A stretch of DNA of 53,741 bases from Candidatus Hydrogenedentota bacterium (lineage in GTDB: Bacteria; Hydrogenedentota; Hydrogenedentia; Hydrogenedentales; JAGMZX01): the NCBI GenBank assembly GCA_029556545.1, contig JAKQEQ010000121.1, forward strand, positions 1 through 53,741, given 5' to 3'. Below, piece after piece: positions 1-53,741 of the stretch. The translations under genes were made by a program, and so were the position numbers. Position 1 is the first letter of the stretch; each line of letters starts with the position of its first letter. The notes below the pieces were generated by a model. The model saw nothing but the letters and a program-made list of their open reading frames with translations, had not been told where the DNA came from and ran no database searches.

Positions 1-1508
1 AGGGACTCTTTGCGCACGACGAGCTGGCCGTCTTTCACGAATTCTTCGCCGCGGACGGACAGGTGGTCGACCATGCGTTGGCGCCATTTGGCGGTCTCGG
101 CCGCGTTCGTTTTTGCAAGGTCCGTCAGTTCGCCGGGGTCGTTGTCGAGGTCGAACAACTGCTCTTCGCCGAGGTTGGCGTGGTAGATGTATTTCCAGCG
201 GCCGTCGGTGAGGGCGTTCCAGTGGTTTTCCTTGCCGTAACAGCGGCCGTGCTCGAAATCCAGCCAGGGCCGCCACCCGTCCGTCTCGCCTCGGACGAGC
301 TTCAGCAGGCTGTCGCCGTCGATGTCATCGGGCACGCCCGCACCGGCCGCATCCATGCACGTGGGCAGCACGTCGCGCAATTCGACGGGTTGGCGCAGCC
401 GCTGGCCCCGCTTGGCCTTCACGAGCCCCTCGGGCCAGCGCATCAGCATGGGGATGCGGGCCGAGGCTTCGTAGGCATAGGTCTTCCGCCAGAGATGGTG
501 GTCGCCGGTCATGTCGCCGTGGTCGGCGGTGAAGAGGATGAGCGTGTCGTCGAGCCAGCCGCGGCGTTCGAGCGCGGCGAGGATGCGCCCGATCTGCTCG
601 TCGAGAAACGACACGGAACCGTAGTAGCCCTGTCGCGAACGGCGGGCCTGTTCGGGCCCGAGATCGCCGTGCCAGATGTTGAACGAGTCGTCGCTTCGGG
701 CGCGGTAGCGGTCGCACCAGTCGCCGATATGCCGTTCCGGGATGGGGGCGTCGGCATAGGCGTCCATCCAGCGTTGCGGCGGGTCATAGGGGCTGTGGGG
801 CCGCGCGAAGGAGACCTTGAGGAAGAACGGATCATCGCGGTCATAGGTTTCGATGAAGCAGGTCGCCACGTCGGCGGTCCAGCGCGTCGGGTGCAGTTCC
901 TCGGGCAGGGCATACGCCGCGCTGCGGTAATCGTTCCAGCCGATGCCCGTCGCCTCGGCGTCGAGGTTCGGCGCGACCGACGCGAACCAGGCGCGGTAGT
1001 CGCTTCGGAAATCGACGCTTTGTACGCGGCTGGACTCGTCAAGGATGGTCTGGTGGAACCCGTGCAGGGCGCGTTGCGGGGTCCAGTGCATCTTTCCGAT
1101 GCCGGTCGTGTAATACCCGGCGTCGCGCAGGGCCTGGGGCATTTCGACTGGATACTTTTCCGCGACCTTGCCGTAGCCGATCATGCCGTGATTCCACGGG
1201 GACATGCCCGTCAGCAGCGCCGCGCGCGCGGGCGTGCAGGTCGGGGTCGACGAGTAGGCGTGCGCGAAACGCGCGCCTTCGCGGGCGAGCCGGTCCAGGT
1301 GGGGCGTCCGCACGGCGGGGTGGCCGTCGCAACCGAGACAGTCGCCGCGATGCTGGTCCGCCATGAGGAACAGGATATGCGGGCGCGCCGCGGGCGCGGC
1401 CTGCGCCCGCGCGTGGGCGAAACGCACGGTGGACGCCGCCGCGGCCGCCGCGCTGAGTCGCATAAAATCGCGTCGTGTTACTTCGATACGGTGATCACGT
1501 CCCGGCAT
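1..1508 (-). CDS. Sulfatase with Tat signal, 3' end beyond window
   Basis: Type I sulfatase (alkaline-phosphatase superfamily), which hydrolyses sulfate esters, here probably exported. Reading starts at ATG 1508 and stays open to the window edge, giving 502 visible residues without a stop, so the C-terminus is missing. The N-terminus has a twin-arginine motif (TRRDFMR, about residues 11-17) followed by an Ala-rich hydrophobic stretch. The early metal-binding part reads ILFLMADQHRGD, and TCTPAR around residue 91 is the C-x-P-x-R formylglycine signature, so a Cys-type maturation enzyme is required; none is in this window. A later FTADHGDMTGDH motif supplies further metal ligands. A second sulfatase lies upstream on the same strand, 112 bp away across a repeat. 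The substrate cannot be told; polysaccharide sulfate is typical for such families. Confidence 0.93.
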   Translation of the reverse strand, partial: MPGRDHRIEVTRRDFMRLSAAAAAASTVRFAHARAQAAPAARPHILFLMADQHRGDCLGCDGHPAVRTPHLDRLAREGARFAHAYSSTPTCTPARAALLTGMSPWNHGMIGYGKVAEKYPVEMPQALRDAGYYTTGIGKMHWTPQRALHGFHQTILDESSRVQSVDFRSDYRAWFASVAPNLDAEATGIGWNDYRSAAYALPEELHPTRWTADVATCFIETYDRDDPFFLKVSFARPHSPYDPPQRWMDAYADAPIPERHIGDWCDRYRARSDDSFNIWHGDLGPEQARRSRQGYYGSVSFLDEQIGRILAALERRGWLDDTLILFTADHGDMTGDHHLWRKTYAYEASARIPMLMRWPEGLVKAKRGQRLRQPVELRDVLPTCMDAAGAGVPDDIDGDSLLKLVRGETDGWRPWLDFEHGRCYGKENHWNALTDGRWKYIYHANLGEEQLFDLDNDPGELTDLAKTNAAETAKWRQRMVDHLSVRGEEFVKDGQLVVRKES

Positions 1509-1529
1509 GACATCGGCCCTCCGCTGCTG

Positions 1530-1603
1530 TGGCATGGGCATCTTGCCCACGGTCCATTACGGGCGGGACGCCCGTGCCACGGGTGGCATGGGCATCTTGC
1601 CCA
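1530..1603. repeat. Interspersed palindromic repeat, two copies plus hairpin
   Basis: The segment GGCATGGGCATCTTGCCCA occurs at 1531-1549 and again at 1585-1603. The copies are separated by a GC palindrome (GGGCGGGACGCCCGTGCC, 1561-1578). Each copy contains the inverted pair TGGGCA/TGCCCA. The element fills the space between two co-directional sulfatase genes. Read as protein it yields a GRDARATGG-MGILP peptide, which I recognise as a recurrent spurious translation in planctomycete-like genomes; it is not a gene. Confidence 0.75.
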
Positions 1604-1620
1604 TGATCCTGACATCACGG

Positions 1621-3108
1621 TCATGTTTGTTGCCTGCGCGCACCCGGGCGACGCGGGCGGGCCTCGCCTCGCTCCTCGCGCCGTTTACGGCGTTCCGCGC
1701 GTTCGCCTGGTTGCCGTGCCTTTGGTTCCTTCGCCGGGCCGACGCGTCCCGGCCAAAGCGCCGACGTCAACTCGGCCTCCCATTGCGCCAAGCGCTCGCG
1801 CAACACCTGGACGATCTCCGCGTGGTCCGCCGCGACGTCCGTTTCTTCGCCGGGGTCCGCGACGACATCATACAGTTTGCAGGCGCCGTCGTCGGTCTTG
1901 ACGAGTTTCCACTGCGCATGACGGACCGCCGCGCCGTCGTGGTAGCGCCAGAACAGGTAGTCATGCGGCGCGCCCTCGTTTCCCGCGAGGTAGGGAAGGA
2001 GATTGACGCCGTCGAGGGGCGCATCGGACGGCAACGCGCCGCCCGCCGCGGCGAGGCACGTGGGAAGGATATCGAGACTGATGACGGGCAGGTCGCACGT
2101 CCGGCCCGCGGGTAGTCGCTCCGGCCAACGCAAGAAGAACGGCACGCGGATGCCGCCTTCTTGCAGTGTGCCCTTCGCGCCGCTGAACGGCGTGTTTCTC
2201 GACCCGTTGACGGCGATGGGACCGCCGTTGTCGCTCAGGAAGAAGACCAGCGTGTCTTCCTCGATGCCCTTTTCGCGCAACGCGGCGAGGACCGCGCCCA
2301 CGCCGTCGTCCAAGGCGCTCAACATGGCCGCGTAGGTTCGGCGCGTTTCGTCCTCGATGGCCTTGAACCGCTCGAGGTAGGCATCGGGGGCTTGGAGGGG
2401 GCCATGGACCGCGTTGTAGCTCAGGTATAGGAAGAAGGGCGCGCCCGCGCGACGGCGTATGAAGTCCACGGCCTCGCGCGTAAACGCCTCGGTGAGATAG
2501 GCAGGTTCATCGACAGCCTCCGTGCCGCGCATGATCGGGTTCTTCGTATCGGCCCGCGAGTCCACGTAGGAATGGCTGCCGTGCGGAAAGCCGAAGAACT
2601 CGTCGAAGCCCCGCTTCATCGGGTGGAACTCCGGCCCGAGGCCGAGGTGCCACTTGCCGACGAGCCCCGTCGCGTAGCCCGCTTCCTTCAAGCGGTCCGC
2701 GATCGTGGTCTCGCTGAGGGGCAGGCCGATATTCGGCTGTTCGTCCACCGGCGGTCCAGGGTTGTACCAATGGCCGAATCGCTGTTGGTACCGCCCCGTC
2801 ATGAGGCCCGCGCGCGTCGGGCTGCACACGGGGCATGACACGTAGCCGTGCGTGAAGCGCACGCCGCCCGTCGCGATGGCGTCGATATGCGGGGTCGGGA
2901 CATCCTTGCAGCCGGTCACGCCAAGGTCGCCGTAGCCGAGGTCGTCCGCGAGGATGACAATGATGTTGGGCCGCGCCGCGTCCCCGGCGGATTCGCCGAA
3001 GGCGCGCGGTGTCAGCCAGGCCGCCGCGCCCGCGCCCAGGCAGGCCAGAAACTCCCGTCGTCCGAGGCCGTCGATTCTGGATGATTCACGATCGCTAAAC
3101 TCGCTCAT
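1621..3108 (-). CDS. Sulfatase with Tat signal peptide
   Basis: Complete type I sulfatase of 495 residues starting at ATG 3108. The N-terminus carries a twin-arginine signal (GRREFLACLGAG, residues 16-27) and a hydrophobic stretch, so export in folded form is expected. ADDLGYGDLG (about 54-63) provides metal ligands, and CPVCSPTRAG places the formylglycine cysteine at about residue 95. FFLSDNGGP near residue 290 is the second metal motif. The last 40 residues are a very basic Arg/Lys-rich tail that is not part of the catalytic fold, which is odd for an exported enzyme and might bind an anionic surface. It differs clearly in sequence from the downstream sulfatase, so the pair is not a recent duplication. 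Substrate unknown. Confidence 0.94.
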   Translation of the reverse strand: MSEFSDRESSRIDGLGRREFLACLGAGAAAWLTPRAFGESAGDAARPNIIVILADDLGYGDLGVTGCKDVPTPHIDAIATGGVRFTHGYVSCPVCSPTRAGLMTGRYQQRFGHWYNPGPPVDEQPNIGLPLSETTIADRLKEAGYATGLVGKWHLGLGPEFHPMKRGFDEFFGFPHGSHSYVDSRADTKNPIMRGTEAVDEPAYLTEAFTREAVDFIRRRAGAPFFLYLSYNAVHGPLQAPDAYLERFKAIEDETRRTYAAMLSALDDGVGAVLAALREKGIEEDTLVFFLSDNGGPIAVNGSRNTPFSGAKGTLQEGGIRVPFFLRWPERLPAGRTCDLPVISLDILPTCLAAAGGALPSDAPLDGVNLLPYLAGNEGAPHDYLFWRYHDGAAVRHAQWKLVKTDDGACKLYDVVADPGEETDVAADHAEIVQVLRERLAQWEAELTSALWPGRVGPAKEPKARQPGERAERRKRREERGEARPRRPGARRQQT

Positions 3109-3227
3109 GGGATGTGCCCTCTCTTCAAACGCCCTTGCGGCTGAGGATACACCGCCCGTCCGTGTCCATCAAGGCGCGAGAACGTGTCGAGTTCCCCCGC
3201 GCCCGTCGTGTCTGCTACTATGTGCGC

Positions 3228-3722
3228 ATGACACCCGAAGCATTTTGGAAAGCCTACGTGGGCGACCGCTCGCCCCGCGAGTTCCTCGAACGCCGTCAAG
3301 GCCGCTCCTTGCGGGATTTCGTGGACAGTTATCTTTCGCAGGTTCCCCACCTCTACGGCATCGTGCAGCGTGGCACTTGGCGCGAGACCTTCGCCGCCGT
3401 GCCGCAATGGCGCAGGGATGAGGTGGCCGTCGGGCTCCTGTCGTTCCTCGAAGCGCACCGCGAGGAGTGGGAAGGCATGGAGACCGCGCCCCCGCCGCCG
3501 GTCGCGGAAGAGGCCCCGGCTGCGCCGCAGCCGGAGGTTGCACAGGTGGGGACGCCGCCGCCGTTGACGGTTCCGCAAAGTGTGTCCGCGCCCGTTGCGC
3601 CGCAGCCGGAGGCCGCGACGCCCGAGACGCCGCCACAGTCTCCGATGCTGCAAGACGACGTCGAGCCCGCGCCGGTCCCGGCGGCGGCGGACGAGTCCTC
3701 TATCAAGCCGCCCGCGACGTAG
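3228..3722 (+). CDS. Small protein with Pro/Ala-rich tail, function unknown
   Basis: I do not recognise this 164-residue protein. The ATG at 3228 is preferred over one at 3114 because the extra 38 residues are Arg-rich and cross a promoter-like TACTAT (3216-3221). If that -10 box is used, the transcript would be almost leaderless. Residues 1-85 are a compact, charged, probably helical domain (MTPEAFWKAYVG...EEWEGM). The rest is dominated by Pro, Ala, Glu and Gln in patterns such as APQPE, which is probably disordered. There is no signal peptide or membrane segment. It is transcribed divergently from the sulfatase and lies 28 bp upstream of the DUF434 gene, so the two may be co-transcribed. 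Confidence 0.6.
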   Translation: MTPEAFWKAYVGDRSPREFLERRQGRSLRDFVDSYLSQVPHLYGIVQRGTWRETFAAVPQWRRDEVAVGLLSFLEAHREEWEGMETAPPPPVAEEAPAAPQPEVAQVGTPPPLTVPQSVSAPVAPQPEAATPETPPQSPMLQDDVEPAPVPAAADESSIKPPAT

Positions 3723-3750
3723 CGCGGGCCGTCGCGGCGAGGTCCGGTCC

Positions 3751-4470
3751 ATGCCCTCGAAGCAGAACCATCGCGGCAGGCATCCGGCGGATACGGCGCT
3801 GTTCGCGCCGGAACACGTCCCGCGTCTCCGCGAGGCCGTGAGTGATTTATCGTGGCTCCTCACGCGCGGCTACTCCCGGGTGTCCGCTCTCAAACTCGTC
3901 GGCGATCACAATCAATTTGCCGTGCGGCAACGCATGGCCGTGGACCGTTGCGCCTGTTCCGACGCCTCGCTCGCGTGGCGCCGCGAACACCAGGTCCCTT
4001 GCGCGCATATTCGCGGCGAGACGCTCATCGTGGACGGTTACAACCTGCTTATCACCGTGGAGAGCGCGCTTGCCGGTGGCGTGTTGCTGCGTGGCCGCGA
4101 CGGTTGCATCCGCGACATGGCCAGCCTGCGCGGATCGTACCGACGCGTCGAGGAAACGCTGCCCGCCATCGAGCACATCGGCGATGTGCTCGCGACCCGT
4201 GCGCCCGCGCGCGTCGAATGGTACCTCGACGCGCCGGTCTCGAACAGCGGACGTCTGAAAGCGCTGCTCCAGACGCGCGCGGACGCCGCGGGCTGGCCCT
4301 GGGACATCCGCCTCGCGCCGAATCCCGACACGCTGCTGGCGGCGTCCCCGCACATCGTGATCACAGCCGACAGTTGGATACTAGATCGTGCCGCCCGCTG
4401 GGCGAATGTTGCCCCCGAGGTGCTGGACGGGTCGGGCGGCGACGTAACAGTATTGGACCTGAGCACGTGA
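3751..4470 (+). CDS. DUF434 domain protein
   Basis: The 239-residue product resembles the DUF434 family (COG2454), whose biochemical role is not established. The ATG at 3751 is chosen because the family-like sequence begins soon after it; the frame stays open upstream but only as shadow of the preceding gene. Features seen are an N-terminal helical segment with ALKLVGDHNQF (about 48-58), two cysteines in RCACSDAS, then a segment starting ETLIVDGYNLLITVE (about 89-104), which looks like the NYN/PIN-type opening of a Rossmann-like nuclease core. Conserved acidic residues follow (EWYLDAP, ITADSWILDRA). A metal-dependent nuclease-like fold is therefore possible but unproven. It is convergent with the glycosyl hydrolase, only 27 bp away. 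Confidence 0.78.
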   Translation: MPSKQNHRGRHPADTALFAPEHVPRLREAVSDLSWLLTRGYSRVSALKLVGDHNQFAVRQRMAVDRCACSDASLAWRREHQVPCAHIRGETLIVDGYNLLITVESALAGGVLLRGRDGCIRDMASLRGSYRRVEETLPAIEHIGDVLATRAPARVEWYLDAPVSNSGRLKALLQTRADAAGWPWDIRLAPNPDTLLAASPHIVITADSWILDRAARWANVAPEVLDGSGGDVTVLDLST

Positions 4471-4497
4471 TCGTAGCGGTCCCTTGTTCGCCCGGCC

Positions 4498-6744
4498 TCA
4501 GTAGTGAATCAAGAGTATCTCGTGGATGTCCTCGATGTCGGCGTACACCGTGCCGTTCGCGCCCCCAAGTTTGGTCATCGAATTAACCGCCTCGGCGTTC
4601 TTGTAGTGCCCGAAACAGGTAACACCGATGCGATACTTGGGTACGTCCTCGACCGGGTCAGGCAGGATCATGGGCCGGTTCGGCGAGGTTGCTCCGGGCG
4701 GCGAGACATAGGCCACACAATGCACGCGGAGGATGCGCGCGGCTGTATCGTCGGAAACGACCGTTTCGACGAACACGGGCGCCTGAATGCGAACGCGCGC
4801 CTCGGGACTGCACGCGCGAATGGCGTTGCGCAGGAGCATCCGCGCCTCGACGGTTCGATACTCACTAGCGATGGCCGCGCCGGGCGAAACGGCAAGGGTA
4901 ATGACGCTGCCCATCCCTACACGGTGCGATATGACCGCTGGACCGACCGGTTCGCCCGCGGAACTCGGGAACATAGTGCCTTCGAGTCCCTGCTGTTGGC
5001 GGAGCGTGCGTATGGGCCGCCGCAAGACACCGCGAAAATTCGCGGGCTCTTTGTCAGCCAGCATTTCGCTGCCGGGAATGTAGTACGGAACGGCGCCCGG
5101 CGGACGCTCGGGTTTCACGTCTTCCAGCGGTCCGTAAACCACCGCGGGTCCGTACGCCAACACGGGCCAATCGGGGGGGATATCCGGTTCGCACGAGGCA
5201 CTCCAATCCTTATCGCTCGGAAACTCGAAGAAATTGTCGTTGTCTTTCAATACCTCGATAGCGCGCGCGCCAATAAGCGGTTCGAGCACGTTCGCGTCGA
5301 GCAATTCGCCCATGCGTCCATACATGCCGGTGATGCCGGTGATAATGAGCCTGCCGCCCTGTTTCACGTATTCCTCGAAGAGCGCCGCCTCGGCGGGGGA
5401 CAGAATTGCGGCGTCCGCAAGTAGCACGACGGGAAAGGCCTTGAGTTTCTTGATCGTGACGTTTTCGTCGAGCAGGACGCCGTAAGGGATATGTTCGTAG
5501 ACGAGCGCCTTATGCGCGCCGAAGAAGGACTGGATGTACTTGGACGGCGTTTCGCGGCCGTACCAGTCCCGGGTGCGGCTCGAGTAATAAATTCCGACTT
5601 CCTGCACCAGCGGATACCCGAAGTGCGCGCGCTTTGCCTGAACCTCCCGAAACACCGCTCCGATGCGTTCATAGGCGACGCGGTCGATGTTTCCGTCAAA
5701 GGGCGTCTTGTCGACTACAGTGACCTGCGCGCCGTTCGCGAGCAGAGCAAACATCTCCCAACGCAGGTCATTGAGCGGTCGCGTGGTCTGGTCGTGATAC
5801 ATGCGCATGCCGCGCTGCATAACTACCTGGTAGACGGCCTCGGGGTCGGTGGCGCGCGTGAATTGCGCGGTGAGTCCCGCGCCGAGCGCGCTGAAGCCCC
5901 ATACGCCGCTCTCGCACGTGACGAAGTCGCCGATGTGCGCGTGCTGTACCGGTCGCTGGCCCACCTCCCACGAGAAGGGGGGATAGCCGTGATAGTTGAA
6001 ATCGACGGAGACCTTGGGATTCCGCTCCCGAATGAACTCCCGGAGTTCGCGTTCGAAGCGTTCGCTGGTCTTGTAGCGGAACTCCAGCATCTTATCCCAC
6101 GCGTCGTCCCATGTGATGCCGTTCGGCGGCGGCATGCCGTACTCGCGCTCGAATCCCGCCTTGCAGCGGGCGCACCAGCAGCCGTAAGGGGGACCGAATC
6201 CCTGATCGATCATGTCGATATGGAACCCGTCAATGTTGTATTGCAGTATCTCGGCGGCCACGGCCTTCGCGTGGTTCAGGTATCCTGAGTTGAAGCAGAT
6301 GCGGTCGATGGGCTGGCCGTCGGCATCGATCATCTTGTATTCGGGATGATCCCGAAGTGGATAGCCGTTTCCTTGCACCACACAGTACACAATCACGGGC
6401 AAGTCATGGGGCTTTGCGGTATTCACTGCCTCGCGGAGGATATCGCGTTCACCCAGCCCTGGACACTTTGGGGCAACCTGCGAATCATAGTAGGCGTACT
6501 CGCTGTCCTTGCCCCAAATTACGAGGTAATCCGAGTGGACTTCGATCTGCGCGCGTACGACATCCGCGCCGTTGAATCTCTCGGCATAACCGGTATCCGC
6601 CTTATCGGCGCCCCATTGCGCGCCGGTGGGCCCGACCTCCATTCCGACGAGACCTCTCCGAAACCACGGCGCGTCGGGGCTCTGGTCGAGCGGCCCGCCC
6701 AACGTGTGCACAAGCACCGCTATCAAACCGTAAGCGGCGACCAT
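4498..6744 (-). CDS. Secreted glycosyl-hydrolase-like protein (GHL6/beta-galactosidase-trimerisation type)
   Basis: Large 748-residue protein that looks like a TIM-barrel glycosidase of the hypothetical glycosyl hydrolase 6 type, followed by a glutamine-amidotransferase-like trimerisation domain. Start ATG 6744 is chosen because GGAGGG at 6752-6757 sits 7 bases upstream and the protein then opens with a hydrophobic signal-like segment (MVAAYGLIAVLVH). Barrel-like motifs include DGFHIDMIDQGFGPPYGCWC around 210-230 with two nearby cysteine pairs, and VSVDFNYHGYPP. The later part (FPVVLLADAAILSPAEAALFEEYVKQGG) is typical of the trimerisation domain. A catalytic acid/base pair cannot be assigned by eye. 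Substrate unknown; polysaccharide breakdown fits the neighbouring sulfatases. Confidence 0.75.
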   Translation of the reverse strand: MVAAYGLIAVLVHTLGGPLDQSPDAPWFRRGLVGMEVGPTGAQWGADKADTGYAERFNGADVVRAQIEVHSDYLVIWGKDSEYAYYDSQVAPKCPGLGERDILREAVNTAKPHDLPVIVYCVVQGNGYPLRDHPEYKMIDADGQPIDRICFNSGYLNHAKAVAAEILQYNIDGFHIDMIDQGFGPPYGCWCARCKAGFEREYGMPPPNGITWDDAWDKMLEFRYKTSERFERELREFIRERNPKVSVDFNYHGYPPFSWEVGQRPVQHAHIGDFVTCESGVWGFSALGAGLTAQFTRATDPEAVYQVVMQRGMRMYHDQTTRPLNDLRWEMFALLANGAQVTVVDKTPFDGNIDRVAYERIGAVFREVQAKRAHFGYPLVQEVGIYYSSRTRDWYGRETPSKYIQSFFGAHKALVYEHIPYGVLLDENVTIKKLKAFPVVLLADAAILSPAEAALFEEYVKQGGRLIITGITGMYGRMGELLDANVLEPLIGARAIEVLKDNDNFFEFPSDKDWSASCEPDIPPDWPVLAYGPAVVYGPLEDVKPERPPGAVPYYIPGSEMLADKEPANFRGVLRRPIRTLRQQQGLEGTMFPSSAGEPVGPAVISHRVGMGSVITLAVSPGAAIASEYRTVEARMLLRNAIRACSPEARVRIQAPVFVETVVSDDTAARILRVHCVAYVSPPGATSPNRPMILPDPVEDVPKYRIGVTCFGHYKNAEAVNSMTKLGGANGTVYADIEDIHEILLIHY

Positions 6745-6751
6745 CGGCGTA

Positions 6752-6757
6752 CCCTCC
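6752..6757 (-). promoter_or_regulatory. Shine-Dalgarno site deciding the start of the GHL6-like gene
   Basis: GGAGGG on the minus strand lies 7 bases before ATG 6744. The two in-frame ATGs further upstream (6789, 6759) have no site at a good distance. Confidence 0.6.
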
Positions 6758-6883
6758 ATCTTCCCCCAAGGTCCCCCATCAACAAACATACACCAAGCAC
6801 CGCCCCGCCGTATAGCGGGTCGCCGACGCCGTTCAGCGGGCCTGAAGAGGTGTCCTCATCGGCAACGTCCAAATAGCCGGCGT

Positions 6884-6913
6884 TTGTGCCTCCCCGGACG
6901 CCGCTGCTATAAT
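6884..6913 (+). promoter_or_regulatory. Sigma-70-type promoter for sat
   Basis: A perfect TATAAT at 6908-6913, preceded by TGC (extended -10), and TTGTGC at 6884-6889 with an 18-bp spacer. It faces the sulfate adenylyltransferase gene 85 bp downstream. Confidence 0.6.
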
Positions 6914-6997
6914 CCGGCCTTCCTTCCCAGGACTCTCATGGCAAGCCCGGGATTCCCATGCCGCGCGGTGCGGCGCATTTTACAAGGAGAGACCGTT

Positions 6998-8152
6998 ATG
7001 CCTATCAAACCCCACGGCGGCGTGCTGGTGAACCGACTGCTCGAGGGCGCCGCCCTCGCGGCGGCGCGGGAAAAGGCCGCCGCGTTGCCCCGGATCAAGG
7101 TCGATGGTTACATGGCTTTCGAGATCGACGGGATCGCCAAAGGCCTGTACAGTCCGTTGACCGGCTTTATGAACGAGGAACAGACGCGGCGCGTGCTGGA
7201 CACCATGCACTTGCGACCGGGCGTGCCATGGACGTTTCCGTTGCTGTTGCATGTTTCGCAGGACGAAGCGGACCGCCTCGGCGTGGGGCAGGAGGTTGCC
7301 ATCGAGGATGATCGGGGTGATATCGTCGCGATTCTGCGCCTGTCGGAGAAGTTTTCGGTCGATAAGCGGGAGCTGGCCGAGAAAGTCTACCGTACCCTCG
7401 ACGAGAAGCACCCGGGCGTGGCCTATACGTTCAGTCATGGTCCGGTCTATCTTGCGGGCGACCTCGACGTACTCCAGGCGCGCGAAATCGAGCACCAGGA
7501 ATTCAACCTGACGCCGGCGCAGACGCGAGCCGCCTTCATCGACCGCGGCTGGAAGCGCATCGTCGCGTTCCAGACGCGCAACCCGATTCACCGGGCCCAT
7601 GAATACCTGACGAAATGTGCGCTCGAGATTTGCGACGGTCTGCTTATCCACCCGCTCATGGGCACGACGAAGAGCGACGATATCCCGGGCGATGTGCGGA
7701 TGGCGTGCTACAAAGCGCTCATGGAGAAGTACTACGCGCCGGACCACGTGATGTTGTCGATCATGCCGGTCAATATGCGGTACGCCGGGCCGAAAGAAGC
7801 GATCATGCACGCGATCATCCGCAAGAACTACGGCTGCACCCATTTCATCGTGGGGCGCGACCATGCGGGCGTCGGGAATTACTACGGGACCTACGACGCG
7901 CATTATATCTTCGACGAATTTGACCGCGAGGAACTCGATATCACGCCGCTGTTCTTCGAACACGCCTTCTTTTCGAAGATTACCGGCGGCATGGCGTCGC
8001 CGAAGACCTGCCCCGGCGGTCCGGAAGACCACGTGTTCCTTAGCGGGACTAAGGTCCGCGAGATGCTGCAACGCGGCGAGATGCCTCCCGAGGAATTCAC
8101 GCGGCCCGAGGTAGCGCGCGTGCTTATCGATTGGGCGACCGGCGCGAAGTAA
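6998..8152 (+). CDS. sat: Sulfate adenylyltransferase (ATP sulfurylase)
   Basis: Makes adenosine 5'-phosphosulfate and pyrophosphate from ATP and sulfate; cytoplasmic, homo-oligomeric Sat type. Length is 384 residues, normal for the prokaryotic single-domain enzyme with no fused APS kinase. The ATP-binding signature FQTRNPIHRAH is at about 191-201 (HxxH-like), and VGRDHAGVG at about 285-293 is the second conserved motif. ATG 6998 has AAGGAGA 8 bases upstream, and a good promoter lies at 6884-6913. A strong terminator follows at 8171-8211, so it seems monocistronic. No aprAB, dsr or cys genes are near, so assimilatory, dissimilatory or sulfation use cannot be decided. Nearby sulfatases could supply its sulfate. 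Confidence 0.96.
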   Translation: MPIKPHGGVLVNRLLEGAALAAAREKAAALPRIKVDGYMAFEIDGIAKGLYSPLTGFMNEEQTRRVLDTMHLRPGVPWTFPLLLHVSQDEADRLGVGQEVAIEDDRGDIVAILRLSEKFSVDKRELAEKVYRTLDEKHPGVAYTFSHGPVYLAGDLDVLQAREIEHQEFNLTPAQTRAAFIDRGWKRIVAFQTRNPIHRAHEYLTKCALEICDGLLIHPLMGTTKSDDIPGDVRMACYKALMEKYYAPDHVMLSIMPVNMRYAGPKEAIMHAIIRKNYGCTHFIVGRDHAGVGNYYGTYDAHYIFDEFDREELDITPLFFEHAFFSKITGGMASPKTCPGGPEDHVFLSGTKVREMLQRGEMPPEEFTRPEVARVLIDWATGAK

Positions 8153-8170
8153 GTCTGCTTGTCTGGATTG

Positions 8171-8211
8171 GGGCGGAACGCGCGCTTTCGCGGCGGCGTT
8201 CCGCCCTTTAT
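8171..8211 (+). terminator. Rho-independent terminator after sat
   Basis: Perfect 10-bp stem GGGCGGAACG (8171-8180) / CGTTCCGCCC (8197-8206), extended by further GC pairing in the loop and followed by a short T-rich tract (TTTAT). Confidence 0.75.
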
Positions 8212-8322
8212 ACTTCACACGGGTGGGGACTGGCACAAGCGAGCGAGTCTTCGAGCCTGCCACGCCGTAGCTGCGGCGAAGGAGGGCGAGACGTGCCTGT
8301 CCCCGAGTCCAAGTTTTCGGAG

Positions 8323-8346
8323 TGGTACGAGTACGAGTATGAGTTT
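8323..8346. repeat. Hexamer array (TACGAG type)
   Basis: Short tandem array of a degenerate 6-bp unit (TACGAG/TATGAG) ending six bases before the next start codon. Five other arrays of the same kind occur in spacers of this window. Confidence 0.7.
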
Positions 8347-8351
8347 GTGAG

Positions 8352-9398
8352 ATGCATCTTGGCATATTGACGCCGGACACGCAGCAGCGCTGCTGTTTCG
8401 GTGATGAAGAACGTTACATGCGCCGGCTTCTGGCCACGCTGCGCCGGATGCAGGATCAGGCGCGGCTTTTTCTCTTTACGAGCGAGGAGCAGCACGGTTC
8501 CTACGAAGGCTGGATGCGCGTGGCTATTGGCAAGGTCGGCGGCGGGCGGGGCGGCATCGCCGGGCTGCTGGGTGTGGGCGGCCCGTTGGCGCGCGCGGCG
8601 AAGAAGGCCGGGGTCAACGCGCTTTTCGCGCCCTTGGCCGCCGCGCCGGTCAATCCGCCCTTGCCGTTGTGGCTCTATATCGTCGATGTCCGGCCTTGGG
8701 AACCGGGCGGAGACCGGGCGGACGACCTCAAGCAGGCAAAACGGGTTTGCGCCGAGGCGCGGGGCATCGTGGCGCCGTCCGAGCATACGCGGCGGCGCTG
8801 TCTCGAACTGTTTGACGTTCCGCTCGATAAGGTCGTGGTCGCGCCGCCGGGGGTGGACGCCGTCTTCGCCGATCCGAGTGAAACCATCGTCGAGAAACCG
8901 TACCTGATGATCGTCGGCGACACGTGCAAGACCCACAACTACCCACTCGTCTTCAAGGGACTTGCCCAGATTCAAAAGGAGCGCCTGCACACGCTGGTCG
9001 TCACGGGCACGGCGTGCAATGCGGAGCCGACCGACTGGGGGCCGCGCGGCGTGCGCATCGAGAAGTGCCCGGATGCGCAACTCGCGGGGTTGTACCAGAA
9101 CGCGGAGGCCGTCATATTCGCCACGCTGCACGACGGCAGCGGCCAGCGCATACTTGAGGCATTGCGCGCGGGCGGCGTGGCGGTCGCGCCAAACCTCGAC
9201 GCGATCCCGGAAGTGGCCGGCGACTACGTCCTCTTCTACAACCACGAAAGCGTCGAATCCTTTGTGCGCGCCGTGCGGCGCGGCCTGCAGGAAGGGCCGA
9301 GCAATCTCGATCAACGCCGCCGCGCCTCGAAACGCGCCGCCGAATTCTCCTGGGAGAAATGCGCCTGGAAGGCGCTTTCCGCTTTCAAGCGAGGCTGA
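8352..9398 (+). CDS. GT4-like glycosyltransferase
   Basis: A 348-residue cytosolic GT-B glycosyltransferase, probably family GT4, which would transfer a sugar from a nucleotide donor. The N-terminal half (MHLGILTPD...) is short and divergent. GIVAPSEHTRRRCLELFDVP followed by KVVVAPPGVDAVF (about 138-170) is the classic GT4 link between the domains. YLMIVGDTCKTHNYP starts the donor-binding domain at about 184, and ATLHDGSGQRILEALRAGGVAVAPNLDAIPEVAG (about 258-291) corresponds to the E-x7-E region, with the first acidic position replaced (DGSGQRILE instead of EGFGLPxLE). Start ATG 8352 lacks a clear ribosome site and directly abuts a hexamer array. Acceptor unknown; no other surface-polysaccharide gene adjoins it. 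Confidence 0.85.
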   Translation: MHLGILTPDTQQRCCFGDEERYMRRLLATLRRMQDQARLFLFTSEEQHGSYEGWMRVAIGKVGGGRGGIAGLLGVGGPLARAAKKAGVNALFAPLAAAPVNPPLPLWLYIVDVRPWEPGGDRADDLKQAKRVCAEARGIVAPSEHTRRRCLELFDVPLDKVVVAPPGVDAVFADPSETIVEKPYLMIVGDTCKTHNYPLVFKGLAQIQKERLHTLVVTGTACNAEPTDWGPRGVRIEKCPDAQLAGLYQNAEAVIFATLHDGSGQRILEALRAGGVAVAPNLDAIPEVAGDYVLFYNHESVESFVRAVRRGLQEGPSNLDQRRRASKRAAEFSWEKCAWKALSAFKRG

Positions 9399-9411
9399 CC
9401 TCCCTCCCCAC

Positions 9412-9490
9412 GTTCGCACTCGCACTCGCACTCGTACTCGTACTCGACAATGGATGGTATGGACGGTATGGACCAAGTGGACACACGATG
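9412..9490. repeat. Hexamer array plus ACGGTATGG repeat in a convergent spacer
   Basis: 9412-9448 is a tandem array of CGCACT/CGTACT hexamers. It is followed at about 9449-9490 by a TGGTATGGACGGTATGGAC repeat. Together they fill the gap between two convergent genes. The same pairing of array and ACGGTATGG recurs at 14459-14533. Confidence 0.7.
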
Positions 9491-9542
9491 GACAGCAGGC
9501 TGTTTGTGGTCAGCATTGTGCAGCGCGGGGCGCGGCATGGGT

Positions 9543-10922
9543 TCACGCGCCCGATGTGGCGAGTCCGATGAGGAAGCGGATGTAGGTCTCGACGCCCTTG
9601 TGGAAGTTCGGGAGGTACTGCCGTTCGTTGGGGCCGTGGATGCCGTCGTCCGGGAGCGCGAACCCGAGCATGATCGAGTCGACGCCCAGGCGTTGCTGCA
9701 TCACGCCGACCACGGGCACGCTGCCGCCCTCGCGCTTGAAGATCGGATCGACGCCGAACGTCGCCTCGAGCGCCGCGACCGCCGCACGCATGTAGGGTGA
9801 GTTGCGGTCCATGACCGCGCCAGGTCCGCGGGAGTGCTCGCGGAGTTCCCACGCGACGCCCTCGGGCGCGTTCGCTTCGAGATACGCGCGGAGACAGCCC
9901 TCCATCTTTTCCGGCCGCTGATCGGCCACGAGCCGCATCGAAATCTTCGCCGACGCCCGCGCGGGCAGCACGGTCTTCGCGCCCGCGCCCGTAAAGCCGC
10001 CCCAGATGCCGTTCACCTCGAGGGTGGGCCGCGCGCCGACCCGCTCGATTGTCGTGTAGCCGGCCTCGCCGAAGAGGGTGTCCGCGCCGGCCAATCGCAG
10101 CCAGGCCGCGTCGCTATACGGAACGCGCCGCAGGACGCCGCGCTCGTCCGCGTCGAGTTCACGCACGTCATCGTAGAAACCGGGAAGCGTTACGCGCCCC
10201 GCGGCGTCGTGCATGCCCGCGATCAGTTCGCAGAGGACGTGAAGCGGGTTGCGGATCGATCCGCCGAACTGGCCGCTGTGGAGGTCTTTCGCGGCGGTGC
10301 GCACCTCGACTTCGAAATAGGCCAGGCCGCGCAGGGAATAGGTGATCGAGGGCTGGTCCGGGCCGTGGATGCCGCTGTCGCAGTTCAATACCACGTCGCA
10401 GGCGAGCAGGTCGCGATGCGCCTCGATGAAGGCTTCGAGATGCGGCGATCCGATTTCCTCTTCGCCTTCGATCAAGTATTTCAGATTCACCGGGAGCGCG
10501 CCCTGCGCCGCCATCGCCTCGATCGCGCACAACTGCGCCCAAATCTGGCCTTTCATATCCGAAGCGCCGCGCCCGTACAGGTAGTCGCCGCGCACCTCGG
10601 CCCCGAACGGGTCCGAAACCCATTCCGCGACGGGGTCAACCGGCTGCACGTCGTAGTGCCCGTAGACGAGCACTGTGGGCCTGTCCGCCCGCCGTTCCGA
10701 TTCCGCGAACACGACGGGGTGTCCCTCGGTGGGGCACACCTCGACCCGCGTCATGCCGAGACGGCCCAGCGGCTCCGCCAGCCACGCCGCCGCCCGCTCG
10801 ATGTCGAGTTTGTGTTCCGGGAGCGTGGAGATGCTCGGGATGCGGACCAGTTCCTTGAGCCGGTCCAGGAAGCGTTCGCGGTGGTCGCGCGCATAGGCGA
10901 GAGCGGGTTCTAGCGATGTCAT
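9543..10922 (-). CDS. M20-family dipeptidase
   Basis: Zinc-dependent peptidase of the M20 family (dipeptidase/ArgE/DapE-like), 459 residues, cytoplasmic, without a signal peptide. Metal-binding motifs appear in order: VYGHYDVQPVD with H89 and D91, GRGASDMKGQ with D122 bridging, IEGEEEIGSP with E154 (general base) and E155 (ligand), and LNCDSG with the next Asp. The final ligand His is in LPDDGIHGPNER near residue 430. The length and the GHYDVQP form match broad-specificity bacterial dipeptidases rather than DapE or ArgE. GGAGG lies 7 bases before ATG 10922. It follows the beta-helix gene by 37 bp on the same strand, so the two may be co-transcribed, although a functional link is not obvious. 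Confidence 0.93.
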   Translation of the reverse strand: MTSLEPALAYARDHRERFLDRLKELVRIPSISTLPEHKLDIERAAAWLAEPLGRLGMTRVEVCPTEGHPVVFAESERRADRPTVLVYGHYDVQPVDPVAEWVSDPFGAEVRGDYLYGRGASDMKGQIWAQLCAIEAMAAQGALPVNLKYLIEGEEEIGSPHLEAFIEAHRDLLACDVVLNCDSGIHGPDQPSITYSLRGLAYFEVEVRTAAKDLHSGQFGGSIRNPLHVLCELIAGMHDAAGRVTLPGFYDDVRELDADERGVLRRVPYSDAAWLRLAGADTLFGEAGYTTIERVGARPTLEVNGIWGGFTGAGAKTVLPARASAKISMRLVADQRPEKMEGCLRAYLEANAPEGVAWELREHSRGPGAVMDRNSPYMRAAVAALEATFGVDPIFKREGGSVPVVGVMQQRLGVDSIMLGFALPDDGIHGPNERQYLPNFHKGVETYIRFLIGLATSGA

Positions 10923-10959
10923 GTCAAGCCTCCAGGGCTATGCTTGGGCTCCGTGGGCG

Positions 10960-13041
10960 TCAGTTTCCGCGTGGCCCGATCTTACGCATGTCGATGGGTC
11001 TGAAACCGAGCGCGAGGGCGGGCGATTCCGGGCGCGGCGAAAAATCGCGGCCCGCAATGTCCGCCAGGAGCGGATCGGCGACCACCGAGTCCCGATCGTA
11101 ACCGGCGGCCCGCCACTCGTCGAAGGTCTTTCCGGCAAAGTTGAATCCTTCGCCCGACGTATCCCAATACACGTTGCGGTCCATGCGGTAATTGCCGTTC
11201 GACCAATTACTGCCGAGCAGGCGCCCGTTGTCGAAGTACACGATGTTGCCCTCGAAGAAGAAGGAAATGTGTTCTTCCTCGCGGGAGCGGATAATCTGCT
11301 CGTTCTCGGAAAAGGCGAAAATGTTGTTTCGCACGATGTTTTCTTTGCCGTAATGTTGATGGAAGCCGCCGGTGCGCGTATTGATCACGACGTTGTTTTC
11401 AAGCACGATGTCCGTGCTGCCTTCATCCGTGTAGAGTCCCCAACCTCCGTAAAGCTTCGGATGGCAGAGCACGTCGTGGATGTAGTTGCCGCGCAAGACG
11501 GTTCCGGGCGAAATACCCAGCGTGTAGATGCCGCCCATGTCGCCGAGTTGCCCCTTGCCGATGTCGTGAATGTGGTTGTATTCGATGACGTTGTGATGGG
11601 CGGAACTGGGCGCGTAGCCCCAGGACCAGCCGACGGACATACCGGAGTAGCGGAAGTCGGCGATCTCGTTGTGGGCGACGCGATTGTACGAACTGCGCCC
11701 GATCCATACGCCGACCGCCTCGCGGAAGATGCGCCCGCCGTCGCGCAGCCGGCAATCCTCGACCATATTGCGCTCGGTGGCCTCGTTCGGTGTGGCCGGG
11801 TCACCGCCCTCGCCTATGCGCACGCCGCCCGCGCCGAGGTCGTATGCCGTGCAAAGGCGCATCCAGCAATCCTGGCTGCCGCGATGAAACCACACGGCGT
11901 AGCCGCCCGTGTGAGCGATAGTGCAGCGTTCGAGGCCGCACCAGCGCGCGCCGGTCAGTTCGATAACGCCGGGGACGGTGAACGCGGCCTGCGCGTCGCT
12001 GTGTCCTTCCGGCGCGATGGGGAATTCCGCGTACTCGAAGCGCAACCCGCGAAAATAAAGGCGCTCGACGAAGCGTCCTTCGGCGGGGTCGCCGTCGAGC
12101 AGCAGAAACTGCCGCGTTACCGGCGCGATTACCTCGGCGGCGTGCATGTCTTCGCCGGGCATCGGCAGGTAGTACAGCTTGCCCGCCGCGCGGTCGAGCG
12201 CCCATTCGCCCGGTGCGTCGAGGCCCTCGCGCAGGTGCTCGATGAAGTACCACTGGTCGGCGCGCCACTGGCCGAAGGGCCACCGCGCCTTGCCCGTAAA
12301 CTCGATGGTCCGGTTTTCCCAGTCGATCTCCTTGACGCGGAGGAGGGAAGTCGCCCAGGCGTGAAAGACGACGAAGACGGCGTCTTCGAGGCCCGGCCAC
12401 GGTTCGAGGTCGCCCTCGCGGAAGCGGAACTTCGTCGCGCTCGACTGCTCCTTCCCGGACGCCTCGTCCCGCTCCTTCACCGGCCCCTCGATGTGAAAGT
12501 AGTCCGAGTCCGGCGGGAAATCACCGGCGGGATTCGCGGCGTTCGGGGTGCGTGCGGGCTGCCGCCGCTCGCCGTTGACCCAGAGCGCGCTGAAGTCCCA
12601 CTGTCCCTCGCGCACCTCGGGCAGGTCCGCTACCCACACTTCTCCTTCGCGCGTCCATCCTGAGATGGCGCGCCCGCCGCGAAACACGGGCTGCTCGCTC
12701 CTGTACGCACTGTAGACCACGGGCGCCTTCGGCGCGCCGGAGTCCTCGGGGCTGAAGCTGATCGGCTCGGTGAGCGTGTAGCCCCCTTCCCGAATGAAGA
12801 CAGTGATCGGTCCGTCCTTCGGCATGTCGCGCACGACGTCGCGGGCGCGTTGGACGGTCGCGAACGGGCCGTCGGCACCGTCCGGCAACGGCGCGACATG
12901 ACGCCCAGTCCATGCATCGTTGCCCTCGGGACTGACATACAGGGACGTGTCCGCCGCGGCGTCCGCGGTGGCCGAAAGCATCCCGGCGATTACGCAAACC
13001 GTGATAATGCCCGCGAAACGGCGCTTGTCCATCTGGTGCAT
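10960..13041 (-). CDS. Exported right-handed beta-helix protein, GH141-like
   Basis: A 693-residue secreted protein. Start ATG 13041 follows a purine-rich AGGAAGGGGAAG site, and the N-terminus (MDKRRFAGIITVCVIAGMLSATADA) is a standard signal peptide. After it, TSLYVSPEGNDAWTG and FATVQRARDVV are typical of parallel beta-helix carbohydrate enzymes. LWVNGERRQPARTPN follows at about 155-170. Residues about 360-600 show repeated short strands with Asn/His-rich turns (NMVEDCRLRDGG, NRVAHNEIADF, HNVIEYNHIHDIG), which is a right-handed beta-helix. The arrangement resembles GH141 fucosidase/xylanase-like proteins; this is a family impression, and catalytic acids were not identified. It sits divergently from the ferredoxin gene. 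Likely role: breakdown of complex polysaccharide outside the cytoplasm. Confidence 0.8.
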   Translation of the reverse strand: MHQMDKRRFAGIITVCVIAGMLSATADAAADTSLYVSPEGNDAWTGRHVAPLPDGADGPFATVQRARDVVRDMPKDGPITVFIREGGYTLTEPISFSPEDSGAPKAPVVYSAYRSEQPVFRGGRAISGWTREGEVWVADLPEVREGQWDFSALWVNGERRQPARTPNAANPAGDFPPDSDYFHIEGPVKERDEASGKEQSSATKFRFREGDLEPWPGLEDAVFVVFHAWATSLLRVKEIDWENRTIEFTGKARWPFGQWRADQWYFIEHLREGLDAPGEWALDRAAGKLYYLPMPGEDMHAAEVIAPVTRQFLLLDGDPAEGRFVERLYFRGLRFEYAEFPIAPEGHSDAQAAFTVPGVIELTGARWCGLERCTIAHTGGYAVWFHRGSQDCWMRLCTAYDLGAGGVRIGEGGDPATPNEATERNMVEDCRLRDGGRIFREAVGVWIGRSSYNRVAHNEIADFRYSGMSVGWSWGYAPSSAHHNVIEYNHIHDIGKGQLGDMGGIYTLGISPGTVLRGNYIHDVLCHPKLYGGWGLYTDEGSTDIVLENNVVINTRTGGFHQHYGKENIVRNNIFAFSENEQIIRSREEEHISFFFEGNIVYFDNGRLLGSNWSNGNYRMDRNVYWDTSGEGFNFAGKTFDEWRAAGYDRDSVVADPLLADIAGRDFSPRPESPALALGFRPIDMRKIGPRGN

Positions 13042-13100
13042 GATTCTCTTCCCCTTCCTCGCGACGCGATGTTGAGGTGTCACACGAACGGTGGAGGAAG

Positions 13101-13108
13101 TATACTAT
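13101..13108 (+). promoter_or_regulatory. Possible -10 element upstream of the ferredoxin gene
   Basis: TATACTAT at 13101-13108, about 60 bp before ATG 13168. No good -35 element at standard spacing was found, so this is tentative. Confidence 0.35.
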
Positions 13109-13167
13109 GCGCGAAAGCGCGGGGCGACCCGAGCGCGGCGTCCTTACGAGGAAGGGAGAGCCTATCG

Positions 13168-14445
13168 ATGGGACATAAAGTCAACCCCGAGCGCGAATAC
13201 CGCCTGCTCCAGCAGCGCCTCGACAACATGGTCACGGGCGCGCCGGATTCTCCCGCCCTTATGCAAATCCTGCGGTTGCTTTACACGCCCGAGGACGCCG
13301 GTTTCGCGCGTCGAATCCCGGCGACGCCGACACCGCTCGAGACTTTGGCGCGGCGGCTCGAAATGCCGGTGGACGAGTTGGACGGGCGAATCTCGGAAAT
13401 GGCCGCGCGGGGGCTGTTACTCGACTTCTACTATCGGGATCGCCGGTTCGTGATGCTGCCGCCGGTGGTCGTCGGTTTCTTCGAGTTCGTGTTTATGCGC
13501 GCGCGCGAGGACCTGCCCATGGCCGAGATCGCGCGGTTGTTCGACCAGTACATGCGCGACGACGGGAAGTTCGCGCGCGCGGTGTTCGGCGGCGAAACAC
13601 AACTCGGGCGTACGCTCGTGCACGAGGAGGCCCTGCCAGACGGCGACCATACCGAGGTACTCGATTGGGAACGGGCGACGCACCTCATCGGAAACGCGGC
13701 GGCGCTCGGCGTGTCGCTGTGCGCGTGCCGGCACAAACGGGAACACTTGGGCGAGGCGTGCAACAAACCGATGGAAGTCTGTCTCACGTTGGACGGGGCC
13801 GCCGAGTCGATGGTCCGGCACGGCATCGCGCGCGGCATATCGAACGCGGAGGGGCTGCGCATAGTCGAGGAGTGTAAGGCGGCGGGGCTGGCGCAGACCG
13901 GCGACAACGTGCAGCGCAACGTGACGTTCATCTGCAATTGTTGCGGGTGTTGTTGCGGCATGATGCAGGCCATGAAGACATTCAACCTGCGCAACGCGAT
14001 AGTCACCTCGAACTGGGTCATGGAGGTCGATGCGGAGAAGTGTTCCGGCTGCGGCCGTTGCGCGCAGGCGTGTCCCGCCGAGGCTATTCACCTCGAGGAG
14101 ATTCAGACCAACGGCAAGAAGCGGAAGCGGGCCGTGTGCGAGGCGGACCTGTGCCTCGGCTGTGGGGTGTGCTATCACGTCTGCAAAACGGGCGGCATCC
14201 AATTGAAGGCGCGGCCCCAGCGCGTCCTCACGCCCGAGAACACCTTCGATCGCGTGGTCCGCATGGCCATTGAGCGGGGCAAACTCGCGCCGCTCATCTT
14301 CAGCGACCCGGACCGCCTGTCGCACCGCGCGCTCGGGCGCATGCTCGGCATCCTCGAAAACTCGCCGCCGTGGAAGGCGGCAATGGCCGTGAAACCCTTG
14401 CGTTCCGCGTTCCTGAACCGCATGGTGCGCCTCGCGCGGCCATAG
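13168..14445 (+). CDS. Cys-rich 4Fe-4S protein with winged-helix-like N-terminus
   Basis: A 425-residue cytoplasmic iron-sulfur protein. Start ATG 13168 has GAAGGGAG upstream. Residues 30-95 (LMQILRLLYTPEDAGFARRIP, LARRLEMPVDELDGRISEMAARGLL) look like a winged helix. Two extra cysteine clusters follow: C185/C187/C198/C205 (CACRHKREHLGEACNKPMEVC) and the dense C256, C258, C259, C261, C262, C263 (CNCCGCCC). Residues 292-302 and 329-339 are two canonical CxxCxxCxxxC/P ferredoxin clusters. This architecture is found in anaerobes and is usually annotated only as a 4Fe-4S protein; the redox partner is unknown. It stands alone between the divergent beta-helix gene and the lipoprotein. A sensor-like use of the cluster cannot be excluded. 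Confidence 0.85.
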   Translation: MGHKVNPEREYRLLQQRLDNMVTGAPDSPALMQILRLLYTPEDAGFARRIPATPTPLETLARRLEMPVDELDGRISEMAARGLLLDFYYRDRRFVMLPPVVVGFFEFVFMRAREDLPMAEIARLFDQYMRDDGKFARAVFGGETQLGRTLVHEEALPDGDHTEVLDWERATHLIGNAAALGVSLCACRHKREHLGEACNKPMEVCLTLDGAAESMVRHGIARGISNAEGLRIVEECKAAGLAQTGDNVQRNVTFICNCCGCCCGMMQAMKTFNLRNAIVTSNWVMEVDAEKCSGCGRCAQACPAEAIHLEEIQTNGKKRKRAVCEADLCLGCGVCYHVCKTGGIQLKARPQRVLTPENTFDRVVRMAIERGKLAPLIFSDPDRLSHRALGRMLGILENSPPWKAAMAVKPLRSAFLNRMVRLARP

Positions 14446-14458
14446 GGATGCCATCCGT

Positions 14459-14533
14459 CTCCCTCGTGCTCGTGCTCGTGCTCGTACTCGACATTCTATG
14501 TCACGGACGCCACGGACGGTATGGGCATGCGGA
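14459..14533. repeat. Hexamer array plus ACGGTATGG repeat
   Basis: 14459-14491 consists of CTCGTG/CTCGTA hexamers. 14499-14533 is a GCCACGGACGGTATGGGC segment similar to that at 9449-9490. It is in the spacer between the ferredoxin and lipoprotein genes. Confidence 0.7.
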
Positions 14534-14583
14534 CGTCAACGCTCCGGCCTTGGGGCGCGTATTGAAGGGAAAGTCGCATTTCG

Positions 14584-14614
14584 TTGCGCTTCCGCGCCGC
14601 GGCGCGCGTATACT
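14584..14614 (+). promoter_or_regulatory. Promoter for the beta-lactamase-like gene
   Basis: TATACT at 14609-14614 with TTGCGC at 14584-14589; the spacer is 19 bp, slightly long. It lies 46 bp before ATG 14660. Confidence 0.45.
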
Positions 14615-14659
14615 ACCGCCTGCGCACCTGAGAAGTCGGCGCCTTGGAGGGAGATACAA

Positions 14660-15865
14660 ATGAACGGCTCTCGCGAGATCGTATCGATCCTGATCCTTCT
14701 GTGTGGCGTGACGGGCTGCGCGACATCGGGCAAAGCCCAGAGAGAGGCCGCAACGCCGGAAGCGAGCGCCGCCGGCGCCGCCACGGATGACCTCGCGGCA
14801 TTCATGACCCGCCAGATGGACACGGCGAAGTTCCCCGGGCTGGCCGCGTGCATTGTGAAAGGGGACTCCGTGCGGTGGGCGCAGGGGTTTGGTTATGCCG
14901 ACATCGCCTCATCGAAGCCGGTCACGCCCGATACGCTGTTCCTGTTGGGCTCGGTGGCCAAGGCCGTCACGGCGGTGGCGGTCATGCAGTTGGTCGAAGC
15001 AGGCATGATCGATCTCGACGCCGACGTGAACACGTACCTGCCGTTCGAGGTGAGAAATCCCGCGCATCCGCGGGTTCCCATCTGCGCGCGCATGTTGTTG
15101 GCGCATACCTCGAGCATCCGTGACGACGCCGATATCTACAGGTCCCTTTACACGCTGAACACCGGCGGCGGCGACTCGCCCATGCCGCTCAGGCAGTTCC
15201 TCGAACACTATCTCGCCACGGGCGGCGACTGGATCGCGCCGGGCGTCACGTACACCGGTTTCGCGCCGGGCAGTCAGTTTCATCACAGCAACGTGGGCGT
15301 CGCGCTGGCCGGATACCTTGTCGAGGCGGTTTCGGGTTTGTCCTTTGACGCCTACTGCAAGCGACGCATCTTCGAACCGCTCGGCATGACCGATTCCCAT
15401 TGGTTTCTGAGTGAGACAAATATCGAGAACGTCGCCACGCCCCACCGATTCGACATCGTCGCCAAGGTGTTCGTTCCCTACGCGCATTACGGCCACCCGG
15501 CCTATCCTGACGGCCAACTCAGGGCCAGCGTCAGCCAGTTCGCACGCCTGATCATCGCCCTGATGAACGACGGGCGCCTCGAGGTCGCGCGCGTGCTCCG
15601 GCGCGAGTCCGTCGAGGAACTATTCACTATCCAGTACCCCGACCAGAACCCCGACCTCGGCCTCGTCTGGTGGTACGGGCTTATCGGCGGCCATGAAGCC
15701 ATCGGGCTCGACGGCGGCGACGCCGGCGTCTGCACGTCCGTCTTTTTCTTGCGGCAGGAGAAGATTGGCGTCCTTCTCTTCGCCAACGGAGACTGCTCCG
15801 TCATTGGTGACGGCGTCCGCTTCGCCATTCAGGAACGGCTGCTACGCGAGGCGGCGGCGCGCTGA
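14660..15865 (+). CDS. Serine beta-lactamase-like (class C/DD-peptidase fold) lipoprotein
   Basis: A 401-residue penicillin-binding-protein-like serine hydrolase, attached to a membrane. ATG 14660 follows GGAGGGA. The N-terminus ends in a lipobox, GVTGC with C20, so it is probably a lipoprotein. The nucleophile motif S-x-x-K is SVAK at 98-101. The second motif, normally YxN, reads H209-S210-N211, so the usual tyrosine general base is absent. LGMTDSHW follows. The third region GGHEAIGLDGGDAG near residue 350 resembles the HxG part. Similar proteins act as esterases, D-aminopeptidases or unknown hydrolases, so antibiotic resistance should not be assumed. It has its own promoter and precedes folD by 102 bp. 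Confidence 0.88.
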   Translation: MNGSREIVSILILLCGVTGCATSGKAQREAATPEASAAGAATDDLAAFMTRQMDTAKFPGLAACIVKGDSVRWAQGFGYADIASSKPVTPDTLFLLGSVAKAVTAVAVMQLVEAGMIDLDADVNTYLPFEVRNPAHPRVPICARMLLAHTSSIRDDADIYRSLYTLNTGGGDSPMPLRQFLEHYLATGGDWIAPGVTYTGFAPGSQFHHSNVGVALAGYLVEAVSGLSFDAYCKRRIFEPLGMTDSHWFLSETNIENVATPHRFDIVAKVFVPYAHYGHPAYPDGQLRASVSQFARLIIALMNDGRLEVARVLRRESVEELFTIQYPDQNPDLGLVWWYGLIGGHEAIGLDGGDAGVCTSVFFLRQEKIGVLLFANGDCSVIGDGVRFAIQERLLREAAAR

Positions 15866-15891
15866 GGCCGGCCCGCGTCCGCGGACGGGGG

Positions 15892-15921
15892 TTGGACGAG
15901 GCGCGACCGACGCGCTAGAAT
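15892..15921 (+). promoter_or_regulatory. Sigma-70-type promoter for folD
   Basis: TTGGAC (15892-15897), 18-bp spacer, TAGAAT (15916-15921) preceded by GC. The start codon of folD is 46 bp downstream with GAAGGAG at 15951-15957. Confidence 0.65.
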
Positions 15922-15967
15922 TCGGCGTGTCTCACTGGGGCGCTTACACGGAAGGAGCCGACAATTC

Positions 15968-16852
15968 ATGCCCAACACGGCGAAGATCATTGACGGTAAG
16001 CTGATCGCGGAAGCCATCCGCGGGGAATTGAAGGACGAAGTCGCGATGCTTGCGCGGCGGGGCGTCGTGCCGGGATTGGCGGTGGTCCTGGTCGGAAACG
16101 ACGCGGCGAGCGAGGTCTACGTGCGCGCGAAACGCAAGACCTGCCTCGAACTGGGCATCAATTCCTTTGACTACGATCTGCCGCCGGACTGTACGGAACG
16201 GCGGCTGCTGGACCTCATCCGCGATCTGAACGAGGACGGGCGCGTCCACGGGATACTCGTGCAGATGCCGCTCCCGAAGCAGATCGATTCCGGCAAAGTG
16301 CTTCTCGCGATCGACCCGCGCAAGGACGTGGACGGCTTTCACCCCGTGAATTTGGGCAAACTGCTGAGCGGCGAGCCGTGTTTCGTGTCGTGCACCCCGG
16401 CGGGGTGCCAGCAATTGCTATTGCGCAGTGGCTACGACCCCGCGGGCAAGCACGTCGTCATCGTGGGCCGCTCGAACATCGTGGGCAAGCCTCTTGTCGC
16501 GCTGCTCATGCAGAAAGCGCCCGGCGGCAACGCGACCGTTACCGTCTGCCATTCCCGCACGCGGGATATCGCCGCAATAACGCGGCAGGGCGACATCCTG
16601 GTGGCGGCGATGGGCGTCCCCGAATTCGTGAAGGCGGACATGGTGAAGGAGGGCGCGGTCGTCATCGATGTGGGCGTGAACCGCGTCCCCGACGCGACGA
16701 AGAAGTCCGGCACGCGCCTCGTCGGCGACGTGGACTTCGCGGCGGTCAGCCAAAAGGTCGAGGCGATCACCCCGGTCCCCGGCGGTGTCGGCCCGATGAC
16801 CATCACCATGCTCATGAAGAACACGGTCCAGGCCGCGCGGACATTTGCATGA
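15968..16852 (+). CDS. folD: Methylenetetrahydrofolate dehydrogenase/cyclohydrolase
   Basis: Bifunctional cytosolic enzyme that oxidises 5,10-methylene-THF with NADP and hydrolyses the resulting methenyl-THF to 10-formyl-THF. The 294-residue length is normal. The substrate-site motif YVRAKRK (51-57) contains the catalytic lysine K55. IHGILVQMPLP and DVDGFHPVNLGKL follow, the cofactor-binding GRSNIVGKP is at about 166-174, and PVPGGVGPMT near the end is the family signature. It has a clear promoter and ribosome site and appears monocistronic. It is convergent with thiD, from which it is separated by a repeat-bearing spacer. Confidence 0.97.
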   Translation: MPNTAKIIDGKLIAEAIRGELKDEVAMLARRGVVPGLAVVLVGNDAASEVYVRAKRKTCLELGINSFDYDLPPDCTERRLLDLIRDLNEDGRVHGILVQMPLPKQIDSGKVLLAIDPRKDVDGFHPVNLGKLLSGEPCFVSCTPAGCQQLLLRSGYDPAGKHVVIVGRSNIVGKPLVALLMQKAPGGNATVTVCHSRTRDIAAITRQGDILVAAMGVPEFVKADMVKEGAVVIDVGVNRVPDATKKSGTRLVGDVDFAAVSQKVEAITPVPGGVGPMTITMLMKNTVQAARTFA

Positions 16853-17023
16853 GGGACGGCCCCAGGAATCGTCCGCACGTCGTTCACCGGTTTCTGTCTG
16901 CTGTCCGCAAAGCAACGCATCATGGTGCGATTCCCGTGGGATAACGGGAGATCGGGATATCGCCGGAACAGCGCCGCCCCTTTGAATGAATCGCAGGATG
17001 TTGACATCGCTGACGATGCGGTT

Positions 17024-17087
17024 CAGGCTTCAGCCTGTCTTGAAGGGTGTTGTGCGGAAAAGACACGCTGAAGCGTGTACTACGAAC
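17024..17087. repeat. Interspersed double-hairpin repeat, copy 1
   Basis: Contains CAGGCTTCAGCCTG (17024-17037) and GACACGCTGAAGCGTGT (17062-17078) followed by ACTACGAAC. This is the reverse complement of the elements at 31695-31748 and 39526-39582. Both arms can form hairpins. It is located between the convergent folD and thiD genes, where it could end transcripts from both sides. Confidence 0.75.
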
Positions 17088-17104
17088 AGGGGACGGCGGC
17101 GCGT

Positions 17105-17917
17105 TTACCTGCGCCACAGGTGGTTGAGCGGGCCGCGGCCGCGGCCGATGGGGATATGATGGCGGATCGCGCCGGTGACGTAGTCCTTGGCGCGGCGGAC
17201 GGCTTCGGGGACGGATTCGCCGCGGGCGAGCCAGGCGGCGATGGCGGATGCGTAGGTGCAGCCGGTGCCGTGGGTGTGGGGCGTGTCGAATCGGGGCGCG
17301 GCGAAGCGTTCGAGGGTGCGTCCGTCGTACAGGTAGTCCACTGCCTCAGGGCCTTCAAGGTGCCCGCCTTTCATGAGCACGTAGCGCGGGCCGAGGGCGT
17401 GAACGCGTTCCGCGGCGCGGCGCAGTTCCGCCTCGGACGCTATCCGCAACCCGGACAACGCTTCCGCCTCGGGGACATTCGGCGTCACGACGATCGCGAG
17501 CGGGAGCAACCTGCGGACGAGGGCGTCGCGGGCGGTCTCGTGGAGCAGGGCGTCACCGCTCTTGGCGACCATGACGGGGTCCACGACGACGTTTTTCGTG
17601 TCGAACCGGCGCAGTTCCGCCGCGACAGCCTCGATAATGGGCGCGGAAGCGAGCATGCCGGTCTTGACGGCGTCCGCGCCAATGTCTTCGAGGACGACGC
17701 GAATTTGGCGGCCCACTTCCTCGGGCGGCACCTCGTGGATGCCGAAAACGCCCTGCGTGTTCTGGGACGTGACGGCGGTGACGGCGGCCATGCCGTAGCA
17801 GCCGAGGACTGTGAAGGTCTTCAAGTCCGCCTCGATGCCCGCGCCGCCGCCCGAGTCGCTGCCGGCGATGGTCATGACGCGGGGAAGCGGCTGGGACTCC
17901 GTGACGGCGGCGGTCAT
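17105..17917 (-). CDS. thiD: Hydroxymethylpyrimidine/phosphomethylpyrimidine kinase
   Basis: Phosphorylates HMP and HMP-phosphate for thiamine synthesis; ribokinase-fold enzyme of 270 residues, cytosolic. ATG 17917 is preferred to 17950 because AAGGAA lies 8 bases before it and the longer form would start inside a repeat. Motifs: TIAGSDSGGGAGIEADLK (about 15-32), the ThiD opening; QNTQGVFGIHEV; DPVMVAKSGDALL; VTPNVPEAEAL; and the anion-hole/catalytic motif HTHGTGCTYASAIAA with the catalytic Asp position occupied by Cys-Thr as in many ThiD (GTGCT). No other thi genes or TPP riboswitch-like sequence were seen nearby, so it is isolated from the rest of the pathway. Confidence 0.94.
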   Translation of the reverse strand: MTAAVTESQPLPRVMTIAGSDSGGGAGIEADLKTFTVLGCYGMAAVTAVTSQNTQGVFGIHEVPPEEVGRQIRVVLEDIGADAVKTGMLASAPIIEAVAAELRRFDTKNVVVDPVMVAKSGDALLHETARDALVRRLLPLAIVVTPNVPEAEALSGLRIASEAELRRAAERVHALGPRYVLMKGGHLEGPEAVDYLYDGRTLERFAAPRFDTPHTHGTGCTYASAIAAWLARGESVPEAVRRAKDYVTGAIRHHIPIGRGRGPLNHLWRR

Positions 17918-17952
17918 AAAGGTGGTTCCTTCATTTGTGCGGCGCGTCATCG

Positions 17953-17992
17953 CTCCCCCTCTCCCCGAGGGAGAGGGTCGGGGTGAGGGTTA
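17953..17992. repeat. GGGAGAGGG palindromic repeat
   Basis: Stem CCCTCTCC (17957-17964) / GGAGAGGG (17970-17977) followed by TCGGGGTGAGGG. This is a very widespread intergenic palindrome in bacteria, with spurious peptides of the SPSPRGRG type. It lies upstream of thiD. Confidence 0.75.
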
Positions 17993-17993
17993 A

Positions 17994-18028
17994 GCGATTG
18001 CGATTATGACTACGAGCACGAGTGCGAA
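17994..18028. repeat. Hexamer array (GATTAT/GAGCAC/GAGTGC type)
   Basis: Degenerate 6-bp tandem units directly after the GGGAGAGGG palindrome, in the gap between thiolase and thiD. Confidence 0.6.
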
Positions 18029-18034
18029 CGGGGG

Positions 18035-19213
18035 TTACACCATCTCCCAGATCGTGGCTTGGCCCATGCCGCCGCCGACGCAGAGGGTCGCGAGGCCGAT
18101 CTTGTTGCCGCGTCGCCGCATCTCGTGGAGCAGGGTGATGATGATCCGCACGCCGGTGCATCCGACGGGGTGGCCGAGGCCGACACCGGAACCGTTGACG
18201 TTCGTGATCTCGCGGTTGAGGCCGAGCAGTTTCTCGCAGGCGATGTACTGCGCGGCGAACGCTTCGTTCAACTCGATCAACTCCATATCGTCGAGGCTGA
18301 GGCCGGTGCGGGCGAGAGCCTGCTTCGTCGCGGGTACGGGACCGTAGCCCATCAACTCGGGCTCGACCGCGCCGAGGCCGTAGCCGCGCAGGCGCGCTAT
18401 CGGCGTCGCGCCGACCGCCTCGGCCTTCTTCGCGCTCATGAGCACGACGGCCGCCGCGGCGTCGTTGATGCCCGAGGCGTTGCCGGCGGTGACGGTGCCG
18501 TCTTTCTTGAACGTGGGCTTGAGCCGCGCCAGTTGCTCCATCGTCAGGCCGGGTCGGAAATGCTCGTCCTTATCGAAAACGATGGGATCGCCCTTCTTTT
18601 GCGGGATTTGTACGGGCAGGATTTCCTCCTTGAATCGTCCTTCCTTCGTCGCGGTTTCGGCGTTGTTGTGGGAGCGGAGGGCCACGATGTCCTGTTCCTC
18701 ACGGCTGATGTTGTATTTCTCGGCGAGGTTCTCGGCGGTGAGGCCCATGATCAGGCCGCTCCACGGGTCCGTCAGTCCGTCCCATACGCCGTCCGCCATG
18801 ACGCCATGCTGGAGTCGCGCGCCCCAGCGCGCCGAATACAGCATATACGGGACGCGGCTCATGACTTCGACGCCGCCCGCGACGACCACGTCCATTTCGC
18901 CGAGCATGATCTGCTGCGCGCCGTAAATCACGGACTGCATGGCGGATGCGCAGTTGCGCTGTATGGTCAACCCCGGCACGGTGATGGGCAGCCCGGCCTT
19001 GAGCGCGGCCACGCGGCCCGTCGTTGCTTCGTCCGTGCGTTGCATGCACTGGCCGACGATGACGTCGTCCACCTCTTCGGGGGCGGCCTTGGCGCGTTGC
19101 AGCGCCTCCTTGATGACCAGCGCCATGAGGTCCGTGGAGGGATAGTCCTTGAGCGCTCCCCCGAACGTGCCGATGGCGGTACGAACTCCGGATACAACAA
19201 CTACTTCGTTCAT
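18035..19213 (-). CDS. Thiolase (acetyl-CoA C-acetyltransferase)
   Basis: Type II thiolase of 392 residues that condenses or cleaves acyl-CoA thioesters; cytosolic. ATG 19213 is chosen for its AAGGAGAAAG site; the upstream extension is Arg-rich and not family-like. The catalytic triad is complete: nucleophile C88 in QRNCASAMQS, H348 in GLGHPVGCTG and C378 in ATLCVGGGMG. EVMSRVPYM and NEAFAAQ are further family motifs. Sequence alone does not separate biosynthetic acetoacetyl-CoA thiolase from a beta-oxidation enzyme. An enoyl-CoA hydratase is encoded at 46572-47354 but far away, and no 3-hydroxyacyl-CoA dehydrogenase lies in the window. An extended -10 (TGCTACGAT, minus strand, 19277-19285) precedes it. 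Confidence 0.95.
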   Translation of the reverse strand: MNEVVVVSGVRTAIGTFGGALKDYPSTDLMALVIKEALQRAKAAPEEVDDVIVGQCMQRTDEATTGRVAALKAGLPITVPGLTIQRNCASAMQSVIYGAQQIMLGEMDVVVAGGVEVMSRVPYMLYSARWGARLQHGVMADGVWDGLTDPWSGLIMGLTAENLAEKYNISREEQDIVALRSHNNAETATKEGRFKEEILPVQIPQKKGDPIVFDKDEHFRPGLTMEQLARLKPTFKKDGTVTAGNASGINDAAAAVVLMSAKKAEAVGATPIARLRGYGLGAVEPELMGYGPVPATKQALARTGLSLDDMELIELNEAFAAQYIACEKLLGLNREITNVNGSGVGLGHPVGCTGVRIIITLLHEMRRRGNKIGLATLCVGGGMGQATIWEMV

Positions 19214-19276
19214 GACGGCTTTCTCCTTCCGTGTTATGTCCCCCGTGCGCCGCGCGCCGCGCGCGGCCATGCGCGT

Positions 19277-19285
19277 ATCGTAGCA
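19277..19285 (-). promoter_or_regulatory. Extended -10 promoter element for the thiolase gene
   Basis: TGCTACGAT on the minus strand, 64 bp before ATG 19213. It matches the TGCTAnnAT form seen in several spacers here. No convincing -35 box. Confidence 0.4.
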
Positions 19286-19287
19286 GG

Positions 19288-20046
19288 CTACCGCGCCAGT
19301 CGCAACGCGAGGGCGGCGGGCGCGCTTTCGGGTTCAAGGACGAAGGGCGCGCGTCGATAGACTTCGCCGGAGGGATCGGTCCAGAGGTCCCAGCCGTGGC
19401 GCATGGCCGCGATCGCGTCCATCTCGCGAAAGGGCGTGCGCAACCCCGCCCCCGTGGCCTTGGCGGTCGCCTCTTTCAAAGTCCACAGCCCGAGGAACAG
19501 GTTGTGCCGGTCGGCGCTCCGCGCCTGCGCCAGGTGCGCCTGCTCCGCGTCGCTCAGCATGCGCTCGATAAGCCCCTCGAGCGACGAGGCGCGACGGGCC
19601 CGCGGGACTTCGACGTCGATCCCGACGGGACCGCACCCGTATACCGCGTAAAGGGCGATGTTCTCCGAATGAGAGACGCTGAAATGAAGGTCAGGGGGAC
19701 CGCATTCCGGGGCGAGGACAGGCTTCCCCTGTTTGTCCGCCCGCAAAGGCACGTCTTGGGGCCGAACCCCGAGATACGCCGCGAGAATATGGCGCAACGC
19801 ACCCCGAAATGCGGCGAAATGCCGGCGCTGTTCGTCGCGGTGGAGACGGGCGGCCCGGTCGCGCTCGGCGGTGTCCAGGCATTCGTAAAGAAACGCGAGG
19901 TCGTCGCTTGCGGGTAACGATAGCCGCCAGACGTGGACGGCTTGGGTCGCCTCGCCGCCGTCGGCCGTCGCGCGGGGCCACACGCGCGGGAAGGCTTCCC
20001 TGCACAGCGCGTCGGGCGCGATCATGAGGCGGCGCAAATCGAGCAT
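19288..20046 (-). CDS. 4'-phosphopantetheinyl transferase, Sfp type
   Basis: Transfers phosphopantetheine from CoA to a carrier-protein serine. The 252-residue length fits the pseudodimeric Sfp/AcpT class rather than the short AcpS. Motifs: KPVLAPECGPPDLHFSVSHSEN (about 108-129, with H121 and H126), GPVGIDVEVPRA with the Mg-binding D144 and E146, and LWTLKEATAKATG with W188, K191, E192 and K196. AAGGAA lies 7 bases upstream of ATG 20046. No polyketide, peptide or fatty-acid synthase gene is adjacent; the preceding gene is a flippase 33 bp upstream. It may serve the primary acyl carrier protein or a megasynthase elsewhere. Confidence 0.92.
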   Translation of the reverse strand: MLDLRRLMIAPDALCREAFPRVWPRATADGGEATQAVHVWRLSLPASDDLAFLYECLDTAERDRAARLHRDEQRRHFAAFRGALRHILAAYLGVRPQDVPLRADKQGKPVLAPECGPPDLHFSVSHSENIALYAVYGCGPVGIDVEVPRARRASSLEGLIERMLSDAEQAHLAQARSADRHNLFLGLWTLKEATAKATGAGLRTPFREMDAIAAMRHGWDLWTDPSGEVYRRAPFVLEPESAPAALALRLAR

Positions 20047-20079
20047 GGCAAGGTTCCTTTGCCTATCGCTCGGGCCGGA

Positions 20080-21441
20080 TCAGGCCTTGATCCAAAAACC
20101 GAGCAGAATAATCCCGGCGGACACGCCAAACGCCGCGAAGTCCAGCGCAGGCATCCAGACGCCGTAGCGCCGGATGAGCAGCGCCTGGGCGGGGTAATAC
20201 ACGACCCGCGACGCGGCGAAGCTGAAAATGACGCCCCACGCGCCGTACAGACCGCCGCCGACGCACATAGCGCCTATCATGCACGCGGATTTGATCGCTT
20301 GAAGCACAAGATGCCGGAATGAGTCGCCTGAACCGAGCAGAACATTCTCGATGGGCACGAGGACCAAGGCGAAGATTGCGCCGACGCTCAACACCTGGAG
20401 CATCTGTCCCGCGCCGTGATAGGCCACGGGGTAGAGGAACGCCACGATCTCAGGCCCGAACACGGTGAGCGCCCACATGGGCGGCAATGACGCGAGCAAG
20501 AGCGCGACCCGAAATCGGAACGCCTGCCGCCGCAGGTGCGCGGTCCCGAGTTCCGCCGCGCGGGAGTACAGGGGAAACAGCACGCGCTGCGCCACGGTTT
20601 CGATCACCGCCACAAGCGTCTGGGCCAGCATGAACGCGATCGAGTAGACACCCAACTCGGTCATGCTCATGAAACCGCCCAGGACGATGCGGTCAAGCTG
20701 TCCGCAGAAGAAGGTCAGGATGCTGCTGATGAACAGCCAGCGTCCGAAGCGGAATAATTGGCGGATGACCTCGCGGTCCAGGGCGAAGCGCATGCCCGGA
20801 CCGCCCAGGGCCACGTGCGACAAGGCCGTCAGGGCCGCGCCGCCCGCCAGCGTCCCTATCGCCAGCGCCCAGACGCTGGGATACACCCAAGCCACCCCGA
20901 TCATGACGATGACGGAGAGCGTGTACGTCGAAAGTTCGAGCAGGATGAGCTTGCCCAGTTCCAGTCGCCGGCGCAGCACGCCCGTCTGTGCGGAGACGGC
21001 AGCCATGAGAATCAGGTTGACGGCCACGACGGGCAAGAGGGCAGCCAATTCCGGTTCGCGGTACAGCATGGCCAGGGGCCAACTCAGCAGACACGCAACC
21101 ACCCACAGCCCCGAGTTCTTCAGGATGTTGACGGTCCAGGCGGTCCGTAGAAACACCGGCTCCTCGCCGCGGGGGTTTTGCACCACGCTCGGCCCCAGGC
21201 CGATATCGGAGAACATCTGGAGCCCCTGAATCACCAGATTGACCAGGACCATCAGTCCAAACGCCTCGGGAAACAACAGGCGCGTCAGAATGAGGTTGCT
21301 CGCGAACCGCAGCGCCTGGCCCGCCCCGTAGCCGCCGAACGTCAGAATGGTCGCGCGCACGGCAGGGTGCCGCAACGAAAGCCGCGCGCCAAAGGCTTGG
21401 GCGAGGCTCGCGGCTTGCTGTTGTTCCTCCTGTTCCACCAT
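20080..21441 (-). CDS. Polysaccharide/lipid-linked oligosaccharide flippase (Wzx-like)
   Basis: A 453-residue integral membrane protein of the MOP flippase superfamily, expected to move lipid-linked oligosaccharides across the inner membrane. ILTFGGYGAGQALRFASNLILTRLLFPEAFG (about 30-62) is the typical first helix, followed by SDIGLGPSVVQNPR. About 12 to 14 hydrophobic segments are spread over the chain, with RIVLGGFMSMTELGVYSIAFMLAQ in the middle, as in Wzx/RfbX proteins. The start is uncertain: GGAGG is only 3 bases before ATG 21441 and would fit GTG 21438 or a GTG at 21453. No glycosyltransferase gene is adjacent, which is unusual; the gene stands next to the phosphopantetheinyl transferase gene. 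Confidence 0.86.
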   Translation of the reverse strand: MVEQEEQQQAASLAQAFGARLSLRHPAVRATILTFGGYGAGQALRFASNLILTRLLFPEAFGLMVLVNLVIQGLQMFSDIGLGPSVVQNPRGEEPVFLRTAWTVNILKNSGLWVVACLLSWPLAMLYREPELAALLPVVAVNLILMAAVSAQTGVLRRRLELGKLILLELSTYTLSVIVMIGVAWVYPSVWALAIGTLAGGAALTALSHVALGGPGMRFALDREVIRQLFRFGRWLFISSILTFFCGQLDRIVLGGFMSMTELGVYSIAFMLAQTLVAVIETVAQRVLFPLYSRAAELGTAHLRRQAFRFRVALLLASLPPMWALTVFGPEIVAFLYPVAYHGAGQMLQVLSVGAIFALVLVPIENVLLGSGDSFRHLVLQAIKSACMIGAMCVGGGLYGAWGVIFSFAASRVVYYPAQALLIRRYGVWMPALDFAAFGVSAGIILLGFWIKA

Positions 21442-21532
21442 AACCCTCCGCACTGGTGTGGCGGCTCAGTCTACCGGGTGCGATGGATGCGCGCAAACAC
21501 GTCGGGCCGGAATGAGAAGGCCGGCGTCCCGA

Positions 21533-22132
21533 TCAGTCGGTGCTCGCGCGACGCTGCTTGTGATCGGCGATAATCGCGTTGAGCACGGCCTGCTTCGCGC
21601 GCGCGCCCATCGGCGAACCCGTATAGCCGTCCACGACGGCTAAATCAATGAACCGCCGGAAGCGGCGATAGTAGAGAACCCAGACCGGCGCGTGGTACGG
21701 GAGAATCGTTTCGACCGCCTCGACGACCGGCTTGTGGCCCTGCCCGCGTCGGCGCAGTATGTATTGAAGCAGACCGCGCCGTGCGGCGGCGACCGCCGTC
21801 CCTTCGTCGAGCGTGGGGGAGAGGGCGTACTCGGACACGTCTCGTTCCGCCAGTTCGCCCGCGCGCTCGAAAAGGGCGAAAGTGCCGGAGCAGCCATCGA
21901 CGGAAACCCAGACCGTGCCGGGGCCGCGGCGCGAGGCGATCGCGAGTTTGATGGCGTAGGCGGGCGTCCAGATACGTTCGATGCGCGGCAGCGCGCCCGG
22001 CGAAACATCGGGATTCGGCGAGACGGCGCGGTTGCGGCCTAGCAGGCCGAACAGATTGCCCCAGCGCGGCCTCGTGAACGCGCGCGCGGCCATGACCGCG
22101 TCAATCCGCGCGGGAAGACAGAGTCGCGTCAC
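21533..22132 (-). CDS. Unknown protein, last gene of the symporter operon
   Basis: I do not recognise this 199-residue protein. The GTG at 22132 is preferred because it overlaps the stop of the preceding gene as GTGA, implying translational coupling; an ATG at 22165 would sit inside that gene. It contains PRIERIWTPAYAIKLAIASRRGPGTVWVSVDGCSG (about 48-82), ending with VDGYTGSPMGARAKQAVLNAI. There is no clear signal peptide or membrane helix. The position suggests a role tied to the symporter and the two small membrane proteins, for example a cytoplasmic partner or regulator, but this is inference only. Confidence 0.7.
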   Translation of the reverse strand: MTRLCLPARIDAVMAARAFTRPRWGNLFGLLGRNRAVSPNPDVSPGALPRIERIWTPAYAIKLAIASRRGPGTVWVSVDGCSGTFALFERAGELAERDVSEYALSPTLDEGTAVAAARRGLLQYILRRRGQGHKPVVEAVETILPYHAPVWVLYYRRFRRFIDLAVVDGYTGSPMGARAKQAVLNAIIADHKQRRASTD

Positions 22133-22386
22133 GCCTGCTTCTTGTTGCGGCGGTGCCATAGCCATCCGTACGCAATGCTGGCGGCGCCAAGCAGCGTGAG
22201 TACAAGCCCGCAGATGAAATTGATGAGGGCCGCATGGGGGCGGTCCAGCGCCCAGATGGTGCCCACCATGACGGGGACGCCAATCGCGGCGATGAAGATG
22301 CCGATGGCGATATAGGTCTCCGCGTCGCGGCGGTGGAAGGTCTCCGGCTCGTACTTGTCCGGTTCTCGATCGAAGATTCCGCTCAT
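22129..22386 (-). CDS. Small membrane protein with two helices (operon)
   Basis: Unrecognised 85-residue protein. ATG 22386 is used because GAGGAA lies 7 bases upstream. Residues 1-22 are charged and hydrophilic (MSGIFDREPDKYEPETFHRRD). Residues about 27-46 (IAIGIFIAAIGVPVMVGTIW) and 53-75 (ALINFICGLVLTLLGAASIAYGW) are two transmembrane helices, and the tail is basic (HRRNKKQA). It begins 16 bp after the other small membrane gene and overlaps the following gene by GTGA. An accessory subunit of the adjacent sodium/solute symporter is a plausible inference. Confidence 0.75.
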   Translation of the reverse strand: MSGIFDREPDKYEPETFHRRDAETYIAIGIFIAAIGVPVMVGTIWALDRPHAALINFICGLVLTLLGAASIAYGWLWHRRNKKQA

Positions 22387-22402
22387 GAGGCGTTCCTCGT
22401 TC

Positions 22403-22681
22403 TCAGTAAAAGTAGAAGTACACAAAGACGTGCGGCAACATCGAGAGCACGGTCCATAGCCGCAGGTCCGTCCAGATGGACCTCACGGCGCGTCCGCGGT
22501 TTACGTAAGGCTCGTGGAGCACCACGCCGACCCAGATCATGGCGCCGATGAAAAAGCCGATGGCGCAAATAGTCGCATAGGGTTGATAGAACTTGCTCAG
22601 GAACGTGTTGGTCGGCGCGAAGATCGGGTGCAAAATCGGGAAGAACATCTTTTCGCAGAATGCCGTAAGAAAGCTCTCCAT
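22403..22681 (-). CDS. Small membrane protein overlapping the symporter stop
   Basis: Unrecognised 92-residue protein. Its ATG shares bases with the symporter stop as TGATG, so translation is probably coupled. Hydrophobic stretches lie at about 8-20, 38-55 (ICAIGFFIGAMIWVGVVL) and 73-92 (RLWTVLSMLPHVFVYFYFY), giving two or three membrane segments and a hydrophobic, Tyr/Phe-rich C-terminus. No family was recognised. Small membrane subunits next to SSS-type transporters exist (for example DUF485/DUF997-type partners of acetate or pantothenate permeases), but the sequence does not obviously match these. Confidence 0.78.
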   Translation of the reverse strand: MESFLTAFCEKMFFPILHPIFAPTNTFLSKFYQPYATICAIGFFIGAMIWVGVVLHEPYVNRGRAVRSIWTDLRLWTVLSMLPHVFVYFYFY

Positions 22682-24237
22682 CAGCCGGAAATCCTTTCCC
22701 GCAACGCGGCCTGGGCCTCGTCATCCTGGACCACCGAACTCCAGACCAGCCCGCGAATTTTCTCATCCGGTTCGGGCGGGGTTAACAGGCTGACCACGAC
22801 CGTGACAATCACGCTGAAGACGAAAGACCACCACGCGACAAAGAGGAAGGGGTCATCCGAGGGGAACAGGTTGGGCGTGTACTTGAGCACGAAGCAGAAG
22901 ATGACACCCAATACCAACCCCGCCAGGCCGCCCCAGCCGGTCGCGCGCCGCCAAATGATGCCCAGCAGCAGGATTGCCAGGGTGGGGCCTTGGAACAACG
23001 ACAGGACCGTCTGAATGAACACGTAGATACTCTCGTTGTCGCCGATGGGCTTGGCCAGGACCGCGGCGAGAATGATGAACATCGCCGTAAACAAGCGCCC
23101 AAGGGTCAGCCCCTGGCGCTCCGTTATCGGTTTCCACCGCAACCAGTGGCGCACTTGCCCGTACAGGTCCGTGACGAAAATGGTCGTCGAGGAGTTCAGC
23201 GTGCCGGAAATGCTTGACATGAGCGCGGCGAAGAGCGCCGCGAACATGAGCCCGCGCAGGCCGGCGGGCAGCAGCAGGCGAATCATCTCGGGCACGGCGC
23301 GGTCCGCGTTGTCGAGGTGCGGCACGAGCACGAGGGCGCACAGGCCCGGCAGCGCGACCATCAGCGGAATGAACGACTTGAGGAACCCGCCGAGGAGCAT
23401 GCCGCCCTTCGCGTCCCATTCCGTGCGCGCGCCGAGGGTGCGCTGCACAATGACCTGATTGCCGCTCATGTAGGCAATGGCCAGGACGATACCGAGCCCG
23501 AACACGATGCCGGTCCAAGGAAAAGGCCCCGTGGTGTCGTGCGGCAGGAGAATCGTGAAGTGGTTCTGGTATTCGGGGCCCATGGCGAGAATTTGCTCGC
23601 GCAGCGAGGTCCAGCCGCCCACCTCCCAGAGCGCGACGCCGAGCAGGCCGAGGCCGCCCACGTACATGACCACCAATTGCACGACGTCCGTGAACACCAC
23701 CGCGGTCAGGCCGCCGGAGAAGGTGTAAAGACCGGTCACGAGCGCCATGATCCATAGTGCCCACATTGGGTCCCAGCCGAGCACCGTGTACATCAGTTTG
23801 TCCGCGGTCACCCACAGCATCACCGCCAGCATCACCATCAGCACCACGGTCCAGATGAAGCCGTTAACGAACTGCACCGCGGTGTTATAGCGCCGCCCCA
23901 GAAATTCGGGAATTGTGAATACGCCCGATCGCCAGAAATAAGGAACAAACACGAACGCGGCGAAGACCATCGCCGGCATCGATCCCATCCAGTCGAAATT
24001 CGCCGCTGAAACCCCGTGCGTGTACGTCGCCCCCGCAACGGCCACGAAGTCCACCGCGCCGATGTCGCTTACGACAATCGAGAACCCGATGGCCCAGAAC
24101 GGCAGCGCCTTGCCCGAAATGAAGAAGTCGTTCGCGTTGCCCACGTAGCGCGTGCAGAACAACCCCAGTAACACGGACCCGAGCATGTACGTGCCGATAA
24201 TCACGATGTCTATCGGCGCAAGACCTATAGTCTCCAT
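22681..24237 (-). CDS. Sodium:solute symporter (SSS family)
   Basis: A 518-residue inner-membrane transporter of the SSS family, which couples solute uptake to sodium entry. It opens with PIDIVIIGTYMLGSVLLGLFCTRY and DFFISGKALPFWAIGFSIVVSDIGAVDFVAVAGATY (about 36-72), the family signature region, followed by about 13 to 14 helices. FSGGLTAVVFTDVVQLVVMY (about 173-192) is the second signature. SSISGTLNSSTTIFVTDLY near 345 contributes a conserved Ser/Thr-rich sodium-site segment. Substrate is unknown; sugars, amino acids and sialic acids are all carried by this family. It is the first of four overlapping or closely spaced genes and has a good promoter at 24306-24334. Confidence 0.93.
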   Translation of the reverse strand: METIGLAPIDIVIIGTYMLGSVLLGLFCTRYVGNANDFFISGKALPFWAIGFSIVVSDIGAVDFVAVAGATYTHGVSAANFDWMGSMPAMVFAAFVFVPYFWRSGVFTIPEFLGRRYNTAVQFVNGFIWTVVLMVMLAVMLWVTADKLMYTVLGWDPMWALWIMALVTGLYTFSGGLTAVVFTDVVQLVVMYVGGLGLLGVALWEVGGWTSLREQILAMGPEYQNHFTILLPHDTTGPFPWTGIVFGLGIVLAIAYMSGNQVIVQRTLGARTEWDAKGGMLLGGFLKSFIPLMVALPGLCALVLVPHLDNADRAVPEMIRLLLPAGLRGLMFAALFAALMSSISGTLNSSTTIFVTDLYGQVRHWLRWKPITERQGLTLGRLFTAMFIILAAVLAKPIGDNESIYVFIQTVLSLFQGPTLAILLLGIIWRRATGWGGLAGLVLGVIFCFVLKYTPNLFPSDDPFLFVAWWSFVFSVIVTVVVSLLTPPEPDEKIRGLVWSSVVQDDEAQAALRERISG

Positions 24238-24305
24238 CCGACGGCTTCCCTGTTGCTCTTGACGACGGCCGGACCCGCGCGCCCACGCCTCACTTCCGAG
24301 GCGCG

Positions 24306-24334
24306 ATTATGACAGATGATCACCGTGCATGCAA
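24306..24334 (-). promoter_or_regulatory. Sigma-70-type promoter for the symporter operon
   Basis: On the minus strand: TTGCAT (24334-24329), 17-bp spacer, CATAAT (24311-24306), followed by a GC-rich discriminator. It lies 68 bp before ATG 24237. Otherwise the 24238-24490 spacer shows no gene. Confidence 0.6.
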
Positions 24335-24490
24335 AGAACGGAAGGCGCCCGCGTGAACGGAAGAGAGGGCTTGCCTGAAATGGCGCGAACCCCAAGACGC
24401 CATGACGGCGCGCCATGCATGAACAAACGCGGAGAACGGCCCGGGCGCCGCTCCCCGCGCGTATCGTGCCTTGTTTGTCCCCGTCGTTGC

Positions 24491-24940
24491 CTACAGGACC
24501 TGGAGATTGCTCTTGGTCCCAACCGGCACGCTACCGAAGCCCGTCTCTTCCGCCTCGTAGCTGACGACCTTCAGGGCGTTCGCCTTCTTGAAATAGAGGC
24601 CGGTGACGGTCACATTCGCGCCCTGGTGCTGTTCGCCAATCAACAGGGGCTCGGCCTGCTTTGTAGGCAGGTAGTGGAGCGTTGTGCCTTCCAGGTCGGA
24701 AAGCAGGTTGTTGTCCTTGTCAAGGGCCGCGCCCACCTTCAAGGCGTTCATCGTCGCATACGCGCTGTTCGCGCCGGCCACGTCATCCTTCGCCAGTTCG
24801 CACAGCACGCAGTAGTTTACGCCCTCGACCACGACTTCGATAGGCTTCTCGACATCCTGTTCCTGCGCCAGGACCGCCGTCACGCCAAACGTCGCCAGCA
24901 TGGCCGTCGCTGCAATTGTTACCGCCAATAACTTCTTCAT
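24491..24940 (-). CDS. Exported CXXC protein, unknown function
   Basis: A 149-residue protein with a clear Sec signal peptide (MKKLLAVTIAATAMLATFGVTAVLAQ, cleavage near 25). The mature part contains one CXXC pair in VNYCVLCELAKDD (about 42-54), without a following His, so it is not a c-type haem site; thiol redox or metal binding is possible. The second half (LHYLPTKQAEPLLIGEQHQGANVTVTGLYFKKANALKVVSYE) has alternating strands reminiscent of a small OB-like barrel. I do not know the family. It is flanked by the symporter operon and the CHAT-like gene, all on the minus strand but with separate spacers. A TATACT (25022-25017, minus) lies 77 bp upstream. Confidence 0.72.
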   Translation of the reverse strand: MKKLLAVTIAATAMLATFGVTAVLAQEQDVEKPIEVVVEGVNYCVLCELAKDDVAGANSAYATMNALKVGAALDKDNNLLSDLEGTTLHYLPTKQAEPLLIGEQHQGANVTVTGLYFKKANALKVVSYEAEETGFGSVPVGTKSNLQVL

Positions 24941-25063
24941 GCTACTTCTCCTCTAGAGCTTTTCGGGTTGACTTCCGGGCTTCGCGCCCGTCGTACGAAT
25001 CATCAAGCGGAGTTACAGTATATCCATTAGACGCGCGACAGTTCCACCTTATTCAAGCTGCGC

Positions 25064-26062
25064 TTATTGGACCGCCGCGTCGGCGGCCTCGGTTTCGCGG
25101 CGCGCCCCGGCCTCCGCCGCGAGACGGCGGATAATTTCCGGCGCTTCCGTCCAAAGCCACCAGACGTGCTCGACCATCGCCGTGAGGCGGTCATGCGTGA
25201 CGACTTCGGCGGGGGCGAGGGCCGCGCGCCACGCCGCTTCCTGCGCGCCGCTGTCACAACCGGCCAGATAGACCAAGGCAAGCCGCTCGCCCTTGCGCAA
25301 CGCCGCCGCCTCCTGCGGGGGAAACCACTGGCGGTCGAGCAGCATGCCTGAGGCTTGGCCGTGGGAACCGATAAATACGAAGCGGCCGTGTTCCAGCGCG
25401 GAGGCCAGGCTTTCCCGCGTCAACTTGCGAACGGTGACGCCGTTCTCGCCGAAACTGTCGAGGGCGGCGCGCGTCGCCGGGTGAAATGCGACGACGAAGA
25501 GCCAACGCGGGTACCGGTCCACGTCCTCATAGAGCAGGTACACATCGGCGGGCGCGTCATCGTCGCGCGCCGATCGCGACGCATAGGCGGCGAACACCGC
25601 AAGCACGACCAACGCGGCGTAGACGAAGCCCTGGACGGCGGCCGCCGTGACCACCACGGCGCGCCTGCGCGCCAGCGCGGCCACTCCCGGCAATTCCCAC
25701 ATCGAGCCGAGGATCGCGCCGCCGACCCCGTAGGCCCAGAACACGGCCCACGAGATCGCCAGCCAGCGGAAAAGGGTGAGCAGCCACTGTTCGAGCGCGA
25801 CGTTTTCGTACAGGTTCCGTTGATGCACCACAGCATAGGACACCGCGGCGGCGCAGATCACAAAAAAGATCGCTATAACAAAGAGGGCGAGGAACAGAAC
25901 CAAGGCCTGATCGCAATGATGCCTGAGGAAGCGTTCTCGGTGTCCGCGCAACGGCTGGACGTCCCCGCTCTTGAGAAGACGAAACGGCGCCCAGCCGAAG
26001 TAGAGGCTGAACGCGGTCAGCCGGTCGGCAAGGGGGCCGCGCATTGAAGAAATGGATTGCAT
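25064..26062 (-). CDS. Membrane protein with C-terminal CHAT/caspase-like motifs
   Basis: A 332-residue protein starting at ATG 26062, with GGAG 7 bases upstream. Three strong transmembrane segments are visible at about 52-80, 92-118 and 134-162. The following 170 residues are soluble. There, FVFIGSHGQASG (H234) and LVYLAGCDSGAQ (C269) are spaced and surrounded like the catalytic His-Gly and Cys dyad of clan CD (CHAT/caspase-like) peptidases, where an SHG motif precedes a hydrophobic strand ending in x-C-x-S/T-G. The match is by eye and the domain is short, so a degenerate or novel member is possible. Upstream genes are divergent. No obvious substrate, TPR or pore gene sits next to it. Confidence 0.65.
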   Translation of the reverse strand: MQSISSMRGPLADRLTAFSLYFGWAPFRLLKSGDVQPLRGHRERFLRHHCDQALVLFLALFVIAIFFVICAAAVSYAVVHQRNLYENVALEQWLLTLFRWLAISWAVFWAYGVGGAILGSMWELPGVAALARRRAVVVTAAAVQGFVYAALVVLAVFAAYASRSARDDDAPADVYLLYEDVDRYPRWLFVVAFHPATRAALDSFGENGVTVRKLTRESLASALEHGRFVFIGSHGQASGMLLDRQWFPPQEAAALRKGERLALVYLAGCDSGAQEAAWRAALAPAEVVTHDRLTAMVEHVWWLWTEAPEIIRRLAAEAGARRETEAADAAVQ

Positions 26063-26113
26063 GTATCCGCTCCGAGTGGAGTATAATATGCGCGACAAGG
26101 GGTTTCGAGACAA
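26057..26113. promoter_or_regulatory. Overlapping divergent promoters
   Basis: Plus strand: TTGCAT (26057-26062) and TATAAT (26082-26087), 19-bp spacer. Minus strand: TTGTCT (26113-26108) and TATTAT (26088-26083), 19-bp spacer. The two -10 elements share the same AT-rich bases. Leftward transcription would enter the CHAT-like gene within about 15 bases; rightward transcription would cross a possible 24-codon leader ORF (26133-26207) before the zinc-ribbon gene. Confidence 0.45.
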
Positions 26114-26252
26114 TTTGCGAAAGGGGATTGCGATGAAGGCGGGGAACGAGTCCAGTCGGCGACTACCGCGCCGGGGCGGCAGCCTCGCGGAATTCCCTAT
26201 TTATTGAAAAAGAAGCGGGTATCAGGTACTCTGACTGTGGAGGTGGCCCACT

Positions 26253-27278
26253 GTGACAGACACGGATGTGCCCTATCGCGAACAAGACGACATGCGGCTG
26301 TGCCCCATCTGCCGTATGCCGATCAGCGTCTTGGCAACCAGGTGTCGTCACTGCGGCGGCGAAGTCGCCCGCCCGAGAAAAAAGGAAGCCAGCCTCACCA
26401 TACGCGACCTTGGGGGGGATGCACCGGCCTCGTATACCCCGTCCGGCGATGTGATCGAGGCCATCGAGGCGTTCCGCGCCGAGGTGCTCTCGGGACAGCA
26501 AGCGGAGAAGGCCGGGCCAGAGGTGCCGCAGGGGGACTTGGGTTTGCCGGCCTTGGATGCCAGCAGCCGGGACTTGATGGAGTTTGCGCTCGGCTCGTCG
26601 AGCGTCGCCACCCCGCCGCCGCGCACCGCGCGGCAACCTGCGGGAGTGTCGCGACTGTTGTTAGGGCTCGGCGTGGCGGTGGCCGTGTTGTTCTGCCTTG
26701 TGTTCGCGTACCGGATCGTCGAGGGGCTGCGAGGCGACACCGGTCCGCAGGGGCCCGTGTTTCACAATCGTGCGCCCGAAATCATGCATACGCAGGGCAG
26801 CGGAATCGAAGCGCTGCGCGCGGCCCTGGAAGCCTTCTCGAACGCGCCGTCTTCCGAGAATCGGGAAATTCTCGACGAAGCGCGCGACTACTTCGTAAAG
26901 GAAATCGACGGCTTGCTCAACGCCGACCCGTGGGAGGTCGACTTATTGCAGAAGGCGTCCCGCCTCACGAGCGAGGCCATCACCATCGATAACGACGCGC
27001 GTATCCGGGAGGTGCGCCAGCAGGTCCTTGACGAGTTCGCCGCGTACTCGATGTTTCTCCGCGTGAAACCCGACGAGAAGGCAGTCATCTTCAAGAAAAG
27101 CGCGGACGCCGTCGACGAGGAGGTCGTCGGCGTGGGCGACTTGCTGGGCGGCCGTTTCGAAGTGCTGAACGTCACCCCGCGTCAGGTCCGTCTTGAAGAC
27201 ACGCGGCGCGCGGGGCGCGGGGGAGGCCGCCTACTGATTTATTGGGTGGAGCGGGGGCGCTTGGCGCCCGCGGGATGA
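26253..27278 (+). CDS. Zinc-ribbon, single-pass membrane protein
   Basis: A 341-residue protein of unknown function. It starts with GTG 26253, supported by GGAGGT at 26239-26244. Residues 17-34 (CPICRMPISVLATRCRHC) form a two-CxxC zinc ribbon. A disordered acidic/Pro-rich region follows, and residues about 130-152 (VSRLLLGLGVAVAVLFCLVFAY) form one membrane helix. The C-terminal half, on the far side of the membrane, is helical and charged (EALRAALEAFSNAPSSENREILDEARDYF) and ends in a short beta-rich part. Zinc ribbon plus one helix plus extracytoplasmic domain is common in uncharacterised planctomycete-like proteins. It is the first of a run of plus-strand genes to 33572, and shares a divergent promoter region with the CHAT-like gene. 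Confidence 0.8.
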   Translation: MTDTDVPYREQDDMRLCPICRMPISVLATRCRHCGGEVARPRKKEASLTIRDLGGDAPASYTPSGDVIEAIEAFRAEVLSGQQAEKAGPEVPQGDLGLPALDASSRDLMEFALGSSSVATPPPRTARQPAGVSRLLLGLGVAVAVLFCLVFAYRIVEGLRGDTGPQGPVFHNRAPEIMHTQGSGIEALRAALEAFSNAPSSENREILDEARDYFVKEIDGLLNADPWEVDLLQKASRLTSEAITIDNDARIREVRQQVLDEFAAYSMFLRVKPDEKAVIFKKSADAVDEEVVGVGDLLGGRFEVLNVTPRQVRLEDTRRAGRGGGRLLIYWVERGRLAPAG

Positions 27279-27305
27279 ATGCGATTCGCGCCGGGGCGGG
27301 GCGGA

Positions 27306-27316
27306 TATGCTAGAAT
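27306..27316 (+). promoter_or_regulatory. Extended -10 promoter element
   Basis: TATGCTAGAATGCG, with TAGAAT at 27311-27316, lies 80 bp before ATG 27396. It resembles the folD and pyrF promoter elements. No clear -35. Confidence 0.4.
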
Positions 27317-27395
27317 GCGCGGCGACCGCGTGGGTAAGCGAAGAGGTGAGGGGCGCTGTTTGCGCGTTTCCAGTAAGGAAGAGGATGCCCGGACC

Positions 27396-28001
27396 ATGAT
27401 GCCCAGAATTGGACTTTTTCTTGTGTTGGTGCTTCTTGTTGCGGGAGTCTCCGCGTGCGCGGGCAACGGCAAGCGCATCGACGCAAGCGCGCCAATGGAC
27501 GCGGACGACGTCGCGTCCACCCAGGAAGACGCGCTTCGGCGCCTGGTCGCGCGCCACATCGCATCGGCGCAACGCGGCCAGGACGACGCGCGGAGCGACC
27601 TCGTCTTTCGCAGGCCCTATTACTTCAAGGAATACAGCGTCTATCCGAACGGTCCCGACGATTTCGACGTGCGGCTGCGTGAGACGGAATCGCGCTCGGC
27701 CCCGCTGGCCGCGGAGGCGAATATCGAGAAGCAGCGTTTCGCCACCCGGCTTCACCGCAAGCGCGATCAGGCGCGGGCGGACGGCAATTTCTTGCGCGAT
27801 ACCGGTGTCGAGACCATCACTTACCAGTGGCAGGGCGGGCAATGGAAGCGCGTGGGCGCGCTGTTCGTGGCGGAGAAGACGGAGGAATACGTCAACGGAG
27901 AATGGGTCTCGCCGCGGGAGGAAATCCGGCGCACGGTCGCGGAGGAGGAGGAAAAAGGGTGGTGGGGGCGCACGTGGGGCAGGATCACCGGTATCTTTTA
28001 G
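27396..28001 (+). CDS. Putative lipoprotein, unknown function
   Basis: A 201-residue protein. ATG 27396 (a second ATG follows at once) is selected because it opens a short lipoprotein signal peptide, MMPRIGLFLVLVLLVAGVSAC, with the lipid-carrying cysteine at about 21. The mature part is charged and soluble, with RRPYYFKEYSVYPNGPDDFDVRLRETESRSAPLAAE (about 70-105) and TYQWQGGQWKRVGALFVAEKTEEYVNGEW (about 145-175), suggesting repeated beta hairpins. The last 20 residues are acidic, then Trp-rich (EEEEKGWWGRTWGR). I do not know the family. It lies between the zinc-ribbon protein and a polytopic membrane protein, 45 bp before the latter. Confidence 0.75.
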   Translation: MMPRIGLFLVLVLLVAGVSACAGNGKRIDASAPMDADDVASTQEDALRRLVARHIASAQRGQDDARSDLVFRRPYYFKEYSVYPNGPDDFDVRLRETESRSAPLAAEANIEKQRFATRLHRKRDQARADGNFLRDTGVETITYQWQGGQWKRVGALFVAEKTEEYVNGEWVSPREEIRRTVAEEEEKGWWGRTWGRITGIF

Positions 28002-28046
28002 AGGCACCGTGCTCGCACGGGCAAACAGGCGCGCGCGCGAACGCTG

Positions 28047-29315
28047 ATGTGGAACAACCGTATCCCCGAGTACCTCGCGTGGCTGCTCATAGCGGCGGCA
28101 GCCGTTATCGTGGCGCGCGCCACGCACGTACAGTACCTTGGCGATAGCGCGAATAGTCGTCTGGCCACGGTGTGGGCCTTGGTGCACGAAGGCGTATGGC
28201 ACATCGACCTGCCGAATCCCTTTGAGCCCGGAACGGTGGACAAGGTTGAAATCGACGGCCACTTGTATTCGACGAAGCCGCCGGTCCTGCCCCTGCTCAT
28301 GACGGGCGAGTACTACACCATGCGCGGCCTGCTCGAATGGGACCTCTCCCAACGCGAAGACGCGCGGCGTATTGTGCGCGTGATGACCGTGACCCTCATC
28401 GGCGTGGCTTACGTGGCCGCGCTGGTCTTCTTTCTGCTCATAGCGCGCTGGTGCATCCCCGGCCCGTGGACGCGCCTCGCGGCGCTGTTCAGTCTTGCGT
28501 TCGCGACGCAACTCATCGGTTTCGCGACGCACATCGACAACCACCTCCCCGCCGCGGGCGCGCTCATGGCGGCGCTATACTTTGCGGCGGGGTTGTGTTC
28601 GGGGCGTCTTGCGCCGCAGTGGCATCGTTTCACGCTGTTCGGCCTCTGCGGCGGCTTGGTCTTCACCTTCGACATGCCGGTAACCATCTTCATCGTCTTC
28701 GCCGGTCTGTGGCTGGTCGTGCGTTTCCCAAGACAGACGCTCCTCTGGACCACGCTCGGTCTCGCCGCGCCCCTGGCGGTGCATTTCGCGGTTATGGTTG
28801 CCGTCACGGGAAGTCCGCTGCCCATCCAGATGCGGCACGAACTGTATCTCTATGCGGCCTCGTACTGGCGCAATCCGGGCGGCCTTGACGCGCTGAACGA
28901 GCCGAAGTTGACGTACCTCTTTCATATGACCTTCGGGCGCTTCGGCAGCTTCACCCTCTTCCCGGTGCTCCTTGTCGGTTTGATCGGCGCGGCGTGGACC
29001 TGCCGCGACTCGGGCGACGCCGCCCGCGGCTGGATCGCCGGGGCCGCCGCGGCCTTCGCCGTCATGACGGCCTACTACGTCCTGCGCACCAACAATTACG
29101 GCGGCGCGGCCTATGGATTCCGCTGGCACATCGCGGTCATGCCGGTCCTGCTGCTCATGGGCGCGCCCGTGTGGAACCGCATGACCCGCCCGTGGCACTG
29201 GGCATTATGGTGCCTTGCGGCGGCGGTTTCCTGCTATAGTGCCTGGGAGTGTTTCCAGGCCCCGTGGGGCGAACATCAGGAGTGGACCTGCCGCGTCTTC
29301 GGCACGGCGTATTGA
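28047..29315 (+). CDS. Polytopic membrane protein, GT-C glycosyltransferase-like
   Basis: A 422-residue integral membrane protein with about nine or ten hydrophobic helices. The first extracytoplasmic loop after helix 1 contains YLGDSANSRLATVWALVHEG and IDGHLYSTKPPVLPLL (about 31-90), an acidic/Asp-containing and KPP-containing arrangement like that of GT-C (ArnT/PMT-type) glycosyltransferases, which use polyprenyl-phosphate sugars. The membrane topology also fits. The identity is a family-level guess; the catalytic Asp is not certain. It lies in a plus-strand run, 45 bp before the SDR gene, and may belong to the same transcription unit as that gene. Substrate unknown. Confidence 0.72.
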   Translation: MWNNRIPEYLAWLLIAAAAVIVARATHVQYLGDSANSRLATVWALVHEGVWHIDLPNPFEPGTVDKVEIDGHLYSTKPPVLPLLMTGEYYTMRGLLEWDLSQREDARRIVRVMTVTLIGVAYVAALVFFLLIARWCIPGPWTRLAALFSLAFATQLIGFATHIDNHLPAAGALMAALYFAAGLCSGRLAPQWHRFTLFGLCGGLVFTFDMPVTIFIVFAGLWLVVRFPRQTLLWTTLGLAAPLAVHFAVMVAVTGSPLPIQMRHELYLYAASYWRNPGGLDALNEPKLTYLFHMTFGRFGSFTLFPVLLVGLIGAAWTCRDSGDAARGWIAGAAAAFAVMTAYYVLRTNNYGGAAYGFRWHIAVMPVLLLMGAPVWNRMTRPWHWALWCLAAAVSCYSAWECFQAPWGEHQEWTCRVFGTAY

Positions 29316-29360
29316 GGGGGCGCCGTCCGGAGCCTGGCGCGGCCTCGAAAGGGATGCACG

Positions 29361-30455
29361 ATGGCGACGGGTGGACGTTTGATTACCGGCGCGGGAGGCT
29401 TCATCGGACGCAATATTCTCCCGCATTATTATGACCGCGAGGACTGCATTCTTTACCTTCTCGAACACGGGCAATTTGTGGACAGGCTGCGGCGATATCT
29501 CGACGCGCACGTGCCCCCAAGCGCGCGGGATCGTTTCCGGGTCGTTTCCGGCGACATTACGCAGGCGGGCTTGGGGCTCGATGCCGCGACGGCGGATGAA
29601 ATGCGCGGCAACGTGAGCCGGTGCATTCACCTCGCGGCAATCTATCACCTCGCGGTGCCGGAAGACGCGGCTCGGCGCGTCAACGTGGACGGCACGCGGA
29701 ACGTGCTCGATTTCCTGGAGCAGTGCCCAAATCTGCAACGGCTTGGATTCGCCAGCACGACCGCCATTGTCGGCAGCTACTCGGGCCTCTACACGGAGGA
29801 TGACTTCGACAAGGGGCAGACCTTCAAGAATTACTACGAAGAGACGAAATTCCTGTCGGAAAAGCTCGTGCGCGATCGGTGGGACCGTATCCCGAGCGTC
29901 ATTTATCGCCCCGGCTACGCCGTGGGCCACTCGAAGACCGGCGCCATCGAAAAGATCGACGGGCCGTACTACGCCTTCACGATGATCAAGCGACGCATGC
30001 ACCTGGCCGCGCCGAACGCGCCGCACGTCAAATTTCACGCGGCCCCGGTCGATTTTGTGGCAGCGGGCATGTATCACCTCCTCGAAGACCCGGATACGGC
30101 GCATCAGGCGTATTACCTCACCGACCCCGATCCCGTTTCCTACAACGACTTCTATAAGCTGGCCTGCGAGGCCCTCGGGACGTTCAAGCCGCTGCTGTGG
30201 CTGCCGCCCGGGATGATCAAGCCGTTGATGCGCCTGCCCTTTACCGATCGGATCACCGGTGTGCCTTACTCCGCCTTCCAATACAGTTATCACCCCATCG
30301 AGTACGACACGAGCAAGGCGCGGGCGGCCCTCGAACCGCACGGCGTGCGGTGTCCGCCGCTGCGCGACTATATCGGCGTGCTCGCCCGCTACTTCCTCGA
30401 GCATTACCGCGATCCCGCGCTGCGCCGCGGCGACTGGCTCGCCGCCACGACCTAG
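29361..30455 (+). CDS. Extended SDR / NAD-dependent epimerase-reductase
   Basis: A 364-residue cytosolic protein with the Rossmann start LITGAGGFIGRN (8-19, TGxxGxxG type). It has the downstream CIHLAAIYHLAVP (NAG-like region, about 92-104), a serine/threonine in FASTTAIVGSY and the catalytic YYEETK (about 160-165, YxxxK). The pattern INVDGTRNVLDF-like (VNVDGTRNVLDF) and the long C-terminal substrate region resemble NAD_binding_4 or epimerase-type extended SDRs, for example acyl-CoA reductases or steroid/sugar epimerases. Exact substrate cannot be told. AAAGGGA lies about 8 bases before ATG 29361. Transcribed with the upstream membrane protein, with a gap of 45 bp. Confidence 0.88.
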   Translation: MATGGRLITGAGGFIGRNILPHYYDREDCILYLLEHGQFVDRLRRYLDAHVPPSARDRFRVVSGDITQAGLGLDAATADEMRGNVSRCIHLAAIYHLAVPEDAARRVNVDGTRNVLDFLEQCPNLQRLGFASTTAIVGSYSGLYTEDDFDKGQTFKNYYEETKFLSEKLVRDRWDRIPSVIYRPGYAVGHSKTGAIEKIDGPYYAFTMIKRRMHLAAPNAPHVKFHAAPVDFVAAGMYHLLEDPDTAHQAYYLTDPDPVSYNDFYKLACEALGTFKPLLWLPPGMIKPLMRLPFTDRITGVPYSAFQYSYHPIEYDTSKARAALEPHGVRCPPLRDYIGVLARYFLEHYRDPALRRGDWLAATT

Positions 30456-30545
30456 CGGGCGGTCCCTGCCGCGACCGCGGACTTGGAGTTGCCGGTGTGG
30501 GTTCAGTAGGATGACGTAATCCGCCAGGAAGGAAGGAGCAGGCCG

Positions 30546-31676
30546 GTGACTCTTTGCGCAGTTCTCGCCACATTCGCGTTCGGGGCCGCGGCACTGACCG
30601 GACAAGTCGTGGACGCCGCCGGGAATCCGGCGGCGGGCGCGCGTGTGTTTCTCGAACCCGGGCTCGAGGGGGAATTGATCGAGGGGCGGGTCGCCGCTGA
30701 CGGGCGCTTTTCCTTCGATGATGTCGCGCCCGGGGCGGTGGGGGTTATTGCGGCGGCGCCGGGATACGGGCACGCGGGGCGGCATTTCAATCTTGGCCTT
30801 GACGACGTGGTATCGCCCTTCACACTGCGCATGGCGCCTGCGGGCCGTATCGCGGGCCGAGTGCTTACGGAGAAAGGTAAGCCCATTGCGGGTGCGCGCG
30901 TTACGCGGGTCGCCCTGCTTGGCGACGAGAAGGTGGGCATTCCGCTGACGAAGTTGCGGACGTTCGGCATTGCCGAGCCCTGGAGTGATGCCGACGGTAG
31001 ATTCGCCGTCGAGCAGCTCCCGGAAGGCGGAACGGTCGCGTTGAAGGTAAACCATCCTGACTATGCGCAGGAGGGCACAACCGACGTGCGCGTGGGGGAC
31101 GAGAACGTGCGCGTCACGCTCACGCCCGGCGTTATCGCCGAGGGGAGCGTCCTCACGCGGCACGAGCAAATGGCCGTGGCTAACGTCGAGGTTGTCTTCC
31201 AGAATGCCGCGCCGCCGCACGACACCGTGATCGCACATACGGATGGTCGCGGCCGGTTTCAGGTTCGTCTGAAGCCCGGCGCTTATCTCGCGCGCGCGGC
31301 CGGCGGCGGCTACCGCAGCCCCGGCTTGATCCCGGTGGCAATCAGCACGGACGCGCCCCGGCAGGTCGTACGGCTTCAGGCCGTTCGCACGGGCCGCATC
31401 CGCGGGACGGTGAAGGATGCCGTATCCGGCGAGCCGGTGCGGGGCGTGCGCGTGCTCCTTGAATCGAGCGGTAACGTCGCCGCGCTCGTGCGTACCGGTG
31501 CGACGGGCGAGTTCGACTTCGAGGCCGCGGCGGGCCAGAACGTCGTGCGTATCGATGCCGCGCCGGGCTACGCGCCCCCCGCGATCAACACGGTGTCCGC
31601 CACCGTGACCGAAGGGCAAGAACTGACGCTGCCAGGTTTCTGGCTGGCGCCGTTGCCCGTCGAGAAAGGACCCTAG
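30546..31676 (+). CDS. Exported protein with carboxypeptidase-regulatory-like repeats
   Basis: A 376-residue protein that begins at GTG 30546 after AAGGAG. It has a short, weakly hydrophobic N-terminus (MTLCAVLATFAFGAAALTG), read as a signal peptide. The mature chain is built from about four beta-sandwich repeats of the CarboxypepD_reg/transthyretin-like type, each opening with a GxVxDxxGxPxxGARV pattern: GQVVDAAGNPAAGARV, GRVLTEKGKPIAGARV, a more divergent third, and GTVKDAVSGEPVRGVRV. Such domains bind no known catalytic metal and act as structural or binding modules. The next gene starts at the base after its stop and has the same kind of repeats, so the pair is co-transcribed and probably works together. 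A conserved binding partner is unknown. Confidence 0.82.
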   Translation: MTLCAVLATFAFGAAALTGQVVDAAGNPAAGARVFLEPGLEGELIEGRVAADGRFSFDDVAPGAVGVIAAAPGYGHAGRHFNLGLDDVVSPFTLRMAPAGRIAGRVLTEKGKPIAGARVTRVALLGDEKVGIPLTKLRTFGIAEPWSDADGRFAVEQLPEGGTVALKVNHPDYAQEGTTDVRVGDENVRVTLTPGVIAEGSVLTRHEQMAVANVEVVFQNAAPPHDTVIAHTDGRGRFQVRLKPGAYLARAAGGGYRSPGLIPVAISTDAPRQVVRLQAVRTGRIRGTVKDAVSGEPVRGVRVLLESSGNVAALVRTGATGEFDFEAAAGQNVVRIDAAPGYAPPAINTVSATVTEGQELTLPGFWLAPLPVEKGP

Positions 31677-33572
31677 GTGGCGCCCCGGTCGTCAGTTCGT
31701 GGTACACGCTTCAGCGTGCCTCTTGTTCGTAGTACACGCTTTAGCGTGCTCTTCCTGTGGGTATTCCTGCTTGCCATAACGAACGTTCCCGCCCTGGAGT
31801 TGCGCGGGCGCGTCGTCGATCCGGACCAGCACCCGGCGCCCGAGGCCGCCCTTTGGCTGGTTCAGGACCGCGTGGTCAGCGCAGCGAAGGCCGGCGCGGA
31901 CGGCACCTTCCGTTTCGAGGATGTTGCCGTGGGGCCGGTCGAGGTGGTGGCGCGGAAACAGGGCCTGGCGCTCGGCGGCTACACGGGGTTTGTGGTCGAC
32001 GACGGCGAGATTCTTGTCCAGCTTGCCCGGCCCGCGGAACTGCCGTTGCGCATTCTCGGCCCGGACTACGCGCCGCTGGCGGGGGCGCGCATTCGGCGCA
32101 TGATGATCAACAACCTGTTTCATGTTTCCGTCGAAGACCTTGTGGAGACGGGGTTCCCGCAGTTGCGCAGCGACGATGACGGCAACCTGGTTATCGCCGA
32201 ACTGCCTGAAGACGCTTATCTGCGCTTTACGGTGACGCACCTCGACTATGCCGACGCGAACGTGCCCTATCTGCCTATTTTGAAGTCGCGGCAGGACATC
32301 GTGCTTTCGCCCGGTATCGAGTTGCGCGGGCGCGTCACGGCGTCCGGCAAGGGCGTTGCCCGGGCGCGCGTGGCCGTGTTCGTCCAGTCGGACAAGGGCG
32401 ACGTGGGCATTACGGAGACGATCAGCGACGCGGAAGGCTTCTATCGGGTATGTCTTCCCGACGGCGAGTACCGCCTTGCCGTGCGGCATCCTGATTACGC
32501 CACGCCGCCGCCGCAACCCGTGCTGCTCGCCGACCCGCGCAAAGCGTACAGCGCCGATCTCACGCTTCTGCCGCCGCGCATTATCGAGGGGCGCATCATC
32601 GGGGAAGAAGATGTGTCGATGCCGGGGGTCCGGGTGGCGTATCGCGTCGGGAACATCGTATATGAGGAGACGTTGACGCAGCCGGACGGCGCGTTCCAGC
32701 TCAAGGTGGGGACACAGAAGGGCATGGTCCAGGTGTTGCCGCCGCCCGGTTTTCTGAGCGAAGACACGGCCACCATCACGTTTGATCTCGAGGACAAGGA
32801 GTACGCGCGTATTTCACCGATTCGCTTGATCCCTCTGCCGGAGATTCATGGGCGCGTCTCGGAGGCCGACGGCACGCCGGCGGCTCGCGCGTTGTTAAGT
32901 TCCCTGAATCTCGCGCCGCCGTTCTGGGCCATCGCGGACGAGGAGGGGCGCTTCGCCATTCGTCTCGCTGCGGTGCCGGGGACGGCGGATGTCCTGTTCC
33001 GCGCCGAGCACCGACTGCGCTTCTTGCGCGCCGACTTCGCGTTTGACCCGCGCAAGAAGGAAGCCGTCGAGGTGAAGTTGACGTCGTTCGACCCGGACCT
33101 CGCGGAGCGGCCCGCGGAACCGCCGCACAACAACCTTTCCCACCTCGTCGGCAAGAAAGCGCCTGAGTTCCGGTGCGACGCCTGGTTCAACGGCGTTCCG
33201 CTCACGCTTACCGACCTTGCGGGCAAGGTGATCGTGCTCACGTTCTGGGGCGGCTTCGACGACAGCCCAACCGCCATAAACCGCCTCGCCGAACTGTGCG
33301 CGCTCCACGATCTCCTGCGTGACATCGAGGACGTCGCCTTCGTCGCGGTGCACGACGCCAGTTCCGAGCCGGCGCAGGTCGAACAGTACATCGAACGGTT
33401 CCGGTTGCCGTTCCCCGTGGGCATCGACGCCGACCCCTTCGTCAGTTTCGTCAATTACGGCGTCAACTTCATCCCCCAGACCGTGGTTATCGACAAGAAA
33501 GGCGTCCTCCGCTATTACCGGGTCGAGGGGCGGCTGCTGGAACTCATCAAAGCCCTCCGCCGCCGAGGATAA
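31677..33572 (+). CDS. Exported repeat protein with C-terminal redoxin lacking CxxC
   Basis: A 631-residue protein starting with GTG 31677, the base after the previous stop, with AAAGGA 6 bases upstream. The first 26 codons include two tandem copies of an interspersed hairpin repeat (RGTRFSV and RSTRFSV), which give a basic n-region, followed by a hydrophobic core (VLFLWVFLLAITNVPA). Residues about 43-475 carry carboxypeptidase-regulatory-like repeats. Residues about 480-631 are an AhpC/TSA-TlpA-like thioredoxin fold (GKKAPEFRCDAWFNG, KVIVLTFWGGF, IPQTVVIDKKGVLRYYRVEG). The usual WCxxC is replaced by WGGF, so classical thiol exchange is unlikely; one Cys remains upstream (FRCDAW). Function is unknown; a binding or scaffold role is inferred. 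Confidence 0.85.
   Translation: MAPRSSVRGTRFSVPLVRSTRFSVLFLWVFLLAITNVPALELRGRVVDPDQHPAPEAALWLVQDRVVSAAKAGADGTFRFEDVAVGPVEVVARKQGLALGGYTGFVVDDGEILVQLARPAELPLRILGPDYAPLAGARIRRMMINNLFHVSVEDLVETGFPQLRSDDDGNLVIAELPEDAYLRFTVTHLDYADANVPYLPILKSRQDIVLSPGIELRGRVTASGKGVARARVAVFVQSDKGDVGITETISDAEGFYRVCLPDGEYRLAVRHPDYATPPPQPVLLADPRKAYSADLTLLPPRIIEGRIIGEEDVSMPGVRVAYRVGNIVYEETLTQPDGAFQLKVGTQKGMVQVLPPPGFLSEDTATITFDLEDKEYARISPIRLIPLPEIHGRVSEADGTPAARALLSSLNLAPPFWAIADEEGRFAIRLAAVPGTADVLFRAEHRLRFLRADFAFDPRKKEAVEVKLTSFDPDLAERPAEPPHNNLSHLVGKKAPEFRCDAWFNGVPLTLTDLAGKVIVLTFWGGFDDSPTAINRLAELCALHDLLRDIEDVAFVAVHDASSEPAQVEQYIERFRLPFPVGIDADPFVSFVNYGVNFIPQTVVIDKKGVLRYYRVEGRLLELIKALRRRG
31695..31753 (+). repeat. Interspersed hairpin repeat inside a coding region, two copies
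   Basis: Two direct copies with a 30-bp period: GTTCGTGGTACACGCTTCAG... (31695-31724) and GTTCGTAGTACACGCTTTAG... (31725-31753). Each has the inverted pair CACGCT/AGCGTG. The copies match the intergenic elements at 17062-17087, 33581-33631 and 39526-39582. Here the repeat lies downstream of the best start codon and is in frame (30 bp = 10 codons). Confidence 0.8.
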
Positions 33573-33580
33573 GCCTCGCC

Positions 33581-33631
33581 TGTAGTAAACGCTTCGGCGT
33601 GTCCTTAAGACAGGCTAAAGCCTGCACTACA
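33581..33631. repeat. Interspersed double-hairpin repeat, copy in convergent spacer
   Basis: TGTAGTAAACGCTTCGGCGTGT (33581-33602) followed by AGACAGGCTAAAGCCTG (33608-33624) and CACTACA. Its ends are inverted (TGTAGT/ACTACA). It lies between the convergent redoxin-like and zinc-ribbon genes and could act as a bidirectional terminator. Confidence 0.75.
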
Positions 33632-33638
33632 GACTCCC

Positions 33639-34004
33639 TCACCGGCGCCGCTTACGCGGGCCGCGGCTACGCGCTCCAGGCCGCCTGCGTTGAGAAGGGT
33701 TTCGTCGCGGTTGCGGTTCGGCGGGCACGGCGGTGGCGGCCTCCCGCATGCGGCCGGGGACGAACCCCACCTGCGCGTCTTCCCGCGAGTTCAGGCTGCC
33801 GCACCGGGGGCACTCGGACAGCGTTTCCGCCTCTTCATCGAGGTAGCTGTAGGCGCAGAAGAAGCACCGCCAGAGATATTGCTTCCCGAGTACGCGGTGC
33901 GCGCGCCGCATGTCGGCCTCGGTGTAGACCCATACCGCGATCGCGCCCAGTAGAATGAGGGCGCTGTAGAGCAGGAGCGCTTGGGTGAGGCTGATGGTGA
34001 TCAT
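33639..34004 (-). CDS. Membrane-anchored zinc-ribbon protein
   Basis: A 121-residue protein. Residues about 5-27 (SLTQALLLYSALILLGAIAVWVY) form one membrane helix at the N-terminus. CFFCAYSY (about 47-54) and SECPRCGSLNS (about 63-73) provide two CxxC pairs for a rubredoxin-like zinc ribbon, and the last 45 residues are very basic (RRRPGARSRGPRKRRR). The ATG overlaps the stop of the TonB-like gene as ATGA, so it is translated with the ExbB-ExbD-TonB genes. Its role in that module is unknown; a regulatory or assembly partner is possible. Confidence 0.8.
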   Translation of the reverse strand: MITISLTQALLLYSALILLGAIAVWVYTEADMRRAHRVLGKQYLWRCFFCAYSYLDEEAETLSECPRCGSLNSREDAQVGFVPGRMREAATAVPAEPQPRRNPSQRRRPGARSRGPRKRRR

Positions 34005-34831
34005 AAGCCCCCCCGCGCCCGTGCCACGTGAAGCGTGCCCATCTGGTTGCCGGCCGCGGGATCGTCCAGCGGCTCGAAGCGGTATTTCAGGACGGTGGCT
34101 TGCACGCTGTCGAGAATGGCCGAATCGCCCAACGGGGGACTCCAGACGTTAATCACCCGCCCTATCGGGTTTACCTCGATGACGAGGGAAAGAGGCGCCG
34201 TCAGTTGCCCCGGCGCGAGGTCCCAGAGCGCTTGCATCGGCGGCGCGAAGAGGAGTTCGCGGTTCGCAGGCTCGGACTCCCATTCTAGGTGGGCCTCGAA
34301 CCCTTCCGCGGGCCGATGGACGGCAGGTGCCCCGCCCGCGGCCCGCGGCGTGTCTTCGTCACCCTGCTCGCTCGACAACGTGAGCCCGGTCAATGTTTCT
34401 CGCAAGCGCCCCAATTCGTCGCCGAAACGCCGCCAGGTGTCGCGTGGTTCGTCGCGGAAGATGGCGTCGCGGCGTTCGGGATCGAGCAGGGCGTCGCGGC
34501 GTACCCGAAGCCGGTTCAATTCAGCGAATTCGAGCGTGGGCAGCGCCACGGGCGGAGGGCCTTCGCCCATAAGCAATCTCTCGCCGCCCAGTTGCAGGCT
34601 GCCGCCCAGCGCCGCCATGTCCCACGAAGAGGGACTGAAGTCCGCGCCGTCCGGGCCGTCGCCGGGGGCCGGGACGGCCGGGGCCGCCTGCACGATTTGG
34701 AATTCCACGTATTCTATGTCCTGCCGGGGAAAGAAAATGACCACGCGGAATACGGTGATGGCGGAGAGATGGAGCAGGAAGGAAATCAAGAACGCCCGCG
34801 TCATCAACCGGCTATGACGGCGTGTGCGCAC
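34001..34831 (-). CDS. TonB-like energy transducer
   Basis: A 276-residue protein with the TonB layout: a short cytoplasmic start, one membrane helix (about 11-32, TRAFLISFLLHLSAITVFRVVIF), a long periplasmic linker with Pro/Gly-rich and charged parts, and a C-terminal alpha/beta domain (LSLVIEVNPIGRVINVWSPPLGDSAILDSVQATVLKYRFEP) that matches the TonB_C family with its xGxVxxVxxxxxSGxxxLDxAxxxAxxxWxFxP pattern in weakened form. GTG 34831 is the probable start, with GAGGAGGA just upstream, encoded by the acidic tail of ExbD. It should link the ExbB/ExbD motor to outer-membrane receptors; none is encoded in the window. Confidence 0.82.
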   Translation of the reverse strand: MRTRRHSRLMTRAFLISFLLHLSAITVFRVVIFFPRQDIEYVEFQIVQAAPAVPAPGDGPDGADFSPSSWDMAALGGSLQLGGERLLMGEGPPPVALPTLEFAELNRLRVRRDALLDPERRDAIFRDEPRDTWRRFGDELGRLRETLTGLTLSSEQGDEDTPRAAGGAPAVHRPAEGFEAHLEWESEPANRELLFAPPMQALWDLAPGQLTAPLSLVIEVNPIGRVINVWSPPLGDSAILDSVQATVLKYRFEPLDDPAAGNQMGTLHVARARGGL

Positions 34832-34832
34832 C

Positions 34833-35300
34833 TCATTCCTCCTCCTCGGGAGGCCGCGCGGCGATGCCGTAGCGCGAGATGCCCACGCTGTTCGCGATGC
34901 CGAGCACTTTCACGAGCCGGGCCGTGGGCACTTGGGCGTCGGGGCGGATCAGCACAAGCGCCTCGGGCTGACGCGTGTACAACTCGCCGAGCACCGCGGT
35001 GAGTTCGGGCCAACTCGTGATCTCGATCTCATTAACGTAGACGCGGCCAAGGCCTTCGAGACCCTCGATGCGGGGTTTGCCATTATCGTCGAGCCCCGGG
35101 TGGGCCAGTGTAATGGCGATGTCCTTGTTTTCGAGTTCCCGCGCGCCTTCGGCCTCGGGCAACTCGACCTGGATCGAGGTCTGCACCACGAATGTGGACG
35201 AGAGCATGAAGAAGATGATCAACTGAAACACGCAGTCGATGAGCGGCGTGAGGTCCAGTTGCGCGCTGACGCGCAGTTTCTTGTCATTGGTCAACCGCAT
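34833..35300 (-). CDS. ExbD/TolR-family biopolymer transport protein
   Basis: A 155-residue proton-channel partner with one membrane helix. The motif LDLTPLIDCVFQLIIFFML (about 15-33) holds the conserved membrane aspartate (D22), which carries protons in ExbD/TolR. The periplasmic part ends with an acidic EEEE tail whose codons also provide the ribosome site of the next gene. It lies 3 bp after exbB and 1 bp before the TonB-like gene. Confidence 0.9.
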   Translation of the reverse strand: MRLTNDKKLRVSAQLDLTPLIDCVFQLIIFFMLSSTFVVQTSIQVELPEAEGARELENKDIAITLAHPGLDDNGKPRIEGLEGLGRVYVNEIEITSWPELTAVLGELYTRQPEALVLIRPDAQVPTARLVKVLGIANSVGISRYGIAARPPEEEE

Positions 35301-35303
35301 GGG

Positions 35304-36062
35304 TCAGATTTCCCGCTCTCCCTTGTGGCGGGTCAGCAGGTCCACCAGTTCGGAGGAACTGACCTCGAGCTCGAAAACCATGTTTTCGACGCGCGTGACG
35401 AAGTAGTTGTAGACGACCAAGGTCGGGATCGCGACGGATAGCCCGGCGGCCGTGGTGATGAGCGCGTTGTTGATGCCTCCGGCGACGTCGCCCGGGGTTA
35501 CCTGGCCTTCCTTGTGCTCAATGACGGCGAAGGCGCGGATCATGCCGGAGACGGTGCCGAGCAGGCCAAGCAACGGCGCGATCGTGGCGCAGGTTGCCAG
35601 GGCAGACAGGTAACGTTCGAGTTTCGGTATCTCGAGGTGCCCGGCGTCCTCGATGGCCTCGCGAATCTCGGCCTTGCTCCGGTTATGCTTGAGAATGCCT
35701 GCCTTCAAGATGCGCGCCACGGGCGCGTCGGTCTCGTCGCAGAAATCGACGGCCTCCTGGACCCGATTCTGGCGCAGGACCTGGCGCACCGTGTCCATGA
35801 ACTCGCGCGTGTCGATGCCCGCGCGGCGCAGGGCGATGAACCGCTCGATGGCGATGGCGAGCGCGACAATCGAGCAGAAGAGGATGGGCCACATGAGCGG
35901 CCCGCCCTCGAAGAAGAACTCGATGGGCGTGAGGTTCGGCGTGCTTGCGACGCTTTCCGCCGCCTGGCGCGCCGTGTCGACGACGGGGACTGCTTGCGCC
36001 GCGTCCGACAGCGCATCCACCGTGTCGATCACCGTTTCCGTAACAACTTGCAGCGCGAACAT
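35304..36062 (-). CDS. ExbB/TolQ/MotA-family proton channel
   Basis: A 252-residue inner-membrane protein that with ExbD forms the proton-driven motor energising TonB. ATG 36062 is used rather than an ATG at 36185, which would run through the argB 3' end and a hairpin. Membrane helices lie at about 60-80 (PLMWPILFCSIVALAIAIE), 150-172 (ALATCATIAPLLGLLGTVSGMI) and 190-212 (GGINNALITTAAGLSVAIPTLVVY). The motifs APLLGLLGTVSGMI and the later TTAAGLSVAIP are the MotA_ExbB signature. A 40-residue stretch before the first helix is unusual for ExbB and probably periplasmic. The ribosome site is weak. Confidence 0.9.
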   Translation of the reverse strand: MFALQVVTETVIDTVDALSDAAQAVPVVDTARQAAESVASTPNLTPIEFFFEGGPLMWPILFCSIVALAIAIERFIALRRAGIDTREFMDTVRQVLRQNRVQEAVDFCDETDAPVARILKAGILKHNRSKAEIREAIEDAGHLEIPKLERYLSALATCATIAPLLGLLGTVSGMIRAFAVIEHKEGQVTPGDVAGGINNALITTAAGLSVAIPTLVVYNYFVTRVENMVFELEVSSSELVDLLTRHKGEREI

Positions 36063-36086
36063 GAATGTTTGTCCATCCTCTTCAAA

Positions 36087-36104
36087 CCCCCGCCGCGGCG
36101 GGGG
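36087..36104 (-). terminator. Hairpin after argB, terminator-like
   Basis: Perfect palindrome CCCCCGCCG/CGGCGGGGG followed on the minus strand by TTTGAAG. It lies between the argB stop and the exbB start, so it probably separates the arginine operon from the ExbB module, though readthrough is likely because the T tract is short. Confidence 0.5.
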
Positions 36105-36108
36105 GTGG

Positions 36109-36972
36109 TTAATGCCCCACGAGCGTGCCCAGCCCCTCGGCGGTGAAAATCTCGAGCAGCAGGCTATGCGATACGCGCCCGTCAATGATGTGCGTCTTGC
36201 GCACGCCGTAGTCCAGCGCCTTGAGGCAGGCGTCGATCTTCGGGATCATGCCGCCCGCGATTATGCCTTCCTGTCGCAGCCGCGAGACCTCGCTCGAACG
36301 CACCTGATGAATCAGCGAGTCCGGCGCGTCCTTGTCGCGCAGCAGCCCCGGCGTGTCCGTCAGGAACACGAGTTTCTCGGCCTGCAGCGCTGCGGCGATC
36401 TCGCCGGCGACCGTGTCCGCGTTGATGTTCCACGTACCGCCCTGGGGGTCCGTGGCAATCGGCGCGATTACCGGCACCAGCCCGGCCTGACAGAGTACAT
36501 CGACCACCTTGATGTGGACGCTTGTGATCTGGCCGACGTGACCGAGGTCGCTGCCGTCCTCGAAGACCATCTTTCGCGCGTACAAAAGGTTCCCGTCCTT
36601 GCCGCACAGGCCCACGGCGTCCGCGCCGGCCCGGTTGAGCAGCATGACGATTTCCGTGTTCACGCGCCCGACCAGCACCATCTCGACGACTTCCATCGCC
36701 GCGTCGTCCGTGACCCGCAGGCCGTGGTTGAAGGCGGAGGGGATGCCAAGGCGCTTCAGCATCCCGTTAATGTCTGGGCCGCCCCCGTGCACGATGACCG
36801 GGTTCATCCCGACGTACTTCATCAGCACGATGTCCTCGATCGTGCTCTTGCGCAGCTCGGGGTCCAACATCGCCGCGCCGCCGTACTTGATCACGACGGT
36901 CTTGCCGAAGAACTCGCGAATGTACGGCAGCGCCTCGATAAGGACCGACGCTTTTTGTATGGACTGTTCCAT
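36109..36972 (-). CDS. argB: Acetylglutamate kinase
   Basis: Phosphorylates N-acetylglutamate in the second step of arginine synthesis; cytosolic amino-acid-kinase fold, 287 residues, the normal length. VVIKYGGAAM (about 26-35) carries the catalytic lysine, IVHGGGPDINGML (about 60-72) the substrate-binding glycines, and NINADTVAGEIAAAL (about 182-196) and FLTDTPGLLRDKD complete the family motifs. IIAGGMIPKIDACLKAL (about 238-254) contains the second catalytic lysine. It lies 18 bp after argJ in the argCJB operon. The N-terminal 20-residue helix, MEQSIQKASVLIEALPYIREF, is present as in arginine-sensitive hexameric enzymes, so feedback inhibition is plausible. Confidence 0.97.
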   Translation of the reverse strand: MEQSIQKASVLIEALPYIREFFGKTVVIKYGGAAMLDPELRKSTIEDIVLMKYVGMNPVIVHGGGPDINGMLKRLGIPSAFNHGLRVTDDAAMEVVEMVLVGRVNTEIVMLLNRAGADAVGLCGKDGNLLYARKMVFEDGSDLGHVGQITSVHIKVVDVLCQAGLVPVIAPIATDPQGGTWNINADTVAGEIAAALQAEKLVFLTDTPGLLRDKDAPDSLIHQVRSSEVSRLRQEGIIAGGMIPKIDACLKALDYGVRKTHIIDGRVSHSLLLEIFTAEGLGTLVGH

Positions 36973-36990
36973 GATGTCCCCGCGTGCGGC

Positions 36991-38199
36991 TCAACTCCGG
37001 TAGTCCGCGTTTATCGAAACATAATCCTTACTGAGGTCCGAGGTCCAGTAGACGCAGGCGCCCCGCCCGTCGCCCACCGAGACGCGCACGCTGATCTCGC
37101 GGCCTCGCATCCGCTCGGCGGCGGCGGCCTCCTCGTAAGTCGCCGGCAGGCCATGATGCAGGACCTGGAGGTCGCCGATCCAGATGTCCAACCGGGCGGG
37201 GGCGAAATCCGCGCCGGCATACCCGGCCGCGCAGGCGATCCGGCCCCAGTTCGGGTCGGAGCCGTGGAACGCGGTCTTGCATAACTGGGACATGGCGATG
37301 CTCCGGGCGATGAGCCGCGCGTCTTCGTCCGTGGCCGCGCCCTCGACGCGAATCTCGACGAATTTCGTCGCCCCTTCGCCGTCCCGGACCAATGCCTGCG
37401 CCATCTGGCGGCACACGTGGCGCAGCGCGTAGGCGAAGGCCTCGAAGTCTTCCGTGCCGGGCGCGACGGCCGGCAGGCCCGCGCGCCCGTTGGCCAGACA
37501 CAGCACGGTGTCGTTAGTGCTCATGTCGTTATCGACGCAGATGCGGTTGAAGGAATGCTCGACGCATTCGCGGAGCAGACCCTGCAAGTCCTTTGCCGCG
37601 ATGGCCGCGTCGGTCGTGATCACGCAGATCATGGTCGCCATGTTCGGCGCGATCATGCCCGCGCCTTTCGCCATCGCGCCAACGCGGATCAGTCCCTGCG
37701 CCAGAGAGATTTCGACCGCGGTCTCCTTGGGTGTGGTGTCCGTGGTCATGATGGCCCGGGCGGCATCGCCGTGTCCTTCAGGCGACAGTGCCGCGACACA
37801 GCCCTCGACGCCTTGCCGGATGCGCTGCATCGGCATCGGCACGCCGATGACGCCCGTGCTCGCGATCAGCACCTCGTCCTCGGGCACGTGCAAGCCCGCC
37901 GCCACCGCCCGCGCCGTTTCCCGCACGTCCTCGATGCCTTGGCCGCCGGTGCAGGCGTTGGCGTTGCCGCTGTTCACGAACACGGCCCGCGCGCGGCCCT
38001 TATCGCAGATTTCCCGACACCACAGGACCGGCGCGGCCTTGACCACGTTCGTCGTGAACGTGCCGGCGACCGCCGCGGGCGCGTCGCTGACCAGGAGCGC
38101 GCAGTCCGGTTTCTTCGACTGCGGCCCCTTGATCCGCGCGGCGACCCCGGCGGCCTGGTAACCCTTCGGCGCGCAAGTACCGCCGTCAATCTGGTTCAT
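36991..38199 (-). CDS. argJ: Bifunctional glutamate N-acetyltransferase/acetyltransferase
   Basis: Transfers acetyl from N-acetylornithine to glutamate (cyclic arginine pathway) and, in bifunctional forms, uses acetyl-CoA as well. The 402-residue precursor is cleaved into two chains at an Ala-Thr bond; here KGAGMIAPNMATM shows A188/T189 as the nucleophile and cleavage site. The oxyanion-hole pair is in STGVIGVPMP (about 114-123). The start ATG 38199 overlaps the argC stop as ATGA, which argues against an ATG further upstream. Presence of ArgJ means recycling of acetyl groups, so argA and argE may be dispensable. Whether it also has the first-step activity cannot be told from sequence. Confidence 0.97.
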   Translation of the reverse strand: MNQIDGGTCAPKGYQAAGVAARIKGPQSKKPDCALLVSDAPAAVAGTFTTNVVKAAPVLWCREICDKGRARAVFVNSGNANACTGGQGIEDVRETARAVAAGLHVPEDEVLIASTGVIGVPMPMQRIRQGVEGCVAALSPEGHGDAARAIMTTDTTPKETAVEISLAQGLIRVGAMAKGAGMIAPNMATMICVITTDAAIAAKDLQGLLRECVEHSFNRICVDNDMSTNDTVLCLANGRAGLPAVAPGTEDFEAFAYALRHVCRQMAQALVRDGEGATKFVEIRVEGAATDEDARLIARSIAMSQLCKTAFHGSDPNWGRIACAAGYAGADFAPARLDIWIGDLQVLHHGLPATYEEAAAAERMRGREISVRVSVGDGRGACVYWTSDLSKDYVSINADYRS

Positions 38200-39206
38200 G
38201 GCGCCATGCCGGGCAGGCGCAGCCCGGTCCTTTCGTCGAGTCCGAAGGCCAGATTCATGCACTGGATGCCCATGCCCGCCGTGCCGCCCACGAGGTTGTC
38301 AATCACACTCACGATGATCAGGTTTCCGGTCCGATCGTCCATGACCCAGCCGAAATCGCAGAAATTCGAGGCCCGCACATGGTTCAGGTCGGGGATTTTT
38401 CCCGCGCCGAGGACGCGGACGAAGGGCTCGTTCTCGTAGCAGGCGTAGACAGCGTCGAGGTCCACCGCGCGCGACGGACGCACAACGATGGTGGACAGGA
38501 TGCCGCGCGAATGGGATGCCACGTGCGGCGTGAACTGCACCTGGACCCGCCCGCCGATTTCCTGTTCGATCTCGGGTATATGCTGATGTACCGCCAGTTT
38601 GTAGGCCCGCACGTTCTCGTTCATCGCCGGGAAATGGAAAACCTCGTGCAGCGCCCGGCCCGCGCCCGACACGCCCGAGATCGCGTTGACCACGACAGGG
38701 ACCTGAGGGGCGGCTGCGTCCACGAGCGGGCGCAGCGGGAGGATTACGCTAATCGGGAAGCACCCCGGCACGGCGACCAGAGACGCCCCGGGGATGCGGT
38801 CCCGATACCATGGGACCAGCCCGTAGACGGCTTCGGCCACCAATTCCGGGTGGGTGTAGTCGGCCTTATAGAACTGTTTATACGCGGCGGGGTCCTGGAG
38901 CCGGAAGTCCGACCCCAAGTCCATCACCCGAGCCCCGGCGGCGCGCAGGGCGGCCCCGATCACCATGGATTTCGTGCCCGGCACCGCAATGAATACGACG
39001 TCGCAGCGCTTCGCAAGTGCCTGCGCGTCAAAGGTTTCTATCGTGAGGTCCGTCAGTTTGCGGAAGCCCGGCAACACATCCGACAGCGGCTGACCGCCTT
39101 CGATATCGACCGCCGCCGTTAACTCCGCCTCCGGATGCGCCATGAGCAGCCGCATCAACTCGCGGCCGCCGTAGCCCAGCGCCCCGACCATGCCTACCCG
39201 AATCAT
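38196..39206 (-). CDS. argC: N-acetyl-gamma-glutamyl-phosphate reductase
   Basis: Third enzyme of arginine synthesis, NADPH-dependent, 336 residues, cytosolic. Start ATG 39206 has AGGAG 8 bases upstream and begins the typical nucleotide-binding MIRVGMVGALGYGGRELMRLL. The active-site cysteine is C149 in VAVPGCFPIS. GVSGAGRA and HQHIPEIEQEI are further family motifs, the latter with the conserved active-site His. It is first in the argC-argJ-argB operon, downstream of a good promoter (39373-39402) and a leader of roughly 160 bases with no recognised regulatory element. The upstream frame remains open but only over Arg/Ser-rich shadow sequence. Confidence 0.97.
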   Translation of the reverse strand: MIRVGMVGALGYGGRELMRLLMAHPEAELTAAVDIEGGQPLSDVLPGFRKLTDLTIETFDAQALAKRCDVVFIAVPGTKSMVIGAALRAAGARVMDLGSDFRLQDPAAYKQFYKADYTHPELVAEAVYGLVPWYRDRIPGASLVAVPGCFPISVILPLRPLVDAAAPQVPVVVNAISGVSGAGRALHEVFHFPAMNENVRAYKLAVHQHIPEIEQEIGGRVQVQFTPHVASHSRGILSTIVVRPSRAVDLDAVYACYENEPFVRVLGAGKIPDLNHVRASNFCDFGWVMDDRTGNLIIVSVIDNLVGGTAGMGIQCMNLAFGLDERTGLRLPGMAP

Positions 39207-39372
39207 CCAACCTGCTCCTTGCTTCTCTCTCTCGCTCACGCGAGCATCCAAACCGTAAACAGAGGGCTTGTCCCGTCCTGTGCGTTCGATGCCTTTGGCA
39301 ACCAACGACTCCGGGCAAGCCCCGCGCACGCAAGTTCACTGTCCCCTTACACTTAGCAGCCAATATGCCCAG

Positions 39373-39402
39373 AGTATAACTTCCAAACCGCGCGTAAGAC
39401 AA
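39373..39402 (-). promoter_or_regulatory. Sigma-70-type promoter for argCJB
   Basis: Minus strand: TTGTCT (39402-39397), 18-bp spacer, TATACT (39378-39373). The predicted start of transcription gives a leader of about 160 bases before argC. The rest of the 39207-39694 gap holds the hairpin repeat at 39526-39582 and otherwise no gene that I can see. Confidence 0.65.
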
Positions 39403-39525
39403 GAACGGGTTGCGGCGGGAGACACCATTCGACCAGAAGGGGGGTATCAATGGCTTGCATCCGATTACCATATTACCATCCCGTCCAGCGACTTCGCGCG
39501 CCACGTGCTGCAGAGCCTGCCACTG

Positions 39526-39582
39526 GTTCGCAGTACACGCCTTAGCGTGTCTTGAAGACAGCCCGAAGGCTGTGCTCCAAAC
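39526..39582. repeat. Interspersed double-hairpin repeat, copy upstream of panE-like gene
   Basis: GTTCGCAGTACACGCCTTAGCGTGTCTT followed by AGACAGCCCGAAGGCTGTGCT: two hairpins, ACACG-N7-CGTGT type and CAGCC/GGCTG. Same family as 17024-17087 and 33581-33631. Confidence 0.75.
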
Positions 39583-39694
39583 AGGTCCACGTCCGGTATC
39601 CGGAAGACACTGGAAGAAACTCCGCGCAATCGGTACGCTATCAGCGAGATCGGGGGAGCGGGAGAAGCAAGCGATTCGACGCCGGGAGACACCT

Positions 39695-40645
39695 ATGCGG
39701 ATATTGGTCATGGGCGCGGGGGCCATGGGCACGGTCGTGGGCGGGTTGATGGCGAAGTCCGGACACGACGTGACGCTCGTGGGCAGGCCGGAGAATATGA
39801 ACGCCGTCCGCGCGGGCGGGCTGCGGATCACGGGCATCTGGGGCGAACATCATGTCACCGACGCGCATGCGTGCAGCGACACAAGGGACCTGACGCCGGG
39901 GGCGTTCGATTTGGTTCTTATCACCGTGAAATCGTATGACACGGGCGCGGCGATCGCCGCAGTCGCTCCGGTGCTTGGCGAGGAAACGCTGGTCTGCTCG
40001 TACCAGAACGGGCTGGGCAACGCGGAGACCATCGCGGAGCACATTGGCTGGCGCCGGACCTTTGGCGCGCGGGTTATCTTCGGCGCGTGGCTGCGCGAGC
40101 CGGGTTGGGTCGAAGTCACGGTTATCGCGAACCCGACGGCGTTGGGTGTCTACGACGCGGCAACGCCCGCGGACCGCGTGCGCGCCATCGCCGTCGCCAT
40201 GGACGACGCGGGCATTCCGACGGTCTACACCGACGAGATCGCGACGGTGCTCTGGTCGAAGGTGACCTATAACTGTGCACTGAACCCGTTGTCCGGGCTG
40301 CTCGATGTGCCTTACGGCGCATTGCTCGAGACCGAGCACACGCGTAGCATTCTCCGCGAGGTCGTGCGGGAAGTTTACGCCGTGGGCCACGCGCTCGGCG
40401 TCCGATTAAAGCCGGCCGCCGCCGAAGAGTACATCGACTTGTTGTTCAACGTGTTGATTCCGCCGACTGCGGCCCATTACGCCAGCATGCGCGAGGATTT
40501 CCGCAAGCGGCGCCGGACCGAGATCGACGCGCTCAACGGCGCGATTGTCCGGTATGGCGACCTGCACGGGGTCTCGTGTCCGGTCAACAGCATGCTCACG
40601 CGGCTCGTGCTCGCCCGCGAGCACGCATTGCGGACGCCGGGGTGA
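39695..40645 (+). CDS. Ketopantoate reductase-like protein (ApbA/PanE family)
   Basis: A 316-residue NADP-dependent reductase family member; in bacteria the typical reaction is 2-dehydropantoate to pantoate in CoA synthesis. ATG 39695 starts MRILVMGAGAMGTVVGGLMAKSGHDVTLVGR, the GxGxxG nucleotide site. CSYQNGLGNAETI (about 105-117) and LWSKVTYNCALNPLSGLLDVPYG (about 187-209) carry the conserved Asn and catalytic Lys. RRTEIDALNGAIVRYG near 272-287 is the substrate-side motif. Family members include other 2-ketoacid reductases and the specific role is uncertain. It is followed by a separate promoter and pyrF, so it is probably its own unit. The reading frame is open further upstream only across the repeat at 39526-39582. 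Confidence 0.9.
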   Translation: MRILVMGAGAMGTVVGGLMAKSGHDVTLVGRPENMNAVRAGGLRITGIWGEHHVTDAHACSDTRDLTPGAFDLVLITVKSYDTGAAIAAVAPVLGEETLVCSYQNGLGNAETIAEHIGWRRTFGARVIFGAWLREPGWVEVTVIANPTALGVYDAATPADRVRAIAVAMDDAGIPTVYTDEIATVLWSKVTYNCALNPLSGLLDVPYGALLETEHTRSILREVVREVYAVGHALGVRLKPAAAEEYIDLLFNVLIPPTAAHYASMREDFRKRRRTEIDALNGAIVRYGDLHGVSCPVNSMLTRLVLAREHALRTPG

Positions 40646-40703
40646 GTCCTTCGGCGGCACCGGGATTCTTGAACAGACCATGTAGCTTGACGCCTCTGAA
40701 ATG

Positions 40704-40772
40704 TGAGATTTCGGATTTCGGAATTTGGAGTTCGGATTTCGGAATTCGGATTTTGGGTTTCGGGTTTCGGAT
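40704..40772. repeat. GGATTTCGGAATT-type repeat
   Basis: Imperfect tandem array of TTTCGGA/TTCGGAT units covering most of the panE-pyrF spacer. It is locally AT-richer than the genes. Spurious translation gives RNPKSEFRNP peptides, which I recognise as common repeat artefacts in uncultured bacterial genomes. Confidence 0.75.
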
Positions 40773-40792
40773 CGCGGGGGGACGGCGCGGGC

Positions 40793-40801
40793 TGCTATAC
40801 T
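40793..40801 (+). promoter_or_regulatory. Extended -10 promoter element for pyrFE
   Basis: TGCTATACT, with TATACT at 40796-40801, 31 bp before ATG 40832. No clear -35 box; the adjacent repeat occupies that region. Confidence 0.5.
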
Positions 40802-40831
40802 CGGCGGCGGAAGACGGGGAGAACGTCGCTC

Positions 40832-41518
40832 ATGCCGTGCGAAGTCGTTGTAGTGCTCGATGTCGATACGCAGGAGGAGGCCCTCGATATTGTGGGCGTC
40901 TGCGGGGACGGCGGCTGGTTCAAGATTGGGTCGCAGTTGTTCACGCGATGCGGGCCTGGGGTGGTGCGGTCCGTGCGGGACCGGGGTAACCGGGTATTTC
41001 TCGACCTCAAGTTCCACGACATCCCGAATACGGTGGCGCATGCCGCAAAGGCGGCGGCGGACCTTGGCGCGGGGCTGTGCACGTTGCATGCCTCGGGCGG
41101 GCGCAAGATGATCGAGGCGGCGCGTAAGGCCGTCGAGGAAACCTCGACGCGGTTGCTCGCGGTGACGGTGCTCACCAGCCTCACCGACGCAATGCTCGAG
41201 GAGGAACTCGGCGTGCCCGGGACCGCCGCGGAAACGGTTGCGCGCTGGGCGAAGTCTGCGGTCGAGGCTGGCGCGCACGGGATTGTCTGTTCGCCTCGGG
41301 AGATTGCGCTTGTGCGCGCGGCGGTGGGACCGGAGCCGCTGGTGGTCACGCCGGGCATTCGGCCCGCGTGGGCGGGTCAAGACGATCAGGCGCGCGTGAT
41401 GACGCCGCGCGAGGCCGCGGACGCGGGGGCCGATATGATTGTCGTGGGCCGCCCGATACTGAAGCACCCGAACCCGGCGGAAGCGATTCGCCTGATACGC
41501 GAGGAGTTAGCGGAATGA
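40832..41518 (+). CDS. pyrF: Orotidine-5'-phosphate decarboxylase
   Basis: Last step of UMP synthesis: decarboxylates OMP; cytosolic TIM barrel of 228 residues, normal for bacteria. Motifs: VVVLDVDTQEEAL at the start, WFKIGSQLF (about 29-37), and the catalytic LDLKFHDIPNTV with D58, K60 and D63 (the D-x-K-xx-D signature). VTPGIRPAWAGQDDQARVMTPREAADAGADMIVVGRPI (about 171-208) is the phosphate-binding end. The stop overlaps the start of pyrE as ATGA. A TGCTATACT element lies just upstream. Confidence 0.96.
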   Translation: MPCEVVVVLDVDTQEEALDIVGVCGDGGWFKIGSQLFTRCGPGVVRSVRDRGNRVFLDLKFHDIPNTVAHAAKAAADLGAGLCTLHASGGRKMIEAARKAVEETSTRLLAVTVLTSLTDAMLEEELGVPGTAAETVARWAKSAVEAGAHGIVCSPREIALVRAAVGPEPLVVTPGIRPAWAGQDDQARVMTPREAADAGADMIVVGRPILKHPNPAEAIRLIREELAE

Positions 41519-42090
41519 CGCCTGAGTCCGTGATAGAAGCTTTCCGCGCCGCGGGCGCGTTGCTCGAAGGGCACTTTCTCTACACCAGCGGTCGGCATGG
41601 ACGCAGGTTCCTGCAGGCCGCGCGCGTGCTCCAGTATCCCGAGCATACCGACCGGCTGTGCGCCGCGCTGGCCGACCGGTTCAAGGCGGACGGCGTTGAG
41701 TTGGTGGTGGGCCCGGCCACCGGCGGCATTGTGCTGGCCTACGCGACGGCGCGGTGTCTCGGGGCGCGGGCCGCCTACACGGAAAAAGATGAGGAGGGGG
41801 GCATGGCCCTGAAGCGGGGATTCTCGCTGAAGCCGGGCACGCGCGTGCTTGTTGTCGAGGACATCACCACCACCGGCGGGTCCGTCAAGAAGAGCATCGC
41901 CCACCTTCGCGCACGGGGCACGCACGTCGTCGGGGTCGGTGTGCTAATCGACCGCAGCGGCGGCGAGGCCGCGTTCGATTGTCGCTTCGAGCCGCTGGCG
42001 TCGTTGACGATGGAGAGTTGGCCGCCCGAGGACTGCCCGTTGTGCGCCCAGGGGCACCGCCTTATCGAGCCGGATGACATCATCGTGTGA
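41515..42090 (+). CDS. pyrE: Orotate phosphoribosyltransferase
   Basis: Joins orotate with PRPP to give OMP, the substrate of the adjacent PyrF; 191 residues, cytosolic, probably dimeric. The PRPP-binding motif VLVVEDITTTGGSV is at about 106-119. FLYTSGRHGRRFLQ and VVGPATGGIVLAYATA near the N-terminal half are typical of OPRT, and YTEKDEEGG gives the mobile loop. MESWPPEDCPLCAQG near the C-terminus contains a CxxC pair, seen in a subset of bacterial OPRT-like proteins. Its start overlaps pyrF by ATGA, so the two are translationally coupled. No other pyr genes are in the window. Confidence 0.95.
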   Translation: MTPESVIEAFRAAGALLEGHFLYTSGRHGRRFLQAARVLQYPEHTDRLCAALADRFKADGVELVVGPATGGIVLAYATARCLGARAAYTEKDEEGGMALKRGFSLKPGTRVLVVEDITTTGGSVKKSIAHLRARGTHVVGVGVLIDRSGGEAAFDCRFEPLASLTMESWPPEDCPLCAQGHRLIEPDDIIV

Positions 42091-42256
42091 GAGTGCCTGT
42101 TCCCGTTGCGTTGGCCCGCCGTTGATCTTGGCAGACTACAATTTCGTCGGATCGCGAAGCGTACCCTACAGTGCCGTCATTGAATTCCCGCAGCGTCATT
42201 CACTGTCTGATTTGTGTAAATATTTAGTGTTCAGCTACTTACGCGAAATCGAACTC

Positions 42257-42274
42257 TTGGCATTGAAGTTGCTT
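42257..42274 (+). promoter_or_regulatory. Possible sigma-54 (-24/-12) promoter
   Basis: TTGGCATTGAAGTTGCTT has GG at 42259-42260 and GC at 42271-42272, exactly 10 bases apart, close to the sigma-54 consensus TTGGCAC-N4-TTGCT. It lies in a locally AT-richer 500-bp gap (42091-42590) and faces the small ORF at 42317. No enhancer-binding site was identified. Confidence 0.4.
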
Positions 42275-42316
42275 CTTTGTTTGCGACGCAGCGAAGCGAC
42301 CTGGGAGATTGCAGCC

Positions 42317-42538
42317 ATGTATGAACGAGAGACAACAGAACGCGCCTCGGAACCGGCAGCCACGTCCGAGAGATTGCATCAATACACCTATAGGCCGGAC
42401 GAAGTGCTTCGTCAGCACGCGGGCTTACCGCTTTGTCGCCTGCCGCTGGCGACGGGGCCCGCGCTTGCGGCGCGCCAGGGCGAGATCGATATCGCGACGT
42501 TGCTTCTTGTCTCGACCTCGGCTCGCGGCGCGGCGTGA
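42317..42538 (+). CDS. Possible small ORF, unknown
   Basis: A 73-codon frame beginning MYERETTERASEP and ending STSARGAA. The only support is an ATG with a weak GGGAGA site 12 bases upstream and a sigma-54-like promoter 45 bp further upstream. The first third uses less G/C in third positions than the neighbours and I recognise no family. It could equally be non-coding sequence; the 42091-42590 gap shows nothing else that I can support. Confidence 0.25.
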   Translation: MYERETTERASEPAATSERLHQYTYRPDEVLRQHAGLPLCRLPLATGPALAARQGEIDIATLLLVSTSARGAA

Positions 42539-42590
42539 GCCATGAATTCGCGGAGGCAGCCGTGTCGTGCAGGCGCGGGCCGCGCTCCGC

Positions 42591-44210
42591 TTACTCCGTG
42601 GCGGGCTGCGCGGAGGAAACGGCCATGCGAATCCGCACCATGATGGAGACATTTCCGTCGTCGTGCGCGGCCTGGAGAATTGCCTCATCAACCCGGGACG
42701 CCTTGTCAAGCCAGGCCGCCGACCACTCGGCGAAAGTCTCCTCGGTGAAGTCGCGCAAGAGGCGATTACGCGCCAGCAATTGCCCCGTATCGACAATCGA
42801 CCGCGCAAGCGGACGCGGGCGAACCCGGATGAACAGGTTTGCGCGCTCCGCCAGTTCGGGTTCGGTAACACCCGAGGCCAGCAGCGCGTCTGCGACGGTG
42901 CGGCTCGAGCTGATGAACAATCCACCGGGGTAGACTGACAAGGCCGGTGTCAACGACGGTCCCCCGATGAGCGGTATGACGACCAGGTCGCGATCGGGAT
43001 CGCGGCGGGGGTAGGGGGCCCAAGGCCGGGCGTCCGGTGGGGGCTCGGGCAGGAGCGCCAGGACCTCGTCGTCGATTTCGGGCGGCAGATCGAATGTTGC
43101 GACCAGTTCAGGCGCGGGCAGCATCTCGTTCAGGTCCATGCCGCGCCAGGAGAGCCTCCAGCCCGGTCCGGTCATCATGAGGGCGCCGCCGAGAATCTGG
43201 GCAATCGCGCGCGTATCCTCGTTCATTTCACCCGCGAGCCAGGCGCTCCAGATTTCCTCCGCGCGGCCCGTGGTGTCCGCCGCACGCAACCCGCCGCGGA
43301 TGAGTTCGCCGATCGGTATTCCAAAATTGCCGGAGATCTCGATGCTGCCCCCGAGCGGCGTTCTCAACGCCGCGGGCTCGGCCTTGTCGAGCACACCCGC
43401 GAGACGCTCCCGCCAAGGGGGGCGCAATGCGCCGTGCAGCATCGCGCTCATGCCGGTCTCTTCGAACCGCAGCATGACCCGCGCGTCCGCAAACACCTCG
43501 CCTGCGGCCTCCGTTTCCTCGAACGCGAAGCGCCCGTACACGTCCGCGCCGCCCGCCTCCTCGAGCCCCTTCGCCAAGACGTCTTGGGGCAAGGCGTCCT
43601 CCCGCCGCAGTGTGACTGCACGGATCACCGCGTTGCGGGACGGACTCGCCACCAGTACGCGGCCTCGCACGGCGTAATACAGATTCGCGGGCGCGAAAAA
43701 GCGCAATCGCAGGCCCCCGGTGAAATCGCCCGCGACGCCGACGAAACGGTGGAACTTCTCCGCGAGACAGCCAACCCGACTCATGCGCGTCACGAACAAC
43801 ACGTCGTCGAAGCGCGCCGCGTCGTGCCCCGATACGTGGCACCCGTCATAGACGAGATTATTCAGCAGCCAATCCGGCATGCCGAAATTGCGGCGCAGCA
43901 GTTCGGGCAGCTCGGCGATTGCCGACCCCCGGGGCGCCAGCGCCCAAGCGGGCGAGGCCGCGATGCTCTCGCGCTTGTTCAGCAGGCCGCCGACGAAGAC
44001 TTGATAGTGCTGGCCGTCGGGGATGAGTTCGTGCATCGAATAGGAATCGCGCGTTGCCCACAGCGCCCACACCAGCAGTACCGCCAAGGTTCCGAGCAGC
44101 AGTGACCCGAAACAACCGCCCTTTCTCCGAAATCCGCCGCGTCGGAAACGACGGAATCGAAAACTCCCGGGCCGCGTCGGGGGTACGTAGATGCGTTCGA
44201 CGTCGCTCAT
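42591..44210 (-). CDS. Membrane-anchored extracytoplasmic protein, unknown function
   Basis: A 539-residue protein. Residues 1-31 are basic (RFRRFRRGGFRRKGG), residues about 32-52 (CFGSLLLGTLAVLLVWALWAT) form one membrane anchor, and the rest is expected outside the cytoplasm. The large domain contains HELIPDGQHYQVFVGGLLNKR, GGLRLRFFAPANLYYAVRGRVLVASPS and GGSIEISGNFGIPIGELIRG, a layout of repeated alpha/beta units that loosely recalls DUF3352-type periplasmic proteins, but I cannot name the family. ATG 44210 overlaps the stop of the ceramidase-like gene as ATGA, so the two are coupled, and the protein may act on the same substrate or assist its partner. Confidence 0.75.
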   Translation of the reverse strand: MSDVERIYVPPTRPGSFRFRRFRRGGFRRKGGCFGSLLLGTLAVLLVWALWATRDSYSMHELIPDGQHYQVFVGGLLNKRESIAASPAWALAPRGSAIAELPELLRRNFGMPDWLLNNLVYDGCHVSGHDAARFDDVLFVTRMSRVGCLAEKFHRFVGVAGDFTGGLRLRFFAPANLYYAVRGRVLVASPSRNAVIRAVTLRREDALPQDVLAKGLEEAGGADVYGRFAFEETEAAGEVFADARVMLRFEETGMSAMLHGALRPPWRERLAGVLDKAEPAALRTPLGGSIEISGNFGIPIGELIRGGLRAADTTGRAEEIWSAWLAGEMNEDTRAIAQILGGALMMTGPGWRLSWRGMDLNEMLPAPELVATFDLPPEIDDEVLALLPEPPPDARPWAPYPRRDPDRDLVVIPLIGGPSLTPALSVYPGGLFISSSRTVADALLASGVTEPELAERANLFIRVRPRPLARSIVDTGQLLARNRLLRDFTEETFAEWSAAWLDKASRVDEAILQAAHDDGNVSIMVRIRMAVSSAQPATE

Positions 44211-46567
44211 GGCTGTTCGCTCCGGCGCAGCGTCAGCGTCGTGTAGTTGCCGGGCCGTCCGTCCGGTCCCGGGAAAGCGACGTGCAGGCGTCGTTGCAGC
44301 GGTTCGAACACCACGCTATGCCGTGTGGTCTCGTTCCAGATGCGGGCGCGCCCCGTCTGCGTGACGGCGGCGTCGCCCAAGGCGGCCTCGATTTCCGCGC
44401 GGTCTATTATGCGCTCGGCTTCGAGCAACTCGCGCACGCGCGCGTACCGCGCGTTCCCGTCGTCATCGAGGGTTACCGACTGAGGAAGCGCGCCCAGGAG
44501 CAAGCCGTCTTCCGGCCCGCGCACGTGCATCTCGGAGCCGTATTCGATGATGGCGGCGGCGGGCGCGGATGTCGCCGGACCCGCTATCAGGACGTGGAAA
44601 CCGCGGATATGCTTTGCGTCCCGCAGGCGCTCGAGCGCGCTTTCGAAGTCGGTCGCCGCCGCGAGCACATCGCGCGCAAGCATCTCGACGGAGACGCCTT
44701 CGTAGGGAGGATCGCCGAGCAGCGGCATGCGCTCGACGGCGACAACGATGCCTGCGTCGTTCATACCGGTGTACGCGCCCGCGCTCCAGGAGAAGCCGAC
44801 GCTGACGAAGCGCCGCCCTTGCGCGGATTGCATCTCGATGATCATCGGAGGTTCGTTGTCCGGCCAGTCCAGGTTGCGTCCGATGAGCAGGTCGTCCGCC
44901 CCCGCGCGGTCGCCGGTGGCGGCGAACATGGTGCAGAACGGCGTCGCGAAGAATGCGTCTTGCTTGCGCCATCCATCGAGGTAATGCGCGTGTTGCAGTA
45001 GCCAAACCGCATCGAACGGCAAGGCGGCGCCGTGGGCAGTGCCCTCGATTTCCGCGAACGTCTCCTCGGACAGCCCGGCCAGGAGCGTGCGCGCCCGGAC
45101 GCCGAGCACCGTCAACGCAATGGGCGTCACATCGAGGAACGGCGGCGCCCAGCCCCAGAAACTCGTATCCGGCAGCACGGCGCGCGACGCGACCGGCGCG
45201 AGCACGCGACGCCGGAAATCCTCGGCGTAGGACGCCTTCAAGGCCGCGCCGCGCCGCGCGCCCATTTCGAAACCGGTTCCTTCGAGCACGATATGGCGCA
45301 CGCCGGCGAAATCGCGCAGTTCGGCGGCCTCGATGGGCGGTTGGTCCGGTTCGGGTTCGCCGCGGGTCATCAGTTTCGAGAACTCACGGTAGAACCAGTC
45401 CTCGATGCCGGGGCCGTAGAAATTCATTCCGCATTCGTAGTCAAATCGGTGGTACGTCTTTCGCGGCACGAAGTAATTCACGTAGTCGTTCGCGAGGCCG
45501 ACGGTGAATTGCGCCTTGTAGCCGCGCGCGAGCGCGCGCCGCCGCATTTCGAGGCCAATCTCGACGCACGGCTCGCCGGGAAAGAAGGTCAGCAGCAGAT
45601 CGTTGATTTCGAGCGTTTGTAGGAACACGTCGCCGGGCTGCACGGCGTCCGCCAACGTCGGCGGCAGCGTCGCGACGGTATAGCCCACGTGCAGCGCGCC
45701 CTCGCCGCAGATGAGGCCGTTCACGACCTCTTTCACGCGGGCCGCCAGGAGGCGCCCGACGGCCTCGACGCGGTCCCAGCCGGCGCGGCCTTCGGGGCTT
45801 GCGGGGCGCTGGTCGCCCTCCGCGCCGTTCATGAACATGGCGACACAGCCGGGGCTCGTCAGGGACTCGAGTTCCGTATAGAAATAGCCCGGGTAGTCGC
45901 AGGAAAACGAGTAGTGGTCCGTTTCCGGGACGATGGTGGGGTGTGCGGCGAAGTTGGCGATGATCGCCAACGGGTTGCCATCCGAGTCGTCCACGCGGAT
46001 GACGCCGACCTGTTCGTCTATGGGCCCCTTCGGGATGCGGCGGTTTTCGGAGAGCGCCGTCTGTTTGGCCGTGCCATAGGCGATGCCGGCGCGCCGTCGC
46101 GCGTTATAGGCTTCGTTCATGGCCTGCACAATGGCGCGCGCGGTCGCCTCGAGCACTTCCGGCACGTAGCGGCCGCTGACGAAACGGTAGAGCAGCCGGT
46201 CCTCCATGGCGCCGGGCCCGTTGTGCGTGTGCGTGGCGGTAAGGATGATGTGCTCGCGCGGCGCGGTCTCGGGGGCCAGTTCGAGCACGCGCCGTCGCAA
46301 TGCCCGGGGGATATAGCAGAGGTCGGTCGTCACGAGGAAGACCGCCGTGGTTCCGTCGTTGAGATACACGCACCGCGCCCAAAGGGGATCGTGCACGCCG
46401 ACCGAGTCGCGGCCGATGCGGTCGCCGTAACCGTTGAGCGGCGTGCCGACGGGCGGCGTAATGTCGACCTTGGCCGCGCCCGCTTCGAGCCCGTGGGCCG
46501 CAGCCGCGATCAGCAGGCCGAGCACCGCCGCGCAGAAGAGGGTCGCCGATTGCCGGTATTCGCGCAT
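44207..46567 (-). CDS. Fusion: neutral-ceramidase-like domain plus C45 acyltransferase-like domain
   Basis: A 786-residue exported protein (signal peptide about 1-26, ending AAAAHG). Residues about 28-400 resemble the N-terminal domain of neutral/alkaline ceramidases: AAKVDITPPVGTPLNGYGDR, GVHDPLWARC (H59), ATHTHNGPG (H113, H115) and NFAAHPTIV (H208-H209 region) supply zinc ligands. The nucleophilic serine motif of true ceramidases is not evident (NGAEGDQRP instead). Residues about 420-786 resemble acyl-CoA:6-APA acyltransferase/C45 Ntn-hydrolases: GTGFEMGARRG, then ATPFCTMFAA with C545 as candidate autocatalytic nucleophile, and LIGRNLDWP. Here Phe rather than Gly precedes the Cys. Both halves cleave or form amide bonds in their families. 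Third gene order: hydratase, this protein, membrane protein. Confidence 0.85.
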   Translation of the reverse strand: MREYRQSATLFCAAVLGLLIAAAAHGLEAGAAKVDITPPVGTPLNGYGDRIGRDSVGVHDPLWARCVYLNDGTTAVFLVTTDLCYIPRALRRRVLELAPETAPREHIILTATHTHNGPGAMEDRLLYRFVSGRYVPEVLEATARAIVQAMNEAYNARRRAGIAYGTAKQTALSENRRIPKGPIDEQVGVIRVDDSDGNPLAIIANFAAHPTIVPETDHYSFSCDYPGYFYTELESLTSPGCVAMFMNGAEGDQRPASPEGRAGWDRVEAVGRLLAARVKEVVNGLICGEGALHVGYTVATLPPTLADAVQPGDVFLQTLEINDLLLTFFPGEPCVEIGLEMRRRALARGYKAQFTVGLANDYVNYFVPRKTYHRFDYECGMNFYGPGIEDWFYREFSKLMTRGEPEPDQPPIEAAELRDFAGVRHIVLEGTGFEMGARRGAALKASYAEDFRRRVLAPVASRAVLPDTSFWGWAPPFLDVTPIALTVLGVRARTLLAGLSEETFAEIEGTAHGAALPFDAVWLLQHAHYLDGWRKQDAFFATPFCTMFAATGDRAGADDLLIGRNLDWPDNEPPMIIEMQSAQGRRFVSVGFSWSAGAYTGMNDAGIVVAVERMPLLGDPPYEGVSVEMLARDVLAAATDFESALERLRDAKHIRGFHVLIAGPATSAPAAAIIEYGSEMHVRGPEDGLLLGALPQSVTLDDDGNARYARVRELLEAERIIDRAEIEAALGDAAVTQTGRARIWNETTRHSVVFEPLQRRLHVAFPGPDGRPGNYTTLTLRRSEQP

Positions 46568-46571
46568 TCCG

Positions 46572-47354
46572 TCAGTTGCCCGTGAAGTTCGGGGCGCGCT
46601 TTTCGAGAAAGGCGGCGAGTCCCTCGGCCGCGTCGCGGCTGTGCGCGGCGATCTCGAACCCGGCGCCCTCGAGGTCCTGGCCTCGGTCCGGGCGCAACGC
46701 CCTGCCGCGCAGGATCATGAGCGTCTGCTGCATGGCGACCACCGGCTTGCCCTTGAGCGCGTCCGCCAGTTCCTGCGCCGCTTGGCGCAACTGCTCCGCG
46801 GGAACCACACGCGACACTAGGCCCGCTTCGAGCGCTTCCCGCGCCGTGACGGTGCGCCCCGTCATGAGCCAGTCGCGCGCGCGGCCGTCGCCGATGGTTT
46901 GGGGCAAGCGATGCGTGCCTCCCCACCCGGGGATGATGCCGAGATTGATCTCGGGCTGGCCGAAACTCGCCGTCTCCGCCGCGATGCGAAGATGGCACGC
47001 CAGCGCCAGTTCGCACCCGCCGCCGAGCGCCACGCCGTTAATCACGGCCACCACGGGCTTGTTGCACGCCTCGATGGTATTGACCATCTTGAGGCCCTCG
47101 GCGAGGAGGCCGCCCTCCGCCATGGGATTATCGAGCGAGCCGGCGATGGTCGGGATATCCGCGCCGGCCGCAAAAAACTTGCCCGCTCCGCCGGTGATCA
47201 GGATGACGCGGACTTCGGGGTCCGCGTTCGCGGCCATCACCGCGGCCCGGATTTCCCGGACGAGTTCCAGGGAAAGCGCGTTCGCCTTGGGCCGATTCAA
47301 GGTAATCCAAGCGCAGCGGTCCGCCTGTTCCACCATCACGAATTCGTATGCCAT
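46572..47354 (-). CDS. Enoyl-CoA hydratase/isomerase family protein
   Basis: A 260-residue crotonase-fold enzyme, normally adding water to trans-2-enoyl-CoA; cytosolic. Oxyanion-hole motifs KFFAAGADIP (about 59-68) and VALGGGCELALACH (about 108-121) are clear. Both catalytic glutamates of hydratases are present: E115 in GGGCELAL and E135 in GQPEINLGIIPGWGGT, which favours a true hydratase over other crotonase activities. The typical C-terminal helix follows. It starts at ATG 47354 and ends 4 bp before the ceramidase-like gene, so it is probably co-transcribed with that exported fusion; the pairing is odd because one is metabolic and cytosolic, the other exported. Confidence 0.93.
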   Translation of the reverse strand: MAYEFVMVEQADRCAWITLNRPKANALSLELVREIRAAVMAANADPEVRVILITGGAGKFFAAGADIPTIAGSLDNPMAEGGLLAEGLKMVNTIEACNKPVVAVINGVALGGGCELALACHLRIAAETASFGQPEINLGIIPGWGGTHRLPQTIGDGRARDWLMTGRTVTAREALEAGLVSRVVPAEQLRQAAQELADALKGKPVVAMQQTLMILRGRALRPDRGQDLEGAGFEIAAHSRDAAEGLAAFLEKRAPNFTGN

Positions 47355-47625
47355 ATCGTTCTCCTCCCTTCCTCGGGTTGCGCTGATTCGCGCCGCCGCA
47401 ACGTATCAACCCCGCTTGTGCATGGTCGCAACCGCGCGCTCCTTTGGGGCGTCGGGCAGGACATGGGCGGCGGCAAGTTCATGTCACGGTTCGCGATCCC
47501 CGCATCGTCGAGGGAGTGTAGCACGGCGCGGCGCGGGAAGTGAATTGACGCGCGGCGCGGGTTCGAGGCGCGCTATGCGGGCGATGGCCCGTGCGAAGGA
47601 AAAGGGGCGGTGGGGGAGGGGCGTT

Positions 47626-47663
47626 GGGTTGCGATTACGATTGCGATTACGATTACGAGTTGT
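47626..47663. repeat. Hexamer array (GATTAC/GATTGC type)
   Basis: Tandem units of TGCGAT/TACGAT/TACGAG in the divergent gap between the hydratase and PfpI genes. Same family as the array at 47816-47856. Confidence 0.7.
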
Positions 47664-47788
47664 CATGAAACCAGTGGTTTCTCCCGCAGAGGATGAAAAT
47701 GCGCGACGCATGTGGACTGCGCAAGCTTGCTTGCGCTCTTGTCCGGTAAGCTAGCTTGCTGGACGGGAAAGCTGGAGCAAGCTCCAGC
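47664..47788. repeat. Composite repeat block with hairpins
   Basis: Between the two hexamer arrays lies a mosaic: a CATGAAACCAGTGGTTTCTC segment (inverted AAACCA/TGGTTT), then GCGCAAGCTTGCTTGCGC (47720-47737) and GCTGGAGCAAGCTCCAGC (47771-47788), both perfect or near-perfect hairpins. The 47355-47956 gap otherwise shows no gene; it probably contains the promoters of both divergent neighbours, for example TGCTACACT (47523-47515, minus). Confidence 0.65.
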
Positions 47789-47815
47789 ACTCCAAAGCGA
47801 GTCGATTTTCGGAGT

Positions 47816-47856
47816 ACTACGATTACGATGACGATTACGAGCACGAGTACGAGTAG
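47816..47856. repeat. Hexamer array (GATTAC/GAGCAC/GAGTAC type)
   Basis: About six units of a degenerate TACGAN/CACGAG hexamer, 100 bp before the PfpI gene. Confidence 0.7.
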
Positions 47857-47956
47857 GAGGATGGGCGGGGTGGTTGACTCTGGGGGATGGGGCCATTAGA
47901 CTGGATTTCGCATCGAAAAGACGGAATCTGGTTCTCAATGAAGGGAGGATGAAGCC

Positions 47957-48508
47957 ATGCCGAAGGTATTGGTGCCGCTCGCGCAAGGGTGCGAGGAACT
48001 TGAGGCGGTTACGATCATCGATCTGCTGCGCCGCGCGAATATCCAGGTTGTCGCGGCGGGGCTCGACGACGTGCCGGTCAAGGGGAGTCATGGCGTTGTG
48101 CTGACGCCGGATACGACGCTGGATGACGCGCTCGAACAGGATTTCGACATGGTCGTATTGCCGGGCGGGCTGCCGGGGTCCGACAACCTCGGGGCGGACC
48201 CGCGCATCCCCGCGGTGCTTGCGAAGATGGTCGAATCCGGCAAGTTCGCGGGGGCCATCTGCGCCGCGCCGCGCGTTCTGGCGAAGGCCGGGCTGCTCGA
48301 TGGCAAGAAGGCGACGGCCTATCCGGGGTTCATCGACGGCGGCGCCTTTCCGAAAGTGAAGCATACGGGCGGCGCGGTCGAGCGCGACGGCAAGATCATC
48401 ACCGGACGCGGTCCGGGTACGGCGATGGATTTCGCGCTCGCAATCATCGAGGCGCTGACGGACGCCAAGACGCGGAACGCGGTCGAGGCGTCGCTCGTGC
48501 GCGGATAA
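47957..48508 (+). CDS. DJ-1/PfpI family protein
   Basis: A 183-residue cytosolic protein of the DJ-1/PfpI superfamily, whose members are deglycase-like, chaperone-like or peptidase-like; exact activity is debated. The nucleophile elbow is GAICAAPRVLA with C102, matched by the acidic partner in QGCEELEAV (E14 region), as in human DJ-1 (Glu and Cys). MVVLPGGLPGSDNL (about 65-78) is the family motif. YPGFIDGG and GRGPGTAMDFALAII complete the fold. This set of motifs puts it in the DJ-1/YajL/ThiJ branch. AGGGAGGATG lies just before ATG 47957. The next gene begins 13 bp downstream, so a two-gene unit is likely. Confidence 0.94.
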   Translation: MPKVLVPLAQGCEELEAVTIIDLLRRANIQVVAAGLDDVPVKGSHGVVLTPDTTLDDALEQDFDMVVLPGGLPGSDNLGADPRIPAVLAKMVESGKFAGAICAAPRVLAKAGLLDGKKATAYPGFIDGGAFPKVKHTGGAVERDGKIITGRGPGTAMDFALAIIEALTDAKTRNAVEASLVRG

Positions 48509-48521
48509 CAAGGAGTCATCG

Positions 48522-49367
48522 ATGTTTTTCTCCGGTATTTCGGACGAGGCGGGCCAGTCGATCGACACGCAGATCGGAGCGCACCGGGAACTCGGCTGGT
48601 CGCACATGGAATTGCGCTGCATCGACGGCGTGAACTTCACGCAAACGCCGGATGACGTCTTCGACGGCGTGTGCGATAAGCTGGCGGCGCCGGGGATGCG
48701 GGTGTCGTGTTTCGCCAGCGCCATCGCGAACTGGGCGCGGCCCATCACGAGCGACCCGCAGGCCGACATCGACGACCTCGCCCGCGCCATCCCGCGCATG
48801 CACCGGCTCGGGACGCCGTTCATCCGTGTGATGAGCTACCCGAATGACAAGGACCGCCCGGTGCCGGAGCATGAATGGCGCGATGAGGCCATCCGCCGCA
48901 TGAAGACGCTCGCGAAGATGGCCGAGGACGGCGGCGTCATCCTGGCGCACGAGAATTGCAGCGGCTGGGGAGGGCTTTCGGCGGAAAACAGTAATATCCT
49001 GCTCGGCGAGGTGGGCAGCCCGGCGCTGAAGGTCGTGTTCGATACGGGGAACCCGGTCACCTACGAGCAGGACGCCTGGGAGTACTACCGGGCGGTGTAT
49101 GACTCGATTGTATACGTCCATATCAAGGACGCGAAGCGCATCAACGGCGAGGACCACTATTGTTACTGCGGCGAAGGCGACGGTTACGTGCGCGAGATCG
49201 TGGGGGATTTGCTGGCGCGCGGCTACGACGGCGGGTTCTCGATCGAGCCGCACCTCGCCGCGATTATCCACACCGGGCAGCAAGCCGATAGCGAAGACTG
49301 GCTGTACGAGAGCTACACGGAATACGGACGCCGCCTGATGCGCATCGTCGCGGAGGTCAGACCGTAA
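48522..49367 (+). CDS. Sugar phosphate isomerase/epimerase-like TIM barrel protein
   Basis: A 281-residue protein of the AP-endonuclease-2/xylose-isomerase-like TIM-barrel superfamily, typically a metal-dependent isomerase or epimerase for sugars. MFFSGISDEAGQSIDTQIGAHRELGWSHMELR begins the barrel. The metal-site residues are suggested by ILAHENCSGWGG (E at about 144), KVVFDTGNPV (D at about 172), VYVHIKDAKR (H and D, about 200-206), and FSIEPHLA near residue 240. These are the usual Glu-Asp-His-Glu ligands. AAGGAG lies before ATG 48522. It shares a transcription unit with the DJ-1 protein and probably with the downstream 49-residue membrane peptide. Sugar substrate unknown. Confidence 0.9.
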   Translation: MFFSGISDEAGQSIDTQIGAHRELGWSHMELRCIDGVNFTQTPDDVFDGVCDKLAAPGMRVSCFASAIANWARPITSDPQADIDDLARAIPRMHRLGTPFIRVMSYPNDKDRPVPEHEWRDEAIRRMKTLAKMAEDGGVILAHENCSGWGGLSAENSNILLGEVGSPALKVVFDTGNPVTYEQDAWEYYRAVYDSIVYVHIKDAKRINGEDHYCYCGEGDGYVREIVGDLLARGYDGGFSIEPHLAAIIHTGQQADSEDWLYESYTEYGRRLMRIVAEVRP

Positions 49368-49435
49368 ACGCGCCGTTCGCGGCGGGCCCTCGCGACTTGC
49401 CGCGCTGGCGGCGGATGGGAAGGAGGCGAAGAGCC

Positions 49436-49585
49436 ATGCAGTGGACCAAGGTGCGTGAGAAGTTCAGCGCCGTCGCGGCCATCATTATCGTCATTGTTCT
49501 CTTCACGGGCATTGCCGTGGTGGCCGGATGGGACATCCCGGTCATCCGCGACCTCGCGAACTGGCTCGGCATGAGCGGCCAGTAA
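49436..49585 (+). CDS. 49-residue single-pass membrane peptide
   Basis: A very small gene with a strong AAGGAGG site about 10 bases before ATG 49436. Sequence layout: a basic amphipathic start (MQWTKVREKFSAV), a hydrophobic helix at about 14-32 (AAIIIVIVLFTGIAVVAGW), and a short tail (DIPVIRDLANWLGMSGQ). The clean topology and ribosome site argue that it is real. The partner is unknown. It follows the isomerase-like gene by 68 bp on the same strand. Confidence 0.6.
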   Translation: MQWTKVREKFSAVAAIIIVIVLFTGIAVVAGWDIPVIRDLANWLGMSGQ

Positions 49586-49686
49586 GACGGAGACGAAGGG
49601 CATATCGCTTGTTGCGTGTGCTTCTCGCGAGAAGACGCGCTCATTTACCGGCAATTCACGTTCGTCGCCGTTCTGTCGGTCACTTT

Positions 49687-52600
49687 TTACCCCAAACCGG
49701 GGCAGAAGCCGTCCTCCGTGCTATTTGCCGGGCAGTAGTGGTAGCCGCCGGAGTTGAAGAACTGGATCAGGCGGAGCAATTCGGTGAGTTCGATCCGCCA
49801 GTCCGGGCCCGCGGGCGCGTAGTCGCTGCTGTGGGGGCAGCACGTGTGATTCGCGCCCGGTCCCGGCACGTAGTCATCCTCCGTGATCGAGGGGTCGTCC
49901 GCGCAGTGGAAGCCGCCGGAATTGAAGAACTGAATCACCCGCAGCAATTCGCCCAACTCGATGACGTTGTTTCTCGACTGGTCCGCGGTGTGGAATTCAC
50001 TGAAACACGGGTCGCCTTCGCCCTCGCCTTCACCTTCACCCTCGCCTTCACCCTCGCCTTCACCTTCACCTTCACCTTCACCTTCACCTTCACCTTCACC
50101 TTCTCCCTCTCCTTCTCCCTCTCCTTCTCCTTCGCCCTCGCCCTCGCCTTCGCCCTCGCCTTCACCTTCACCCTCGCCTTCACCCTCGCCTTCACCCTCG
50201 CCTTCACCCTCGCCTTCACCTTCACCTTCACCTTCACCTTCACCTTCTCCCTCTCCTTCTCCTTCGCCCTCGCCCTCGCCCTCGCCGCCTTCACCCTCGC
50301 CTTCACCTTCTCCTTCACCTTCACCTTCTCCTTCACCTTCTCCTTCGCCTTCGCCTTCGCCTTCGCCTTCACCTTCTCCTTCTCCTTCGCCTTCACCCTC
50401 GCCGACGCAGGGTTCGTCGCCTATGACGATGACGCCGCGCAGTTTGAGCAGGGCGATTTGGGCACAGGCGTCGCCGCTGAAGTCGATGCCGCTGACGATG
50501 AGCGTGTCTCCGTCGCCAAAATCGGTGTTATTGACCAACGGTCCGAGATCAGATATGGGATTGTGTGACAGGTTGACTTGCGCGAGTTGGCTCAACGGTT
50601 CGAGGGGGCTGATGTCCGCTACCTGATCCCACGAGAGATCGAGCGTCTCCAGTTGCGAGAGATGCGCCAGGGCGGCGATGTCCGTAATGCCCGGATTAAG
50701 GCTCAGATTGAGCGACACGAGCGACGTGAGGCACTGTATGCCGCCCACGCTCGCAATATTGCGGTTGCGCGCGTTCAGGGAATAGTAGTCGGCGACGTCT
50801 TCCGGCCAGATTGCGCCAGTGGGAATTCCGAGGTCCTGGCGGACGACGGCCTCGAGGTTCGGGTCGTCAAACACAATCGGGCTGCATGGAAGCTCGCCCT
50901 CGTCCTCCCCTTCGCCTTCGCCGACGCAGGGTTCGTCGCCTACGACGATGACGCCGCGCTGTTTTAGCAGAGCGATCTGGGCACAGGCGTCGCCGCTGAA
51001 GTCGATGCCGGTGATGGAGAGCGTGTCTCCGTCGCCAAAATTGGTGTTGTTGACCAACGGACTCAGATCAGATATGGGGTTGTACGAAAGGTTGAGTTGC
51101 GCGAGTTGGGTCAACGGTTCGAGGGGGCTGATGTTTGCGACCTGATCCCGCGAGAGATCGAGCGTCTCCAGCTGCGAGAGATGCGCCAGGGCGGCGATGT
51201 CCGTAATGCCCGGATTAAGGCTCAGGTTGAGCGACACGAGCGACGTGAGGCACTGTATGCCGCCCACGCTCGTAATATTGCGGTTGCGCGCATTCAGGGA
51301 GTAGTAGTCGGCGACGTCCTCCGGCCAGATAGCGCCAGTGGGAATTCCGAGGTCCTGGCGCACGACGGCCTCGATGTTCGGGTCGTCAAACACGATCGGG
51401 CTGCACGGAAGCTCGCCTTCACCTTCACCTTCGCCTTCGCCTTCACCTTCGCCTTCGCCTTCACCTTCGCCTTCACCTTCGCCTTCGCCTTCGCCTTCGC
51501 CTTCGCCTTCGCCTTCACCTTCGCCTTCACCCTCACCTTCGCCTGCGAGCACGAGTACTTGGACTACGTCGCTTTGGGTGGTAGATATCCCGCACGGATC
51601 ACTAACGTGTACGCGGTAGTACCTCGACCCGATGAAATCGAGGGGATCAAGGACCAGGCTGGCGGCGGTTGCGCCGGATATGGCGGCGAGACTTCCGGGT
51701 GCGGTTCCGGAATGCCACTGGTAAAGGTACGGCTCGCTCCAAACGTCGCCGACGTCAACGGTCAGAACAAACCGTCCCCCGTACTGCAGCGCGCCGGAAG
51801 TGTCCCCGACCGGCTGGGCGGCGATTAGGATTGGCGAGCGGTATCCGGCCCATTCGCGGTACAGAAACAGTTGGCGGTTGCGTGACGCGGCGACATAGGA
51901 ATTGTGGTTTGTCGTGCCGTCGCGGTTGAGGTCGCCGGACCCATTCAGCCGCGGGCGCCCGCACGTGAATTCCGAACAGGTGAAGTGATTAATGAAGGTT
52001 TGCAGGGTGGCGCAAATCCACTCGTTGTCGATGTGCACGTGCGCGCTGATCCCGCTGTAGTTGATGTCCTCATCGATATCGGCTATCTGGCCGCACGGGA
52101 TGGTGTAGCCCTTGACGGCGTTGTCGCCGAGCGGAACTTCCATTTCTGGTTGTTTCGCGGCAGTACCGGCTTTCAGTTCGTTCAGCAGGCGCTGAACCAT
52201 CAATGGAAGATAGCCGATGATGGATTGCGCGACGAGTCCCTGGAAATAGTCTATGCCGCTGTAGTCGCCCAAGGTCATGTAACCCGCCCCGAGATCGCGC
52301 AGCGCATCGTCCAGGTCCGGATGCGCGTCATCAAGCAGGTTGCCGTCGCCCCACAGGCTGTCCACGTCGAAACACTGATCGCCGATGATAGTATTGATAC
52401 AGATATTGGTCTTGTTGGTTGAGATGTAAATCGTCTGGTCCGGGACAATGATCCCGCCGCCGCTGATATCCACACGCAGGTTCTGGAGCTCCAGGGTCTG
52501 TATGAGAGACCGGTTCGAGACAAAAGCGTTGCGGAGAGTCGCCACGTCGCCTGCATTCAGCGCGGCAAGACACACCTGTGTATCCAGGACGGCCTGGAGA

Positions 52601-53298
52601 AGCGCCAAATGATCATCGTCGTCGATGCCGTTGCCGTCGTTGTCCACGTTGGTGAACCCCGGCCCCACCTGGCCCGGAACCCGCTTCCATATCTGGTCGC
52701 CGCCGGACCAGTGACCCTCCATCACTACGTCCAGCACATCGTCCAATCCTTGCAGTATGGCGTCGAAATCCACAGGCGCGGACGATGCGAGCAATACGAA
52801 GTAATTGCTGCCGGCGCCAGCCGCGCCCGCCGCCATGTTGCCGCCGAGCACGACCGACCCGGCTTGAAACTGCTTCGCGTAGATATTCGCAGTGCCCTGG
52901 CTCGCGTCCGACACGCCGATTGCGTCGCCGGTAGCGGCGTATTGGGCCATCCAGTTTGGCCGAGAAGTCGCGCGCGAATCGTAGGCGATGTACACGACGG
53001 CGGGAACATCGATATTGAAGGTGATCCACGTCTCGCTGGTCACGTTCTTATCGTCATTCTCCGTTTGGATGCCGAGGGCGCCTTCGAGATAGGAGGGCAT
53101 CGAGGTAATGGTGAACGATCGGTCGGAGTAGATCTGGCTTCCGGTTGTGTAGTGGGTGGTCGCATACCGGTTGAGACTGCTTACCGTCAGTGCCGGGCTC
53201 TCGCTCGCCGGTAGCAGGCAGGCAAACACCGCACACAAGACCAGTGAACACCGCGCCACACCGCGCCCGGGATGCACAAGTCCACAACACTTCTTCAT
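49687..53298 (-). CDS. Large exported modular protein with (GE)n linkers, two LRR blocks and tandem dockerin/EF-hand-like C-terminus
   Basis: A 1203-residue protein with a Sec signal peptide (about 1-37, with GGGAGA before ATG 53298). Residues about 38-150 form a beta-rich domain (VVYIAYDSRATSRPNWM) seen in many secreted proteins of this kind of bacterium. Residues about 500-580 resemble an Ig-like domain (YQWHSGTAPGSLAAISG). Then come a (Gly-Glu)n linker (about 585-629), an internalin/SDS22-like LRR block (630-792), a short acidic linker, a second nearly identical LRR block (803-965), a long (GE)n linker of about 130 residues (966-1097), and a C-terminal domain. That domain has two copies of an ELLRVIQFFNSGG-type motif preceded by Asp/Asn-rich loops (DQSRNNVIEL, GPDWRIEL). 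Surface attachment or assembly is inferred. Confidence 0.88.
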   Translation of the reverse strand: MKKCCGLVHPGRGVARCSLVLCAVFACLLPASESPALTVSSLNRYATTHYTTGSQIYSDRSFTITSMPSYLEGALGIQTENDDKNVTSETWITFNIDVPAVVYIAYDSRATSRPNWMAQYAATGDAIGVSDASQGTANIYAKQFQAGSVVLGGNMAAGAAGAGSNYFVLLASSAPVDFDAILQGLDDVLDVVMEGHWSGGDQIWKRVPGQVGPGFTNVDNDGNGIDDDDHLALLQAVLDTQVCLAALNAGDVATLRNAFVSNRSLIQTLELQNLRVDISGGGIIVPDQTIYISTNKTNICINTIIGDQCFDVDSLWGDGNLLDDAHPDLDDALRDLGAGYMTLGDYSGIDYFQGLVAQSIIGYLPLMVQRLLNELKAGTAAKQPEMEVPLGDNAVKGYTIPCGQIADIDEDINYSGISAHVHIDNEWICATLQTFINHFTCSEFTCGRPRLNGSGDLNRDGTTNHNSYVAASRNRQLFLYREWAGYRSPILIAAQPVGDTSGALQYGGRFVLTVDVGDVWSEPYLYQWHSGTAPGSLAAISGATAASLVLDPLDFIGSRYYRVHVSDPCGISTTQSDVVQVLVLAGEGEGEGEGEGEGEGEGEGEGEGEGEGEGEGEGEGEGEGEGEGELPCSPIVFDDPNIEAVVRQDLGIPTGAIWPEDVADYYSLNARNRNITSVGGIQCLTSLVSLNLSLNPGITDIAALAHLSQLETLDLSRDQVANISPLEPLTQLAQLNLSYNPISDLSPLVNNTNFGDGDTLSITGIDFSGDACAQIALLKQRGVIVVGDEPCVGEGEGEDEGELPCSPIVFDDPNLEAVVRQDLGIPTGAIWPEDVADYYSLNARNRNIASVGGIQCLTSLVSLNLSLNPGITDIAALAHLSQLETLDLSWDQVADISPLEPLSQLAQVNLSHNPISDLGPLVNNTDFGDGDTLIVSGIDFSGDACAQIALLKLRGVIVIGDEPCVGEGEGEGEGEGEGEGEGEGEGEGEGEGEGEGEGEGEGEGGEGEGEGEGEGEGEGEGEGEGEGEGEGEGEGEGEGEGEGEGEGEGEGEGEGEGEGEGEGEGEGEGEGEGEGEGEGEGEGEGEGEGEGEGEGDPCFSEFHTADQSRNNVIELGELLRVIQFFNSGGFHCADDPSITEDDYVPGPGANHTCCPHSSDYAPAGPDWRIELTELLRLIQFFNSGGYHYCPANSTEDGFCPGLG
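50008..50403 (-). repeat. Long hexanucleotide tract encoding (Gly-Glu)n
   Basis: About 395 bp of tandem GAGGGC/GAAGGT/GAAGGC hexamers (minus strand), encoding about 130 residues of GE. Codons for Gly and Glu vary, so the tract is not a perfect repeat. Confidence 0.9.
50402..51412 (-). repeat. Tandem duplication of the LRR-coding block
   Basis: Two copies of about 500 bp (roughly 50404-50905 and 50906-51412) encode blocks that both begin LPCSPIVFDDPN and end GDEPCVGEGEGE, with only a few differences (for example IEAVV versus LEAVV, RDQVANISP versus WDQVADISP). They are separated by a short GE-rich linker, which suggests that duplication happened through the repetitive flanks. Confidence 0.88.
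51411..51545 (-). repeat. Shorter hexanucleotide tract encoding (Gly-Glu)n
   Basis: About 135 bp of GAAGGC/GAAGGT hexamers, encoding about 45 residues between the Ig-like region and the first LRR block. Confidence 0.88.
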
Positions 53299-53348
53299 GA
53301 TAGATCTCCCATGTACTTCACGCTAAGCGATTACCGCTCCAATGCGTG

Positions 53349-53741
53349 TTATGTCAGTCCAGGACAGAATCCGTCCTCAGTACCTTCGCTGGGGCACCAG
53401 TGGTAGCCGCCGGAATTGTAGAACTGAATGATCCGGAGCAATTCCGTCAATTCGATCCGCCAATCCGGTCCGCTCGGCCAGTAATCGCTGGCGTGAGCGC
53501 AACAGGCGTGATTCAACCCCGGCCCCGGAACGTAACCGTCTTCCGTGGTTGATGGATCGTCCGCGCAGTGGAACCCGCCTGAGTTGTAGAACTGAATTAC
53601 CCGCAACAGTTCGGTCAATTCGATCAGGTTGTTCTGTGACTGGTCCGCAGTATGGTGCTCGCTGAAGCACGGATCGCCTTCGCCCTCGCCTTCGCCTTCA
53701 CCCTCACCTTCACCCTCACCTTCATCCTCACCTTCACCCTC
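53349..53741 (-). CDS. C-terminus of a second (GE)n modular protein, partial
   Basis: Reading is open from the window edge to the stop at 53349, giving 130 visible residues; the N-terminus is beyond the window. It begins with a (GE)n tract including one GED unit, then DPCFSEHHTADQSQNN and two copies of ELLRVIQFYNSGG/ELLRIIQFYNSGG with the same PGPG and Cys-pair spacing (NHACCAH) as the downstream gene. The two C-termini are about 80 percent identical by eye, differing mainly by Tyr for Phe. It ends 50 bp before the start of the 1203-residue protein on the same strand, so the two are tandem paralogues, probably co-transcribed. Confidence 0.88.
   Translation of the reverse strand, partial: EGEGEDEGEGEGEGEGEGEGEGDPCFSEHHTADQSQNNLIELTELLRVIQFYNSGGFHCADDPSTTEDGYVPGPGLNHACCAHASDYWPSGPDWRIELTELLRIIQFYNSGGYHWCPSEGTEDGFCPGLT

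Follow-up and report, generated by a model that had tools for sequence, protein, structure and literature searches.

In this study, we analyzed a 53,741-nucleotide stretch of DNA from a Candidatus Hydrogenedentota bacterium (referred to below as the window) and propose, with a probability of about 0.82, that two direct GTAG-type REP monomers were inserted, within the frame, after a pre-existing start codon, where they extend the n-region of a signal peptide and are tolerated. We observed a repeat family with covarying stems, a transposase gene linked to the same repeats, an empty site in the nearest relative, and a conserved start region; judged from the sequence, the repeats are probably translated and the longer signal peptide probably works.

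Two REP monomers at the start of the host gene

The reading frame that begins at GTG 31677 continues without interruption to 33572, and its 631-aa product has the N-terminus VAPRSSVRGTRFSVPLVRSTRFSVLFLWVFLLAITNVPALELRG. Within it, a 24-bp hairpin unit, GTTCGTRGTACACGCTTYAGCGTG, is present in two direct copies separated by the 6-bp spacer CCTCTT; both copies share the frame of GTG 31677, and the first begins 18 nt after it. A GT(A/G)G head lies beside a short palindrome in each unit (GTGG in unit 1 and GTAG in unit 2). The repeat 23-mer matched the window at four places, compared to none in 100 shuffles, and the two in-frame hairpin repeats are present as the first-pass annotation had described them, except that the 30 bp it gave as the length of the tandem copies is their period, the conserved unit being 24 bp plus the spacer. 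The relevant features of the window are as follows.

31677..33572, plus strand: host gene, 631-aa exported protein, GTG start, CarboxypepD_reg repeats and a C-terminal AhpC-TSA/Redoxin domain
31663..31670, plus strand: ribosome-binding site AGAAAGGA, 6 nt 5' of GTG 31677, within the end of the upstream gene
31695..31718, plus strand: REP monomer 1, GTTCGTGGTACACGCTTCAGCGTG, encoding VRGTRFSV
31725..31748, plus strand: REP monomer 2, GTTCGTAGTACACGCTTTAGCGTG, encoding VRSTRFSV; its final three bases form the alternative start GTG 31746
31749..31793, plus strand: hydrophobic core of the signal peptide, LFLWVFLLAI, followed by the c-region as far as the probable cleavage site VPA/LEL, from reading and orthologue position
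33580..33634, no strand assigned: REP inverted dimer (REPIN-like), just 3' of the host-gene stop codon
17020..17087, minus strand: intergenic same-family REP whose inverted partner is degenerate
39526..39580, plus strand: degenerate inverted dimer of same-family REPs, flanked by divergent genes

The repeat family and its distribution

Across the draft genome (6.1 Mb), 38 places matched the 23-mer at up to 3 mismatches, and the generalized pattern GTAGTNCNNGCTTNAGCNNG was present in 50 copies (reversed control, 0). The consensus is GTTYGTAGTNC..GCTTYAGC. The stem arms were complementary in 43 of 51 cases, compared to a mean of 18.9 and a maximum of 30 in 2,000 shuffles, and four covarying stem types were found (CAC/GTG, CAG/CTG, CAA/TTG, and CGC/GCG). 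Inverted dimers were frequent, and many copies represent one half of such a dimer, for example, GTTTGTAGTTCAGGCTTCAGCCTGTCTTGAAGACAGCCTGAAGGCTGCACTACAAAC. The context of the copies was judged on stretches of about 3 kb with a simple codon-model gene caller; 36 of the 50 lay wholly outside called genes, even though the window is 91% called coding, and several provided the stop codon of a neighboring gene. The earlier description of the repeat as otherwise intergenic therefore applies to most copies, but not to these stop codons or to an in-frame doublet in dprA that is discussed below. By its anatomy, namely, the head, the covarying palindrome, the dispersed copies, the inverted dimers, and a flanked RAYT-like gene, the window repeat is a GTAG-type REP.

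The RAYT-like gene (G000:C116:53188-53784, where G000 is the genome of the window) encodes a 199-aa protein in which the HUH motif NHYH and the tyrosine motif MNYVQHN were recognized by reading. It was found only via REP_Tyr_transpos (NF047646), at 70.9 bits (E = 1e-19), and falls below the Pfam cut-off; it is named RAYT-like only, because the curated cut-off of NF047646 is 80 bits. Window-family REPs with the same CACGCT...AGCGTG stem lie within about 70 bp of the gene on each side, which bears out the earlier view that the repeat is of a mobile type. Linkage and precedent suggest that this protein moves the window-family REPs, which multiply in the genome, presumably mobilized as single-stranded hairpins, with the single-stranded sequence GTTCGTAGTACACGCTTCAGCGTG as the presumed target. 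Five other RAYT-like genes, which match Y1_Tnp (Pfam), were considered as the source of the cognate transposase and rejected, since none has the window REP family beside it; four of them carry other hairpins nearby, and at the fifth (C101) none paired up.

The exact REP pattern was absent from 56 of the 60 genomes searched. G001, a genome of the same genus, has only four copies, and no match to the RAYT-like protein was found in it; we therefore conclude that the family expanded in the lineage of the window genome. Searches with the REPIN consensus gave no match in plasmids, nor in viral contigs when it was used as an exact pattern.

The data suggest that several REP systems coexist in this genome. 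RAYT-like genes L130, L131, L133, and L134 (G000:C57, C25, C9, and C36) are flanked on each side by distinct hairpins of their own, such as GTAGACGAGGCTTCCAGCCTCGT at L133:847 and 1555. A second, larger REP-like family, GTGGCATGGGCATCTTGCCCAYG, is present in the window at 1529-1555 and 1583-1609 and occurs at 124 places in the genome at up to 2 mismatches (reversed control, 0).

An empty site in a relative and the start of the host gene

A homologue of the host protein is encoded in all 60 genomes searched; a contig scan with the host protein gave only one distant match, in Anaerolineales. In G001, whose host protein is 75% identical, the junction with the upstream gene reads GAAAGGGCCATAA-GTG-ACG-CCC-CGG, compared to GAAAGGACCCTAG-GTG-GCG-CCC-CGG here. 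The TAA/TAG-GTG-x-CGCCCC junction and the AAAGG 5' of it are conserved in G001, which then continues with an ordinary signal peptide and no repeat. Since G001 keeps the junction and the first codons without the repeat, the start at 31677 probably predates the insertion, and the orthologue comparison supports the earlier placement of the repeat inside the frame. When the flanks here are joined without the 60 bp, they give VAPRSSLWVFLLAITNVPALELRG, an ordinary signal peptide. Among 30 orthologue loci read (one of them the window itself), the signal peptides end alike, with A-x-A before L-x-[LV]-x-G, the position that matches VPA/LEL, and the repeat peptide was found in none of the other N-termini. 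The exact borders of the insert are uncertain (the prediction is 20 extra codons, whereas the net difference from G001 is 15), because the same-genus comparison comprises one genome and the signal peptides align poorly.

We postulate that an insert of about 60 bp (20 codons), open in frame, entered after the conserved start region (GTG-x-CCC-CGG) and ahead of the hydrophobic core. The n-region would thereby have grown from about 10 residues, the number ahead of the core in relatives, to a predicted 24 residues with five arginines; Sec targeting was probably kept, since the insert is open in frame and sits between the start region and the core, and the insert would persist because the n-region of a signal peptide tolerates extra basic residues. 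In 16 other signal peptides that were compared, 2 to 15 residues (typically 8 to 10), with 1 to 3 K/R, lie ahead of the core. The first-pass annotation had ascribed the positive charge to the repeats, and four of the arginines do come from them, but R4 precedes them.

That annotation had also given GTG 31677 a good ribosome site beside a stop codon. The upstream gene's stop codon does directly abut the GTG, AAGGA lies 6 nt 5' of it, and the site in G001 has the same position and a near-identical sequence; however, the anti-SD duplex (-5.3 kcal/mol) is ordinary, being equaled in strength at 30% of random positions, and by itself is no proof of that start. The case for 31677 therefore rests on the conserved junction rather than on the ribosome site.

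An alternative, which we regard as unlikely, is that the repeats form a non-coding 5' leader, with the start at GTG 31746, and that any activity of the REPs is that of an mRNA or DNA element lying between the two genes. Di Nocera et al. (PMC3733652) hold that most N-terminal REPs in P. putida, C. koseri, and S. maltophilia may be non-coding. Furthermore, our codon model favors 31746, to which it trims the start because codon usage in the repeat is poor; such usage is expected for recently inserted DNA but equally for non-coding DNA. Against this reading, only two downstream starts in this frame retain the hydrophobic core, GTG 31716 and GTG 31746, and each is the final codon of its repeat. The former would still take in the second repeat, and the latter has no ribosome site (anti-SD pairing of -0.3 kcal/mol, at least equaled at 97% of random positions) and would yield a product, MLFLWVFLLAITNVPA, without a basic residue ahead of the core, whereas all 16 other signal peptides have one or more. 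Finally, the repeat-free relative has kept the stop-GTG junction of 31677 together with the first codons.

The upstream gene (30546-31676; 376 aa) is without the C-terminal ~290 codons that are found in G001, where the open frame has 674 codons: identity is 66% over residues 1 to 371, after which the protein skips to the last residues, KGP-stop. This in-frame deletion ends about 40 bp 5' of the REP insertion, and short homology (around CGCC-TTGC) is present at its breakpoints.

A second coding doublet and the question of function

Another REP doublet lies in frame in dprA (G000:C27:7882-7931, which is L117:1883-1932), a gene identified by its DprA core (262 bits) and winged helix (44 bits). 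It sits in the variable linker that joins the two domains and encodes HAEACTTNLHAEARTTNL. The linkers of relatives are too variable in length and sequence, and therefore no clean empty site could be drawn. DprA takes part in DNA uptake and recombination, which fits published observations that intragenic REPs favor DNA repair genes. This doublet is read on the strand opposite to that of the window case, in another frame and as another peptide; no repeat peptide is thus conserved, which argues for tolerance rather than selection of a peptide. Its spacing is 27 bp, compared to 30 bp in the host gene and 26, 26, 28, 31, 32, and 32 bp in intergenic direct doublets. Spacing in multiples of three was therefore found in 2/2 coding and 0/6 tabulated intergenic cases (Fisher P = 0.036, from small numbers). 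It is nevertheless improbable that this lineage repeatedly gains in-frame coding sequence from REP doublets, kept only at multiple-of-three spacing, with the insert here at the same time altering export through its long, arginine-rich n-region.

To judge from the sequence, the REPs in the host gene are most likely neutral passengers at a tolerant site, with the frame and export kept. It is less probable still than the leader that the arginine-rich insert or the hairpins tune export or translation and have been retained by selection, as was implied when the repeat was first said to have been adopted as coding sequence and its hairpins to affect translation. Four arginines were added directly ahead of the hydrophobic core and, in a rough fold, the unpaired probability of the start region was 0.52 with the repeats versus 0.22 with the flanks joined. 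However, the repeat-free start region of G001 is more open still (0.69), so that accessibility follows no consistent direction, and the 121-nt start region folds no more stably than its shuffles (z = -0.29); a role for an RNA hairpin has no support. Nor was adoption for a function supported: the relative and other orthologues have normal signal peptides with 1 to 3 positive charges in the absence of the repeat, the original R4 remains, the dprA doublet encodes a different peptide, and the insert is present in one genome only. A chance palindrome or an assembly artifact, in favor of which there is nothing beyond the draft status of the genome (195 contigs), is refuted by the copy number (50 in the genome) and covariation, together with the lack of shuffle matches and the mid-contig site with its intact 631-aa frame.

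Relationship to known systems

The closest parallel is provided by the GTAG REPs of Di Nocera et al. (2013; PMC3733652), which are mostly intergenic and occur as singlets, groups, and inverted dimers. Some provide stop codons, and others lie in frame in genes, often those for DNA repair or recombination, where they encode 20 to 30 aa, in some cases N-terminal; those authors cautioned that N-terminal REPs may reflect start-codon errors. The window family shares with them the GTAG head, the short palindrome, the occurrence as singlets, groups, and inverted dimers, the mostly intergenic location, and the occasional stop-codon and in-frame cases. Unlike theirs, it belongs to a different lineage, its sequence family was not found among those that they described, and its insert separates a conserved start from the core of a signal peptide, where a relative with an empty site backs the upstream start. 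In-frame REPs, including N-terminal ones and ones in DNA repair genes, have therefore already been published, and the window case is a new example; it is better supported than most because a repeat-free relative has the conserved start. It provides a clean filled/empty-site pair for an N-terminal REP, whereas published ones are usually suspected of start-codon misannotation.

The arrangement is also reminiscent of the RAYT/REP units, or REPtrons, of Nunvar et al. (2010; PMC2817692), with their GT(A/G)G head, covarying palindrome, GCTTYAGC center, and repeat-flanked transposase gene; the center of the Haemophilus influenzae REP GTAGGGTGGGCTTcAGCCCACC is of the same kind. The window REP differs in that two bases (T and N) separate the GTAG head from the stem, and the transposase of its genome falls below the NCBIfam cut-off. 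Likewise, the Rickettsia palindromic elements (RPEs; reviewed in PMC10969869) are small, palindromic, and read in frame inside unrelated genes, and RPE-4 and RPE-6 are counted by Di Nocera et al. (PMC3733652) among their REPs. RPEs, however, are about 150 bp long with a conserved peptide, whereas the units here are 24 bp, are read in two frames, and have no conserved peptide. An RPE identity for the window insert was rejected, since VRxTRFSV here and the dprA peptide on the other strand differ in both frame and sequence. Small RAYT-type repeats can thus lengthen proteins at tolerant places, such as the n-region of a signal peptide or the dprA linker.

Other repeats in the window

The window also contains degenerate hexamer arrays (CGAGTA, CGAGCA, CGATTA, and the like) on both strands, mostly intergenic, at 9407-9446, 14462-14494, 17995-18034, 47626-47670, and 47820-47864. 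In addition, long tandem arrays of CCTTCx/CCCTCx-type units are present at 49982-50452 and 51359-51532, inside a large minus-strand open reading frame (49687-53298).
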